A stretch of DNA of 56,889 bases. Origin: Candidatus Kapaibacterium sp. (GTDB lineage Bacteria > Bacteroidota > Ignavibacteria > Kapaibacteriales > Kapaibacteriaceae). The stretch covers positions 1 through 56,889 of the forward strand of contig VEQR01000009.1 in the NCBI GenBank assembly GCA_018883125.1. The letters run 5' to 3'. Within the stretch, counting starts at the first letter, position 1. Each line of letters begins with the position of its first letter. Both the position numbers and the translations under genes were made by a program. Positions 1-56,889 of this stretch are shown here, piece after piece. The notes under the pieces are model-generated. The model was not told the origin of the DNA and searched no databases. It saw only the letters and a program-made list of their open reading frames with translations.

Positions 1-101
1 GGTTCGGCGGCGCCAAGAATATTCCCGAGCGCGCGGAGTTCGCCGCCGAGATCACCTACCGCGAAGAGAACGGGTCACTTACGACCGAAGGAGTCTTTTA
101 A
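1..101 (+). CDS. C-terminal end of an unidentified protein (partial)
   Basis: The window opens inside a reading frame whose codons begin at position 3 and end with TAA at 99-101. The last residues read FGGAKNIPERAEFAAEIT and finish in TTEGVF. The ORF track omits it because there is no start in the window. It ends 2 bp before the next gene, so the two are probably co-transcribed. The fragment is too short for a family assignment. Confidence 0.55.
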   Translation, partial: FGGAKNIPERAEFAAEITYREENGSLTTEGVF

Positions 102-103
102 CA

Positions 104-814
104 ATGAAGCGTTTCCTTGCCACTGCATTCCTGATGCTTGCACTTCTTGCATGGGTCATCCCCGTTGACGCGCTTGCGCAGCGTCGAGGCGGTTCGTTTG
201 GCGGAAGCCGCGGGGGAGGATATGGCCGCAGCTACGGGCGCAGTTACCGTAGTCCAAGCAGCGGACGTTCCTTCGGTGGTTCGCGATCAAATCGCCAGTC
301 ATCGCCCCCTTCACAGCGGTATGGCCAGGGCGGAAATCGTTTTGGCAATGCTCCGAGTTCACGCAATTCCTTCGGTGGTTCCCGCATGAGCCGTCCTGCC
401 GACTACACAGGTCGGTATGGCGTACCGCGCAGTTCGCAACGTCAGGCGTTCCGTGGTCAGAACGGAACCACCACCAACTATGTTGTAAATCGATACGGCG
501 GAATGGGTGACGGATTCATGACCGGGTACATGCTCGGTGTAATCCCGTGGTACTGGTCAATGCCGTTTCATCCTGCGTTTTACTATTCACGGCCCTACAC
601 GCACACGAACCCCGATGGATCTGTTGGTATATATCCACCGACATTTCAGTGGGGCACACTCGTGCTGACTCTGCTTGTTCTGGCAGGGGTTGGCTTTATC
701 CTCTACACCTGGTTGCGCAACCGCCGCAGGCGCACGCAGGGGGCTTTTGCCGGGGGCTCAAAATGGAACGAGCCGCCGTCGGATGACAGCGGCTCGAAAA
801 GTAGCTTCTACTGA
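104..814 (+). CDS. Gly/Arg/Ser-rich signal-peptide membrane protein, unknown function
   Basis: The 236-residue protein starts with a signal peptide (MKRFLATAFLMLALL, cleavage likely after ALAQ near residue 25). Residues 27-120 are low complexity and dominated by RGG, FGGSR and YGRS repeats. An aromatic patch follows (IPWYWSMPFHPAFYY, about 147-160), then one transmembrane segment (about 180-200) and a basic RNRRRR stop-transfer stretch. The topology suggests an exported, highly basic domain anchored at the C-terminal membrane span with a short cytosolic tail. No catalytic motif is visible. It begins 2 bp after the upstream partial gene and converges on the subtilase gene 18 bp downstream. I do not recognise a characterised family. 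Confidence 0.75.
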   Translation: MKRFLATAFLMLALLAWVIPVDALAQRRGGSFGGSRGGGYGRSYGRSYRSPSSGRSFGGSRSNRQSSPPSQRYGQGGNRFGNAPSSRNSFGGSRMSRPADYTGRYGVPRSSQRQAFRGQNGTTTNYVVNRYGGMGDGFMTGYMLGVIPWYWSMPFHPAFYYSRPYTHTNPDGSVGIYPPTFQWGTLVLTLLVLAGVGFILYTWLRNRRRRTQGAFAGGSKWNEPPSDDSGSKSSFY

Positions 815-832
815 TAGAGGGTCAACTCGGGT

Positions 833-3800
833 CTATTCGACGATGAGACTCATGCTCCGCACGGCAAGACCGTGCATGATGACAAGGCGGTAGGCTCCGC
901 GCGCAAGGTTGGTAACATCAATGGTTGATGTTCCGGCAGGAAGTTCAAGTGTAGAGACCTGTGCTCCCGTGCTGCTGATCAGAAGAGCCCGGCAAGGGGC
1001 TTCCACACGCACAGAAAAAGTTGTTGTTGCCGGATTCGGCCACATCTGCACGGCACCCATCTGGGCTGCATCTTCAGATACTGATGTTGCGGTTCCCACC
1101 GTTGCGAGGAGCGACATCTCAACGGTGCCGGGATTCCCATCAGACAGAACACGCAGAGAGGCACGATAGCTTCCGGTGTCGGTTGCCACGCAGCGCAAAG
1201 GGATAGTGATGGTACTTCCGGCTGACACAACATTCTTTGGAGGTGTGGAGATAACGAAGCCCCCTGACGGAGTTTTACCCTGCGGAAGGACCTCGAATTT
1301 CGAAATATTCAGGTCCGACGTTCCGTTGTTGCGAAGCGTTACCGTACGATTGCGATTCTGTCCGCTCTCAAGGGCACCAAAATTGAGTTCCGTTGCCGTG
1401 AACTGCGGAAGCTTCGAACCATTGGGTCCGGCATACCGATACTGCAAAGAACCGATCTCTTCTCCCGAGAGAACCACTACAGGACGGCTGGCCACAATTG
1501 CCGCCGCGTCCACCACTCCGGCAACGGGCTTCGAAAGCACAGGCTGCCAGTCTGTTCCGTTATTGTCGCTCGCATAGACCTGTCCTTCGGAAGCGATGAG
1601 GAGGTGGTGACCCTGATTAGCGAGTACCTTGACGGGGGTGATCTTCCATGCCGAGTTAATATCAACCGTGCCGGCCTTCCAGTTTAGACCACCGTTGACT
1701 GATGTGGCAATGCGGAATGCGCCGGAACCGGTTCTGTAGAGCATGACGCCGTTCGAGCTGTCACGGAATGCGATCGACTGTATCGTTACACTTCCGAGTC
1801 CTGAAGAACCCTGACTCCATGACTGCCCCTTATTCAGGGAGAAGAAGACGCGTCCGGTTGATGTTCCAAACCACATGGCATCACCATGCGCACCTGCACT
1901 GCCGGCCTGAATCGATTCACCAGTTGTTGTTACAGGAGTGCCGGGGACTGCTGCCCATGCAGCACCTGCGTTTGTGGTGCGGGCCAGCCCCATCTTTCCG
2001 TTCACAGGATTGCCGATAACAACGCCGATCTGCGCATCGAACATGTGGATTCCGGCCACCGTCGAGACGAACGCACTGACGTCCGCGTTAGCCCAGGCCT
2101 GACCTCCATTGAACGAACGGGACACGGTTGGGGCTCCCTGATTGAAGCCACCGATGAAGACCGTGGAGGAAGAAAATGCATGCACCACTTCCGCTGTGTA
2201 CGGGATGTTGGCAAAGCCCCCATTCGAGCCTGCGGCGCGAAGCATTGCACGTTGCCCGAAGATCGTACCAGTTGCGTAAAGCGTTCCGTCATTTGCCAGA
2301 TCAACCTGACGCCAGAGGGCAGAACCAGAATTGTAGACCATCTGGAAGGTATTCGAGGTTGGGAGTTCTACAGGAACAAACAGCACTTCGTGGTTGACGT
2401 ATGAGCCACTGGAGATCGTGAGGCTGATGCGAAGGTTGGTTGAATACCACGGGAATTTGTCATCAAGCTGCAGATCGATCGTCCCCGATGCCTGGGCATC
2501 GCGGGCGATGGTGCCCATTGTGATACTTGAGCCGGAAAGTTGCTTTACCCCCCCGTCAAGGATGGTTGCCGTGACCAGCACGTTTGAGGCATCGGCAAGG
2601 AGATTCTTCAGCGTAAACTTCACCGAGGTCTTCTCCGTGGTGGTGATGCGTCCCGTTGCTGAGCCATTGATCGTTAGTCCAGCAAGCATAAGCCCCGGCG
2701 TGCGGTCACCCGACGTGAACGAGGCATTGGTGGTCACGGCTCGCTGCGCATTGACTCGACCCCAGTAGAGGCGACGGTTGTCAACCGTGACGCCCTGCAG
2801 CATATCAACGGTACCGCGTAGCTGCGCATGGATCATCATCGGCGTCCACGTGGGGTGAACTGCCTTTACAAGGCCAGCGATGCCCGACGTCAATGGAGAC
2901 GAGAAAGACGTGCCTGAGAGCGCACGATATTGATTCGGCTGGTAGGTGCTAAGAATATTCTCGCCCGGTGCATAGACGTCGACGTTCATGCCGTAATTCG
3001 AGAAACTCGACACACGGTCACCCGAGTTGCACGAACCAACGCTCAGAACACCATCAAGACTTGCCGGTGACTGCAGATAGGTGTCGTTATTCATGCCATC
3101 GTTGCCAGAGGCGGCCACAACGAGCGAGCCTTTTGATGTGGCATAATCGATTACGTCCTGCGCACCCGGATCAACGCCGGCTCCGCCCCATGAACAATTG
3201 ATGATGTGCGCTCCAAGATCGGCGGCATAAGCTATGGCCTCGTATCCACGAAGCAGGCCGCGAACAGCTGAGTTGTCAGAGCCGACCTTGATCGGGATAA
3301 TGCGGCATCCGAAACCGGTGCTCGCTACGCCCTTTGCGTTATCGGTTGCAGCACCGGAGCAGCCGGCCACAACTGTGCCGTGTCCTGTTTGGTCGTTCAC
3401 GGTTCCGCTTACCTTCGGATCATTGTCCGGCTTTACCGTTCCGGCCTGGGCCTCCGACGAATTCACATTGCCGACAAAGTCCCATCCGCGCACGTCGTCG
3501 ATGAACCCATTATTATCATCATCTTTACCGTTGCTGGCAACTTCCTTGGTGTTGGTCCAGATCTTGGTCGTAAGATCTTCATGCGTCCAGTCCGTACCTG
3601 AGTCAACGATGGCGATGATGACGGTGCTGGCCCCCTTCGTTACATCCCAAGCGGCCGGCAGCTTCATCTGTGCCATCCACGTCTGAGAGCTATACCGTGT
3701 ATCATTCGGCGTGTAGAACGACTGATGGATCCGCTCGGGAACGGCGTATTCAACGTCCGGATTCTCCATGAGACGCGCACAAGCATCGAATGGATCGATC

Positions 3801-4177
3801 GGCTCGCTATAGCGGATCCGATAGATACGGTCGATGCCGATGGCCCGCACCTTTTCCGCATCCTGCATGTTCTGGTAGGCCGACGACACATCGGCCACCT
3901 GGAGCGGCGCTAGATCTCGGTTCAGGGGGCTTGCCTCAATCCCCATTTGATTGCGCATTACACCACGGGCAGCACGCGTTTTAACCAGGATAACTCCCGG
4001 AACGTATGTGCCCAGCTGGGGGCGGTCGATCACGATCGCCTTCGCCTGACGAAACGAGCCGTCCGGCAACGTCGTTGCCTCGCGGCGGATGAGGTAGGCG
4101 TCCTGACCGGGCAAAAGACCCGAAAAAGCCATGGTTACAGAGGTAAACATGACTGATAGGAAGAGGAAAAATCTCAT
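833..4177 (-). CDS. Secreted S8 (subtilisin-like) serine protease with T9SS sorting domain
   Basis: The track ORF extends to 4378, but the ATG at 4177 directly precedes a signal peptide (MRFFLFLSVMFTSV), so I take a 1114-residue product. The subtilase triad is present: D192 in IVDSGTDWTHED, H266 in GHGTVVAG and S424 in GTSFSSP, with the oxyanion Asn in SGND at 359. Residues 25-160 look like a propeptide. After the catalytic domain come a beta-sandwich region, a BNR/Ycf48-like propeller (about 640-930), an Ig-like anchor domain (LNFGALESGQNRNRTVTLRN) and a T9SS type A sorting domain beginning near MWPNPATTTFSV. It should be exported by Sec, moved across the outer membrane by T9SS and act at the cell surface or outside. 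It is divergent from the lipoprotein gene at 4411. Confidence 0.92.
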   Translation of the reverse strand: MRFFLFLSVMFTSVTMAFSGLLPGQDAYLIRREATTLPDGSFRQAKAIVIDRPQLGTYVPGVILVKTRAARGVMRNQMGIEASPLNRDLAPLQVADVSSAYQNMQDAEKVRAIGIDRIYRIRYSEPIDPFDACARLMENPDVEYAVPERIHQSFYTPNDTRYSSQTWMAQMKLPAAWDVTKGASTVIIAIVDSGTDWTHEDLTTKIWTNTKEVASNGKDDDNNGFIDDVRGWDFVGNVNSSEAQAGTVKPDNDPKVSGTVNDQTGHGTVVAGCSGAATDNAKGVASTGFGCRIIPIKVGSDNSAVRGLLRGYEAIAYAADLGAHIINCSWGGAGVDPGAQDVIDYATSKGSLVVAASGNDGMNNDTYLQSPASLDGVLSVGSCNSGDRVSSFSNYGMNVDVYAPGENILSTYQPNQYRALSGTSFSSPLTSGIAGLVKAVHPTWTPMMIHAQLRGTVDMLQGVTVDNRRLYWGRVNAQRAVTTNASFTSGDRTPGLMLAGLTINGSATGRITTTEKTSVKFTLKNLLADASNVLVTATILDGGVKQLSGSSITMGTIARDAQASGTIDLQLDDKFPWYSTNLRISLTISSGSYVNHEVLFVPVELPTSNTFQMVYNSGSALWRQVDLANDGTLYATGTIFGQRAMLRAAGSNGGFANIPYTAEVVHAFSSSTVFIGGFNQGAPTVSRSFNGGQAWANADVSAFVSTVAGIHMFDAQIGVVIGNPVNGKMGLARTTNAGAAWAAVPGTPVTTTGESIQAGSAGAHGDAMWFGTSTGRVFFSLNKGQSWSQGSSGLGSVTIQSIAFRDSSNGVMLYRTGSGAFRIATSVNGGLNWKAGTVDINSAWKITPVKVLANQGHHLLIASEGQVYASDNNGTDWQPVLSKPVAGVVDAAAIVASRPVVVLSGEEIGSLQYRYAGPNGSKLPQFTATELNFGALESGQNRNRTVTLRNNGTSDLNISKFEVLPQGKTPSGGFVISTPPKNVVSAGSTITIPLRCVATDTGSYRASLRVLSDGNPGTVEMSLLATVGTATSVSEDAAQMGAVQMWPNPATTTFSVRVEAPCRALLISSTGAQVSTLELPAGTSTIDVTNLARGAYRLVIMHGLAVRSMSLIVE

Positions 4178-4410
4178 GATTGATGCGTCCGAATGGTCGG
4201 ATGGAGGAAAAAAGCCGTAAATCGCCCAGGTACGACGATTTTGCGGCGTGCATGTTACGCAAGCACTCGCTTTTTTCAGACGACCGAAAATTTTTTTCGG
4301 CCTCCTGTAACCAATCTTCGACGAGGGGAATCCTGCACTGTGCGCCACGATGAGCGCTCTTCTATCCGCACAAAACATCTTTCACCATCACTCTTTAAAG
4401 GGGTACGATC

Positions 4411-5160
4411 ATGAAAAAGCAGAATGTCTTCAAGACACTCGCCATGGTTGCCTTCGCTGCCATGTCTCTCGGACTGGTTGCCTGTTCAGAAATGGGCTCT
4501 AACCCAGCTGACCCAATGGCAATGGTCAACAACGTCCAGACGACCTTCGACCTGAATGGTCAGCCGCTGGATTTCTCGGATGCAACGCTCGAAACGCCAA
4601 TGGCTGTCAAAGAGCGTCCAGGTTCCGACAAGCGCGCTCCAATGAGCCCGTTCGATCGTCTGCTCGCCGCTCTGAACCTGACGCCTGAGCAGAAGGCTAT
4701 GGTAGAGCGTATGCAGGCAGCACATAAGGACTGTGCAACAGCAGCTCTCGAAGGTCTGAAGACAGCAGAGCGTTCGATTCTCGACGCCGCTAAGGCTAAG
4801 GCCGAAGAGATCAAGGCTTCCGCAAAGGCCGGCACGATCAGCAAGGAAGAAGCACGGGCCCAACTGCGCGATCTGAACAAGGCAACGCGCGAAGCAATTA
4901 AGAACCTCCCTGAGCGCGAAGCAGCTCGCACGGCTCTCAAGGCCTGTGATGACGCCTTCATTGCCCGCCTCGGATCGATCCTCGACGAAAAGCAAAAGGC
5001 CATGCTGGATCAGTTCATCAAGGCTCGTGATGCCCGCAATGGCGGTGGACCACGCGGCGGTGGCGATACGGGTGGACGTGACACCACGGGTGGTCGTGGT
5101 CCTGGTGGCGGCGGTCCAACGGGCGGTGGCGACACAACAATGCCTGGCGGTCGCGGCTAA
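4411..5160 (+). CDS. Lipoprotein with Spy/LTXXQ-like helical region and Gly-rich tail
   Basis: This 249-residue protein has a lipoprotein signal ending in the lipobox LVAC (Cys near residue 25). The middle (about 75-200) is strongly helical and charged. It carries two Spy/CpxP-like motifs, LTPEQKAMVERM and LDEKQKAMLDQF, which resemble the LTXXQ repeats of periplasmic Spy family proteins. The last 40 residues are almost only Gly, Arg, Asp and Thr (GGGDTGGRDTTGGRGPGGGG), probably a flexible surface tail. A plausible role is envelope stress binding or chaperoning, but the Spy assignment rests only on motif and helix pattern. A strong hairpin follows at 5189-5221, so it is probably monocistronic. 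Confidence 0.75.
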   Translation: MKKQNVFKTLAMVAFAAMSLGLVACSEMGSNPADPMAMVNNVQTTFDLNGQPLDFSDATLETPMAVKERPGSDKRAPMSPFDRLLAALNLTPEQKAMVERMQAAHKDCATAALEGLKTAERSILDAAKAKAEEIKASAKAGTISKEEARAQLRDLNKATREAIKNLPEREAARTALKACDDAFIARLGSILDEKQKAMLDQFIKARDARNGGGPRGGGDTGGRDTTGGRGPGGGGPTGGGDTTMPGGRG

Positions 5161-5188
5161 GAGTATCCGGTAAATTCGAACACTGATG

Positions 5189-5221
5189 GATGCCCATCGT
5201 CACCCTGTGGCGATGGGCATC
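5189..5221 (+). terminator. Hairpin terminator after the Spy-like lipoprotein gene
   Basis: A perfect 11-bp stem (GATGCCCATCG paired with CGATGGGCATC) encloses an 11-nt loop. It starts 28 bp after the stop codon. There is no clear T-run afterwards. The stem ends only 17 bp before the MlaE-like start codon, so it could also affect that gene's translation. Confidence 0.55.
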
Positions 5222-5238
5222 GTCGTAGATTGCAGTCT

Positions 5239-6018
5239 ATGATGAACTTCATTTCCGCTTTTGGACGGGTAATGCTCTCGGTGTTTGCCGAGGTCGGCCA
5301 GATCTCGCTCCTGCTGTTCGGGATTGTCCGGTACTTTCCGCGGGCCGTCAAAGATCGTCGCCTGGTGTTGGAACAGATGAAGATCGTTGGATCCGATTCA
5401 CTTCCGCTCGTGGTGCTCGTCGGTTCATTTACGGGTGCGATCGCCGCGCTTCAGGCCACGAACCTCTTCGCAAAGTTCAATCTCATAGGAATTGCTCGCC
5501 CCTTTATCGGTGGGTCCATTGCGACGGTGGTCTTTACGGAACTTACCCCGGTCCTTACCGCTCTGGTCATCGCCGGTCGGGTAGGGGGCGCGATTGCCGC
5601 TCAGATCGGTACGATGCAGGTTTCCGAACAGATTGATGCCCTGGACATGATGGCCATCGATAAGAATCGATACCTCGGAATGCCCCGAGCTTTGGCTGCC
5701 GTGACCATGATGCCGGTTCTGGCGGTGTTTTCCAACGTTGTGGCCCTGGTCGGTGCGTACATTCTCACGAGTATCAAGTTTGACTTCAGTGCGGCCACGT
5801 TCTTTACATCGATCCAGCAGTTTTTCAGCATCGAAGAGATCTCTCGCGGTATCATTAAGTCCTTTTTCTTTGGCGGGTTTACCGCCCTTATCGGCTGTCA
5901 CGTTGGCTTCCGCACGTCGGGTGGCGCCGAGGGTGTCGGACACTCAACGGTGCGGGCCTTTACCATTTCTGCAGCAAGTATCCTTGTGATCGATGCCCTT
6001 TTCGGTATCGTGTTCTAA
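5239..6018 (+). CDS. MlaE/YrbE-family ABC transporter permease
   Basis: The protein is about 259 residues and matches MlaE-type permeases, which form the membrane core of ABC systems that move phospholipids or other lipids with MCE proteins. The family signature is clear: FTELTPVLTALVIAGRVGGAIAAQIGTMQVSEQIDALDMMAI, preceded by the conserved VLVGSFTGAIAALQATNLFAKF. About five membrane helices span the length. The track start is TTG at 5230; two tandem ATGs at 5239 and 5242 fit better, although no good ribosome binding site is visible. No MlaF ATPase or MCE gene is adjacent; the next genes are groES and groEL. Its partners must be encoded elsewhere. Confidence 0.85.
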   Translation: MMNFISAFGRVMLSVFAEVGQISLLLFGIVRYFPRAVKDRRLVLEQMKIVGSDSLPLVVLVGSFTGAIAALQATNLFAKFNLIGIARPFIGGSIATVVFTELTPVLTALVIAGRVGGAIAAQIGTMQVSEQIDALDMMAIDKNRYLGMPRALAAVTMMPVLAVFSNVVALVGAYILTSIKFDFSAATFFTSIQQFFSIEEISRGIIKSFFFGGFTALIGCHVGFRTSGGAEGVGHSTVRAFTISAASILVIDALFGIVF

Positions 6019-6099
6019 CGAGTTTTCTCAGTACATAGACATAATGGCAGATAATCCGTCAGATTGACGTATTGGCCATAGCGTGCTGCCATCTTTTCA

Positions 6100-6131
6100 C
6101 TTGTTGCACGCCCACTGACCTTCTATTTTCG
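6100..6131 (+). promoter_or_regulatory. Candidate groES promoter, Bacteroidota-like
   Basis: CTTG at 6100-6103 is followed after exactly 20 bp by TATTTTCG at 6124-6131. This differs from the Bacteroidota consensus TTTG-N19-21-TAnnTTTG at one base in each half. The predicted transcription start falls just upstream of the CIRCE operator, as expected for an HrcA-repressed groESL promoter. Confidence 0.45.
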
Positions 6132-6148
6132 CGTCCCCACGATAGATG

Positions 6149-6175
6149 TTAGCACTCGCACACGATGAGTGCTAT
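6149..6175. promoter_or_regulatory. CIRCE operator (HrcA binding site)
   Basis: The sequence TTAGCACTC, a 9-bp spacer, then GAGTGCTAT matches the CIRCE consensus (TTAGCACTC-N9-GAGTGCTAA) at 17 of 18 arm positions. It lies 67 bp before the groES start. HrcA should repress groESL here and release it on heat or unfolding stress. hrcA itself is not in this window. Confidence 0.93.
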
Positions 6176-6241
6176 CCATCCGTCAGTGGCGGTTCATTGT
6201 CGAAAATCAGTTGTTTTTCACCTTCACACTGGAGGATTATC

Positions 6242-6529
6242 ATGGGTCTAACCCCCCTTCACGACCGGGTGCTTGTAAAGCCCGCTCAAGCAGAAGAAGT
6301 CACCAAGGGTGGCATCATCATTCCTGACACGGCAAAGGAAAAGCCGATGCAGGGCACCATCATCGCCGTTGGCGCAGGCAAGCAATCGGAAGACGGCAAG
6401 ATTACGCCTATGGCTGTTGCTGTTGGCGACACCGTTCTCTACGGCAAATATGCCGGAACAGAGATCAGCATTGATGGAGACGATTATCTGATCATGCGCG
6501 AAGCCGACATCTTCGGCATCATCAAGTAA
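6242..6529 (+). CDS. groES: Co-chaperonin GroES
   Basis: This is the 95-residue Hsp10 subunit that caps GroEL. The track ORF begins upstream at 6146, inside the CIRCE region. The true start is the ATG at 6242, preceded by GGAGGA at 6231-6236. Conserved parts are [31 protein letters not shown] with the mobile loop (about 15-33), [15 protein letters not shown] and the C-terminal [13 protein letters not shown]. It is followed by groEL after 54 bp and shares its HrcA/CIRCE-controlled transcript. Confidence 0.97.
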
Positions 6530-6556
6530 GCCCCCTACCAACACACAATCTGTTGA

Positions 6557-8212
<1,656 letters not shown>

Positions 8213-8240
8213 TCCTACGATCAGTCGTCTCACGAATTAC

Positions 8241-8279
8241 ACGCAGCGCCCGATCCCACCCGTGGGGTCGGGCGTTTGC
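8241..8279 (+). terminator. groEL terminator hairpin, copy 1 of a 39-bp direct repeat
   Basis: A 12-bp stem (CGCCCGATCCCA with TGGGGTCGGGCG, one G-T wobble) with a 4-nt loop lies 34 bp after groEL and is followed by TTT. The 39 bp at 8241-8279 recur without mismatch at 9999-10037, downstream of the next gene. Confidence 0.8.
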
Positions 8280-8349
8280 CGTTGTGCAGAAGCTCTGCGA
8301 CGAATGTCCGAGACAAGGTTGTCAATCCACTGCTAATATTTCTTGTCAC

Positions 8350-8382
8350 AGACATTGTAAACATGTCATAAAGCAAATGTCT
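8350..8382. promoter_or_regulatory. Inverted repeat upstream of the 497-residue secreted protein gene
   Basis: AGACATT at 8350-8356 and AATGTCT at 8376-8382 form a perfect 7-bp dyad with a 19-bp spacer containing ACATGT. It lies about 105 bp before the likely start at 8487. It could be an operator, but no regulator is known. The rest of 8213-8486 holds the groEL terminator and nothing else I can identify. Confidence 0.25.
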
Positions 8383-8486
8383 CAAAATACCGATTGTAAG
8401 GGATTGTTCGGGGCCGCCAACACCGTAGGTTCGTGAAACGAGAAATTCTTCGTGTACTTTTCTTGTCCTGTTTCGGAGGTATTGCT

Positions 8487-9980
8487 ATGCGACATAGATG
8501 GCAACAGCATCGTAAGCGGTCCGGTGTTATGGCAGGATCGAATATGCGTAGCTCCAGGCTCCACGCAGTTTGGTGGGTGTTCACAGGTATGGTCTCAGTC
8601 GTTTGTCAACGCATCACCATTGCCGCAGCGGCTGCGGCTATAGTCACCATCGCATTGACATCAATTACAGCACTGGCTCAGCCGCAACCTGAAGCGTTGC
8701 GTTGCTCATTTCACAAAGAGTACGCCCGCCACAACTGGCTGGCGTTTCTCACCGATGAATTCGACTCGACGATTGTTGAATGGTCATTCGGCGAGGTGCG
8801 CATAGACTATCCCAGCGACACACAGTTTGTCTTCCTGGAAATGTCACGAGAGGAGTTCTTCTCCCAAGGCAGATGCTGCTCGGTGCGAGGTACGCCAACA
8901 CCGGGACCGGACGGAAAGCTTGGTGAAGCGGCACGGACGCAGGTGTTTTCCTATCGAGAAGGATCGTCGATGACATTTGTAAGGCAAACGTCAACACAGC
9001 TAAAGGGGTCCAGTGAGGTCCACATATCCGCTCTGGATGCCCAGTGCCCTTGGGCATCCTGGCGAGACTGGAAAAATGCCATCTACCCGCAAGACGTTTT
9101 GGATACTATGGAAGTTGCGCTTGAGCTGGTTGATGCATCTACTCAACGGCGTCTGCTTCTGCTGGATTCGGTTCAACTATATGCGTCACCAGGCTGTAAG
9201 CTCCTAACCAGACGTGGTACGAATCCGAACGTTAGTGTGCACAGGGTTCAACTTCCCGGCGAGTTCGCAAACCGTCGGGTTTATGTGCGTCCGCTGCCCT
9301 ACCGACGTGGCCCAACTCCACTCGGGCTTCAGCATACCAAAGAGCAGTTTGATTGGAACGTTGCTCACTTGCTCTACGATGAGCATACCACTCCGCTTGA
9401 CAACCTTCCCCGATGGTTAGCCGATCCGCAGTGGTATCCCACAGGGAAGACGCCATGGGATACGATGCAGACGTCATACGCTGATGAGTACATTCGGACG
9501 CAATACGCTCAGCTTGGTGGCGATTCCTGTATACCCACTGTTTTCGGCAATAAGGCACTACCGAGAGAGCGAGCGACAGACATCAGTCAGCTGTTAAAGA
9601 CTATGGGGCTCGTGAAATACAGTCAGAGATGCTTTGACCGGAACAAGGCAGATACGGCTTGGATTCTCTCTACGCTGCTGCCAGTGCCACTCGAAAAACA
9701 AAGGATCGATCTAGCGGCGAAGCCAGCAGGCCAAGTCATCCTCAGGGCTCGCTCTATGGACGGTAATCTCTTGGTAACTCTCGATGGTACGAAAAGTCAA
9801 CGAAATCGGATAGTTGCGTATGATGTAACGGGCGCTGAGATCTTCCGTGGTACCTGCCCTCCGGCACCGTTTGCGGACGTGCAGATTCCCCTTCCGAATT
9901 CGATTCAAGGTAGCGTCTTTATACGTTGCATGATGTCGGATGGCACGGAAGTGTCCACATCGGCGCAGCTGGTACGTTAA
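8487..9980 (+). CDS. Secreted protein of unknown function with T9SS-like C-terminal domain
   Basis: The track ORF starts with GTG at 8433. The ATG at 8487 has GGAGG 7 bp upstream and gives 497 residues. A long basic N-region leads into a hydrophobic signal segment (ITIAAAAAAIVTIALTSITALAQ), cleaved near ALAQ. The body (about 60-400) contains many Trp, Tyr and Pro residues and several Cys pairs, with no motif I recognise. The last 80 residues (GQVILRARSMDGNLLVTLDGTKSQRNRIVAYDVTGAEIF) have the beta-rich layout of T9SS sorting domains but lack the usual PNP opening. The gene stands alone between two identical terminator hairpins and its composition looks more AT-rich than its neighbours. Function is unknown. 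Confidence 0.75.
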   Translation: MRHRWQQHRKRSGVMAGSNMRSSRLHAVWWVFTGMVSVVCQRITIAAAAAAIVTIALTSITALAQPQPEALRCSFHKEYARHNWLAFLTDEFDSTIVEWSFGEVRIDYPSDTQFVFLEMSREEFFSQGRCCSVRGTPTPGPDGKLGEAARTQVFSYREGSSMTFVRQTSTQLKGSSEVHISALDAQCPWASWRDWKNAIYPQDVLDTMEVALELVDASTQRRLLLLDSVQLYASPGCKLLTRRGTNPNVSVHRVQLPGEFANRRVYVRPLPYRRGPTPLGLQHTKEQFDWNVAHLLYDEHTTPLDNLPRWLADPQWYPTGKTPWDTMQTSYADEYIRTQYAQLGGDSCIPTVFGNKALPRERATDISQLLKTMGLVKYSQRCFDRNKADTAWILSTLLPVPLEKQRIDLAAKPAGQVILRARSMDGNLLVTLDGTKSQRNRIVAYDVTGAEIFRGTCPPAPFADVQIPLPNSIQGSVFIRCMMSDGTEVSTSAQLVR

Positions 9981-9998
9981 TACTTGCAGCCAAATGAA

Positions 9999-10037
9999 AC
10001 GCAGCGCCCGATCCCACCCGTGGGGTCGGGCGTTTGC
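9999..10037 (+). terminator. Terminator hairpin, copy 2 of the 39-bp direct repeat
   Basis: It is identical over 39 bp to 8241-8279, with the same 12-bp stem, 4-nt loop and trailing TTT. It begins 18 bp after the stop codon of the secreted protein gene. Outside the 39 bp the two copies diverge at once. Confidence 0.8.
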
Positions 10038-10082
10038 GCTAATGGTGTTATCATGCAGGTAAATGCACCATAGGACGTCTTT

Positions 10083-10499
10083 ATGAAGCCCAATCTGCGT
10101 CGCCTACTTGCCACGATCTCTGGTCTTGCTGCCGGCATCCTCGTGATTGCAGCCCTGGAGATGTTTGGTCACGCTCTCTTTATGAACGGTGCGCCAATGC
10201 CTTCGGCCACCGACCCGGCTGCTGTTCAGGCCTATGCCGAGGGTATGAGCTTTGGAGCACTGGCAACCTTGCTGGTGGCCTGGTGCGCCGGCGCATACGT
10301 CGGCACTGTGGTGGCTGTTCGTGTTGCACGTGGAGCTGAACGAACGATGTCGCTGCTGATAGGGGGCTTTGTTCTTGCCTCTACGGTAATGAACTTCTTC
10401 CAGTTTCCTCATCCGATGTGGCTGATGATCAGTGCAATCGTTCTGATCCCGGTCGCATCTTGGTTGGCCATTCCGAGACGTTCCGCGGGTGCGGCGTGA
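10083..10499 (+). CDS. Small four-helix membrane protein, unknown
   Basis: The 138-residue protein has four predicted membrane helices: about 9-30 (LLATISGLAAGILVIAALEMF), 55-80 (GALATLLVAWCAGAYVGTVVAV), 90-107 and 113-130. A short soluble loop (NGAPMPSATDPAAVQAYAEGM) joins the first two. It lacks catalytic or transporter signatures I can name. Its stop overlaps the GTG start of the following iron-permease-like gene, so they form a translationally coupled pair. Confidence 0.65.
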   Translation: MKPNLRRLLATISGLAAGILVIAALEMFGHALFMNGAPMPSATDPAAVQAYAEGMSFGALATLLVAWCAGAYVGTVVAVRVARGAERTMSLLIGGFVLASTVMNFFQFPHPMWLMISAIVLIPVASWLAIPRRSAGAA

Positions 10500-10906
10500 G
10501 GCGCCCAAGTGTGTACGGCAGATTTGCGAAGGCGGTGGCCCGCTTTGCCGGACGTCCGGCAACGTTCGCCTGGGCGGTACTGACGATTGTGGTCTGGCTG
10601 GCCTCGGGGCCTGTATTCGGCTTCAGCGACACCTGGCAGCTGGTGATCAATACTGCCACCACGATTGTGACATTTCTGATGGTGTTTCTCATCCAGAACA
10701 CGCAAAACCGCGATACGGAGGCGCTTCACCTGAAGCTTGATGAACTTATCAGGGTCACCCAAGGGGCACACAACCGCATGCTGGACCTTGAGCAGATGGA
10801 GGAAAAGAGTCTCGACGAACTTCGGCTGAAATATGAGGCCCTGGCCAAAGCAGCACGCCAGGCCTCCGAACACGGTGTTTCTGATACGGATTCGCCGGAA
10901 CTTTGA
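10496..10906 (+). CDS. Low-affinity iron permease family (Fet4-like domain) protein
   Basis: The track ORF begins at 10418 inside the upstream gene. The GTG at 10496 overlaps that gene's TGA and gives 136 residues, VRRPSVYGRFAKAVARF onward. The sequence RPATFAWAVLTIVVWLASGPVFGFSDTWQLVINTATTIVTFLMVFLIQNTQNRDTEALHLKLDELI is characteristic of the bacterial low-affinity iron permease family: two membrane helices, then a conserved QNTQNRD motif and a cytosolic helical tail. Family members are annotated by similarity to yeast Fet4; transport activity of the short bacterial forms is not well proven. Confidence 0.8.
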   Translation: MRRPSVYGRFAKAVARFAGRPATFAWAVLTIVVWLASGPVFGFSDTWQLVINTATTIVTFLMVFLIQNTQNRDTEALHLKLDELIRVTQGAHNRMLDLEQMEEKSLDELRLKYEALAKAARQASEHGVSDTDSPEL

Positions 10907-11000
10907 CGAAATGACGGCACTTTTCTAGATTTACCGAACAATAATTCACTCACTCATCAGAATGATATCGCCGCCCAAGCGGTAGCCATTGATCTCCGTC

Positions 11001-11657
11001 ATGAAGTACATCGACGCCCACACGCATCGGAGAGCGTCAGACCCGGACACCATGTCCGTAGTCAATATTCGTATCAACGCCGAAACGGAAGTTTTTGAGA
11101 CTGACGGTATATGCACCGTTGGCCTTCATCCATGGGATGTTACAGCCGATTGGCGTGATGTAGCAGACGTGATCGAGGACCTGCTTGAGGAGGAACTTGT
11201 CATTGGCCTCGGTGAGTGTGGACTCGATCGTTCAAGCAGTTCTCCGTGGCCGCATCAGATCGATGCGTTCGAATATTTGGCAGAGCTTGCAGAGCGCTCC
11301 GTTCGCCCCCTGGTGATCCACTGCGTGAAAGCCCACGACGAACTTCTGCGCGTCCACAAGTTTATCAATCCATCACAACCGTGGATACTGCACGGATTTG
11401 TGAAGGGGGCCGACCTTGCCAAACAGTGCCTCGATGTCGGCATGTATCTCTCGTTTGGTGCGGATATCAAGAGAGAATCGCCAACCCTTGTCGAAGCAGT
11501 TCGCCTCTGTCCAACTGATCGGCTTCTGTTGGAAACAGACGTCGATGAATCACCTATTTCCGATGTCTATGCTGCCGCCGCACGGATCCGCGGTGTAAGC
11601 CTTGAGGAGTTATGCGCGACCCAGCAGCAGACTTTCGAAACCGTCTTCAAGCGATGA
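11001..11657 (+). CDS. TatD-family metal-dependent hydrolase
   Basis: The ATG at 11001 (MKYIDAHTH) is preferred over the track's TTG at 10989, giving 218 residues. TatD features are the metal-binding DAHTH at the N-terminus, GLHPWDV, GLGECGLDR (metal-bridging Glu), PLVIHCVKAHDELL, LHGFVKG and the C-terminal LLLETDVDES. TatD proteins are TIM-barrel nucleases or amidohydrolase-like enzymes; this one is shorter than the usual 260 residues, as is common in Bacteroidota. It is the first gene of a compact operon; its TGA overlaps the ATG of tcdA by the ATGA pattern. Confidence 0.85.
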   Translation: MKYIDAHTHRRASDPDTMSVVNIRINAETEVFETDGICTVGLHPWDVTADWRDVADVIEDLLEEELVIGLGECGLDRSSSSPWPHQIDAFEYLAELAERSVRPLVIHCVKAHDELLRVHKFINPSQPWILHGFVKGADLAKQCLDVGMYLSFGADIKRESPTLVEAVRLCPTDRLLLETDVDESPISDVYAAAARIRGVSLEELCATQQQTFETVFKR

Positions 11658-12382
11658 CGGATGCGGGATGGACCTCCCGCACGCGCTTGCTCCTGGGTGA
11701 TGATGCCGTTGATCGATTTGCACGCTCGCATGTGCTCGTCGTTGGACTCGGCGGCGTTGGTTCATTCGCGGCAGAGTTCATTGCCCGCGCCGGAGTGGGC
11801 CGCATGACGATCGTCGATGGTGACGTTGTCGATCCGTCCAATAGAAATCGCCAACTGCCGGCACTTACCTCAACGGAAGGTCGGCTGAAGGTCGAGGTCA
11901 TGCGCGAGCGCTTGCGGGACGTGAATCCGGAGCTCGCCGTGGTGCCGATGCAGGACTTCGTGAGGCCGGATAAGATCGATCGGCTCCTCACGGCATCGTA
12001 TGACTACATCGTCGATGCGATCGACTCTCTCGCTCCAAAGGTTGCACTGCTCCAACAGGCGCATCGCCGCGGCTTTAACATTGTGAGTTCCATGGGTGCC
12101 GGTGGCAAGATGGACCCCTCGATGATCCGCATCGCCGACATCGCCGAATCTCAGAAGTGTCGGCTTGCTCGTTTCGTTCGCAAACGACTCCATCGCGTTG
12201 GCATACGAACGGGTATCACTGCGGTGTATTCGCTCGAAGAAACGGACGACGAATCCCTGATGTACACCGATGGCACGAACTTCAAACGGTCAGCATTTGG
12301 GACAGCCCCCTACCTGCCCGCGGCCTTTGGTGCGGCATGCGCAAGCGTGGTTATCCGAGGTCTGGCCGGACGCGCTGTATGA
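11654..12382 (+). CDS. tcdA: tRNA threonylcarbamoyladenosine dehydratase TcdA/CsdL-like
   Basis: I use the ATG at 11654, which overlaps the tatD-like stop (ATGA), giving 242 residues; the track start at 11612 would overlap further. It is an E1/ThiF-like ATP-dependent enzyme: the nucleotide-binding VLVVGLGGVGSFAAEFIARAGVGRMTIVDGDVVDPSNRNRQ is at about residues 27-70, followed by DYIVDAIDSLAPKVALLQ and the TcdA-typical SSMGAGGKMDPSMIRIADIAES. TcdA dehydrates t6A at position 37 of ANN-decoding tRNAs to cyclic ct6A. The neighbouring tRNA-modification candidates support the role. Confidence 0.9.
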   Translation: MTDAGWTSRTRLLLGDDAVDRFARSHVLVVGLGGVGSFAAEFIARAGVGRMTIVDGDVVDPSNRNRQLPALTSTEGRLKVEVMRERLRDVNPELAVVPMQDFVRPDKIDRLLTASYDYIVDAIDSLAPKVALLQQAHRRGFNIVSSMGAGGKMDPSMIRIADIAESQKCRLARFVRKRLHRVGIRTGITAVYSLEETDDESLMYTDGTNFKRSAFGTAPYLPAAFGAACASVVIRGLAGRAV

Positions 12383-13359
12383 CCTCTGTGCACATTGTTG
12401 GAATGGGGCTTGCCGGTGCACTTGCCTCGTGGGAACTCCTCAAACGGGGTGCTCATGTAACGGCATGGGATGATGCCACGGGCGACACATCGTCCAATGT
12501 TGCCGCCGGTATGATCACACCCATCACGGGTCAGCGCCTTAAGCCGACGTGGCGTGGCCAGGAGCTGATGGAGCAAGCCAGTCGCACCTACGAAGACATC
12601 GAACGTCACTACGGCGTGGTTCTCCGGCGCGATTGGAGGCTGCGACGGGTGTTTCGTGACGCTGCAATGCACGATTGGTTCCGTCGGCGCTTTGATGGCG
12701 GTGAATTCGATGACTATGGCGTCACAGAGATCCATCCGGGCGAGTGCGACGGAGTAGGGTATCCGTACGGCGGTATGAAGCACGGGAATGTTGTGACCAT
12801 CGACATCCCAACCCTTGTGCGCGCGGTGCGCACAAGCGTTGCGTGGACCTCTGATCCCGGTCCGACCTCGGCAATTGTTGACTGCACGGGCTACCGAGCG
12901 CTGAACGATCCGCTCTGGTCATGGCTGCCAATCGAGCCGTCGAAAGGTGAGATCCTTGATGTTGCAATTCCCGGACTCGGACTCGACGAAATTCTCACCA
13001 ACGGCACGTGGATCCTGCCCATCGGCGATGACCGCTATCGGATCGGGGCAACGCATGATTGGGATGATCACGATCCGCAGCCAACAGAGCAAGCACGGCT
13101 GTACCTGCTGGAATCGGCCCAACGCATGGTCTCACAAGAGATCATCGTTACCGGTCACCGGGCTGCCTTGCGTCCGTCCACCAAGTTCAAGCGTCCGCTT
13201 GTTGGACGTCACCCGCATGACCACCGGCACTACACGCTCAATGGTCTGGGCACGAAGGGGGCTCTGCAGGGCCCCTTTGCCGCCGCGCAGCTTGCGGCCT
13301 GCATACTTGACGGCGTGGAGCCCGATGACGAGATCAATATTTCCCGGTGGCATCAATGA
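12379..13359 (+). CDS. FAD-dependent oxidoreductase (DAO fold), MnmC(o)-like candidate
   Basis: The start is the ATG at 12379, overlapping the tcdA stop (ATGA); the track's 12157 start lies inside tcdA. The 326-residue protein opens with a Rossmann FAD motif (VHIVGMGLAGALASWELLKRGAHVTAWDD). It has the AAGMITPITGQRLKPTW signature that in Bacteroidota homologues reads like YNPITGRK..KTW. A DAO-type substrate domain follows, then the C-terminal GTKGALQGPFAAAQLA, which closes the FAD site. The family includes glycine oxidases and the C-terminal oxidase domain of MnmC. Its position between tcdA and an MnmM/YtqB-like methylase suggests conversion of cmnm5U to nm5U in tRNA, but this is inference. 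Confidence 0.8.
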   Translation: MTSVHIVGMGLAGALASWELLKRGAHVTAWDDATGDTSSNVAAGMITPITGQRLKPTWRGQELMEQASRTYEDIERHYGVVLRRDWRLRRVFRDAAMHDWFRRRFDGGEFDDYGVTEIHPGECDGVGYPYGGMKHGNVVTIDIPTLVRAVRTSVAWTSDPGPTSAIVDCTGYRALNDPLWSWLPIEPSKGEILDVAIPGLGLDEILTNGTWILPIGDDRYRIGATHDWDDHDPQPTEQARLYLLESAQRMVSQEIIVTGHRAALRPSTKFKRPLVGRHPHDHRHYTLNGLGTKGALQGPFAAAQLAACILDGVEPDDEINISRWHQ

Positions 13360-13946
13360 AGCGCACAACTGAAAACGCTGTTTCAACAGCACACCGTCTG
13401 GTGCGCGATGTTGTACGTCCGGGCGATGTGGTGGTTGACGCCACGGTGGGCAATGGGTGGGATACTCAGCTTCTTGCCGAGTGCGTCGGCAGCTCGGGCA
13501 TCGTGTATGGTTTTGATGTCCAGCAAATCGCCCTGGATGTAGCACGCACGCGCCTTGACGCGAACACCCGGAATGTGGATCTCATTTTGTCGGGTCACGA
13601 AACGATGCAGCAGCACATCCCTGCGGAGCACCATGGACGTGTGCGGGCGGTGACCTTCAATCTCGGATATCTGCCGGGAGGGGAGAAGACGGTGACGACG
13701 AAGGTTGATACCACTCTTCAGGCGCTTGGTCAGGCACTCGGCATTCTCGCGCCGGGTGGACTCATAACGATCGTCTGTTACAGCCACCTCGAGGGACGCG
13801 CCGAGATGCAGGCCGTGCAGGACGTATTGATGGTGCTCCCACAAGCAGACTACAGCTGCCTGCGAACGGAGTTTTTTAACCAGAAGGGGAATCCTCCGGT
13901 GGTATTCTCTGTTTATCGTGCTTCATCATACGAGCAACTCCCATGA
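13356..13946 (+). CDS. MnmM/YtqB-like class I SAM-dependent tRNA methyltransferase
   Basis: The ATG at 13356 overlaps the preceding stop (ATGA) and gives 196 residues. The fold is a class I methyltransferase: motif I VVDATVGNGWDTQLLAECVG, then VYGFDVQQIALDVARTRL, then RAVTFNLGYLPGGEK, which is the characteristic NLGYLPGG motif of the YtqB/rRNA-methylase (PF06962) family. YtqB was renamed MnmM after it was shown to methylate nm5(s2)U to mnm5(s2)U at wobble position 34. Immediate linkage to a DAO-fold oxidoreductase and tcdA supports tRNA modification. Confidence 0.85.
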   Translation: MKRTTENAVSTAHRLVRDVVRPGDVVVDATVGNGWDTQLLAECVGSSGIVYGFDVQQIALDVARTRLDANTRNVDLILSGHETMQQHIPAEHHGRVRAVTFNLGYLPGGEKTVTTKVDTTLQALGQALGILAPGGLITIVCYSHLEGRAEMQAVQDVLMVLPQADYSCLRTEFFNQKGNPPVVFSVYRASSYEQLP

Positions 13947-14476
13947 AAACGGCACTTCTTTCCCTTATCTGCATGATCTCCATGAGCGCATCACTTCACG
14001 ACTACTCCGTCCGTTCGATCGACGGAACATCTGTTAACCTTTCGGCCTACAAGGGCAAGGTTGTCCTCATCGTCAACGTGGCCTCGTTCTGCGGCTACAC
14101 GAAGCAATACGCCCCATTGGAAAGCCTGTATCGCAGGTATAAGGACAAGGGGCTTGTGATCCTGGGTTTCCCGGCCAACGACTTTGGTGCGCAGGAGCCG
14201 GGAACGAATGAAGAGATCAAGACCTTCTGCTCGACGAAGTACGACGTAACGTTCCCGATGTTCGAGAAGATGGTTGTGAAGGGTTCGGACAAGTCTCCGC
14301 TCTTCCAGTTTCTCACCTCAGGGGGCGGCAACGAAGCTCTTGCCGGAGAGATCGATTGGAACTTTGAGAAGTTCCTCGTTGGCAAGGACGGAGCGGTTGT
14401 TGGCCGTTTCAAGAGTCGCGTTGACCCGCTCTCAAGTGAGCTCACCTCAGCCATTGATGATGCTTTGGCGAAGTGA
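13943..14476 (+). CDS. Glutathione peroxidase family protein (Cys type), exported
   Basis: The 177-residue product shows the GPx layout: peroxidatic Cys50 in VASFCGYTKQY (a Phe replaces the more common Lys or Arg before the Cys), Gln84 in GFPANDFGAQEPG, and Trp139 in IDWNFEKFLV. With Cys instead of selenocysteine such enzymes usually reduce peroxides with thioredoxin. Residues 1-18 (MKTALLSLICMISMSAS) look like a signal peptide, so it may act in the periplasm. The start overlaps the methyltransferase stop by ATGA; the gap to maf is 48 bp. Confidence 0.93.
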   Translation: MKTALLSLICMISMSASLHDYSVRSIDGTSVNLSAYKGKVVLIVNVASFCGYTKQYAPLESLYRRYKDKGLVILGFPANDFGAQEPGTNEEIKTFCSTKYDVTFPMFEKMVVKGSDKSPLFQFLTSGGGNEALAGEIDWNFEKFLVGKDGAVVGRFKSRVDPLSSELTSAIDDALAK

Positions 14477-14524
14477 GATTTTCCGTCGGCAAATAACCGC
14501 GCTTGGCGGTATGTTCGCAGCAGC

Positions 14525-15148
14525 ATGATCGTTTTGAACGACCTCCTTCATCTGCCGGTGCCGCTGGTTCTTGCCTCGCAATCACCCCGCCGTCAGTCGC
14601 TGATGCGTCACGTCGGCTTCGTGTTCTCCACTGTTGTTCCCAGCATCGACGAGGATGCCGTGGATACGTCTATGCCTCCCGCTGACTACGTGCAGGAGCT
14701 TGCATGGCGCAAGGCTCAGCGTGGGGCAGAGATCGCCAGCGGTGAGGCGATCGTGATCGGCTCGGATACAACGGTCGTGCTCGATGGTGCGGTTCTCAAC
14801 AAACCTGCCGATGCACAGGACGCGGTGGCGATGCTGCGCCGACTCAGCGGTCGCACGCATACTGTTCATACCGGACTTGCCCTTGTGGGCAAGGGCAAGG
14901 GGCTAACGTCTCGCCGCGCATCGCGGGCAACAGATGTGACGTTTCGTGAACTGTCCGACGAAGAGATACGTGCCTACGTTGCCACCGGCTCGCCCCTTGA
15001 CAAAGCCGGAGCGTATGGAATTCAGGATGACTTCGGCGCAGTGTTTGTATCGCGCGTCGAGGGATGCTACTACACCATCGTTGGCCTTCCGCTAGAACTG
15101 CTCTACACAGAGCTCCGTGAGCTTGTAGCCGAGAGTCGTCATGCGTAA
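14525..15148 (+). CDS. maf: Maf-family nucleoside triphosphate pyrophosphatase
   Basis: The 207-residue protein has the Maf hallmarks: LASQSPRRQSLM near the N-terminus, GSDTTVVLDGAVLNKPADAQDAVAMLRRLSGRTHTVHTGLAL in the middle and SPLDKAGAYGIQDDFGAVFVSRVEGCYYTIVGLPL at the C-terminus. Maf proteins hydrolyse dTTP, UTP or modified nucleotides to monophosphates and are house-cleaning enzymes linked to septum control. The GAYGIQD segment is typical of the dTTP/UTP (YhdE) subgroup. The stop overlaps the following permease start by 8 bp. Confidence 0.94.
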   Translation: MIVLNDLLHLPVPLVLASQSPRRQSLMRHVGFVFSTVVPSIDEDAVDTSMPPADYVQELAWRKAQRGAEIASGEAIVIGSDTTVVLDGAVLNKPADAQDAVAMLRRLSGRTHTVHTGLALVGKGKGLTSRRASRATDVTFRELSDEEIRAYVATGSPLDKAGAYGIQDDFGAVFVSRVEGCYYTIVGLPLELLYTELRELVAESRHA

Positions 15149-16010
15149 GCAGTCGCTCCACACGTGGACGCTGCTGGCCCCCTGGCTTATCACGCTGGCG
15201 GTGTTCTGGCTGTATCCGCTGGCCTATGCACTTCTGCTGAGCTTGAGTGACTACAAGACGCTCACCAATGAGATGACCTTTGTGGGGCTGGATAATTTCC
15301 GTCGGGCCTTTCAGGATAAGGATTTCTGGAATGCACTCTCGAACACGGCCCTGTTTACGTTTGGAACCGTGCCCATCACAACCGCTCTTGCCATTGGTCT
15401 TGCCTTGGCGGTACGCAAGAGCTCACCACGATTTGCCTCGTTCTTCCGTGCATCGTTTTTTCTGCCGTCAGTCACCTCGCTGGTAGTGATCGCACTTGTG
15501 TTCACCAACCTCTATGCTCGCGATGGATACGTCAACGCCATCTGCGCGATGATAGGTGCACCATATCCTGCTGATGGTTGGCTCCTTTCTCCGAGCACCG
15601 CGCTACCGGCCATCATGATGATGGACGTATGGATCTCGGCCGGCTACTATATGGTGCTGTTCCTGGCTGGCATGGAAGCTATCCCGAAGGATCTCTATGA
15701 AGCGGCTGACCTTCTTGGGGCATCGGCATGGCAGCAGTTTTCCCGCATCACATTGCCACTACTGCGTCCAACACTGATCTTTGTGGTGGTCATCAACAGC
15801 ATCAAGAGCTTTCAGGTGTTTGTTGAGGTGTACGTGATGACCAAGGGCGGTCCACTCGGTGCAACCTCCACCTTGGTGTATGAGGTGTACCATCAGGCAT
15901 TCGAACAATCTGACTCTATGGGGTATGCAAGCGCCATTGCCTACCTTATCTTTCTCATTCTCATGGCTGTTTCACTTCTTCAACTCCGATTTCTCAAGGG
16001 GAGAACATGA
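15141..16010 (+). CDS. Sugar-type ABC transporter permease (MalF/UgpA family), orphan
   Basis: The 289-residue inner-membrane protein has six helices and the cytoplasmic EAA loop EAADLLGASAWQQFSRITLPLLRP that contacts the ATPase. The N-terminal TWTLLAPWLITLAVFWLYPLAYALLLSLSDY and FVGLDNFRRAF segments are typical of carbohydrate-uptake family 1 permeases, such as UgpA or MalF. The partner permease, solute-binding protein and ATPase are not in this window. Its 8-bp overlap with maf and ATGA overlap with plsY place it inside an unrelated housekeeping operon. Confidence 0.88.
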   Translation: MRKQSLHTWTLLAPWLITLAVFWLYPLAYALLLSLSDYKTLTNEMTFVGLDNFRRAFQDKDFWNALSNTALFTFGTVPITTALAIGLALAVRKSSPRFASFFRASFFLPSVTSLVVIALVFTNLYARDGYVNAICAMIGAPYPADGWLLSPSTALPAIMMMDVWISAGYYMVLFLAGMEAIPKDLYEAADLLGASAWQQFSRITLPLLRPTLIFVVVINSIKSFQVFVEVYVMTKGGPLGATSTLVYEVYHQAFEQSDSMGYASAIAYLIFLILMAVSLLQLRFLKGRT

Positions 16011-16639
16011 ATCTGGGGCTACTCGCCATCGCCGGTGTTGCCTACATTATCGGCTCATTTCCAACTGCCTGGGTGGTGCGGCGCATCATGTCAGGTACCG
16101 ACATCCGTAAAGAGGGTACGGGTAACGTCGGTGCACGTAATCTGTACGACGTAAGCCAAAGCAAGGCCGCTGGCATCGGCGTAATGCTTGCCGATATGGC
16201 AAAGGGCGCAATCATCGTACTTCTTGCGCAGCACTTTCATGGCGCTGACTTCGCTGCCACGGCATGGGCTGCCGTCGGCGTTGTGCTCGGCCACAACTAC
16301 TCGATCTTCCTCAAGTTCGATGGAGGTAGGGGGCTCGCAACGGCAACGGGATGCCTTACGGCGATGAATCCATTGCCGCTCGTGTTCTGGATTCTTGGGT
16401 ATCTCACCGGAAACTATGTGATCCGCAAGCAGGTACACATTGCGTCAATGTCGGGTATCATCGCAACGGCGGTGCTGGCCTGGAGCTTGCCGAATAGTAC
16501 GTTGCAGGCGACGATGTTTGTTTCCTGTCCGGACGTGACCGAATTCCGAATCGCCGTCACCGGAGTATGCTTCGTGCTGTTTCTGCGCCACATCGGAGCC
16601 GTTCGCGAAGCTCTCAGACTTGGTCTGGTCGACGAGTAA
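16007..16639 (+). CDS. plsY: Glycerol-3-phosphate acyltransferase PlsY
   Basis: The 210-residue integral membrane enzyme transfers acyl groups from acyl phosphate to glycerol-3-phosphate, the first step of phospholipid synthesis. All three PlsY motifs are present: GSFPTAWVVRRI near the N-terminus, GTGNVGARNLYDVSQSKAAG, and GHNYSIFLKFDGGRGLATATG. The start overlaps the permease gene (ATGA). The 3' end overlaps the convergent aspartokinase gene by 26 bp, so the two coding ends share DNA. Confidence 0.93.
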   Translation: MNLGLLAIAGVAYIIGSFPTAWVVRRIMSGTDIRKEGTGNVGARNLYDVSQSKAAGIGVMLADMAKGAIIVLLAQHFHGADFAATAWAAVGVVLGHNYSIFLKFDGGRGLATATGCLTAMNPLPLVFWILGYLTGNYVIRKQVHIASMSGIIATAVLAWSLPNSTLQATMFVSCPDVTEFRIAVTGVCFVLFLRHIGAVREALRLGLVDE

Positions 16640-17924
16640 CCGCAGCATGCAGCACGCGCGCGCAGTGGTCGGCATCATGAGGATCTACAACTGCCGCGAT
16701 GCATGACGCAGACATCGGCAGGATCAACGCTCTGCCAGTCATCGTCTCAAGTTCCGCCGCAATCAACCGGGCTGTGTGAGCACGCTCTGCTTCACAGCCC
16801 GTTACCATTACCATGCTGGCCCTGCGCTGCTGATGCTTGTGGTGGAGCAACGCAATCTCCACGTGGCGTGAGACCATCTCATCGGAGCAGAGTACGGCAG
16901 TCATCGACCGATGGAATGTTCCGTGAGACATCACGATATGCGGACGCAATGCACGCTGTGCCCGAATGTGGTCTGACAGTTCTGCATCACCCGTGATAAG
17001 AGTAACGCTTCGAAGAATCGAAACAGCACACGAATCCGATGTTGTAGTTGCGGTAGACGTTACACACGTTCCTTCATCCCCCGGCGAGAAGGTGTTCAAC
17101 ACCCGCACCGGTATGGATGCCCGCACCGCCGGTGTGATCGTCTCTGGATGAAGCACCTTGGCCCCGTACTGTGCCATTTCCTTCATCTGCTCGAAGGAGA
17201 TCGATGGCAGGGGGCGAGCATCGCGCACAACGCGCGGATCTGCTGAATACACTCCGCTGACGTCGGTGTAGATGAGGATCTCCCGTGCAGCTACGCTCGC
17301 GCCGATGATTGCCGCTGAGTAGTCCGAGCCGCCCCTTCCCAGAGTTACGGTGCGCCCATCGGCGTCGGCAGCGATGAATCCCTGGGTCACGATCGCATTG
17401 CCCGTCTGAAGCAATGGTGTTAGTCGCTCGAGGCACTTCTTTGTGGTCGCCTCGGTGTCAACCGTTGGTGTGTCAACCTCAGTAACGATCAGTTCCCGTG
17501 CATCGACCAGCGTTGATGACGCTCCGCGTTGTGCAAGCAAGCACTGCAGAATCGTTGAACTGAACAGCTCTCCGAAGGCCGCCATCCCGTCCAGCGTGGC
17601 CGTGTTCCATTCGCCGAGTGAGGCGATCGCATCGGCGTATTCAGAGCATGCGTCACAGAGGTTCTCGATACACGCTGCGGAACCGAGGAGCTCAGTTGCG
17701 ATTCTACGATGTCGGTCAAGAAGGTCATCAAGCGCTGTGCGATAGGACTCGCCGCTTCCGGCCTGACGTGTGACGTCGAGCAGCTGCGTTGTTGTGCCGG
17801 CAGTTGCTGACAGCACAACGATCACACCACCGATCTCGGCACGTCGGTCGTCAATGATTGATGCAACGGCTCTCAGCGCGTCTGCCGTGGCAACCGAAGT
17901 CCCACCAAACTTGAGAACGAGCAT
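16614..17924 (-). CDS. Aspartate kinase
   Basis: The start is the ATG at 17924 (MLVLKFGGTSVATADAL); the longer track ORF runs into the upstream gene. The 436-residue enzyme phosphorylates aspartate in the first step to Lys, Thr, Met and diaminopimelate. Motifs are KFGGTSV (residues 4-10), the catalytic-domain TVTLGRGGSDYSAAIIGA and IYTDVSGVYSADPRVV, and EMAQYGAKVLHPETITPA. The C-terminal 130 residues correspond to tandem ACT domains but are divergent, so the feedback effector cannot be inferred. It lies 5 bp downstream of the hypothetical gene 17930-18529. No threonine, lysine or homoserine biosynthesis gene is adjacent. Confidence 0.93.
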   Translation of the reverse strand: MLVLKFGGTSVATADALRAVASIIDDRRAEIGGVIVVLSATAGTTTQLLDVTRQAGSGESYRTALDDLLDRHRRIATELLGSAACIENLCDACSEYADAIASLGEWNTATLDGMAAFGELFSSTILQCLLAQRGASSTLVDARELIVTEVDTPTVDTEATTKKCLERLTPLLQTGNAIVTQGFIAADADGRTVTLGRGGSDYSAAIIGASVAAREILIYTDVSGVYSADPRVVRDARPLPSISFEQMKEMAQYGAKVLHPETITPAVRASIPVRVLNTFSPGDEGTCVTSTATTTSDSCAVSILRSVTLITGDAELSDHIRAQRALRPHIVMSHGTFHRSMTAVLCSDEMVSRHVEIALLHHKHQQRRASMVMVTGCEAERAHTARLIAAELETMTGRALILPMSASCIAAVVDPHDADHCARVLHAAVTRRPDQV

Positions 17925-17929
17925 ACTCG

Positions 17930-18529
17930 CTATCCAACGTCGAAGTACGTTGACAGGTGATCCGCTGACGGAACGTGCACGATGATTCGGTCTTCGACGA
18001 GTGACGCAACGGCGCGCTTGGCACGCTGAAGGTCTACACCACGAAGAAAGGCAAAGTGCCAAATGTCAACGGGTCCTGCAGAGATCTCCACCGTCAGTGC
18101 CTGCTCCACCGTCAGGTTCTCTCCTCCGAGGAATCGCTCGCGCACAGCGTTCACGAAATCGGTGGACTCTTTCTCCAAGAGCATATCGGGAGTGAAGAAG
18201 TAGTTGTCCTGCGTCTGAAGATCACAGATATGGAACGCCCCCTTACCAGAGGTGCCGACAAAATCCTTCAGGAAGGCAAGAGACACAAGGTAGGGGGCTT
18301 GCTCGGCGTCACCCCACAGGTCTGACCACACCGGTGCGTCAGCCTGACGCAGCCACTCGAAGAAGGCGATCTCGTGTTCAGGGAGTTTCAGCAGGGTCTG
18401 TGCACCGAACGTCTGACGCACGTCCTCGGCATCTTCCTGCGACATCTCGGCAAGCTCCTGCTCTGACAACACCAATGCGCCATGTTCAGCGATCGACTGT
18501 TGGCAGCGTTCATGCAGCTGGTTCGTCAT
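17930..18529 (-). CDS. Hypothetical soluble protein between YfhO-like and aspartokinase genes
   Basis: The 199-residue product has no signal peptide or membrane segment and is acidic. It begins MTNQLHERCQQSIAEHGALVLSEQEL. The central part contains WSDLWGDAEQAPYLVSLAFLKDFVG and the C-terminus VDLQRAKRAVASLVEDRIIVHV, which resembles a small helix-turn-helix-like helical end, but I recognise no family. The ATG overlaps the stop of the YfhO-like gene (ATGA), and it is followed 5 bp later by aspartokinase, so the three genes are one transcription unit. Confidence 0.7.
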   Translation of the reverse strand: MTNQLHERCQQSIAEHGALVLSEQELAEMSQEDAEDVRQTFGAQTLLKLPEHEIAFFEWLRQADAPVWSDLWGDAEQAPYLVSLAFLKDFVGTSGKGAFHICDLQTQDNYFFTPDMLLEKESTDFVNAVRERFLGGENLTVEQALTVEISAGPVDIWHFAFLRGVDLQRAKRAVASLVEDRIIVHVPSADHLSTYFDVG

Positions 18530-21057
18530 GCCGATTCCTTGGCCTGCTGGCGTTCACGACGCCACATGAGAAGGCCGCCCAGCCCGATGAGTAGGGTAAT
18601 GCCGTTGGCAGCAAGACTTATCGTGCGTCCCTGTTCGAAGGACGGACTCTCGAAGCGAAACTCCACCGTATGGCTTCCGGCTGGAACCGGGACGCCGCGA
18701 AGCAGGAAATTCGTCTTGATGGTTTCCACAGGCTTGCCATCGATGGTGGCCTTCCACTCGCTGTAGAAGACCTCGCTGACAACGAGAAGCTGTGGTGCTG
18801 AAGACGTGGTCTTGATACCAAGTTTGTGGTTCGACTTTTCCGTGACCTGCGCCGTTGATGATGAGTCCGAGGACAATCCGTTCATGCCATCGAACGACTG
18901 CTCGACGTATGCCACACGACGGGCATCAAAGGTTCCGTCACGCATGGATTCCAGTAAACGCCGACGATCTGATTCAACGCGAACGGAATCCACGAACCAT
19001 GCACGAGGGAGCATGTCATCGTTGCGATACACCAGCGCACCGGTTTCTTGGGACTGAAATGCCGCAGCAACTCCGGGGAAGAGCTGACGGTCGGAGATGA
19101 TGTACTTGACGTTCAGCAGGTTCCAGAGGAACGGATTCAGGATCATGCTGTTGCCGGGTACCGGCTGGCGTCCGGGGCCGGGTGCTGCAACATCAAGCAT
19201 GTCCTGATAGACCCGCATCTTGGCTGATGAGTATCCTCCGACACTTTCAATGAAGTGGTAGGCCCACCAATTGTCAGGCACCTGCTCCGAAAGGTCGCAC
19301 ACCCGATACACGGAATTGTCGGTCTTTAGGAATTGAACCACATCGGTAGCGGCAAAGACATTCTGCTCGGGCGATCCCTTCTTGGGCTCGTATGGTCTGC
19401 GATCAACACGCCAGAGGTCAAGGGTCAAGAGTCCGGTGCACAGCAATACCAGCACCGTTGGATTCACCGCACCGCGAGCGGCCAGCACGATGAGTCCACC
19501 AACGATCACGAGATAGAACATTGCCGCAAGCGAATCAGCGTGCATCTCGTTGTACACAATGTCGAGGTACTCTGCCGGAGCCGACTGACCCCGCTTGGCA
19601 GTGAATGCGGTATCAACCTCCTTCTTGTAATCGGCTTCATCCGAAGCAACGGCATACACGAGTCCCGACATGATGACCGTTCCGATGAACACCCACAGTG
19701 CAGCCTTGCGCGTTGCCGCCGTTGAATTTTTGCCCCAGCCGATCACCGCCGTCAGCCCATACCCGGCCAGCACCGGTAGAGAAAACTGCAGCAGACACAG
19801 GGCCATGGAAGGGGCTCTGAACTTGTTGAAGGCCGGAACAAGGTCGAAGAAGATGTTGTACAGCACAGGGAAGTTCTTTCCCATCGACAGCAGGAGCGAG
19901 AATGCCCCAAGGACGGTCAGAAAGATCACGAAAGGATCTTTCCGGTACTGCCACACTCCGATGAGTCCGAAGACGAGCACTGCAATACCCATGTAGTTCG
20001 CTGCATCAGTGAATGGCATCTGTCCCCAGTAGAGCATGGCACGCTGCGGAGGAGCGCTGCGGCTGGTCTTGATCGTGGTGTTGCCGAATCCATAGTAATT
20101 CGGCACTAGGAACGTGTACATCTCACCGGGTGAGAATGACCAGTTGGTGGCATAGTCATAATCGTTACCACCGGACTGATCCTGGTTGTTCTTCGTTGAC
20201 TGCACCAGCGGGGCTGATCCACGTGTTGACTCCGGTGTGTAGTGGCGAGTGGCCATGAACATGTCGGCATGGGTGGAGAGCGCAATTACCCCCGCAATGG
20301 CCAGTCCGCCCCCTGCCTTCAGCACGTCCATCCAGCCGGACTTTGTCAGCAGGCGAGCAACGAGCTCAACGACCATGTAGAGTCCCAAGGCACAGCCGAT
20401 GTAGAACATCATCTGCGGGTGAGTGGCTGAAACCAACACGATAAGCGGCAGGATGAGCAGAAAGAGGTTGCCCAGCGTGAAGCGCTCGCGAAGTCGCTCA
20501 AGCGCCAGCAAGAGCCACGGGAGTGTGGCCATGGACACGGGCTTGGTGCTGTGACCGATCATGATCCAGACGATGACGAAGGTGCTCATCACGGCTCCGA
20601 TGGCCGAGAACACGCCCACCATTTTGTCGAGCCCCTTTTGTCGGGCAAGAGTAAAGACGCCCCAGCCGTAGATGATGTACCAAAGCACCAGACGGGTGGT
20701 ATCGTTGCTTGTCGCATCGCCCATGGCGCGCGGGATGGCAAAGAGGGTGGTGCCAACAAAGTCCCAGGTGCGCTCGCCGGCGGCAAGGAAAGATGCCAAT
20801 GACGGCATACCACCAAAGATGTATGGCATCCAGAGAGGGAACTCGCCTGACTCTTTGGCTGCATCCAGGTAGGGGACGAATGAGTAGAAGGCGACGTTGT
20901 CGCCACCACTCATGAAGTTCTTTCCTCCAAACAACGCGTCGGCAAAGAACGCCACAACAACGAGGAAAATCGCCCCGTATGCCAGGTATGTACCGTACTT
21001 CTCCGCGGTGGATACCTGTGCTGTCTGTGAACGCTTCTGGGTGGATGAGTCGGCCAT
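18526..21057 (-). CDS. YfhO-family multi-span membrane protein
   Basis: The ATG at 21057 (MADSSTQKRSQ) has GGAG about 9 bp upstream and is preferred over the track start at 21183. The 843-residue protein has about a dozen membrane helices in residues 20-560. GGDNVAFYSFVPYLDAAKESGEFPLWMPYIFGGMPS in the first extracellular loop is typical of YfhO and related GT-C-like proteins. A large soluble region follows (about 600-800, with AYHFIESVGGYSSAKM and the beta-rich YSEWKATIDGKPVETIKTNFLLRGVPVPAGSHTVEFRF), then a last helix. Bacillus YfhO is implicated in lipoteichoic acid glycosylation; the function in Gram-negatives is unknown, possibly transfer of lipid-linked sugars. Confidence 0.85.
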   Translation of the reverse strand: MADSSTQKRSQTAQVSTAEKYGTYLAYGAIFLVVVAFFADALFGGKNFMSGGDNVAFYSFVPYLDAAKESGEFPLWMPYIFGGMPSLASFLAAGERTWDFVGTTLFAIPRAMGDATSNDTTRLVLWYIIYGWGVFTLARQKGLDKMVGVFSAIGAVMSTFVIVWIMIGHSTKPVSMATLPWLLLALERLRERFTLGNLFLLILPLIVLVSATHPQMMFYIGCALGLYMVVELVARLLTKSGWMDVLKAGGGLAIAGVIALSTHADMFMATRHYTPESTRGSAPLVQSTKNNQDQSGGNDYDYATNWSFSPGEMYTFLVPNYYGFGNTTIKTSRSAPPQRAMLYWGQMPFTDAANYMGIAVLVFGLIGVWQYRKDPFVIFLTVLGAFSLLLSMGKNFPVLYNIFFDLVPAFNKFRAPSMALCLLQFSLPVLAGYGLTAVIGWGKNSTAATRKAALWVFIGTVIMSGLVYAVASDEADYKKEVDTAFTAKRGQSAPAEYLDIVYNEMHADSLAAMFYLVIVGGLIVLAARGAVNPTVLVLLCTGLLTLDLWRVDRRPYEPKKGSPEQNVFAATDVVQFLKTDNSVYRVCDLSEQVPDNWWAYHFIESVGGYSSAKMRVYQDMLDVAAPGPGRQPVPGNSMILNPFLWNLLNVKYIISDRQLFPGVAAAFQSQETGALVYRNDDMLPRAWFVDSVRVESDRRRLLESMRDGTFDARRVAYVEQSFDGMNGLSSDSSSTAQVTEKSNHKLGIKTTSSAPQLLVVSEVFYSEWKATIDGKPVETIKTNFLLRGVPVPAGSHTVEFRFESPSFEQGRTISLAANGITLLIGLGGLLMWRRERQQAKESA

Positions 21058-21181
21058 TCTGGGTCTCCGGAATTGGTATTCTGCAACCCACAAAAGTACG
21101 TATGTTGGCAATCGGATTGTGCAGGACCCCTGGGCCGGCGCGATTCTATGTGCATGTACCTTCACCACCGGTGAGAACCCC

Positions 21182-22573
21182 ATGGCAGATCTACGTCAAC
21201 GGAGCGCCGTCCTAACGCTTGAAGACGCGTTGCACCTTCTGCGCCGCACCACTCTTCATCCCACGTATGCGAGGGCGGCTGCTCTCGTGGGCAAGACACC
21301 TGCAGCAGCGGTCACGGCCCTTTTTGATGCACCGGAAGCCCCCTTCCCATCGCCGTCATGGGCCTCTCAGACTCCGAACATCACGAACTTTAACGATGCC
21401 TACCGCCTGTGGGTGGAGTTGCAGGTTTGGTGGCTCGACCGGGTGATGGCATCACCCTCGCCCCGCGAACGGCTGATCATGCTGTGGCACAATACGTTCA
21501 CGAGCGACTACCTGAACGTGTATATCGCGCACTGGATGGTTGGTCAGCACCAGATGTTGCGTGCCAATGCCTATTCCTATGCGGACATTGCCAGCAAGAT
21601 CGTTGGCGATGCTGCCATGCTGCGATACCTCAATGGTGATCAGAGTGTAAAGGGGCGAGCCAACGAGAACTTTGCCCGCGAATGGTTTGAACTGTTCTCG
21701 CTTGGAGTTGGCAACTATACCGAGCGCGACGTGCTCGAAGCGGCAAGGGCATTTACCGGATGGCGCATAACAGGATTGACGGGCTCGTACAACCGTCAAC
21801 TTGCTGATCTGGGCGAGAAGACGATCCTAGGGCAGACCGGAAACTGGGAGTGGCAGGACGTGATCCGCATCACGCTTGAGCAACCGGCATGCAATCGGTT
21901 TGTGGCCCGCAAGCTGCTGCGGAACTATGTGGAGCCCGACCCTTCGCCGGAATCTATTGATGCCGTTGGGGCGCTGCTCAAGACGGCGAACTACAACATT
22001 CGCACGGTGCTGACCGCGCTCCTTACGTCGGAGTACTTCTTCGACGCCAAGCTTCGAGGGGCACTTATCAAGAGTCCGCTTGAGCTGGTCGTCGGTCTGT
22101 CCTCCATGCTCGGTGCAACGTCCGTCAGCCGCGTCTATACCGGACAGGTGATGGCGCGCTTGACGCAAGAGCCGTTCTATCCGCCAACGGTGGAAGGATG
22201 GAAGGGACATCATGCGTGGATCACCAGTTCGACCTTCCCGCAACGTCAGCGCTTCGGTGAGAGCTTTGTTGACGGACGTCAGATCGGTAGCTCGTCGAAG
22301 CTGACCGACGATGCCGGCAAGGCTGTTGTTCCGGATGTTATCGCCTTTCTGAAGCAGCTTCCGGATGCCAACGATGCCGAGAAGATTGTCACCAACGTTG
22401 CAGCCGTCCTGCTGCCAATGCCGATCACTAAGCAGCAGCATGAAGTTCTGCTTGAGATCATGCTTGCCGGTGCCCAGAAGTACGAGTGGGACGTCAACGC
22501 TCCCTCGGCCGTTCAGCGGGCGCGATTCCTGATCCAGGCCATCGTGCGCATGCCAGAGTTTCAATTGATGTGA
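21182..22573 (+). CDS. DUF1800-family protein
   Basis: I choose the ATG at 21182; the track start (20897) lies within the divergent yfhO-like gene. The 463-residue protein carries DUF1800 landmarks: ALHLLRRTTLHPTYARAAAL at the N-terminus, ERLIMLWHNTFTSDYLN, the strongly conserved ENFAREWFELFSLGVGNYTERDVLEAARAFTGWRI, CNRFVARKLLRNYV, and LTSEYFF. The role is unknown. DUF1800 genes are regularly paired with DUF1501 genes, as here (18 bp gap), and the pair is thought to act together in the envelope. No signal peptide is obvious. Confidence 0.9.
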   Translation: MADLRQRSAVLTLEDALHLLRRTTLHPTYARAAALVGKTPAAAVTALFDAPEAPFPSPSWASQTPNITNFNDAYRLWVELQVWWLDRVMASPSPRERLIMLWHNTFTSDYLNVYIAHWMVGQHQMLRANAYSYADIASKIVGDAAMLRYLNGDQSVKGRANENFAREWFELFSLGVGNYTERDVLEAARAFTGWRITGLTGSYNRQLADLGEKTILGQTGNWEWQDVIRITLEQPACNRFVARKLLRNYVEPDPSPESIDAVGALLKTANYNIRTVLTALLTSEYFFDAKLRGALIKSPLELVVGLSSMLGATSVSRVYTGQVMARLTQEPFYPPTVEGWKGHHAWITSSTFPQRQRFGESFVDGRQIGSSSKLTDDAGKAVVPDVIAFLKQLPDANDAEKIVTNVAAVLLPMPITKQQHEVLLEIMLAGAQKYEWDVNAPSAVQRARFLIQAIVRMPEFQLM

Positions 22574-22591
22574 TCGACGGAGAAACCAACC

Positions 22592-24211
22592 ATGAAAACT
22601 TCATCGAATAACGAGCAGAATCCCAACCGGATGCACCGTCGATCCTTCCTTCGCACTGCCGCCGGCGGTGGGATGGCTGTGGCCACTTTGCCCACGCTGA
22701 TCGATTCCTTCAGTATTCAGGCGCTGGCAGGGGGCGACCCCCGGCTTCATCAGCTCTTGGAGGATCAGGACCGCGTTCTTGTGCTGATCCAGATGGCAGG
22801 GGGCAATGACGGGCTTAATACCGTGGTGCCGCACTCCGATCCCCTCTACTACGAACGACGTCCAACGATCGCCATCCCAAAGAGCAAGACCCTTCGCATC
22901 AACGATACACTTGGCTGGCATCCGGCCATGACGGGGTTCCGCTCCCTCTACGATGAGGGTAAGCTGGCCATCGTGCAAGGCGTTACGTATCCCAATCCCG
23001 ACCGATCGCACTTCCGTGGCACGGACATCTGGCTTACGGCAACGGATGCCGATGTGATGGGCTCCACAGGGTGGGTAGGACGATATCTGCAAACGCTCGC
23101 CCCCTCCTATCCGACAGAGCTGCCGGCGCATCCGCTGGCGGTGCAGATCGGCAATGCCACGTCGCTCGGACTTCTTGGTTCGGCCGGCCCAATGGGCATC
23201 AGCTTCCGCGATCCGGATGAGTTCTATCGTCTGGTCAACGGCGGTGGTGGTGCGGGCGAGGTTCCAAGCAGTGATCAGTCGGATACGCCGGCCGGACGTG
23301 AAGTGATGTTCATGCGAAACATCGCACGGAGTGCCGATGTGTATGCATCCGTGGTGAAAGACGCCAATGATAAATCGGGCACGCCATCGGTTACGTTCCC
23401 CACAACTGACATTGGCGCAAAGCTGAAGGTGGTCTCTCAGCTCATCAGTGGTGGTCTGCGCTCGCGCATCTTCCTGATCTCGTGGGCCAACAACAACTTT
23501 GATACGCACGCCAGTCAGACATCCACCGATGACGCAACGCTGGGCACACACGCCAATCTGCTGCGCGAACTCAGCGATGCCGTGCAGGCCTTCATGCAGG
23601 AAATGAAAAACCGTGGTCAGGACCAGCGAGTGGCCGGCATGACGTTCTCGGAATTCGGACGTCGCGTCTATGAGAACGGCAGCGTTGGAACCGATCACGG
23701 AACAGCAGCACCACTCTTTGCCTTTGGCGCACAGGTCAATGGCGGCAAGGTCTATGGTGCAAATCCGGATCTGGTGAATCTCGATCCGATCGGTGATATG
23801 CTGATGCAGTACGATTACCGCGATGTCTATTCCAGCGTTCTTCTGCAGTGGTTCGGTGTGGCCGCAAGTGCCGCGCAGCAGCTATTGTATCGCGACTTCA
23901 GTTCGCGCGCTCCGGGCTTGTTCAGGAGCAAGCCAACGAGCGTCGATGACACCGCTTCGCGCGAGGCGTTCATCAGCGTTGGACCAAACCCTGCTACTGA
24001 CTTCGTGGTTGTTCGTGTAAATGTTGATCAACATGCCGATGCCCATCTGGTCCTGACAGATCTACGAGGGGGCCCGAAGGCCACAACGCCGGTGGATTCA
24101 TGGACCGGCGTCGGACGTCTTGATCTGCAGGGACTTCCGAGTGGCACCTACATTCTTTCGCTTCATGTCGGGCGCGCTATTGCCCATACTACAATTCAGA
24201 TCGCTCGATGA
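22592..24211 (+). CDS. DUF1501-family protein, Tat signal and T9SS sorting domain
   Basis: The 539-residue protein starts with a twin-arginine signal (MHRRSFLRTAAGGGMAVATLPTLI), so it is probably exported folded. The DUF1501 core, distantly sulfatase/alkaline-phosphatase-like, includes VLIQMAGGNDGLNTVVPHSDPLYYERRPTIAI, NPDRSHFRGTDIWLT, and MTFSEFGRRVYENGSVGTDHGTAAPLFAFG. The last 80 residues form a T9SS sorting domain (SVGPNPATDFVVVRVNVD, ending YILSLHVGRAIAHTTIQI). The combination of a Tat leader with T9SS cargo is notable. A GGAG motif precedes the start. It overlaps the next gene by ATGA. Confidence 0.92.
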   Translation: MKTSSNNEQNPNRMHRRSFLRTAAGGGMAVATLPTLIDSFSIQALAGGDPRLHQLLEDQDRVLVLIQMAGGNDGLNTVVPHSDPLYYERRPTIAIPKSKTLRINDTLGWHPAMTGFRSLYDEGKLAIVQGVTYPNPDRSHFRGTDIWLTATDADVMGSTGWVGRYLQTLAPSYPTELPAHPLAVQIGNATSLGLLGSAGPMGISFRDPDEFYRLVNGGGGAGEVPSSDQSDTPAGREVMFMRNIARSADVYASVVKDANDKSGTPSVTFPTTDIGAKLKVVSQLISGGLRSRIFLISWANNNFDTHASQTSTDDATLGTHANLLRELSDAVQAFMQEMKNRGQDQRVAGMTFSEFGRRVYENGSVGTDHGTAAPLFAFGAQVNGGKVYGANPDLVNLDPIGDMLMQYDYRDVYSSVLLQWFGVAASAAQQLLYRDFSSRAPGLFRSKPTSVDDTASREAFISVGPNPATDFVVVRVNVDQHADAHLVLTDLRGGPKATTPVDSWTGVGRLDLQGLPSGTYILSLHVGRAIAHTTIQIAR

Positions 24212-27153
24212 GGTCCTTGATGTCTCGCATTCTCCGACGCCTGCTTCCGACTGTTGCCGGTATGATGATCATGGCCGCCATGCATACGACGGTCGATGCT
24301 CAGCCCCTTACCAACCCATATCCGTTTGCCATCGATCATGAGGTAGATCTCGATTCCTCGCTCATTGGTCTTCCGATGGAACCTGCCGGTGCAAAGGGGC
24401 GCGTGGTGCTTACCAGTGACGGACATCTGGGGTTTTCCGACGGAAGCAGACTGCGCATTGTTGGCACAACCCTTCAGTGGTTCTCGATCTTTCCGGACAG
24501 TGCCAATGCCATCACCATTGCGCGTCGTCTGAAAGCACTGGGTATCAACTGTGTTCGGCTGAACACGTTTGACATCAGCGCGTGGCCACCGGTGAGCATA
24601 TTTCGATCGGGCACCAACTCGACGTTGCAGGATGGACTTGATCCCGTGCAGATGGCCAAGTTCGACTGGTTCATGCACCAGCTTCGTCAGCATGGCATTT
24701 ACTACGTCTTTACCTTCCAGTCAGCATGGACGCCCCGCCCGGGCGATGGAGTCCAGCAGCCGGATTCCACCGGATGGGGTGCCCGAGTTCCACTGCTTTT
24801 TAACCGACGCATTCAACAGATCCATCGTGATGTGATGCGAGCGATGCTGGCTCACGTAAACGAGTTTACGAAGATCGCATACAAGGATGATCCGGCGCTG
24901 GCGTATGTGATCGCTGCTGAGGATGCTTCACCTGTGGCATTCTGGCTCTATTCCAACGATATCATTCGTCCCAACCCTACGGCATCATCAACATCGACTG
25001 GTGTCCAGCACGTGGCCTACATCGATTCTCTCTGGAATGCATGGTTGGAGACCACGTACAAGACCGACGCCGCCCTTGCCAGCGCTTGGCAATCAACGGC
25101 AAAGTCCACGCAGAACATCCTTCAGAATGGCGACTTTGAAGACCCCTTCAACAGTGCGTGGGTTCTCAACGTTAACACCACCACAGGTGCACAGGCGCTG
25201 TTCCAGTTCAGTGATGCCGATAAACAGCAGGGGGCTTCTTCTGGCCGCGTGCGGATCAACAAGATCGATCCGACGAAGTCATCTTACATGATCCAGCTCG
25301 CACAGCGGCTTCCCGTAATGCGACATCTGCAGACCTATGAGCTGAGCTATTGGGCCAAGACCACACCTCAGAGAAAGAGCCGTGAGATCTTCCTGTATGT
25401 GTTCAATGGCACCTCTCCATACAACTCCTACGGTTTGGCACAGACCGTGTCGATGACGTCGGAGTGGAAGAAGTACAGCTACACCTTTACGGCAACCGTT
25501 ACCGACTCTACAACTCCTGCTCTGGGGTTCTTCATGGGAACGGACAGCGGCGATGTCTATCTCGATGATGTGCAGTTGCGCGAAGTCACCAAGGCGGGCT
25601 TGCGCAGCGGCGAGAGTCTTACGAAGAAGAACATTCGCATGTCATCGATGCTCGACGGAGAGATCACCGTAGGGCGCGCCAAGGACAACGCTCGATTTGT
25701 CTATGAGAACTTCCGGTCGATGCTCACCAACGTCCGGCGTATGGTTCGCGACACGCTCAAGAGTCAACTTCTGCTGTGTCCATCGTCTCGCTTGGTTGGT
25801 TTCTATGAACTCGATGCGGCCCGTGAATACGATGTGTTTTCATCTGTTGAATGGCGGACTGACGCAACCACGTTTGCCGCAGATCCATACGGATCCGGTC
25901 TGTACAGTCATGCTCAGGTGCGTCCGAAGGGCAAGGCATTTGTCATCTCGCACGCTTCCGTGCAGTACCCACGTGCGCACACATCCGAGCTGATGACCTA
26001 TCTGCCGGCCTATGCCGGACTGCAGGATTGGGATGGGGTGTTCTTCAGTATCCTATCGGACAATGGTCGTATGGGAGCTGTCTCGGTCGACTCCAATGAT
26101 GCATGGATGCTGAGGAGTAAGCCCAACGTGCTGGCAATGCTTCCGTGGACGTCCGGCATGATGCGCAGCGGTGCCGTCACCGCCTCGCCGAAGGAGCTTA
26201 TCATCGACCACACGGCGGAATCGGTGAATCTTCCTCGCTTGCATATTCAGTCTCCGTTCGGTCTTACGGTGAACACTGATCAGCGAATTCCGCTGTTCCG
26301 GCGTGTGGCCATCAACCAGCAGCTCACGCAGCAGTCCTCATTCCTGCCGCATCTCGAAGTGTCTGCGCTTGCCGGTGATGTTGACCTTGCCGCCCTTGAT
26401 GCCGAAAACGGTCAGATCTACCGTGATGCAACCAAAGGTATCATGCGTATAGAAACGCCTACGCATAGTGCCGTGATGGGGTCGCTCTCCGGTCAGATCG
26501 TTTCCATGGCGGGCCTGACCGTTGAGCAGACGACGGTGGCTCCTCACCTCATGGTTGCCGTAGCCTCCCAGACATCAAAGCCGTTTACCGAATCTGATCG
26601 GTCTCTCTTGACCATCAGTACGCGAGCACTCAATGAGGGCGCTGCATTCGAAGCCGGCAATCTGAACCTCCGACTCTGGGGCAAGGGGCCTGTGCAGATG
26701 GAGGGTGTTGGTGTTCGGGTATCGGTAACGGCACCAAAGTTCGACTCGCTGATCATTCGCCCCCTTGGCCAGGATGGACGCCCAACGGGACAGGCGATCG
26801 GCGTGAGTAAGCGCAGTGGTGGCCGGTTTACAACGCTGCTAAATACGGCAGAGCACAAGACGCCATGGTATCAGATGGAGTTCACAACAACGACGTCGGT
26901 CGATGAAGAAGCCGAGGGCCGGTTCCTGACGGTTCTCGGCAACCCTGTCGTTGATGGCCGTGCCAAAGTATGGGTACGCGGCCGTTGTGACGAGGTCCAG
27001 CTTGTCGATGTGAATGGTCGCGTTTTGCAGACCGTTACTAATGCCGAGGGCACAATTGCCTTTGACGTCTCGCGTCTGGCAACGGGTTGCTATCGAGTCA
27101 TTGCCCGCCAAGTCAGCGGTGCACGAGATTCGGAGCTGATCATTATTCAGTAG
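24208..27153 (+). CDS. Secreted glycoside-hydrolase-like protein with nested carbohydrate-binding module and T9SS domain
   Basis: The 981-residue protein has a signal peptide (ending VDAQ near 31). The region 70-270 looks like a GH5-type TIM barrel: LKALGINCVRLNTFDISAW, WFMHQLRQHGIYYVFTFQSAW, DDPALAYVIAAEDASPV, where the Glu is a candidate acid/base. Residues about 305-460 (NILQNGDFEDPFNSAWVLN, then GDVYLDDVQLREV) look like a CBM4/9-type jelly roll. Barrel-like sequence resumes afterwards (LLLCPSSRLVGFYELDAA), so the module seems inserted in the barrel. The C-terminus (VLGNPVVDGRAKVWVRG, ending ARDSELIIIQ) is a T9SS sorting domain. The glycosidase call rests on fold-like patterns, and the substrate is unknown. 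ATGA overlap with the DUF1501 gene. Confidence 0.7.
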   Translation: MRSLMSRILRRLLPTVAGMMIMAAMHTTVDAQPLTNPYPFAIDHEVDLDSSLIGLPMEPAGAKGRVVLTSDGHLGFSDGSRLRIVGTTLQWFSIFPDSANAITIARRLKALGINCVRLNTFDISAWPPVSIFRSGTNSTLQDGLDPVQMAKFDWFMHQLRQHGIYYVFTFQSAWTPRPGDGVQQPDSTGWGARVPLLFNRRIQQIHRDVMRAMLAHVNEFTKIAYKDDPALAYVIAAEDASPVAFWLYSNDIIRPNPTASSTSTGVQHVAYIDSLWNAWLETTYKTDAALASAWQSTAKSTQNILQNGDFEDPFNSAWVLNVNTTTGAQALFQFSDADKQQGASSGRVRINKIDPTKSSYMIQLAQRLPVMRHLQTYELSYWAKTTPQRKSREIFLYVFNGTSPYNSYGLAQTVSMTSEWKKYSYTFTATVTDSTTPALGFFMGTDSGDVYLDDVQLREVTKAGLRSGESLTKKNIRMSSMLDGEITVGRAKDNARFVYENFRSMLTNVRRMVRDTLKSQLLLCPSSRLVGFYELDAAREYDVFSSVEWRTDATTFAADPYGSGLYSHAQVRPKGKAFVISHASVQYPRAHTSELMTYLPAYAGLQDWDGVFFSILSDNGRMGAVSVDSNDAWMLRSKPNVLAMLPWTSGMMRSGAVTASPKELIIDHTAESVNLPRLHIQSPFGLTVNTDQRIPLFRRVAINQQLTQQSSFLPHLEVSALAGDVDLAALDAENGQIYRDATKGIMRIETPTHSAVMGSLSGQIVSMAGLTVEQTTVAPHLMVAVASQTSKPFTESDRSLLTISTRALNEGAAFEAGNLNLRLWGKGPVQMEGVGVRVSVTAPKFDSLIIRPLGQDGRPTGQAIGVSKRSGGRFTTLLNTAEHKTPWYQMEFTTTTSVDEEAEGRFLTVLGNPVVDGRAKVWVRGRCDEVQLVDVNGRVLQTVTNAEGTIAFDVSRLATGCYRVIARQVSGARDSELIIIQ

Positions 27154-27168
27154 TCCGTTGAGGTCCCC

Positions 27169-27870
27169 ATGGCTATTCGTCTTGGAATCATTGCCGGCAT
27201 TGTGTGTGCCGGAATCATTGTCGGTTGTTCGTCTGACGACACCACCGCTCCAAGTTCCAACCTCTCTATAACCTGTCGGATCGACAACGCTGCCACCAGC
27301 TCGGTGGGACTGAAGGGGGCTCACACTGCAGGTGACAAGGCCGACAGTGTTATCGTTACGAGAGTTCGGGTGCTCGTCGAGCGGATGGTCCTGCACCCGT
27401 CAAACTCCAACGACAGTGCCGATGATCGGAGTGTAAAGGCCGGACCGTTTGTGTTTCTTGCCGACAGTACGGGATCCCGCGTGGTGGCTTCCGTGAACAT
27501 CACACCCGGTACGTATGATAAACTGAAGTACGAAGTACACCGCTTCTCCAGCAGCGAGGTGCCGGCCTATCAGAACGATCCGCAGTTCGCTGACTTTGTG
27601 AGCACGGACCGGTATACGCTTATCGTTGATGGTCACGTTGTGCGCAGCGGTGCCCGCAACGCCTTCCAGTACAAGAGCGATATCACCAGCAATATTGAAT
27701 TGCCCCTTGCCTCCTTCACCGTCCCAACATCAGGGAGCGTATCGGCGAACATCGTTTTTTCAACGGCGAAGGCATTCCTTGACAATGGACAGATGCTTGA
27801 TCCGACGGATCCCAAGAACGAGTCAGCGATCGACAACAATCTTAAGGCGGCCTTCCGCCTCAATCCATAA
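27169..27870 (+). CDS. Lipoprotein, possibly DUF4382-like
   Basis: The 233-residue product has a lipoprotein signal with lipobox IVGC (Cys near 20). A Ser/Thr-rich linker is followed by a beta-rich domain: DSVIVTRVRVLVERMVLHPSN, then VASVNITPGTYDKLKYEVHRF and a C-terminal Lys/Asn-rich end. The order 'inner-strand then GTYDKLKYEV' resembles DUF4382 domains of surface lipoproteins, which I offer as a tentative match. It starts 15 bp after the glycosidase-like gene, so it closes that operon. Its last 11 bp overlap the convergent HNH gene. Confidence 0.7.
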   Translation: MAIRLGIIAGIVCAGIIVGCSSDDTTAPSSNLSITCRIDNAATSSVGLKGAHTAGDKADSVIVTRVRVLVERMVLHPSNSNDSADDRSVKAGPFVFLADSTGSRVVASVNITPGTYDKLKYEVHRFSSSEVPAYQNDPQFADFVSTDRYTLIVDGHVVRSGARNAFQYKSDITSNIELPLASFTVPTSGSVSANIVFSTAKAFLDNGQMLDPTDPKNESAIDNNLKAAFRLNP

Positions 27871-28486
27871 ACAAATAGGGTCGCCACGTATCGTCGACCT
27901 TCCCCATGGCGTGTTTCAGAAACATCACGTGATGGGGTCGCTTCGGAACGGTCAACAGCCGCATTCCTGCTTCGTCGGGGGTGCGGTTTCCTTTTTTGTT
28001 GTTGCACTTGATGCAGGCCGTTGTCAGGTTCTCCCACGAATCGATGCCGCCACGTGAACGAGGTATGATGTGGTCCATCGTCAGCGGAGGCGTCCCACCG
28101 CCGCAGTAGGTGCAGCGCATGCCATCGCGACGCATGATGTTCTTGCGGGAGAGTTCGATCTTCTTGAAGGGAACCCGCAGGTAGGCACAGAGGCGGATCA
28201 CAGAAGGGAAAGGATAGGTGACGCGGACCGTGCGAACAGTTCGATTCGGGCTCTGCTCCACGAGTTCTGCCTTCGTCAGGAAGAGCAGCATCAGTGCCTT
28301 CTTCGCGCTGCAGATGCTGATGGGCTCGTAGGACTGATTGAGGATGAGAACCTTGCCGTTGAGCGATGACGTCTCTTCGGTCGAGTTACGACCGGTCGAT
28401 GATTCGGCGATCTGTGCGCTATGGATGCTGAAGACGATTCTCCTATGGTGAAAATAGGACTCCGAGGGGTATTTTCGCACCCACAT
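27860..28486 (-). CDS. HNH endonuclease family protein
   Basis: The conserved core starts at LNGKVLILNQSYEPISICSAKKALMLLF and ends with the zinc-supported HNH domain RCTYCGGGTPPLTMDHIIPRSRGGIDSWENLTTACIKCNNKKGNR: two CxxC-type pairs, the DHI His and the Asn of the last helix. It belongs to the widespread chromosomal HNH family of Bacteroidota, Cyanobacteria and relatives, whose physiological role is unsettled. The start is uncertain: ATG 28486 (208 residues), GTG 28480 and ATG 28510 are all in frame, and the last would abut the carA start. There is no sign that it is an intron or intein homing enzyme. Divergent from carA; 11-bp convergent overlap with the lipoprotein gene. Confidence 0.82.
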   Translation of the reverse strand: MWVRKYPSESYFHHRRIVFSIHSAQIAESSTGRNSTEETSSLNGKVLILNQSYEPISICSAKKALMLLFLTKAELVEQSPNRTVRTVRVTYPFPSVIRLCAYLRVPFKKIELSRKNIMRRDGMRCTYCGGGTPPLTMDHIIPRSRGGIDSWENLTTACIKCNNKKGNRTPDEAGMRLLTVPKRPHHVMFLKHAMGKVDDTWRPYLFMD

Positions 28487-28511
28487 TTCGCACTGGTAAT
28501 TGGAGAACATA

Positions 28512-29639
28512 ATGCCCCGTCCCACGGCCATTCTTGCCCTCGAAAACGGTTTAACGATCGAGGGTACGGCTATTGGTGCAGTCGGGGCCGAATGCTCGGG
28601 CGAACTGGTCTTCAATACGGCCATGTCGGGGTATCAGGAGATCCTCACCGACCCGTCCTACAAGGGACAGATCGTCACCTTCACCTACCCGCACATCGGC
28701 AACTACGGGGTTAGCCCCGACGATGTGGAGTCCGACCGTATTCAGGCTTCTGGCCTTGTGGTGCACGAGCTCTCACCGGTGGTGTCGAACTATCGGGCGA
28801 CAGGCTCGCTGCAGTCCTATCTCGAATCCGAGGGCATTGCCGGCATTGAAGGCGTAGACACGCGCATGATCGTTCGCATTCTCCGCTCGGAGGGGGCTAT
28901 GCGCTGCGTGATCGCTCATGGAGAGAACCTTGACGGACGTGAACTCGTTGAGCGTGCGCGCAATGTTCCGTCCATGAACGGTCTTGATCTTACGCCGCTG
29001 GTAACCACCAAAGCCCCTTATCATGTTGGTGAGCGTGGCATCACGGAATGGGATTACCGTCCGGAGGTCCGCGGTTCCGGAGCGCGGCCCCACATCGTAG
29101 CACTCGATTTCGGCATCAAGCGCAATATCCTTCGTCGGCTTGTCCATCATGGCTTCGACGTAACAGTTCTGCCGGCCGATACCTCGGCCGAGGGGGTGCT
29201 TGCGCATAACCCCGACGGTGTATTCCTGAGCAACGGTCCCGGAGATCCAGCAGCCGTGACGTCGGCCATCGAATGTGCCAAGGGGCTTATCGGGAAGAAG
29301 CCGATCTTTGGCATCTGCCTTGGTCACCAGATCCTCTCACTGGCCGTGGGAGCCTCCACCTACAAGCTCAAGTTCGGTCACCGCGGGGCCAACCATCCGG
29401 TGAAGAATCTCGCAACGGGCGGTATCGAGATCACGTCCCAGAACCACGGATTCGCCGTCGACCCGGATTCACTGCCGCAGAACGTGACAATGACGCATGT
29501 GAACCTGAATGATCAGACCTGCGCCGGCATCGCGCTTACGGATGCCCCGGCCTTTGCCGTGCAGTACCACCCCGAGGCCAGCCCGGGGCCTCACGACTCC
29601 GACTACCTCTTCGATCAGTTCCGGGCCATGGTTGGGTAG
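28512..29639 (+). CDS. carA: Carbamoyl-phosphate synthase small (glutaminase) subunit
   Basis: The ATG at 28512 has GGAG 6 bp upstream; the track's TTG start at 28500 is rejected. The 375-residue subunit hydrolyses glutamine and passes ammonia to CarB for pyrimidine and arginine synthesis. The N-terminal CPSase domain shows [37 protein letters not shown]. The class I glutamine amidotransferase domain has [12 protein letters not shown], the nucleophile Cys in [16 protein letters not shown] and the His-Glu pair in [15 protein letters not shown]. carB is not in the window. The last codons and stop lie in a 34-bp sequence repeated at 32304-32337. Confidence 0.97.
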
Positions 29640-29648
29640 GGGGCGAGG
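29615..29648 (+). repeat. 34-bp direct repeat, copy 1 (carA 3' end)
   Basis: This copy covers the last eight carA codons, its TAG stop and 9 bp beyond. It is identical to 32304-32337. The two copies bracket about 2.65 kb holding only the split beta-propeller gene. The layout resembles an attachment site at a gene 3' end, but no integrase is present. Confidence 0.9.
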
Positions 29649-29686
29649 CAAGCGCAAGAACTGCTGCTTTCCGAAGCAATCATCGT

Positions 29687-31588
29687 CTAGTCATTGAGTA
29701 CGAGAATCAGCCGCTGCAGGGTGGCGCTACCCGTGGAAAGATGTGCTACGTATGTGCCGGTAATGCCGCGTTGAACCTGGATTCGCTCTCCGGTGAGTGT
29801 GTAGAGAGCAAGGAGCGTAAGATCACTGCGCTGCCATTGGTTCAGGTGTTCCTGCCATGACATCGCCAGGTGCCCCACGTCGGTGACGGTGGAGACAGCA
29901 GCTCCGGAATTCTGCTCCACGCCGGAGGTCACACGTGTTCCGTACACTCCCGTCGACGTGCAGTAGTAAACACGCTTTCCTTGTTCATACTGGAACATGG
30001 ATATCACGTACGTTCCGGCTGGGATGCCGGGCACGTCGTACAATTCCCACGTCAGGCCGTTGTCCTTACTGCCCAGCACACCGTCATTAGCCAACAGGAT
30101 AAGCGTGCCGTTGGCCTCAACAACACCGTTGCCACCGAGAAGTCGGTACGGGGTAGAACAATACGACGTATGCACAAGATTCCACGACCTGCCCATGTCC
30201 GCCGAGCGGACAACGAAATGGTCGAGGGCGGAATGGTTCTTTGTCTCCAGCGGTGGTGCCTGGTCATCAGACTTGACCGGAGCCGTGTCGCGTACAACCC
30301 GCGTTGCCGAGGCTACGATCGAGCCGTCCGGCAGAAGCAGGTGTCCAAGGAAATACGGAGACTCCAAGGGTTGGCTACTCCGCTTCCAGGTGCGACCCTT
30401 GTCGGTCGAGTGCGCGATGAAGCCACCCCGATATGGTTTGTTTTCGAGCGACTCGTTGTCCCAGATTTCCATGCCGTTGACAAATGCCACCACTGAGCCG
30501 TCGGGCATCTCGGTCATAGAGCTGACGAAACCTGTGCCTGCGGACGAGGTGGTGTCGAGCCGGGAGAGGTCAAACGACACGGAGTCACCAGAGCCGAAGA
30601 CACGGATCACGCAGCTGTCAGCGACAATCAGTTCTGTCGATCGCATCCTCAGTACGGCGGTTGCAGGCCCATCATGCAGGGTGGCCATGTAGCGCCCGTC
30701 GCGGCTGAGCTGTTTCACCGTGGTTCCCGGCATGATGACCTCGCTTTCCCCGATGAATGGGGTGCGCAGTCCCCTGCGACTCTGGATTCGTGGTCCATGG
30801 AGGTTTGCATAAAAATGGGTCTCACCACGGACGGCACTGGCACGAACCAGGCCGGGCCGTCCGGCTTCTTTGACAATTGCCATATCGTGCGGGCCCACGA
30901 CAACAGCATTCTCCGAGGAATCGGTAAATCCCAATAGCGTGGGAATCACCTTCAATGGTTCAAGATCCCGACACAGTTCATTCAACCACAACACTTCGCC
31001 ATCCCCTCGAACCAGTGCTATAGGACGTGATTCGGCAATATGGTAAACCTGAATCAGGGAGTCCGAAATGCTCTTGAACCCCTCGCCCAATGAAACAAAG
31101 AACCCTGGTCGAATCGCGCCCTGTTGCACCTGAGTGGAATCACGGGTAAGGTCTACCTTAGAATACTCCAGTTCCTTGGCGGAGGTCCGATTTACTGTCA
31201 TCAGTGGGGTGTATTGCACGTTGGCAGACGCAGCCGAGATTCCGGGAACGGAATCACGAAGAACCCATTGGCCGTGGAGCCATTCGGCATACCAGTCATC
31301 GGATGAAATCATGTACAAACGTCCCGCCCCTGTGGACCGCAGGCGCACGGTGCGCAAATTGATGATCCCCGGCAGGCCGCGTACGGTTATCGATGTGTCA
31401 AATCGAAAGCGCGTTGTGTCGGAAAGATGGCACATCCATAGCGTATCAGGATTGCTGGTCGTCCGCCCCGTGGCTATCCACGCCAAACTGTCTGGGCCAA
31501 GTTTCGCATTCTTCCGCTGATCACGGCTGAAGCGTGGCACCGGATGCACGCGATTGCCTTGGCCGGGGGCGCACGCAAAGAACCGCAC
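29687..31588 (-). CDS. Secreted beta-propeller-like protein, 3' part of a gene interrupted by TAG
   Basis: The 633-codon ORF has no signal peptide, and its nominal start is a GTG. It lies in exactly the same frame as ORF 31595-32239, from which it is separated only by TAG and two codons, so the two are one gene (about 850 codons). Repeated motifs such as STDKGRTWKRSSQP, SADMGRSWNLVHTS and SKDNGLTWELYDVP are BNR/sialidase-type Asp-box repeats of beta-propellers. The last 80 residues (LTLLALYTLTGERIQVQRGITGTYVAHLSTGSATLQRLILVLND) fit a T9SS sorting domain. Without readthrough this part would be untranslated or cytosolic. It sits between 34-bp direct repeats. Confidence 0.7.
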   Translation of the reverse strand: MRFFACAPGQGNRVHPVPRFSRDQRKNAKLGPDSLAWIATGRTTSNPDTLWMCHLSDTTRFRFDTSITVRGLPGIINLRTVRLRSTGAGRLYMISSDDWYAEWLHGQWVLRDSVPGISAASANVQYTPLMTVNRTSAKELEYSKVDLTRDSTQVQQGAIRPGFFVSLGEGFKSISDSLIQVYHIAESRPIALVRGDGEVLWLNELCRDLEPLKVIPTLLGFTDSSENAVVVGPHDMAIVKEAGRPGLVRASAVRGETHFYANLHGPRIQSRRGLRTPFIGESEVIMPGTTVKQLSRDGRYMATLHDGPATAVLRMRSTELIVADSCVIRVFGSGDSVSFDLSRLDTTSSAGTGFVSSMTEMPDGSVVAFVNGMEIWDNESLENKPYRGGFIAHSTDKGRTWKRSSQPLESPYFLGHLLLPDGSIVASATRVVRDTAPVKSDDQAPPLETKNHSALDHFVVRSADMGRSWNLVHTSYCSTPYRLLGGNGVVEANGTLILLANDGVLGSKDNGLTWELYDVPGIPAGTYVISMFQYEQGKRVYYCTSTGVYGTRVTSGVEQNSGAAVSTVTDVGHLAMSWQEHLNQWQRSDLTLLALYTLTGERIQVQRGITGTYVAHLSTGSATLQRLILVLND

Positions 31589-31594
31589 TGGAGA

Positions 31595-31597
31595 CTA
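31595..31597 (-). other. In-frame amber codon splitting the beta-propeller gene
   Basis: On the minus strand the sequence reads CGC AGC TAG TCT CCA GTG CGG. The frame is open on both sides for hundreds of codons. CAG to TAG is a single transition. TAG ends bona fide genes here (carA, rplK), so it is not reassigned. Confidence 0.85.
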
Positions 31598-32239
31598 GCT
31601 GCGCAGAAGCATGGGGTGGGTGTTCACGACCTTATACATCGTGTTTGGCACCTCGAACCATGATTGACCGCAGTCAATACTAGCCAAATGCAAGCGGTTG
31701 CTATCGGGCCGTAGGATTTCGATAAGCACCGAGCCAGGCGGACCGAATTCCGAGTCTGTTAAAATGCCCTCCTTTGGAACGATCGGTCGGACCGTGCCGC
31801 TGACATCAATGTGGTACAGCAACGGTTCAAAGAACCCCCGCAAATAAAGAAGTGCACTTCCGTCGAGACAGCGATTGACGTAGCTGTACTGATATCCGGG
31901 AGAAACTTCTTTCACGGGCATCAGCTCCCCTGAGGCCAAATTCACGGAAAACATGCCATTTCTGCCCACGACAGCATACAGGGTGGCAGTTCCTTCCTTC
32001 CGGCTGCCGGTTTCGAATATCGTCCGAAGCCCCGAAGTCGAAGGATCCCGCTCCCGATAGACTAATTCAACCTGTTGTGCGCCGGAGGGGAGGGTGGAAA
32101 TCGTCAATAGCAATACCGTTAGAAGGGCCCGCAAATCGCGCTCGTTCAATGATCGCTCGTTCCAGTTCGTGCAACAACTACAGGTAATCTCTGGTGCAAT
32201 GTCATTCGAAAGACGATAGTCGGCAACAACACCATACAA
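31595..32239 (-). CDS. 5' part of the interrupted secreted beta-propeller gene
   Basis: The ORF begins with TTG at 32239, but the signal peptide (LRALLTVLLLTISTLPSGAQQ) suggests initiation at a TTG near 32149 or 32134; no strong ribosome binding site helps. After the signal the sequence (VELVYRERDPSTSGLRTIFETG, LYAVVGRNGMFSVNLASG, YQYSYVNRCLDGSALLYLRG, HLASIDCGQSWFEVP) has the strand-turn pattern of a beta-propeller, including an Asp-box-like DCGQSWFEVP. It stops at TAG after LLRS, and the same frame continues as ORF 29687-31588. On its own it would be a truncated propeller without a T9SS domain. Confidence 0.6.
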   Translation of the reverse strand: MYGVVADYRLSNDIAPEITCSCCTNWNERSLNERDLRALLTVLLLTISTLPSGAQQVELVYRERDPSTSGLRTIFETGSRKEGTATLYAVVGRNGMFSVNLASGELMPVKEVSPGYQYSYVNRCLDGSALLYLRGFFEPLLYHIDVSGTVRPIVPKEGILTDSEFGPPGSVLIEILRPDSNRLHLASIDCGQSWFEVPNTMYKVVNTHPMLLRS

Positions 32240-32303
32240 TGAACAAGATATATCGACATATGTTACATCCTTCAGGATGCCTCAACGTCTACACACCGAA
32301 GGT

Positions 32304-32337
32304 TCAGTTCCGGGCCATGGTTGGGTAGGGGGCGAGG
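32304..32337 (+). repeat. 34-bp direct repeat, copy 2
   Basis: It is identical to the carA 3' end at 29615-29648, but here it encodes nothing and lies 78 bp before tRNA-Tyr. Just downstream, at 32349-32359, stands GCGGGAATCCA, an 11-bp half unit of the REP-like repeats seen at 56 kb. Confidence 0.9.
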
Positions 32338-32367
32338 GGATGTTCTTTGCGGGAATCCACCCCGGCA

Positions 32368-32399
32368 TTTGCATAGTTTTCCCCCGACCCCTAACTTTG
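32368..32399 (+). promoter_or_regulatory. Bacteroidota-type promoter for the tRNA-secE operon
   Basis: TTTG at 32368-32371 and TAACTTTG at 32392-32399 are separated by 20 bp. Both match the -33/-7 consensus TTTG and TAnnTTTG exactly. The -7 box ends 15 bp before the first base of tRNA-Tyr, leaving a short 5' leader. Confidence 0.65.
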
Positions 32400-32414
32400 C
32401 CGGCTCTGTTGTCT

Positions 32415-32497
<83 letters not shown>

Positions 32498-32531
32498 CAA
32501 CTGCTGTGATGCACATCGGAGCAGTGTTTTT

Positions 32532-32604
32532 GCGGGAGTAACTCAGTTGGTAGAGTCACAGCCTTCCAAGCTGTTGGTCGCGAGTTCGAGTCTCGTCTCC
32601 CGCT
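32532..32604 (+). tRNA. tRNA-Gly (anticodon TCC)
   Basis: The 73-nt gene has acceptor arms GCGGGAG and CTCCCGC, D-arm ACTCAGTTGGTAGAGT, anticodon TCC in the loop CTTCCAA, and T-loop AGTTCGAGTCT. The discriminator is T and CCA is not encoded. Confidence 0.96.
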
Positions 32605-32683
32605 CTGAGAAAACCACACCCTGAGGTGTCGGGCCTGACGGTTCGTGCACTGAAGGGGTTTGGTGTCTGTGAAAGATGGCATC

Positions 32684-32756
32684 GCTGATGTAGCTCAGTT
32701 GGTAGAGCACCACCTTGGTAAGGTGGAGGTCACCGGTTCAATCCCGGTCATCAGCT
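32684..32756 (+). tRNA. tRNA-Thr (anticodon GGT)
   Basis: The 73-nt gene has acceptor arms GCTGATG and CATCAGC, anticodon stem CCACC/GGTGG with loop TTGGTAA (GGT), and T-loop GGTTCAATCCC. In many bacteria tuf follows this tRNA; here tRNA-Trp begins 20 bp later. Confidence 0.96.
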
Positions 32757-32776
32757 CAGAGTTGACAATTTATCAC

Positions 32777-32849
32777 ACGGGTGTAGCTCAGCTGGTAGAG
32801 CAGCGGTCTCCAAAACCGCAGGCCGCGGGTTCGAATCCTGCCGCCCGTG
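32777..32849 (+). tRNA. tRNA-Trp (anticodon CCA)
   Basis: The 73-nt gene has acceptor arms ACGGGTG and CGCCCGT, with G as discriminator as usual for tRNA-Trp. Anticodon stem GCGGT/ACCGC encloses CTCCAAA (CCA). It directly precedes secE (35 bp), the usual arrangement. Confidence 0.96.
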
Positions 32850-32884
32850 CAAAGTATCGTTGAACAGAGACCGGAGGAAAAGCG

Positions 32885-33067
32885 ATGGTTGATGCGATTC
32901 GCGGATTTTTTTCTGACGTCAGCAAGGAGATGAAGAAAGTCTCCTGGCCTACGCAGGACCAGCTCAAAGAGAGCACCATGGTAGTGGTCGCTACATGCCT
33001 AGTGTTTGCCGCACTTGTGTTTGTTATCGACCGCGGTGTGGTATTCCTTCTCGAGATCATTTACTGA
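32885..33067 (+). CDS. secE: Preprotein translocase subunit SecE
   Basis: The 60-residue single-span protein clamps SecY in the translocon. FFSDVSKEMKKVSWPTQDQLKESTMVV is the conserved amphipathic cytosolic helix with its VSWPT motif, followed by one membrane helix (VVVATCLVFAALVFVIDRGVVFLLEII). GGAGG stands 8 bp before the ATG. Its place between tRNA-Trp and nusG confirms the assignment of this short gene. Confidence 0.96.
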   Translation: MVDAIRGFFSDVSKEMKKVSWPTQDQLKESTMVVVATCLVFAALVFVIDRGVVFLLEIIY

Positions 33068-33081
33068 TCAGGACTGACGAA

Positions 33082-33648
33082 ATGCCTGAAGCCGGAACCC
33101 TACAATTACCTGAAGTTCGCTGGTACGCCCTGCGGATTTTCACGGGACACGAAGCACGAGTCAAAACGGCCATTGAGAATGAGCTGGCACGCCTTGGGCT
33201 AACGAGTCGCGTGCAGAGTATCGTTATCCCGACGGAGACGATCGTCGAGGTTCGCAACGGCCGTAAGCGTACGCGGGTGAGAAACTTCCTGCCCGGTTAC
33301 ATCCTGATCGAACTGTCGTTTGACGCGTATCTGCGTGACGTGATCCTTTCGCTGCAGTCGGTGATCTCCTTTGCCGGAACTCCGTCAGGACATCCCCAGC
33401 CGCTGCGTCAGGACGAGGTGGATCGAATTCTGGGACGCGTCGAGGAGCGTCGGTTCATCACCACCGTCGAAGCATCGTTCCGCGAGGGCGATCCGGTCAA
33501 GGTCATCGATGGTCCGTTCAAGAACTTCAACGCCACGGTGCGTGAGGTTAACGTTGAAAAGCAAAAGTTGAAGGTGGAAGTCGGCATTCTGGGTCGGAAG
33601 ACCCCGATCGAGCTGGACTTCAACCAAGTCGAAATTGAAAATCACTAA
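33082..33648 (+). CDS. nusG: Transcription termination/antitermination factor NusG
   Basis: The ATG at 33082 gives 188 residues; the track start at 32995 lies within secE. The N-terminal NGN domain shows RWYALRIFTGHEARVKTAIENELARLGL and RVRNFLPGYILIELSF. The KOW domain has EGDPVKVIDGPFKNFNATVREVNVEKQKLKVEVGILGRKTPIELDFNQVE. NusG binds RNA polymerase to suppress pausing and links it to Rho or ribosomes. It lies 14 bp after secE and is followed by rplK. Confidence 0.97.
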   Translation: MPEAGTLQLPEVRWYALRIFTGHEARVKTAIENELARLGLTSRVQSIVIPTETIVEVRNGRKRTRVRNFLPGYILIELSFDAYLRDVILSLQSVISFAGTPSGHPQPLRQDEVDRILGRVEERRFITTVEASFREGDPVKVIDGPFKNFNATVREVNVEKQKLKVEVGILGRKTPIELDFNQVEIENH

Positions 33649-33656
33649 TCACTGAT

Positions 33657-33688
33657 GTGGGAGGCGGGTTTACCCTGCCGCAGACCAC
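33657..33688 (+). promoter_or_regulatory. L1-binding mRNA leader (rRNA mimic) before rplK
   Basis: GTGG/CCAC and GGC-GGG/CCC-GCC stems are separated by an asymmetric internal loop (GA opposite GCAGA). GTGGGAGGC is the same as the L1-binding helix 76 region of 23S rRNA. This is the expected autoregulatory site by which free L1 represses rplK-rplA translation. Confidence 0.7.
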
Positions 33689-33703
33689 GAAAGGAATACT
33701 GTC

Positions 33704-34129
33704 ATGGCAAAAAAAGTCATGGGTACCTTCAAGCTCCAGCTCAAGGCTGGAGAGGCTACGATGGCCCCGCCGGTTGGTCCGGCATTCGGTCAGCGTGGTC
33801 TTGCAGGTATGGAATTCGTCAAGCAGTTCAATGCCAAGTCGGCCAAGCAGCCGGGCATGATCCTGCCGGTTCTCGTCACGTTCTTCAGTGACAAGAGCTT
33901 TACGTTCGAGATCAAGTCGCCACCGGCAGCAGTGTTGCTGATGAAGGCGGCCGGACTTGACAAGGGTTCTGCGGCTCCTCACCGCGATAAGGTTGGTCGC
34001 GTTAACCGTTCACAGCTTGCTGAGATCGCCAAGATCAAGATGCAGGATCTGAACTGCCACACCGAGGACAGCGCGATCAGCATGATCGCCGGAACAGCCC
34101 GCTCGATGGGTATCACGGTCACGGACTAG
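33704..34129 (+). CDS. rplK: 50S ribosomal protein L11
   Basis: The 141-residue protein binds the GTPase-associated region of 23S rRNA at the base of the L7/L12 stalk. [40 protein letters not shown] corresponds to the N-terminal domain; the usual GPALGQHGVNIM reads [12 protein letters not shown] here. The C-terminal rRNA-binding domain ends [21 protein letters not shown] stands 11 bp before the ATG. An L1-type regulatory leader precedes it. Confidence 0.97.
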
Positions 34130-34170
34130 TGAGCCCCCTGCCCGAACAACATTTCTGAATTTCAATCACT

Positions 34171-34206
34171 GTTGGAGGTGCCCCACCGGGGTGCCGCTTG
34201 CACAAC
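34171..34206 (+). promoter_or_regulatory. Second L1-binding leader, before rplA
   Basis: GTTG/CAAC forms the outer stem, GA faces GCTTGCA in an asymmetric loop, and GGTGCCCC/GGGGTGCC forms an 8-bp inner stem with loop ACC. The architecture equals that of the rplK leader at 33657. CACGAAAGGA follows both, containing the ribosome binding site. Confidence 0.65.
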
Positions 34207-34224
34207 ACGAAAGGATATCCTTCC

Positions 34225-34923
34225 ATGGCACAAGGGAAGCGTTTTAAGAAGGCTGCCTCTTCATTCGACGGAACACAGTCGTATGACCTGGCCAAGGCCG
34301 TCGAACTCGTCAAGAAGAATGCTACGGCAAAGTTTGATGAGTCGTTTGATGTATCAATGAACCTTGGGGTAGATCCCCGCAAGGCCGACCAGCTGGTCCG
34401 TGGCACGGTTGCCCTGCCGCACGGAACGGGTAAGACCGTTCGTGTGCTGGTGATTGCTAAGGGTCCGAAGGACAAGGAAGCTCTGGATGCCGGAGCCGAT
34501 TACGCAGGTTTCTCCGATTACATCGAGAAGCTGCAAGGGGGCTGGGCAGACATCGACATCATCATCGCCACACCTGATGTGATGGGTGAAGTCGGTAAGC
34601 TGGGTCGCGTCCTTGGACCTCGCGGTCTGATGCCAAATCCGAAGAGCGGCACGGTGACGTTCGACGTTGCCAAGGCTGTTGCTGAAGTGAAGGCCGGTAA
34701 GATCGAGTTCCGCGTCGATAAGGCAGGCAACATCCATGCGGCCGTCGGCAAGTGCTCGTTCACAACGGACAAGCTGCTGGAAAATCTCCAGTCGTTCGTT
34801 GGAACCGTGGTCCGTGCAAAGCCCGCGTCATCGAAGGGCAAGTACGTCAAGAGCATCACCTTCAGCTCTACGATGGGCCCGGCAGTTCGCGTCGACGCGA
34901 AGTCTGTCGGTGCTGATCAATAA
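34225..34923 (+). CDS. rplA: 50S ribosomal protein L1
   Basis: The ATG at 34225 ([14 protein letters not shown]) is preferred over the track's TTG at 34198; AAAGGA is 11 bp upstream. The 232-residue protein forms the mobile L1 stalk at the E site and represses its own operon. Conserved segments are [70 protein letters not shown] and [19 protein letters not shown]. The gene is headed by its own L1-site-like hairpin. Confidence 0.97.
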
Positions 34924-34987
34924 CTCCAAAACTATTACGCCACTGTCGGCGCATCACGCTTCTAACACTGTCTTTTGACGGGTTGAT

Positions 34988-35542
34988 GTGCCGGCGACAC
35001 AAACAATAAACAACGTTATGATCACGAAAGAACAAAAGCAGGCAGTCGTCGCCGAGCTCGCGGAGCACATCCGCAATGCGTCGAGTCTGTATTTCGTGGA
35101 TTTCACCGGCATGACCGTCGCACAGGACCAAGCGTTCCGCAAGGACCTGCGCGCCAAGGGCGTCACCATGAGGGTTGCCAAGAATACCCTTCTGCTGCGC
35201 GCACTTGCTGAGGTCGGTGGCTACGAGATCGAAGACACGAAGCTGGCAGGCCAGACGGCGATGATCCTCGGTGGAAGCGATCCGGTTGCTCCTGCAAAGG
35301 TGATCCGTCAGTACTTTGAGAAGCTCGAAAAGCCCCGTCTCAAGGTAGCGGTAGTCGAAGGCATGTACTTCGACGCATCACAGCTTAAGCAGGTATCGGA
35401 ACTTCCAACGCGCGAAGAACTCATTGCCAGCATGCTGGGCAGCATCAACGCACCGATCTCCGGTATCGTTGGCAGCCTGAATGCCGTCATGCGAGACCTC
35501 GCATCGATCATCGAAGAGGTCGGCAAGAAGAAGGCTGCATAA
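34988..35542 (+). CDS. rplJ: 50S ribosomal protein L10
   Basis: The GTG at 34988 gives 184 residues; the ATG at 35018 (MITKEQKQAVVAELAEH) aligns better with usual L10 N-termini and is a realistic alternative of 174 residues. L10 anchors the L7/L12 dimers. Motifs are ASSLYFVDFTGMTVAQDQAFRKDLRAKGVTMRVAKNTLLLRAL and the C-terminal L12-binding helix (GSLNAVMRDLASIIEEVGKKKAA). The 64-bp gap after rplA holds only a small hairpin (CGCC/GGCG); a full L10 leader is not evident. Confidence 0.96.
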   Translation: MPATQTINNVMITKEQKQAVVAELAEHIRNASSLYFVDFTGMTVAQDQAFRKDLRAKGVTMRVAKNTLLLRALAEVGGYEIEDTKLAGQTAMILGGSDPVAPAKVIRQYFEKLEKPRLKVAVVEGMYFDASQLKQVSELPTREELIASMLGSINAPISGIVGSLNAVMRDLASIIEEVGKKKAA

Positions 35543-35630
35543 ACAGCAGCCGTGCGAGCGGGATGTCTCATCCGCGCTTGCCATCCCAAACAACCGTTGA
35601 ACATTCATCATTCATTCGTGGAGAAATCCA

Positions 35631-36011
35631 ATGTCAGCAATCGTAGAAGAACTCGTTGAGAAGATCGGGAACCTCACCCTCGTTGAGGCATCTGATCTCA
35701 AGAAGGCCCTTGAAGAAAAGTTCGGTGTTTCTGCTGCAGCCCCTGTGATGATCGCAGGCGCCGCTGCTGGCGCAGCTCCGGCTGCCGCTGTCGAAGAGAA
35801 GACCGAATTCGACGTTGAACTCACCGAGGGCGGAGCTCAGAAGCTCAACGTCATCAAGGTTGTTCGCGAAGTCACGGGTCTTGGTCTGAAGGAAGCCAAG
35901 GATCTTGTTGAAGGCGCTCCAAAGATCGTCAAGGAAGGTATCGCAAAGGCCGATGCCGAAGCTCTCAAGAAGAAGCTTGAAGAAGCCGGTGCCAAGGTCA
36001 CGCTGAAGTAA
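35631..36011 (+). CDS. rplL: 50S ribosomal protein L7/L12
   Basis: The 126-residue stalk protein recruits translational GTPases. The N-terminal dimerisation domain ([31 protein letters not shown]) is followed by an Ala-rich hinge ([15 protein letters not shown]) and the C-terminal domain ([48 protein letters not shown]). GGAGAAA precedes the start. A hairpin terminator follows 22 bp after the stop. Confidence 0.98.
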
Positions 36012-36033
36012 TCACGAGCGGAAATTTAACAGC

Positions 36034-36061
36034 CCCGGGACGGCAGAAATGCCGTCTCGGG
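36034..36061 (+). terminator. Hairpin between rplL and rpoB
   Basis: CCCGGGACGGCA pairs with TGCCGTCTCGGG (one wobble) around a GAAA tetraloop, followed by CGTTGTCGT. It has no strong T-run, so it may act as an attenuator that lowers rpoBC expression relative to rplL, a known arrangement in other bacteria. Confidence 0.65.
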
Positions 36062-36135
36062 CGTTGTCGTAGTAAAGCCATCCCTCGATAAGGGGGCGTT
36101 CTGACAGTCGAAACGAGTCATGCTGACGAATGACA

Positions 36136-36166
36136 TTTCGATGATCAGAACGAAACAGTACCTTTT
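36136..36166 (+). promoter_or_regulatory. Possible secondary promoter for rpoB
   Basis: TTTC at 36136-36139 and TACCTTTT at 36159-36166 are spaced by 19 bp, each one base off the Bacteroidota-type consensus. It lies after the rplL hairpin and 24 bp before rpoB. The evidence is weak. Confidence 0.3.
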
Positions 36167-36189
36167 ACAAGCCGTCAGGAGCTTTCTCC

Positions 36190-40017
<3,828 letters not shown>

Positions 40018-40077
40018 GCTTGGCATCCGGTCACTCTCTTAACTATTGAAACCACGGAATTTTCGCTCGGAGCTACG

Positions 40078-43000
40078 ATGCAATTCCAAAACATCCCGAA
40101 GCGCGGTTATGGTTCTATCACCATTCGCATTTCATCGCCGGATGACATTCTGAATCGCTCTCACGGTGAGGTCACCAAGCCGGAGACGATCAACTACCGC
40201 TCTTTCCGTCCGGAAAAGGACGGTCTTTTCTGTGAAAAGATCTTTGGTCCGATCCGTGACTGGGAATGCGCCTGCGGCAAGTACAAGCGCATCCGATACA
40301 AAGGCATTGTCTGCGACCGTTGCGGCGTTGAAGTCACGCAAAAGAGCGTACGTCGCGAGCGTATGGGTCACATCATGCTTGCCGTGCCGGTTGTGCACAT
40401 CTGGTTCTTGCGGTCGCTTCCGAGCAAGATCGCCGGTGTGATCGGTATGCCAACGAAGGACGTCGAGCGGATCGTGTACTACGAGTCGTACGTTGTCGTT
40501 CAGCCGGGCTCAACGGGTCTTCAGACGAAGGATCTTCTGACGGAGGAGCAATACCTTGAGGTGTTGTCAAACCTTCGTCCCGAAGAGCGCAATATGGACG
40601 ACGAGGATCCGCGCAAGTTCATCGCCCTCATCGGCGGTGAGGCGGTCAAGGAGCTCCTGCGTCGCGTTGATGCCGATGAAGACTACTTCAAGCTCCGCGA
40701 AACGGCACGCGAGGATATGTCGCAGGCCAAGAAGGCAGACGTACTCAAGCGTTTGCGCATCCTTGATGCATTCCGCACTGCCGAAACTAAGGAGCCGAAC
40801 CGTCCGGAGTGGATGGTTCTTGACATCATCCCGGTAATCCCACCGGATCTGCGTCCTCTGGTTCCTCTTGAAGGGGGCCGATTCGCTACGTCCGACCTGA
40901 ACGATCTCTATCGTCGCGTTATCATTCGCAACAATCGCCTCAAGCGCCTGATCGACATCAAGGCACCCGAGGTGATCCTGCGCAATGAAAAGCGCATGCT
41001 TCAAGAGTCTGTCGATGCTCTCTTCGACAACTCACGTCGCGCCGTGCGAAGCGAGTCGCAGCGTGCTCTGAAGTCTCTGGCCGACACACTCAAGGGTAAG
41101 ACCGGTCGCTTCCGTCAGAACCTTCTTGGTAAGCGGGTGGACTACTCCGGTCGTTCCGTTATCGTTGTGGGTCCGGAGCTCAAGCTCTACGAATGCGGTC
41201 TTCCAAAGGACATGGCCGTTGAGCTGTTCAAGCCCCTTATCATTCGCAAGCTTATCGAGCGCGGACACTGCAAGACGGTGAAGAGCGCCAAGAAGCAGGT
41301 AGAGAAGAAGACCACAGAAGTATGGGACATTCTTGATACGGTGATCGACGGGCATCCGGTTCTTCTGAACCGCGCTCCGACGCTTCACCGTCTTGGTATC
41401 CAAGCATTCCAGCCAAAGCTGATCGAGGGCAAGGCTATTCAGCTTCACCCGTTGGTGACAACGGCATTCAATGCTGACTTCGACGGTGACCAGATGGCCG
41501 TTCACGTGCCGCTGAGCCACGAAGCACAGCTTGAAGCGTTGCTGCTGATCCTTTCTGCGCACAACATCATGCACACGCAGAACGGGGAGCCGATCGCGGT
41601 TCCGTCGCAGGACATGGTTTTGGGCGTGTACTATCTCACCAAGGCCCGTAACGGCGTCAAGGGTGAAGGAAAGATCTTCTCGGGTGAAGAAGAAGTGGTG
41701 ATCGCCTATAACACGAGCCGAATCGCACTGCATGCCAAGATCAAGGTTCGCATTGATGGCAAGCTGATGGAAACAACGGCTGGACGCGTGATCTTCAACA
41801 AGATCGTGCCGTTCGAGCTGGGGTATATGAACGAAATGCTCGGTAAGAAGCGTCTGCGTCAGGTTATCGCTGACTGTTTCCGCAAGGCGGGGCTTGCCAA
41901 GACCGTGGAGTTCCTCGATAAGCTCAAGGAAGCGGGCTTCATGACCGCTACACGCGGCGGTTTGTCGGTGTCGATCGCAGACGTGGTCGTTCCGGCCGAG
42001 AAGGTCACGATCATCGACAAGGCCCAGAAGGAAGTCGATAAGATCGAAGACTATTATCACTCCGGTGTTATCACCGAAGGCGAGCGCTACAACAAGATCA
42101 TCGATACGTGGTCAACTGCCACGAACCGAGTTGCTGACAAGCTCTACAACGAGCTTGCATCGAACAAGGACGGATTCAATACCTTCTTCATGATGCTCGA
42201 CTCGCAGGCACGGGGCTCCAAGGAGCAGATCCGTCAGCTTGCCGGTATGCGCGGTCTGATGGCCAAGCCTCAGAAGACGGCTGCTGCATCGTCTGCCGAG
42301 CTGATCGAAAACCCGATCATCTCGAACTTCAAAGAAGGTCTCACGATCCTCGAGTATTTCATCTCCACGCACGGTGCCCGTAAGGGTCTTGCCGATACGG
42401 CTTTGAAGACGGCCGACGCCGGCTACCTGACGCGTCGTCTTCACGACGTTGCGCAGGATGTGGTGATCTCCGAGGACGACTGCGGTACGATCCGTGGTGT
42501 GGAAATGCGCGCATTGAAAGATGGCGAAGACGTGAAGGAGCCATTGAAGGAACGCATTCTCGGCCGCACGTCGCTGGTGGACGTGGTGGATCCGCTCACT
42601 GCCGAAGTGTATTGCAAGAAGGGTGAGATGATCGATGAGGACGTTTCCGAAAAGATCGAGCACAGCCCGATCGAAGCGGTGATGATCCGCAGCGTACTCA
42701 CCTGCGAATCACGTCGCGGTGTGTGTGCTCGCTGTTACGGACGAAACATGGCTACGGGTCAGCTGGTAGATACCGGTGAGGCCGTCGGTACGATCGCTTC
42801 ACAGTCGATCGGTGAGCCAGGTACACAGCTGACGCTGCGCACGTTCCACACCGGTGGTACGGCATCGTTGTCGATGAGCCAGAGCCTTGTGCTTGCAAAA
42901 TTCGACGGTCTTATCCAGTTCGATGCGATCCGCACGGTGAATTACCCGGGCGAAAGCGAAGACATCGATGTTGTGGTGTCGCGCGCCGGTGTCATCAACA

Positions 43001-44361
43001 TCGTTGAACCCGGTTCGAATCGCGTTGTGACCAAGTACGACGTTGTCTATGGTGCAGAGCTGAAGGTCAAGGATGGTCAAATGGTCAAGAAGGGCGAGAT
43101 CCTTTACGACTGGGATCCGTACAACTCGGTGATCATTACCGAAAAGGCCGGACGTGCTCGCTATCGCGATCTCGTACCGAACCTCACCTTCAAGGAAGCG
43201 ATCGACGAACAGACAGGCCACACGACGAAGATCGTTATCGATTCTCGTGACCGGACGAAGAGTCCGGCCATCGAAATCGTTGATGATGACGGAGTGCTCA
43301 TCCAGTCCTACATCATCCCATCGCGCGCTCAGATCGTGGTGGATGACGGTGATGTGGTAACGATCGGTACGAAGCTGGTAAAGATGCCGCGAGACCTCGG
43401 ACGTCTGCGCGACATCACGGGCGGTCTGCCACGCGTTACGGAACTCTTCGAAGCGCGCGCTCCACAAGCCCCTTCCGCAGTCACCGAGATCGATGGTATC
43501 ATCTCGATCGAAAAGCCTAAGCGTGGTTCACGCGTGATCGCAACTACGTCGCTCGACGGACTTCTCAAGCGCGAATACTCGGTGCCGATCGGACGTCACG
43601 TTCTTGTGCAGGAGGGAGACCTTGTGCGCGCCGGTGACCGTCTGACGGAAGGCGCCATCAACCCGCACGACATCCTTCACATTAAGGGTATCAACGAAGT
43701 GCAGGCCTACCTGGTGAATGAAATCCAGGAAGTGTACCGCATGCAGGGTGTGAAGATCAATGACAAGCATATCGAGGTGATCGTTCGCCAGATGCTCCAA
43801 AAGGTCCGCGTCACCGATTCGGGAGACTCTCCGTTCCTTGAAGGCGATCAGGTGGATCGGATGCGCTTCGGCGATGAGAACGACCGTCTCAAGGGCTGCG
43901 TGGTTGTTACTGATCCGGGAGACTCAAAGCTGAAATACGGTCAGATCATCGACAAGCGTGTTGTACGCGAGATCAATGCCGACCTGAAGAAGAACGACAA
44001 GCAGGGGGCGAAGAGCCGCACAGCAGAGCCGGCCATCGGTGAACCGTTGCTGCTTGGTATCACACAGGCATCGCTAACAACAGAATCGTGGCTGTCCGCT
44101 GCTTCATTCCAGGAAACAACTCGCGTTCTCGCCGATGCTTCGGCTGCAGCGAAGATGGACAAGCTCCTGGGTCTGAAGGAAAACATCATCCTTGGTCAGC
44201 TCATCCCAGCCGGTACGGGTCTGCGCGCGTATCAGTCGATGCTCGTTGCATCGGACGTTGGCAACATCTTCGGACCTGAGGCGATCATCCCGCAGGTAGA
44301 GCCGGAAGAAGTTGTTCCTCGCAAGCCAGTGCGCCGTTCAACACGCATTGCGCAGGACTGA
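40078..44361 (+). CDS. rpoC: DNA-directed RNA polymerase subunit beta'
   Basis: The 1427-residue catalytic subunit contains the N-terminal zinc finger [22 protein letters not shown] (about 65-90), the Mg2+-binding NADFDGD at 465-471, the trigger/bridge region ([22 protein letters not shown]) and the second zinc site ([16 protein letters not shown]). The C-terminal part ([25 protein letters not shown]) binds omega. A short basic tail ([15 protein letters not shown]) closes it. A terminator follows. Confidence 0.99.
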
Positions 44362-44388
44362 TTACCGTCGATACATGACGTCAAGATG

Positions 44389-44418
44389 AAGGGGCGATTC
44401 GGAAACGAGTCGCCCCTT
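44389..44418 (+). terminator. rpoC terminator
   Basis: GGGGCGATTCG and CGAGTCGCCCC (one wobble) surround GAAA; flanking AA/TT extend the stem, and TTTCTGATTTT follows. This is a standard factor-independent terminator 27 bp after the rpoC stop. Confidence 0.88.
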
Positions 44419-44435
44419 TCTGATTTTGCGCCTCA

Positions 44436-46499
44436 ATGCTCACCCGAACTATGATCAACCGTGCCGTTCTGACGTATTGCCTGTTGCAGCTGGTGGTGCT
44501 CCGGGGTGTCGCTCAGGAGGTCCAGCGACTGCCGATCACGACGGGATTCAATCAAGACGTAACGATTGTTCCCACGTCGGTTGGAGTGACATGGCTGATA
44601 GATCTGACCACCGTGTACTGGAGATCGACAACCTGGCAGGCCCTGCCGGAACTCTACCGGTGTGGCCCAGCAGCGGTTGTTGAGGCCGGCGACCGACTGA
44701 CGGTTGTTGCGAAGAGACAAACACCGTCCGATACATCATGGTGGATGTTCAGAACATCGCGTGCCGTTGATGCAGTACCGGTCTGGCAGGACAGTGTTGC
44801 GTTGAATGTAGCGGGACGATTTCTTGGCGGAGCATGGGGCTGGATGCTCTTCAGCTCAAGTGATATGGCTGACCCGATGGCGATCGAAGTGATCGGTCCA
44901 ACAGGTGAGCCGGCGAATGTGATGTACATGACCAGAGTCCGCAACTCTCCGGCTGCCATGGTTCGACAATGCGGTGATTCGGTGATCATTATCGATCGCG
45001 GCATCAGCTCCACGATGTGCGAAGTCATCCGCGGTGGCGCTTTGACGTCTCCCTTGGAATGGACGACTGTGCTTCGTCCCGAGATCCTCGATGGGAAGGT
45101 CGGCGATGGGAATGCCTTTGTGTATCAGACATCCGAAGGGACGTATCTTGATCATCAAGGACGTGTGCGCCCCGTGCAGGCCTTTACCGACAGGCTGCCG
45201 TCCCTGACGATCAACGGAACGATGGCTGCCCGAGTGGCAAGGGGCGGTGTGGAGTTCGCACCGGACATCACAACGACCGCCGTAACGCTATGTCCGGCAA
45301 CGCCTCGGCTCTATACGAACTCCGATGTGGTCAAATGTATCGCCTCGCCCTCGGCAATCTTTGTGCAGCGTATCGATGGACGCGTCGATGAACTACGATC
45401 ATCGAGGGATTCTGCGTTCCAAGAGCGATGGCGCACGGTGGAGGCGATCTCGGGAAGCCAGAGCCGTGGTCCATTCTGCATGGTGTCAGGTCCCAATGTA
45501 ATTGTGGCGGATCATTACGTCACGCGTGACGAAACGAGTGCCCCCTGCATCAGCACGATAGTTCCCGGTCCGGCAACATGCGACACGTCAGTCGTCCGCA
45601 TAGCGCCAGCCCTTCATCAGGTTCTGCGGCGCGTGGCAAACGACGTGTGGCTGACCACAGAAAGCGGCATAGTGTCCTATCCATCTCAGCGAATGATCCA
45701 ACAGCGACCGGGATATGAGGTCGTTTCCATCGGAGGAAGGATCTACATGCAAACGGCGCGGGGAATCGAAGTTCGAAGGCCGGATGACTCTCTATTCCGC
45801 GTCCTCGTTCCTGATGAGATCGGGTTGGGGATGACCGTGGTTGGAGATACGATCCTTGTCATTAAGCTGCAGTCGGTGTCCTCGCCCGAACCCGAGGGAC
45901 AGTTCACCGCCGATGCCTTCGATCTCGATGGCAACCCATACTATTTCGACCGCCTCGTGGCGGGAGACACGCGCGCCAGGCTCTTGTCCTACCGATCCAT
46001 CTCCACAATTGGTGGTTCAGTTATTCTCAATCTCGGCCGCCGGTTATTCGTGAGCACTGATGCCGGCACGACGTGGGCAGATATTGATGCAGGCGTGGAG
46101 TTTCTCACCTCGATCGACCCAAGCGGAGCTGAAGTCGTCGCTTGGGCACGTCAACCCGACGGACGCACGGGTCCGGCCCTGATGGTACGTCCCGATACGT
46201 GGGTTGTTCAACCGGTAGAGATGCGCTCGGCAGCACCGATCCTGGCCTGTGCCACGATGCCCGGCTGGTTTGTCTTCAGCACGGCCAACGGTGCTTGGTG
46301 CGTCAAGAAGCTTGTAAGCTCGGTGGCCAATGGTAACCCCGAAGGTGATTCGGAGTTCTTTGATCGAGTTGATGACGAGGTGCTTTTTGACGTTCGCGGA
46401 CGGTCGTTTCTTCGTGCTTCGGCGCCTTCAGGTAGCTATTTTCATGCGGTTCGCATCGGAGCGCAATGGCGCATCCGATCGATTGTGACCATTCCTTGA
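44436..46499 (+). CDS. Secreted beta-propeller-like protein, unknown function
   Basis: Translation starts at ATG 44436 or 44451; the second is closer to the signal peptide (INRAVLTYCLLQLVVLRGVAQE). The 687-residue protein is rich in beta-strand repeats of the type GDSVIIIDRG, VGDTILVIKL, RRLFVSTDAGTTWADID, including one clear Asp-box (STDAGTTWADI), which indicates a propeller. I see no canonical PNP-type T9SS domain; it ends SGSYFHAVRIGAQWRIRSIVTIP. Its general style is like the split gene at 29.7-32.2 kb, but I cannot claim paralogy. It is followed 11 bp later by the beta-helix/phosphatase gene. Confidence 0.7.
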   Translation: MLTRTMINRAVLTYCLLQLVVLRGVAQEVQRLPITTGFNQDVTIVPTSVGVTWLIDLTTVYWRSTTWQALPELYRCGPAAVVEAGDRLTVVAKRQTPSDTSWWMFRTSRAVDAVPVWQDSVALNVAGRFLGGAWGWMLFSSSDMADPMAIEVIGPTGEPANVMYMTRVRNSPAAMVRQCGDSVIIIDRGISSTMCEVIRGGALTSPLEWTTVLRPEILDGKVGDGNAFVYQTSEGTYLDHQGRVRPVQAFTDRLPSLTINGTMAARVARGGVEFAPDITTTAVTLCPATPRLYTNSDVVKCIASPSAIFVQRIDGRVDELRSSRDSAFQERWRTVEAISGSQSRGPFCMVSGPNVIVADHYVTRDETSAPCISTIVPGPATCDTSVVRIAPALHQVLRRVANDVWLTTESGIVSYPSQRMIQQRPGYEVVSIGGRIYMQTARGIEVRRPDDSLFRVLVPDEIGLGMTVVGDTILVIKLQSVSSPEPEGQFTADAFDLDGNPYYFDRLVAGDTRARLLSYRSISTIGGSVILNLGRRLFVSTDAGTTWADIDAGVEFLTSIDPSGAEVVAWARQPDGRTGPALMVRPDTWVVQPVEMRSAAPILACATMPGWFVFSTANGAWCVKKLVSSVANGNPEGDSEFFDRVDDEVLFDVRGRSFLRASAPSGSYFHAVRIGAQWRIRSIVTIP

Positions 46500-46510
46500 G
46501 GATTCCTGTG

Positions 46511-48526
46511 ATGCTTCGCCCCTTTACCATCGCGCTGCTCTTTGCTACGATCACCTGCGCGGCAGATACACTCTACGTTGCGTCATCTGCCACAGCAGGT
46601 GGCAATGGAAAGAGCTGGTCCTCGGCCTATCGCAGCATCGACGCCGCCACAACGGTCGGCAAGTCGGGTGACGAGATCTGGGTGTCACAGGGCACCTACG
46701 ACATCGCCCCTTCCGGGATTCAGATCATCAATGGCCTGCGCCTGTATGGTGGCTTTAAGGGAACCGAGACGATTCGCGAGCAGCGGGACTGGTATCGCAA
46801 TCGTACGGTGTTGAATTCCGATAAGGGGGCGAGCATCTTCACCCTCAATCAGTGTGACTCCATTACGCGTATCGACGGATTTCTGCTGAAGGGTACCCAA
46901 ACCAGCGCCATTGTCATCAATGGCGGTTCTCCGAGAATCTTCAACACGCATTTTCGTGATTGTTCATCGAAGGGTAATGGGGCGGCAATCCGCATGATCG
47001 GCGGTGGACGCATTCAGATAGAGTATTGCGTGTTTGAAAACTGTACGTCCGACGGCGATGGTGGTGCAGTGTACATAAACTCTGATATCACAAGCCCCGC
47101 ATGGAGCAGGCAGTGGGGACCGTTCATTGCTCAGTCCTTCTTTGTGAACTGTGTTGCGAATCGTGGCGGTGGACTTTACATCTCGGGATCGCCGGGAACG
47201 TCTCAGATCGTATCGTCGGTGTTCTCAGGCAACAAAGCAGCTATCTCAGGTGGTGCAATCGGCGCCGACAGCTCAGATTTGTACGTAAACAACATTACGT
47301 TCTACAAGAACTACCTGACAGGTGACAACCGTATCGGTGGTAAGTCAACGGCACTCTACTCAGGAATGATCCAAAACTGCCTGATGTGGAATGGTGATGA
47401 GGATTCTACCTCACACGTTTTGCAACTCAAGCCAGAGGGCGATTCGAGTAAGCTTGTTGGAAGGTCCAATGTTATCGAGCGGGACGTCGATTATGGATTC
47501 TGGCAGTTCGAGCCGGACTTTGTGAGTCCGAATGACCTAGATGGCGAGGACAATATTTACGGCACCGATGATGACGGTCTTCATCAGCTTCCGGGATCTA
47601 TTGGTCGCGACGGCGGATACCTTGACGCCTACGTGAACCACCGTCAGCACGACGTCATTGGCAATCCGCGACTGGTTGGACGTAAGATTGATATCGGCGC
47701 GTATGAGTCGCAGCGAGACGGCCGAATGGGCTATCGCGAGGTGATGAAAGAGATGCGCAAGGGCGGTCTGGTGTTCATGTACCGTCACGGTAAGACGGAC
47801 TGGGATCAGAAGGATAAGGGGCCTTCGGCTGAGTGCTTTCCTGGGCGGAACCTGATCTTCGAAGGACGCGAGCAGTGCGATGAAATCGGTAAGGCACAGC
47901 GTTTTCTTGGTGTTCCACAAGGAGAGGCTCTCTCCTCTCCCGTCTGCCGATGCTGGGAAACACTCAAGATCATGGTCGGCCGATACGAGAAGAAGGATCA
48001 CTGGGCAGGGGGCGTTGCTCAGGGTGCAACGGCCGCTGCACGGGTAGACGATCTGAGTCGGCCCGTTACGAGTGGCAACCGATTCATCTCCACGCACGAT
48101 GCCGTATGTCAGGCAGTCTATAATGGCTATGGAACGGGAGAACTCATCACCACAGCCGAGTACATGGAGGGCGACGCGCTTATTGTCCGTCCACTCGGTG
48201 GAACGGAAAATGAGATCCTTGCGCACTGGTGCTCAGAGACGTGGACGCGCTACCATGTCCGGTTCCCCGACGAGACGACAGGTGTAGACGACGAAGTCGG
48301 CACGGCAGATCACATCGCCGTTGCCCCGATACCGGCATCGGACGCCGTCAGGTTTACCGGTGTGCGGTCCGGTCAGCTGCGGATAGTGGACATCTTCGGC
48401 GCCACGGTGTCAGCGGTTAACCTTGATGGTTCTGCGTCATCGACACTTGACGTCTCAACGTGGCCAACGGGAACCTACTTTGTTACGAATGGCGCGGCCA
48501 CAACAAGCTTCACGGTTGTCCACTAA
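46511..48526 (+). CDS. Secreted fusion: parallel beta-helix, histidine phosphatase domain, T9SS sorting domain
   Basis: The ATG at 46511 precedes a signal peptide (MLRPFTIALLFATITCAAD); the track start lies in the upstream gene. Residues 20-410 form a right-handed beta-helix of the outer-membrane-repeat type: SSATAGGNGKSWSSAYRSIDAA, LYGGFKGTE, GNGAAIRMIGGG, NRGGGLYISG, SGGAIGADSSDLYVNNITFYKN, ending DIGAYES. Residues 415-590 match the histidine phosphatase superfamily: catalytic RHG at 425-427 (VFMYRHGKTDW), a second Arg around SSPVCRCWETL and a second His in ISTHDAV near 529. The C-terminus (APIPASDAVRFTGVRSGQLRIVDIFGATV) is a T9SS domain. The substrate is unknown. The fusion is unusual. Confidence 0.8.
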   Translation: MLRPFTIALLFATITCAADTLYVASSATAGGNGKSWSSAYRSIDAATTVGKSGDEIWVSQGTYDIAPSGIQIINGLRLYGGFKGTETIREQRDWYRNRTVLNSDKGASIFTLNQCDSITRIDGFLLKGTQTSAIVINGGSPRIFNTHFRDCSSKGNGAAIRMIGGGRIQIEYCVFENCTSDGDGGAVYINSDITSPAWSRQWGPFIAQSFFVNCVANRGGGLYISGSPGTSQIVSSVFSGNKAAISGGAIGADSSDLYVNNITFYKNYLTGDNRIGGKSTALYSGMIQNCLMWNGDEDSTSHVLQLKPEGDSSKLVGRSNVIERDVDYGFWQFEPDFVSPNDLDGEDNIYGTDDDGLHQLPGSIGRDGGYLDAYVNHRQHDVIGNPRLVGRKIDIGAYESQRDGRMGYREVMKEMRKGGLVFMYRHGKTDWDQKDKGPSAECFPGRNLIFEGREQCDEIGKAQRFLGVPQGEALSSPVCRCWETLKIMVGRYEKKDHWAGGVAQGATAAARVDDLSRPVTSGNRFISTHDAVCQAVYNGYGTGELITTAEYMEGDALIVRPLGGTENEILAHWCSETWTRYHVRFPDETTGVDDEVGTADHIAVAPIPASDAVRFTGVRSGQLRIVDIFGATVSAVNLDGSASSTLDVSTWPTGTYFVTNGAATTSFTVVH

Positions 48527-48547
48527 GTGCGGTCTGTGCCGCTGACG

Positions 48548-49810
48548 CTAAGCCGCGTCAGTACCGTATCGGCGGGCCTTCTCTTCATCGAAAGCCCCTT
48601 CCCAACGGGCCATTACGACGGTTGCGAGACAGTTTCCAAGCAGGTTGACGCTTGTGCGGGCCATGTCCATGAATTCGTCGACGCCGAAGATCATTGCAAC
48701 GGCGATCGGACCATAGTGTTTGAGGTTGTCGGGAAGAAACGTCGATAGCGTTGCCAAGAGAATCACCAGCGATGCCCGCGGTACAGCGGCAACGCCCTTC
48801 GAGGTGATCATCAGTGCCAGCATCATGGTGATCTGCTGTCCGATGGTGAACGTAAATCCTGGTACGGTTGACGCTACGGCCTGCATCACGAACACACTCG
48901 CCATGGACAGATACAGCGTTGTCCCATCGAGGTTGAAGGTGTATCCTGCCGGCATCACAAAACCGACGATGTGCTTTGGCACGCCGAACTGTTCCATTCG
49001 TTCCATCGCCATCGGCAGGGCACTTTCGCTGGATGTTGTCACAAATGCCAACGTGAATGGTTCCCGAACAGCCTTGAGGAAGGGGCGAAGTGGCACGCGT
49101 GCGATCAGCACCACAGAGCCAAGCACAAGCACCACAAAGAGAAGTAGCGCCGCGTAAAGGGAACCGATGAGCAGTCCAAGTGATCCGAGGATCCCTAACC
49201 CCTGATGTCCAATCGTCGAGGCCATGGCAGCACCAATGCCGATGGGCGCGAATCGCATGATCAGATTGGTAAAGGCGAACATCGTCTGCGCCAGCGACTC
49301 GCACCACGCAAGGATCGGACGCGCATGGTCGCCAACGCGCGTGAGAGCCAGAGCAAAGATCACCGAAAAGGTAACAATCTGTAGCACGTCACCCTTTGCC
49401 ATGGACTCAATGATACTGGTCGGGAAGATGTGAACGACCGTCTCGATAAGCGACTTCGGATGATTCGTCGCCACACTGCCAAGCGTGCCGGGATCGCCGA
49501 CGAGTGTTATGCCAACACCGGGCTGGGTAAGATTCACAACCGCAAGGCCGATAAACAGTGCCAGCGTTGTGACCACTTCAAAGTAGAAGAGCGACTTTGC
49601 TCCCAGACGGCCAACGCCGCCGGCGTGGCCTCCGCCCGCAATACCGGTGACGACGGTTGCAAAGACCAACGGGGCGATGATGACCTTGATGAGATGCAGG
49701 AATACGTCACGTAGCCAGCTAATGCTGGTGCCGAACTCCGGAGCCGCATATCCAATGGCAATGCCCAATGCAACGCCCAAGAGAATCTGTTTTGTGAGGG
49801 TGAACTTCAT
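48548..49810 (-). CDS. Dicarboxylate/amino acid:cation symporter (DAACS/GltP family)
   Basis: The 420-residue carrier has eight membrane helices and two re-entrant loops. Signatures are LKVIIAPLVFATVVTGIAGGG near the N-terminus, the hairpin motif TTSSESALPMAMERMEQFGVPKHIVGFVMPAGYTFNLDGTTLYLSMASVFV and ITSKGVAAVPRASLVIL. It imports glutamate, aspartate or C4-dicarboxylates with Na+ or H+; the substrate cannot be set from sequence alone. It faces the fusion gene tail to tail, and is separated from the upstream PhoD-like gene by 55 bp with a hairpin. Confidence 0.93.
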   Translation of the reverse strand: MKFTLTKQILLGVALGIAIGYAAPEFGTSISWLRDVFLHLIKVIIAPLVFATVVTGIAGGGHAGGVGRLGAKSLFYFEVVTTLALFIGLAVVNLTQPGVGITLVGDPGTLGSVATNHPKSLIETVVHIFPTSIIESMAKGDVLQIVTFSVIFALALTRVGDHARPILAWCESLAQTMFAFTNLIMRFAPIGIGAAMASTIGHQGLGILGSLGLLIGSLYAALLLFVVLVLGSVVLIARVPLRPFLKAVREPFTLAFVTTSSESALPMAMERMEQFGVPKHIVGFVMPAGYTFNLDGTTLYLSMASVFVMQAVASTVPGFTFTIGQQITMMLALMITSKGVAAVPRASLVILLATLSTFLPDNLKHYGPIAVAMIFGVDEFMDMARTSVNLLGNCLATVVMARWEGAFDEEKARRYGTDAA

Positions 49811-49834
49811 GCAAGAAGTTACGAACTCACTCTG

Positions 49835-49856
49835 AGGGGGCGATGCATAGCCCCCT
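49835..49856 (-). terminator. Hairpin after the PhoD-like gene
   Basis: AGGGGGC and GCCCCCT arms (7 bp) enclose an 8-nt loop in the 55-bp gap between the PhoD-like stop and the symporter start. No T-run follows. Its arms are also the AGGGGGC oligomer that is frequent across the window. Confidence 0.4.
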
Positions 49857-49865
49857 GACCTCTGA

Positions 49866-51938
49866 TCATTTCTGACGGATCAGATCAACGCCGGCGCTGG
49901 TTAGGCCATCGGTTACTTCCAGACGATACCTGCCGGAGGCCAGCTCTGCCGTGCTGATGACAAGGCTGTTCAGGCCATGCTCCACAGCAGCATCGCTCCT
50001 CCAAACAACAGTGCCGCGGACGTCGCGGAGTGTTACCGTGATCCTTGATGGTTGGGCAACGACGTAGGATATCGCGTAGGCATCCCGCGCAGGGTTGGGA
50101 CCGCAGCTGAGGATCGTGATCGCGGTCGCCCGAGGCTGGACGTCATTCGGCACTGACGTAATAACAGGCGGGTCGTTCGGTGCGGGAACATCTTGCTCGC
50201 TCTTGCTCGGTGCGGATAACGATGCGCGTTGCAGCTGGTTCGTGCCCGACAGGCTTCGATAGCCTCGTTCCCAGCGTTGCGCTGTGGGACGCTCGGTGAG
50301 GCTCTTGATAAAGAACCAGTCGCTCTGCACAGAGTCGGGGAAGAACGAGACGATCATGTATCCATGGTCGGTGATGTTACTCCACTTCAGATGTCCGTTG
50401 CGTTGTGTGAGTGTTGTATCAACGGTCTTGAGCAGCTGCGGCTGAATGGCACTGAGTCCGGCAACGGAAGAGAAGTTCTCGTCGAAGTTGGACGATGTCA
50501 CGCTTGGCGTGATGAACTCCACAGCAACAGGTTTGATCTTCTCACCATTCTCCACTGGCACTTCCAAGCAGAATGTTGAATGGAAGTCGCCGGTTACCAC
50601 AACAACATTCTCAACGGACCTTGCGCGCAGCAGCGTACTTAGCTGTCTTCGCTGGGCCGGATAGTTGCTCCACACATCTCCGTAGAACGCCTGCTCAAAC
50701 ACCGTCTGCAGGGTTTGCAGCTGAGGCCGCAGGATGGCCGAGAACAGGGGGCCGATGGAGGTGAAGAGATACGCCGTATCGATCGGCGTGACGTTGATCG
50801 GCGAATAGATGACCTGATTGCCAAGAAGCTTCCAGCGCGCAGAGCTCGACGTAAGGTTCTCGGTAAGCCATGCATACTGCGTGGATGACATGATCTTGCG
50901 GTTGGCATCATTCAGGGCATCCTTCGCGGCCTGCGATGCTGATGGTCCAACTTCTTCGATCTGTTTATCCCGGCCCTCCAGACGTGTGTCGAGCATGGAA
51001 ACGTCCACAAGGTCACCGATCACAAAGCGACGATAGATTCGGCCATCGCCGGACTCGCGTGTGGGCATCCACTCGTAGCAGGCTTGGCGCGAAACGGCCT
51101 TTCGCGTATTCCAGTCACCCTCGTTATCCTGGTGGTTCTGCGCGCCGTCCGTGTAGGAATCGTTGGCGGACTCATGATCGTCCCACACATGGATCATCGG
51201 GTGCTGCTGGTGCATTCGACGCAGATCGGCGTCCAATCGATACTGGCTGTACCTCGTGCGATAGTCGCTGAGCTTGACGAGTTCTGCGTCTGGTGTATGG
51301 CGCCTGCCGAGACGTGCGCCCGTTTGCCCGCCGAAGGAGGACGTATCGGCATCATATTCGTAGATGTAATCACCGAGATGGAGTACCGCGTCAAGGTCAT
51401 TTCGATCTGCGATAAAACCGTATGAGGTGAAGTATCCGGCGGGGTAGTTCGAGCACGAGACAACGGCCAACTTTGCGTGGTCAACAGTGCCTGTGCGCAG
51501 AGTCTTCGTGCGGCCCGTCAGTGAGGCACGTCCATAGGCAACGAATCCGTAGTAGTAGACCGTACCGGAAGTCAGACCGTCCACGTCCACCTTGACCGTA
51601 TAGTCACGATCGGCGCGGGCAACACTAGCCCCCTGTCGGATGATGGTTGTGAGCGCAGTGTCTGTGGCAACGCGCCACTGAACATCAATACTCTCTTCTC
51701 CGTTTTGGGGCGTTACGCGCGTCCAAATGATCACGCGGTCGGTAAGCGGGTCACCACTGGCAACACCATGGAAGAATGGACGCAAGCGATCTTCCACCTG
51801 CGTGACCTCTGAGCGCTTGCTGACGCGCGGCTCGTGGCCTGCCCGGCGCACGCCGAACATGTCGTTGCGAAGATCCTGCGCCGGGGCCATTACACTGGTG
51901 AGCGCAGCCATGACAAACAGTGTTGCGTAAACGAGCAT
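49866..51938 (-). CDS. PhoD-like phosphatase/phosphodiesterase with T9SS sorting domain
   Basis: The ATG at 51938 has GGAGG 6 bp upstream and starts a signal peptide ([21 protein letters not shown]). The 690-residue protein has the PhoD N-domain ([23 protein letters not shown]) and the metallophosphatase core: [46 protein letters not shown], and [14 protein letters not shown]. These supply the metal-binding Asp, His and Asn residues of Ca/Fe-dependent alkaline phosphatase D. The end ([19 protein letters not shown], then [19 protein letters not shown]) is a T9SS sorting domain. The role is phosphate scavenging from extracellular phosphodiesters or monoesters. Confidence 0.93.
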
Positions 51939-52005
51939 CCCATACCTCCGTATCGTGTTCAGCGGAACGCAATCTAGGGTGCGAATGTTTCCGCAATTCA
52001 TGACA

Positions 52006-52158
52006 ATGATCAAGAAACATCAGCTGGACACCAAGATCTGCGCCCATTGTCAGCGTCCGTTCACCTGGCGCAAGAAGTGGGAGCGCGTATGGAACGAGGT
52101 CAAGTACTGTTCCGACGCATGCCGACGTAATCGAAAGGGTCCGGGCAATGCTCAATGA
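52006..52158 (+). CDS. DUF2256 small zinc-binding protein
   Basis: The 50-residue protein [41 protein letters not shown] matches DUF2256, with two CxxC/CxxxC zinc ligands around [14 protein letters not shown] 52000 is an alternative start. DUF2256 genes frequently neighbour cryptochrome/photolyase genes, as here. It overlaps the following cryptochrome gene by 11 bp and is divergent from the PhoD-like gene with a 67-bp spacer. Function unknown. Confidence 0.88.
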
Positions 52159-53296
52159 GTTCCACGTCGGACGCACCCAGCGTCTTTCCGACAATCCGCG
52201 TCTTGTGCAGGCATGTAAAGGGGCTGAGCATCTTGTGCCGGTATACGACTGGGATCCATCTGCTCACATAGGACCCCACAGAGCATCATTTCTGCTGGGT
52301 TCTCTTGCTTCGCTGCAGCGATCGCTTCGCGAGCGCGGGTCTGATCTGTTGTTTCGTGTGCAGCCCCCTTCACCCGAGGTGCAGCACCTTTATCGTCAAT
52401 CGGAAACGCTCTACCATGTCGATGATCTTCCGACGTCGCTCGATCGACTGCCCGGTGTATTCACCTCGTTCCGGAGAGATCTCGAGCGGCATGCTACGAA
52501 ATGGTGTGTGCCTATTTCCGCGCCCGAGAGCGTGCCGCCTCTACCGGAGGGAATGGTGTGCGCTGATGTGCCGACGCCTGCCGAGTTAGGAATAGCGTTG
52601 CCCGAGGCTGATGAGCGAAGTGCCTTCCCGTTCCATGATGTGGCGTTTGCGCCGAGCGAGCATGCTGCTCTTGCGCATCTGACGCAGTATCTAAAGTCGC
52701 AGCGCATTGATTCCTACAAGGCCACACGCAACGGAGTCATTGGCACGGAGTTCTCGAGTAAGTTCTCTCCGTGGTTGGCGCTCGGCATCATCTCTGCGCG
52801 GACCATCGCCGAGAGTGTGCGACAATACGAGCGCGAGCATGGAGCGAATGACGGAACCTACTGGCTCTGGTTTGAGCTCGTCTGGCGCGACTTCTTTGCC
52901 TTCCGCGCAATGACGGAGAAATCTGTTTCGCTGGATGCCGAGCCCCGTACCACCAACGCACCCTTCCACGTTTGGTGTCAGGGGGCTACGGGCTGCCGCT
53001 TTGTTGACGCGGCAATGATCGAACTGGCACGCACCGGCTGGATGAGCAACCGGATGCGGCAGATCGCAGCGAGCTATCTCATCCACGAACTGCAGTGTCC
53101 GTGGCAATGGGGCGAGTGGTGGTTTGCGAAACATCTCATTGATTACGATCCGGCATCCAACGAGGGTAACTGGCGCTACATTGCCGGACAGGGGGCTGAC
53201 CCACGCGGTGGACGTCGATTCAGCATCGAACATCAGCAGCAGACCTACGACCCGCATGGGCGCTACGCTTCCTATTGGCTTGGTGAGAAGCGATGA
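52148..53296 (+). CDS. Cryptochrome-DASH / photolyase family protein
   Basis: The 382-residue FAD-binding protein shows the photolyase C-terminal half clearly: [111 protein letters not shown]. These match the DASH subfamily. The N-terminus is odd: the usual WFRxDLRLxDN motif reads [11 protein letters not shown], so the antenna-domain edge is divergent; no better upstream start exists. It probably repairs UV-induced cyclobutane dimers or acts as a blue-light sensor. ATGA overlap with the next photolyase. Confidence 0.9.
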
Positions 53297-54759
53297 CCGA
53301 AGTCCGCCTGATCCTCGGCGACCAGCTCAATGAAAACCACTCATGGTTTTCATCGGTCGATGCGTCAGTAGTGTATGTGATGATGGAGGTTCGGTCCGAA
53401 ACCGATTACGTCCGCCACCACGCCCAGAAGGTCATCGCCATCTTTGCTGCCATGCGGCGCTTTGCTGATGTGCTGCGAAGCACGGGCCATACTGTATCAT
53501 ACGTTACGATCATCGACCCTGAGAACCAACAGGACCTTCTCGGCAATATCAAGCGCGTGGTCGAGCAGGTGGGTGCGGCATCGTTCGCGTATCAAGAGCC
53601 CGACGAGTATCGTGTTGACGAGGTTCTACGCACCGCCGCAGAGTACCTTCACCTCCCGGTCCGGTGTGTCTCCAGCGAGCACTTCCTTACCGAGCGTAGT
53701 GATGTTGCAGAGTTCTTTGCCGACAGCAAGCGTTGGCTGATGGAGCGCTTCTACCGCATGATGCGCCGAAAGCACAACGTCCTTCTCACATCGGACGGAG
53801 AGCCCCTTGGCGGAGAGTGGAACTACGACGATGAAAACCGCGGTGCCTGGAAGGGGGCTCCTGCCGAACCCGCAGATATGCGTCCGCATCATGATCACGC
53901 CGAGATTTGGCAGCAGATCCAACAGGCTAGTGTTGCGACCATGGGAAACGCCCACGCGGAGGATTTCCGCTGGCCGATCGATCGGCGAGAGGCGTTGCAA
54001 CAGCTCGATGACTTTCTTGCAACAGGACTTCGTTACTTCGGAACGTATCAGGATGCCATGCATCATGATTCACGCCGGTTGTTCCATTCGCTGCTGTCCT
54101 TTGCCCTGAACGTCAAGATGATCTCGCCGCTGGAAGTCATCCGCCGTGTGGAGCAGGTCTATCACCAAGGTGGTATCGACATCAACCACGTCGAGGGCTT
54201 CATCCGTCAGATCCTCGGTTGGCGCGAGTATGTCCGTGGGGTGTACTGGGCACGCATGCCCGACTATGTGGATCAGAACTTCTTTGGTCATACCAAGCCC
54301 CTTCCCGAATGGTTCTGGACCGGCGACACCGATATGCGATGTCTTTCTCTTGCCATTGGTCAGTCGCTGGACATGGCCTATGCGCATCATATTCAGCGGC
54401 TCATGATCATCGGTAACTATGCGCTGCTTGCCGGACTCGACCCGAAGGCAGTGCATGAATGGTATCTCGGCATTTATATCGACGCCTTTGAATGGGTGGA
54501 GTTACCCAATACTCTTGGCATGAGTCAGTATGCCGATGGGGGCTTCCTGGCAACCAAGCCCTACGTCTCCAGCGCTGCATACATCAACCGTATGAGCGAT
54601 TCGTGTAAGGGCTGCGCCTTTGATGCCAAAAAGAAGACCGGTCAGGGGGCATGCCCCTTCAATGCCATGTACTGGGACTTCTTCCGCCGGAACGAGCCCC
54701 TTCTGAGATCGAATCATCGTTTATCGATGGTGTATCGACAGCTCGACCGCACCTCGTAA
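53293..54759 (+). CDS. Iron-sulfur (6-4) photolyase, FeS-BCP/PhrB-like
   Basis: The 488-residue protein starts VRLILGDQLNENHSWF, as FeS-BCP proteins do. The four 4Fe-4S ligands fall at Cys350, Cys438, Cys441 and Cys454 (MRCLSL, DSCKGC, GACPFN), the same numbers I recall for Agrobacterium PhrB. EGFIRQILGWREYVRGVYWARMPDYVDQN and IGNYALLAGLDPKAVHEWYLGIYIDAFEWVELPNTLGMSQYADGG form the FAD-binding core. Such enzymes repair (6-4) photoproducts with light and carry a lumazine-type antenna. It is translationally coupled to the DASH gene. Confidence 0.95.
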   Translation: MTEVRLILGDQLNENHSWFSSVDASVVYVMMEVRSETDYVRHHAQKVIAIFAAMRRFADVLRSTGHTVSYVTIIDPENQQDLLGNIKRVVEQVGAASFAYQEPDEYRVDEVLRTAAEYLHLPVRCVSSEHFLTERSDVAEFFADSKRWLMERFYRMMRRKHNVLLTSDGEPLGGEWNYDDENRGAWKGAPAEPADMRPHHDHAEIWQQIQQASVATMGNAHAEDFRWPIDRREALQQLDDFLATGLRYFGTYQDAMHHDSRRLFHSLLSFALNVKMISPLEVIRRVEQVYHQGGIDINHVEGFIRQILGWREYVRGVYWARMPDYVDQNFFGHTKPLPEWFWTGDTDMRCLSLAIGQSLDMAYAHHIQRLMIIGNYALLAGLDPKAVHEWYLGIYIDAFEWVELPNTLGMSQYADGGFLATKPYVSSAAYINRMSDSCKGCAFDAKKKTGQGACPFNAMYWDFFRRNEPLLRSNHRLSMVYRQLDRTS

Positions 54760-54767
54760 CTTCGTCG

Positions 54768-55913
54768 ATGCAGAAAGCGCACATCCCGGCACTCACCGGC
54801 GTGAGAGCCGTTGCCGCCGGCATCGTCTTTATCGGACACATGATCGGTCCGCATCACGACGTTGTGCCGGCGCCGCTGCGCTATGGGTGGACGGGCGTGA
54901 ACATTTTCTTTGCGCTCTCCGGATATCTCTTTCAACATCTGTATGCCGAATCACTTGTTGCCGGGATGTTCTCCTGGTGGGCCTACATCAAGCGTCGACT
55001 TGTCCGCATCTATCCTGTAACGATGCTCGTTGTGGTCCTCTCAACGCTCTCACTTCTCGGCAGTGTTTCGCCCCTTGACGTTGGACTGCACCTGACGCTG
55101 CTGCATGGGTGGCATCCGTATTACCGCATGACGTTGAACGCGCCGATGTGGACGCTCACTTTGGAGGAGAGCTTTTACATCGTTGCACCCGTGCTGATCT
55201 ACTACCTGAGCAAGTTTCAAACCGATCTTGTGCGGCGTCTTGCTCACCGCACCGCGGTGCGAGCGGCGGCAACAACCATTATCATCGGCGTTGTCCTCTG
55301 GGCACTAGCGGTGGCCTCTGGTCGAGGCATTGCCGAGTATTACCGCGAGATCGCCTACTTCGTCACCGGAAACTGGGACCCGAACGTCCTCACCTACACC
55401 GTGTTTGGTCGACTCGGAGATTTCGTCTCAGGCATGCTGGCTGCCAGCATTATGGCCCATTACCGTGATCGCATCACCGGCAAGGGCGATCTCCTGGTCG
55501 GCATCGGTACGGTTCTCTACATCGTATGCATCAACGCCATTGTGGCACTTGGTGGTCCAACCATGGCGGGCAACCACAAGCTTGGCACCATTGCTCTGAA
55601 CGGACTCGCGCTCTGCGCCGCCGTTGTTATTGCCGGACTCCATGCAGGGGGCTATGCATCGCGCCTGCTGTCAACGCGCCCAGCAGTTCTCCTCGGCGAA
55701 TGTTCCTTCGCCCTCTACCTCATCCAGTTCATGCCCCTTGGCCCAAGCCGCAACATCGGAATGGACCTGCAGTGGAACCTCGAGCAATGGGGCCTGCACT
55801 TCGTTGCCGCTGCCTGTGTGGCCTACGTCATCATGAACGTGGCAGCCCTTGTTCTGCACTTTGCGTATGAACGCCCGGTGGGGAAGTGGCTGAGGGGGAA
55901 GGTGTTGAGGTAG
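54768..55913 (+). CDS. Acyltransferase-3 family membrane protein
   Basis: The ATG at 54768 follows the photolyase stop by 8 bp; the track start lies inside the photolyase gene. The 381-residue protein has about ten membrane helices. IPALTGVRAVAAGIVFIGHMIG contains the conserved His of the family; WTGVNIFFALSGYLF, RRLVRIYPV and NAPMWTLTLEESFYIVAPVLIYYL follow the usual order. These enzymes O-acetylate or acylate sugars, peptidoglycan or polysaccharides at the membrane. The target is unknown. Confidence 0.9.
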   Translation: MQKAHIPALTGVRAVAAGIVFIGHMIGPHHDVVPAPLRYGWTGVNIFFALSGYLFQHLYAESLVAGMFSWWAYIKRRLVRIYPVTMLVVVLSTLSLLGSVSPLDVGLHLTLLHGWHPYYRMTLNAPMWTLTLEESFYIVAPVLIYYLSKFQTDLVRRLAHRTAVRAAATTIIIGVVLWALAVASGRGIAEYYREIAYFVTGNWDPNVLTYTVFGRLGDFVSGMLAASIMAHYRDRITGKGDLLVGIGTVLYIVCINAIVALGGPTMAGNHKLGTIALNGLALCAAVVIAGLHAGGYASRLLSTRPAVLLGECSFALYLIQFMPLGPSRNIGMDLQWNLEQWGLHFVAAACVAYVIMNVAALVLHFAYERPVGKWLRGKVLR

Positions 55914-55967
55914 GGAGGTACGGAGGGACGGAGTGACGGAGGTACGGAGTGACGGATGAACGTGTAG

Positions 55968-55988
55968 GGGCGAGACGCAGTCTCGCCC
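55968..55988 (+). terminator. Hairpin after the acyltransferase gene
   Basis: GGGCGAGAC and GTCTCGCCC form a perfect 9-bp stem with a 3-nt loop 54 bp after the stop codon. Before it, 55914-55956 is a degenerate short repeat of ACGGAG/TGACGG type. Confidence 0.5.
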
Positions 55989-55997
55989 GAAGGTATT

Positions 55998-56220
55998 GTC
56001 ATTCCCGCGAACGCGGGAATCCATGCGCAACCCCGTCATTCCCGTGAACGCGGGAATCCATGCGCAACCCCGTCATTCCCGTGAACGCGGGAATCCATGC
56101 GCAACCCCGTCATTCCCGCGAATGCGGGAATCCATCGATCCGTATCGTCATGACCCATGGACCCCGGCTTTCGCCGGGGTGACGCCCGTACCCCGTCATT
56201 CCCGCGAATGCGGGAATCCA
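55998..56220. repeat. REP-like palindromic repeat array
   Basis: Five units of the form GTCATTCCCGCGAAYGCGGGAATCCA are present. Units 1-3 are perfect 37-bp tandem repeats in spacing (55998, 56035, 56072), each with the spacer TGCGCAACCCC. Unit 4 starts at 56109 and unit 5 at 56195. Each forms a short hairpin (CCCGC/GCGGG with a 4-nt loop; a G-T wobble in units 2 and 3). Between units 4 and 5 a different hairpin, ACCCCGGC/GCCGGGGT, stands at 56161-56180. The gene-free stretch 55914-56337 consists of this array, the preceding hairpin and about 115 bp without recognisable features before mazE. Confidence 0.9.
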
Positions 56221-56337
56221 CCGACCCATGTCGTGAGGCCCGTCGTCGTAGCCAATCATACAATGCCAGTTAGGATAACGTTGGAACATTGTTACTACTT
56301 TTGAAAATCTCACTAGTTCGAAGTCACGGAACAGCTC

Positions 56338-56571
56338 ATGAAATGCTCATTACGGAAGATCGGCAACAGCCGAGGCATCATCATACCAGCATCATTTTTG
56401 AAGGAGTGTTCCATGAAAGACATCGTGAACATCGAAGTCGTTGATCAGTCGATTGTCATCACCGCCCAACGGTCGCCTCGTCAGGGATGGTTTGAGTCAC
56501 CAGTTGCCGACGAATCCGTGCTGAACTCCATCCCGCCAGACGAGGATACAACGGAGTGGGTATGGGAGTGA
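56338..56571 (+). CDS. mazE: MazE-like AbrB-fold antitoxin
   Basis: The 77-residue protein begins MKCSLRKIGNSRGIIIPASFLKECSMKDIVNIEVVDQSIVIT, a SpoVT/AbrB DNA-binding domain with the KIGNSRGI motif typical of MazE antitoxins. The acidic C-terminus (DESVLNSIPPDEDTTEWVWE) should wrap the toxin. It overlaps the mazF start by 10 bp. By analogy the complex represses its own promoter. It stands directly after the REP-like array. Confidence 0.93.
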   Translation: MKCSLRKIGNSRGIIIPASFLKECSMKDIVNIEVVDQSIVITAQRSPRQGWFESPVADESVLNSIPPDEDTTEWVWE

Positions 56572-56888
56572 GGCAACCCTATTCCAGGGGCGACGTGTAC
56601 TGGGTAAATCTTGATCCGACCATTGGCAGCGAGATCAGGAAGACGTGGCCAGCCGTTATCATCTCTCCGACGGACATGAATTCGGCACTTCCGCGAGTCA
56701 TCATTGCTCCGGTAACAACCAAGGGTCAGCCCCTTGCTTGTCGACCAGAGGTGACCTTGCAGCGAAAGCGTGGTCGAATCCTGCTTGATCAGCTACGGTC
56801 AGTTGATAAGGTCCGGCTGACCAAGCGTATTGGGTCGATCAACGAGGGTCTTTGGCTACCAATACTTTTGGAAATGCTTGCCGAGTAA
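56562..56888 (+). CDS. mazF: MazF-family endoribonuclease toxin
   Basis: The ATG at 56562 gives 108 residues; GTG 56556 and 56568 are alternatives. The PemK/MazF pattern is clear: YSRGDVYWVNLDPTIGSEIRKTWPAVIISP, VIIAPVTTKG, and GRILLDQLRSVDKVRLTKRIGSI. The Arg and Thr residues used for mRNA cleavage are in the expected places. The gene is complete, ending one base before the window end. Confidence 0.95.
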   Translation: MGVRQPYSRGDVYWVNLDPTIGSEIRKTWPAVIISPTDMNSALPRVIIAPVTTKGQPLACRPEVTLQRKRGRILLDQLRSVDKVRLTKRIGSINEGLWLPILLEMLAE

Positions 56889-56889
56889 C

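What the first reader, a model, noticed from the sequence alone, without database searches (positions are those of the whole stretch)
8241..10037. Lone secreted-protein gene between two identical 39-bp groEL terminator copies
The 39 bp containing the groEL terminator hairpin (8241-8279) recur without mismatch at 9999-10037, directly behind a single gene for a T9SS-like secreted protein. The intervening 1.7 kb looks more AT-rich than its surroundings. The simplest history is insertion of a one-gene cassette at the groEL terminator with duplication of the hairpin, or recombination through a shared mobile terminator. No transposase or integrase is visible. Together with the carA case this suggests a recurring way of placing T9SS cargo genes next to 3' ends of housekeeping genes.
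Basis: partly seen in the sequence, partly recalled or inferred. Interest (0 to 1): 0.75.

Follow-up and report, generated by a model that had tools for sequence, protein, structure and literature searches.

The report
Gene inserted between duplicated groEL terminators
In an uncultured Kapaibacteria-type bacterium a secreted-protein gene sits behind groEL between two identical copies of the groEL terminator, and at least three other insertions in this genome and a sister species are likewise flanked by 34-49 bp copies of the host gene's end, which points to a recurring integrase-free way of adding accessory genes.

Summary
The 39-mer (8241-8279 and 9999-10037) is exact and occurs only twice in the genome, so it is not a terminator family. 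Between the copies lies one gene of an undescribed secreted family with a T9SS-type C-terminal fold. In outgroups groEL adjoins the next gene directly. Sister species G001 carries a related cassette between two identical 49-bp copies of the same hairpin, with its own loop sequence. G009 has one hairpin and two unrelated genes. Synonymous sites are near saturation between G000 and G001, so the copies were homogenised, or duplicated anew, in each lineage. The carA case is also real: 34 bp of the carA 3' end are repeated around a 2.7-kb insert that seven relatives lack. Sampling the two genomes gave two more: a Septu defence pair behind a glycosyltransferase (37 bp) and a cassette behind a P-type ATPase (34 bp, inside copies otherwise 68-74% alike). 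No recombinase or terminal inverted repeats were found. Best reading: accessory cassettes integrated by recombination at a short stretch identical to a host gene's 3' end, akin to minimal mobile elements. The mechanism is inferred. T9SS cargo is frequent but not the rule; a mobile terminator is not supported.

The parts
6584..8212 (+). groEL, host gene upstream of the insertion
   Evidence: ORF; 77-99% identical groEL in the relatives searched
8241..8279 (+). Terminator-like hairpin, copy 1 (groEL 3' UTR)
   Evidence: Exact repeat; hairpin -28.4 kcal/mol
8378..8399 (+). Promoter-like element TGTCTCAAAATACCGATTGTAA shared with other loci, mostly secreted-protein cassettes
   Evidence: 8 sites in G000, 2 in G001, 1 in G006, 0 in the reversed control; contexts
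8433..9980 (+). Cargo gene, secreted protein of a family with T9SS-type C-terminal domain (likely start 8487)
   Evidence: Family alignment of 22 members; AlphaFold model and Foldseek
9999..10037 (+). Terminator-like hairpin, copy 2, behind the cargo gene
   Evidence: Exact copy of 8241-8279; 5' flank CCAAATGAAACG resembles the G006 groEL 3' UTR CCAAATCAAACG
10083..10499 (+). Small predicted membrane protein (DUF138 in this report), directly behind groEL in outgroups
   Evidence: Synteny
10505..10906 (+). Low-affinity iron permease family gene, conserved neighbour
   Evidence: PF04120 E 1.6e-53
29615..29648 (+). carA 3' end with stop codon, direct repeat copy 1 of the second insertion
   Evidence: Exact 34-bp repeat
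29687..32239 (-). carA cassette: ORFs 633 aa and 214 aa, together matching one roughly 845-aa secreted protein (split gene)
   Evidence: tblastn of both ORFs to consecutive parts of the same homologues
32304..32337 (+). carA 3' end, direct repeat copy 2
   Evidence: Exact 34-bp repeat; insert absent in seven relatives

Best explanation
The segment is an accessory-gene cassette (promoter-like element plus secreted-protein gene) that entered between groEL and its downstream neighbour and left the groEL terminator on both sides, so that groEL and the cargo each keep a terminator. It is one case of a recurrent process in these bacteria: cassettes without a recombinase gene integrate at the 3' end of a housekeeping gene by recombination, through a roughly 34-49 bp stretch identical to that gene end. 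The crossover leaves this stretch as a direct repeat and keeps the host gene intact. RecA- or annealing-type homologous recombination with a circular or captured donor is my preferred mechanism (inferred). Later recombination between the repeats can homogenise them or delete or exchange the cargo (inferred). Shown by sequence: the repeats, empty sites or empty gene order, different cargo at one site, and species-specific identity of the groEL repeat pair.
For: Two copies only in the genome. Empty gene order in outgroups; different cargo in G000, G001, G009, G002, G011, G012. Two 49-bp copies in G001 with a G001-specific loop, although pS is 0.48-0.71 at neighbouring genes. Copy 2 in G000 keeps a groEL-UTR-like 5' flank. 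Paralogous cargo genes elsewhere lack the hairpin. The carA insert has a 34-bp repeat and is absent in seven relatives. G001 Septu insert with a 37-bp repeat ending at the stop codon. In the G001 ATPase case a 34-bp identical tract lies inside copies otherwise 68-74% alike, as expected of recombination at the longest identical run. No terminal inverted repeats.
Against: No donor molecule, circle or polymorphic strain was seen. A homologous stretch of 34-49 bp is near the lower limit for RecA (general knowledge). No relative with one groEL hairpin of this type and no cargo was found. G009 has cargo but only one hairpin. The GT (Septu) and ATPase sites have no empty-site comparison. All genomes are MAGs; assembly error cannot be excluded for carA, GT and ATPase, each seen in one MAG. 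Such inserts are rare: none in 347 kb of G008 and G010.
Confidence: 0.5

Rival explanations
1. One old insertion with hairpin duplication in the ancestor of G000 and G001; afterwards only gene conversion or selection kept the hairpins alike. Nothing about the cassette is mobile and the other cases are unrelated accidents.
For: The tree puts G000 as sister to (G001,(G009,G006)), so one insertion followed by loss or replacement in G009 is parsimonious; the hairpin stem is conserved in three species.
Against: The cargo is more diverged at synonymous sites (pS 0.85) than its neighbours (0.48-0.71). Cargo turns over at the same place, and three other genes show the same kind of 3'-end repeat.
Confidence: 0.2
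2. Non-autonomous integrative elements moved by a site-specific (tyrosine) recombinase in trans; the repeats are att cores at gene 3' ends.
For: Direct repeats at gene 3' ends that keep the gene intact are typical of such elements (general knowledge); seen here at carA and the glycosyltransferase.
Against: The four kinds of repeat share no sequence, so one enzyme could hardly serve all; no integrase in the cassettes or the neighbours scanned; no conserved arm sequence between the G000 and G001 groEL cassettes.
Confidence: 0.14
3. Insertion by an unknown transposition or break-capture event with a long staggered cut, giving 34-49 bp target duplications.
For: Repeat lengths of 34, 34, 37, 39 and 49 bp with unrelated sequences; flanks unrelated on both sides at groEL, carA and GT.
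Against: No terminal inverted repeats; in the ATPase case the repeat lies in two diverged homologous copies, not in a fresh duplication.
Confidence: 0.1
4. Ordinary multicopy terminator or REP-like family, or an assembly artefact.
For: REP-like GC-rich repeats do occur in this genome (window near 56 kb; L070; L238).
Against: Exactly two copies genome-wide; an independent MAG of a sister species shows the same architecture with its own variant.
Confidence: 0.03

Closest known systems
Minimal mobile element (MME) of Neisseria (Saunders and Snyder 2002; definition read in PMC3898611)
   Same: A site between two conserved genes that holds different whole-gene cassettes in different relatives, with no mobility genes.
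   Different: Here the cassette is bounded by 34-49 bp direct repeats of the host gene's 3' end or terminator. Exchange through long flanking homology is not shown, and comparison is between species, not strains.
Phage 'moron' cassettes (own knowledge; no paper on them was read)
   Same: One gene with its own promoter-like element and a hairpin terminator, inserted between genes adjacent in relatives.
   Different: Chromosomal, and the terminator is a copy of the upstream host gene's.
Integrative elements using tyrosine recombinases at gene 3' ends (own knowledge)
   Same: Direct repeats at the ends; the host gene 3' end is restored.
   Different: No integrase, small cargo, unrelated repeat sequences at different sites.
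Neisserial DUS-containing terminators (PMC2397512)
   Same: Hairpin terminators linked to DNA exchange.
   Different: DUS are abundant genome-wide; this hairpin occurs twice.

Membership tests
Minimal mobile element | Different whole-gene cassettes between the same two conserved genes in relatives | tested here: met
   groEL to DUF138/TatD interval: ORF515; 162 aa + 471 aa; 995 aa + 658 aa; 967 aa; 921 aa; 506 aa + 295 aa; or nothing
Minimal mobile element | No recombinase or transposase in the cassette | tested here: met
   Single cargo gene without a recombinase domain; neighbours scanned
Minimal mobile element | Incorporation solely by homologous recombination | not testable with these tools
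   Only indirect: identical tracts at the junctions, and the ATPase case
Tyrosine-recombinase integrative element | att-like direct repeats at a gene 3' end | tested here: met
   carA 34 bp and GT 37 bp include the stop codon
Tyrosine-recombinase integrative element | Integrase gene in the element | tested here: not met
   None in the groEL, carA or GT inserts
Insertion sequence or MITE | Terminal inverted repeats and a short target duplication | tested here: not met
   No inverted repeats at the insert ends; duplications of 34-49 bp
REP-type or multicopy terminator repeat family | Many genomic copies | tested here: not met
   Two copies within 3 mismatches; at most 2 at groEL in relatives
Phage moron | Own promoter and terminator | tested here: inconclusive
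   Shared promoter-like element and hairpin present; transcription not tested
T9SS cargo protein | C-terminal T9SS sorting domain | tested here: inconclusive
   Fold matches the RemA CTD (8gl6_D, TM 0.70 on the target, Foldseek E 5.9e-3); the Pfam and NCBIfam models do not hit

The most novel reading that the evidence does not exclude
Kapaibacteria possess an unrecognised cassette system that repeatedly places accessory genes (secreted proteins, phage defence) behind housekeeping genes by recombination at 34-49 bp of gene-end identity, with terminator or gene-end duplications acting as reusable docking sites for exchange.
Probability: 0.15. Interest if true: 0.8.

Novelty: new variant of a known kind. 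Interest (0 to 1): 0.52.

Why it matters
Bacteria gain and lose small accessory genes constantly, yet how one-gene insertions without transposases or integrases arise is poorly understood. Here junctions are preserved well enough to read: host gene ends duplicated as exact 34-49 bp repeats, species-specific homogenised terminator pairs, and one case with an identical tract inside diverged homologues. That makes the recombination route directly testable in related genomes or in the laboratory.

Tried and rejected
Terminator family: rejected by the genome-wide count. Rfam: no match in 8150-10150. Cargo bringing its own hairpin from a paralogous locus: paralogues in C49, C31 and C132 share coding and promoter-element similarity but not the hairpin. 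A general link to T9SS genes: 103 T9SS-tail matches in G000, but about 565 kb of stretches chosen for them showed no clear further repeat-flanked cassette, only tandem duplications and internal repeats, and the G001 GT case carries Septu. G006 could not inform: its groEL contig ends within 2-3 bp of the hairpin start and no close TatD was found. Literature searches for terminator duplication, islets without integrase, and groEL as insertion site gave nothing on point.

Full report
OBSERVATION. The 39-bp direct repeat is exact and not a chance event. It occurs twice in the whole 2.9-Mb assembly within 3 mismatches. It folds as a strong hairpin with a short T tract. Copy 1 lies 28 bp behind the groEL stop, copy 2 18 bp behind the stop of the only gene between them. 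The insert is slightly AT-richer than the window (52.1% against 56.2% GC).

CARGO. The 515-codon ORF (likely start 8487, behind GGAGG) has no Pfam or NCBIfam match but belongs to a family with members in nine of 21 genera sampled in the order (alignment). An AlphaFold model (mean pLDDT 78.6) shows a C-terminal beta domain that matches the T9SS RemA C-terminal domain (8gl6_D, TM 0.70 on the target, E 5.9e-3); many homologues end in similar tails. It is therefore probably a T9SS-exported surface or secreted protein. Paralogues in the same genome (C49, C31, C132) lie in small secreted-protein operons. Several share a promoter-like element TGTCYCAAAAnnCyGATTGTwA, found 8 times in G000, twice in G001 and once in G006, and never in the reversed control.

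COMPARISON AT groEL. In G003, G005 and G008 groEL is followed directly by DUF138, in G007 by the iron permease, in G004, G010 and G015 by TatD: the insertion-free order. Their groEL terminators are unrelated to the 39-mer. G001 has a 162-aa secreted ORF plus a 471-aa relative of ORF515 between two identical 49-bp copies of the hairpin, with the loop CCCACCGTGTGGGG instead of CCCACCCGTGGGG. G009 has one hairpin (loop CCCATTCGTGGGG) and two unrelated ORFs of 995 and 658 aa. G002, G011 and G012 have still other ORFs between groEL and TatD. The interval is thus a turnover site. In a five-gene tree G000 is sister to (G001,(G009,G006)).

WHY THE PAIRS MATTER. G000 and G001 differ at 48-71% of synonymous sites in the genes around groEL and 85% in the cargo, yet within each genome the two hairpins are identical, loops included, while between genomes the loops differ. 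Either the pair is homogenised by recombination or each lineage duplicated its terminator anew. The high cargo divergence weakly favours replacement, but saturation limits this inference. The 5' flank of copy 2 in G000 (CCAAATGAAACG) matches the groEL 3' UTR of G006 (CCAAATCAAACG; 0 of 2000 shuffles), so copy 2 descends from a groEL terminator and the original duplication was somewhat longer than 39 bp.

THE carA CASE AND TWO MORE. In the window, 34 bp comprising the last 25 bp of carA with its stop and 9 bp more recur 2.69 kb downstream. The insert is a secreted-protein gene split into two ORFs (633 and 214 aa) that match consecutive parts of roughly 820-860-aa homologues. It is absent in G001, G003, G005, G006, G007, G008 and G009, where carA is followed within about 100 bp by tRNA sequence (tRNA read by eye from the sequence). 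G002, G004 and G010 have other sequence there. A survey of sampled stretches (about 0.72 Mb of G000, 0.48 Mb of G001, 0.35 Mb of G008 and G010) found further repeat-flanked inserts in G001: (i) a Septu pair (PtuA 1.8e-160, PtuB 3.6e-84) between two exact 37-bp copies of the last codons and stop of a glycosyltransferase gene; (ii) a cassette with the promoter-like element behind a P-type ATPase, where a degenerate copy of the ATPase 3' end lies beyond the cassette and a 34-bp stretch is identical although the aligned surroundings are only 68-74% alike. In G000 a Fic gene lies between 33-bp identical ends of two similar small ORFs; this one is ambiguous.

MECHANISM. Shown: repeats of 34-49 bp made of host gene ends or terminator; intact host genes; no terminal inverted repeats; no recombinase in the inserts or in the neighbours scanned; cargo turnover. 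Inferred: integration by recombination at a short identical stretch, either RecA-type single crossover with a circular molecule or annealing of captured DNA. The lengths lie near the minimum usable for homologous recombination (general knowledge), and the ATPase junction looks like a crossover or conversion tract within diverged homologues. A trans-acting integrase is less likely because the repeats share no sequence; a long-stagger transposition is possible but does not explain the ATPase case.

KNOWN SYSTEMS. The site fits the description of minimal mobile elements (PMC3898611) in anatomy, and the unit resembles phage morons; neither is known to me to carry duplicated host terminators. Membership in integrase-driven elements, IS or MITE, and REP families fails on tested features.

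LIMITS. MAG assemblies; no strain-level data; the GT and ATPase sites lack empty-site comparison; the survey covers only part of each genome; relative dating rests on saturated synonymous sites.

Noticed in passing
window 8378-8399; G000 C12, C31, C49, C90, C132; G001 C6, C84; G006 C24: Shared promoter-like element TGTCYCAAAAnnCyGATTGTwA, often upstream of small secreted-protein genes: a candidate regulon or alternative sigma factor promoter.
   Followed up: partly
L251 2267-4544 (G001:C11): Septu PtuAB defence pair inserted behind a glycosyltransferase gene with an exact 37-bp duplication of the gene end.
   Followed up: partly
L144 2640-6002 (G001:C6): Cassette flanked by an intact and a degenerate P-type ATPase 3' end sharing a 34-bp identical tract.
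   Followed up: partly
L310 622-2051 (G000:C19): Fic-domain gene between two small ORF 3' ends that share an exact 33-bp tract in about 80% identical left flanks.
   Followed up: partly
window 29687-32239: Secreted-protein gene at carA is split into two ORFs (frameshift, pseudogene or assembly error).
   Followed up: partly
L070 (G000:C49): Tandem array of ORF515-type secreted-protein units with repeated upstream regions and REP-like hairpins.
   Followed up: no
L229 (G000:C116): Recent 6-kb tandem duplication of a giant T9SS gene including its terminator.
   Followed up: no
window 55998-56221: Array of REP-like hairpin repeats (GTCATTCCCGCGAACGCGGGAATCC).
   Followed up: no
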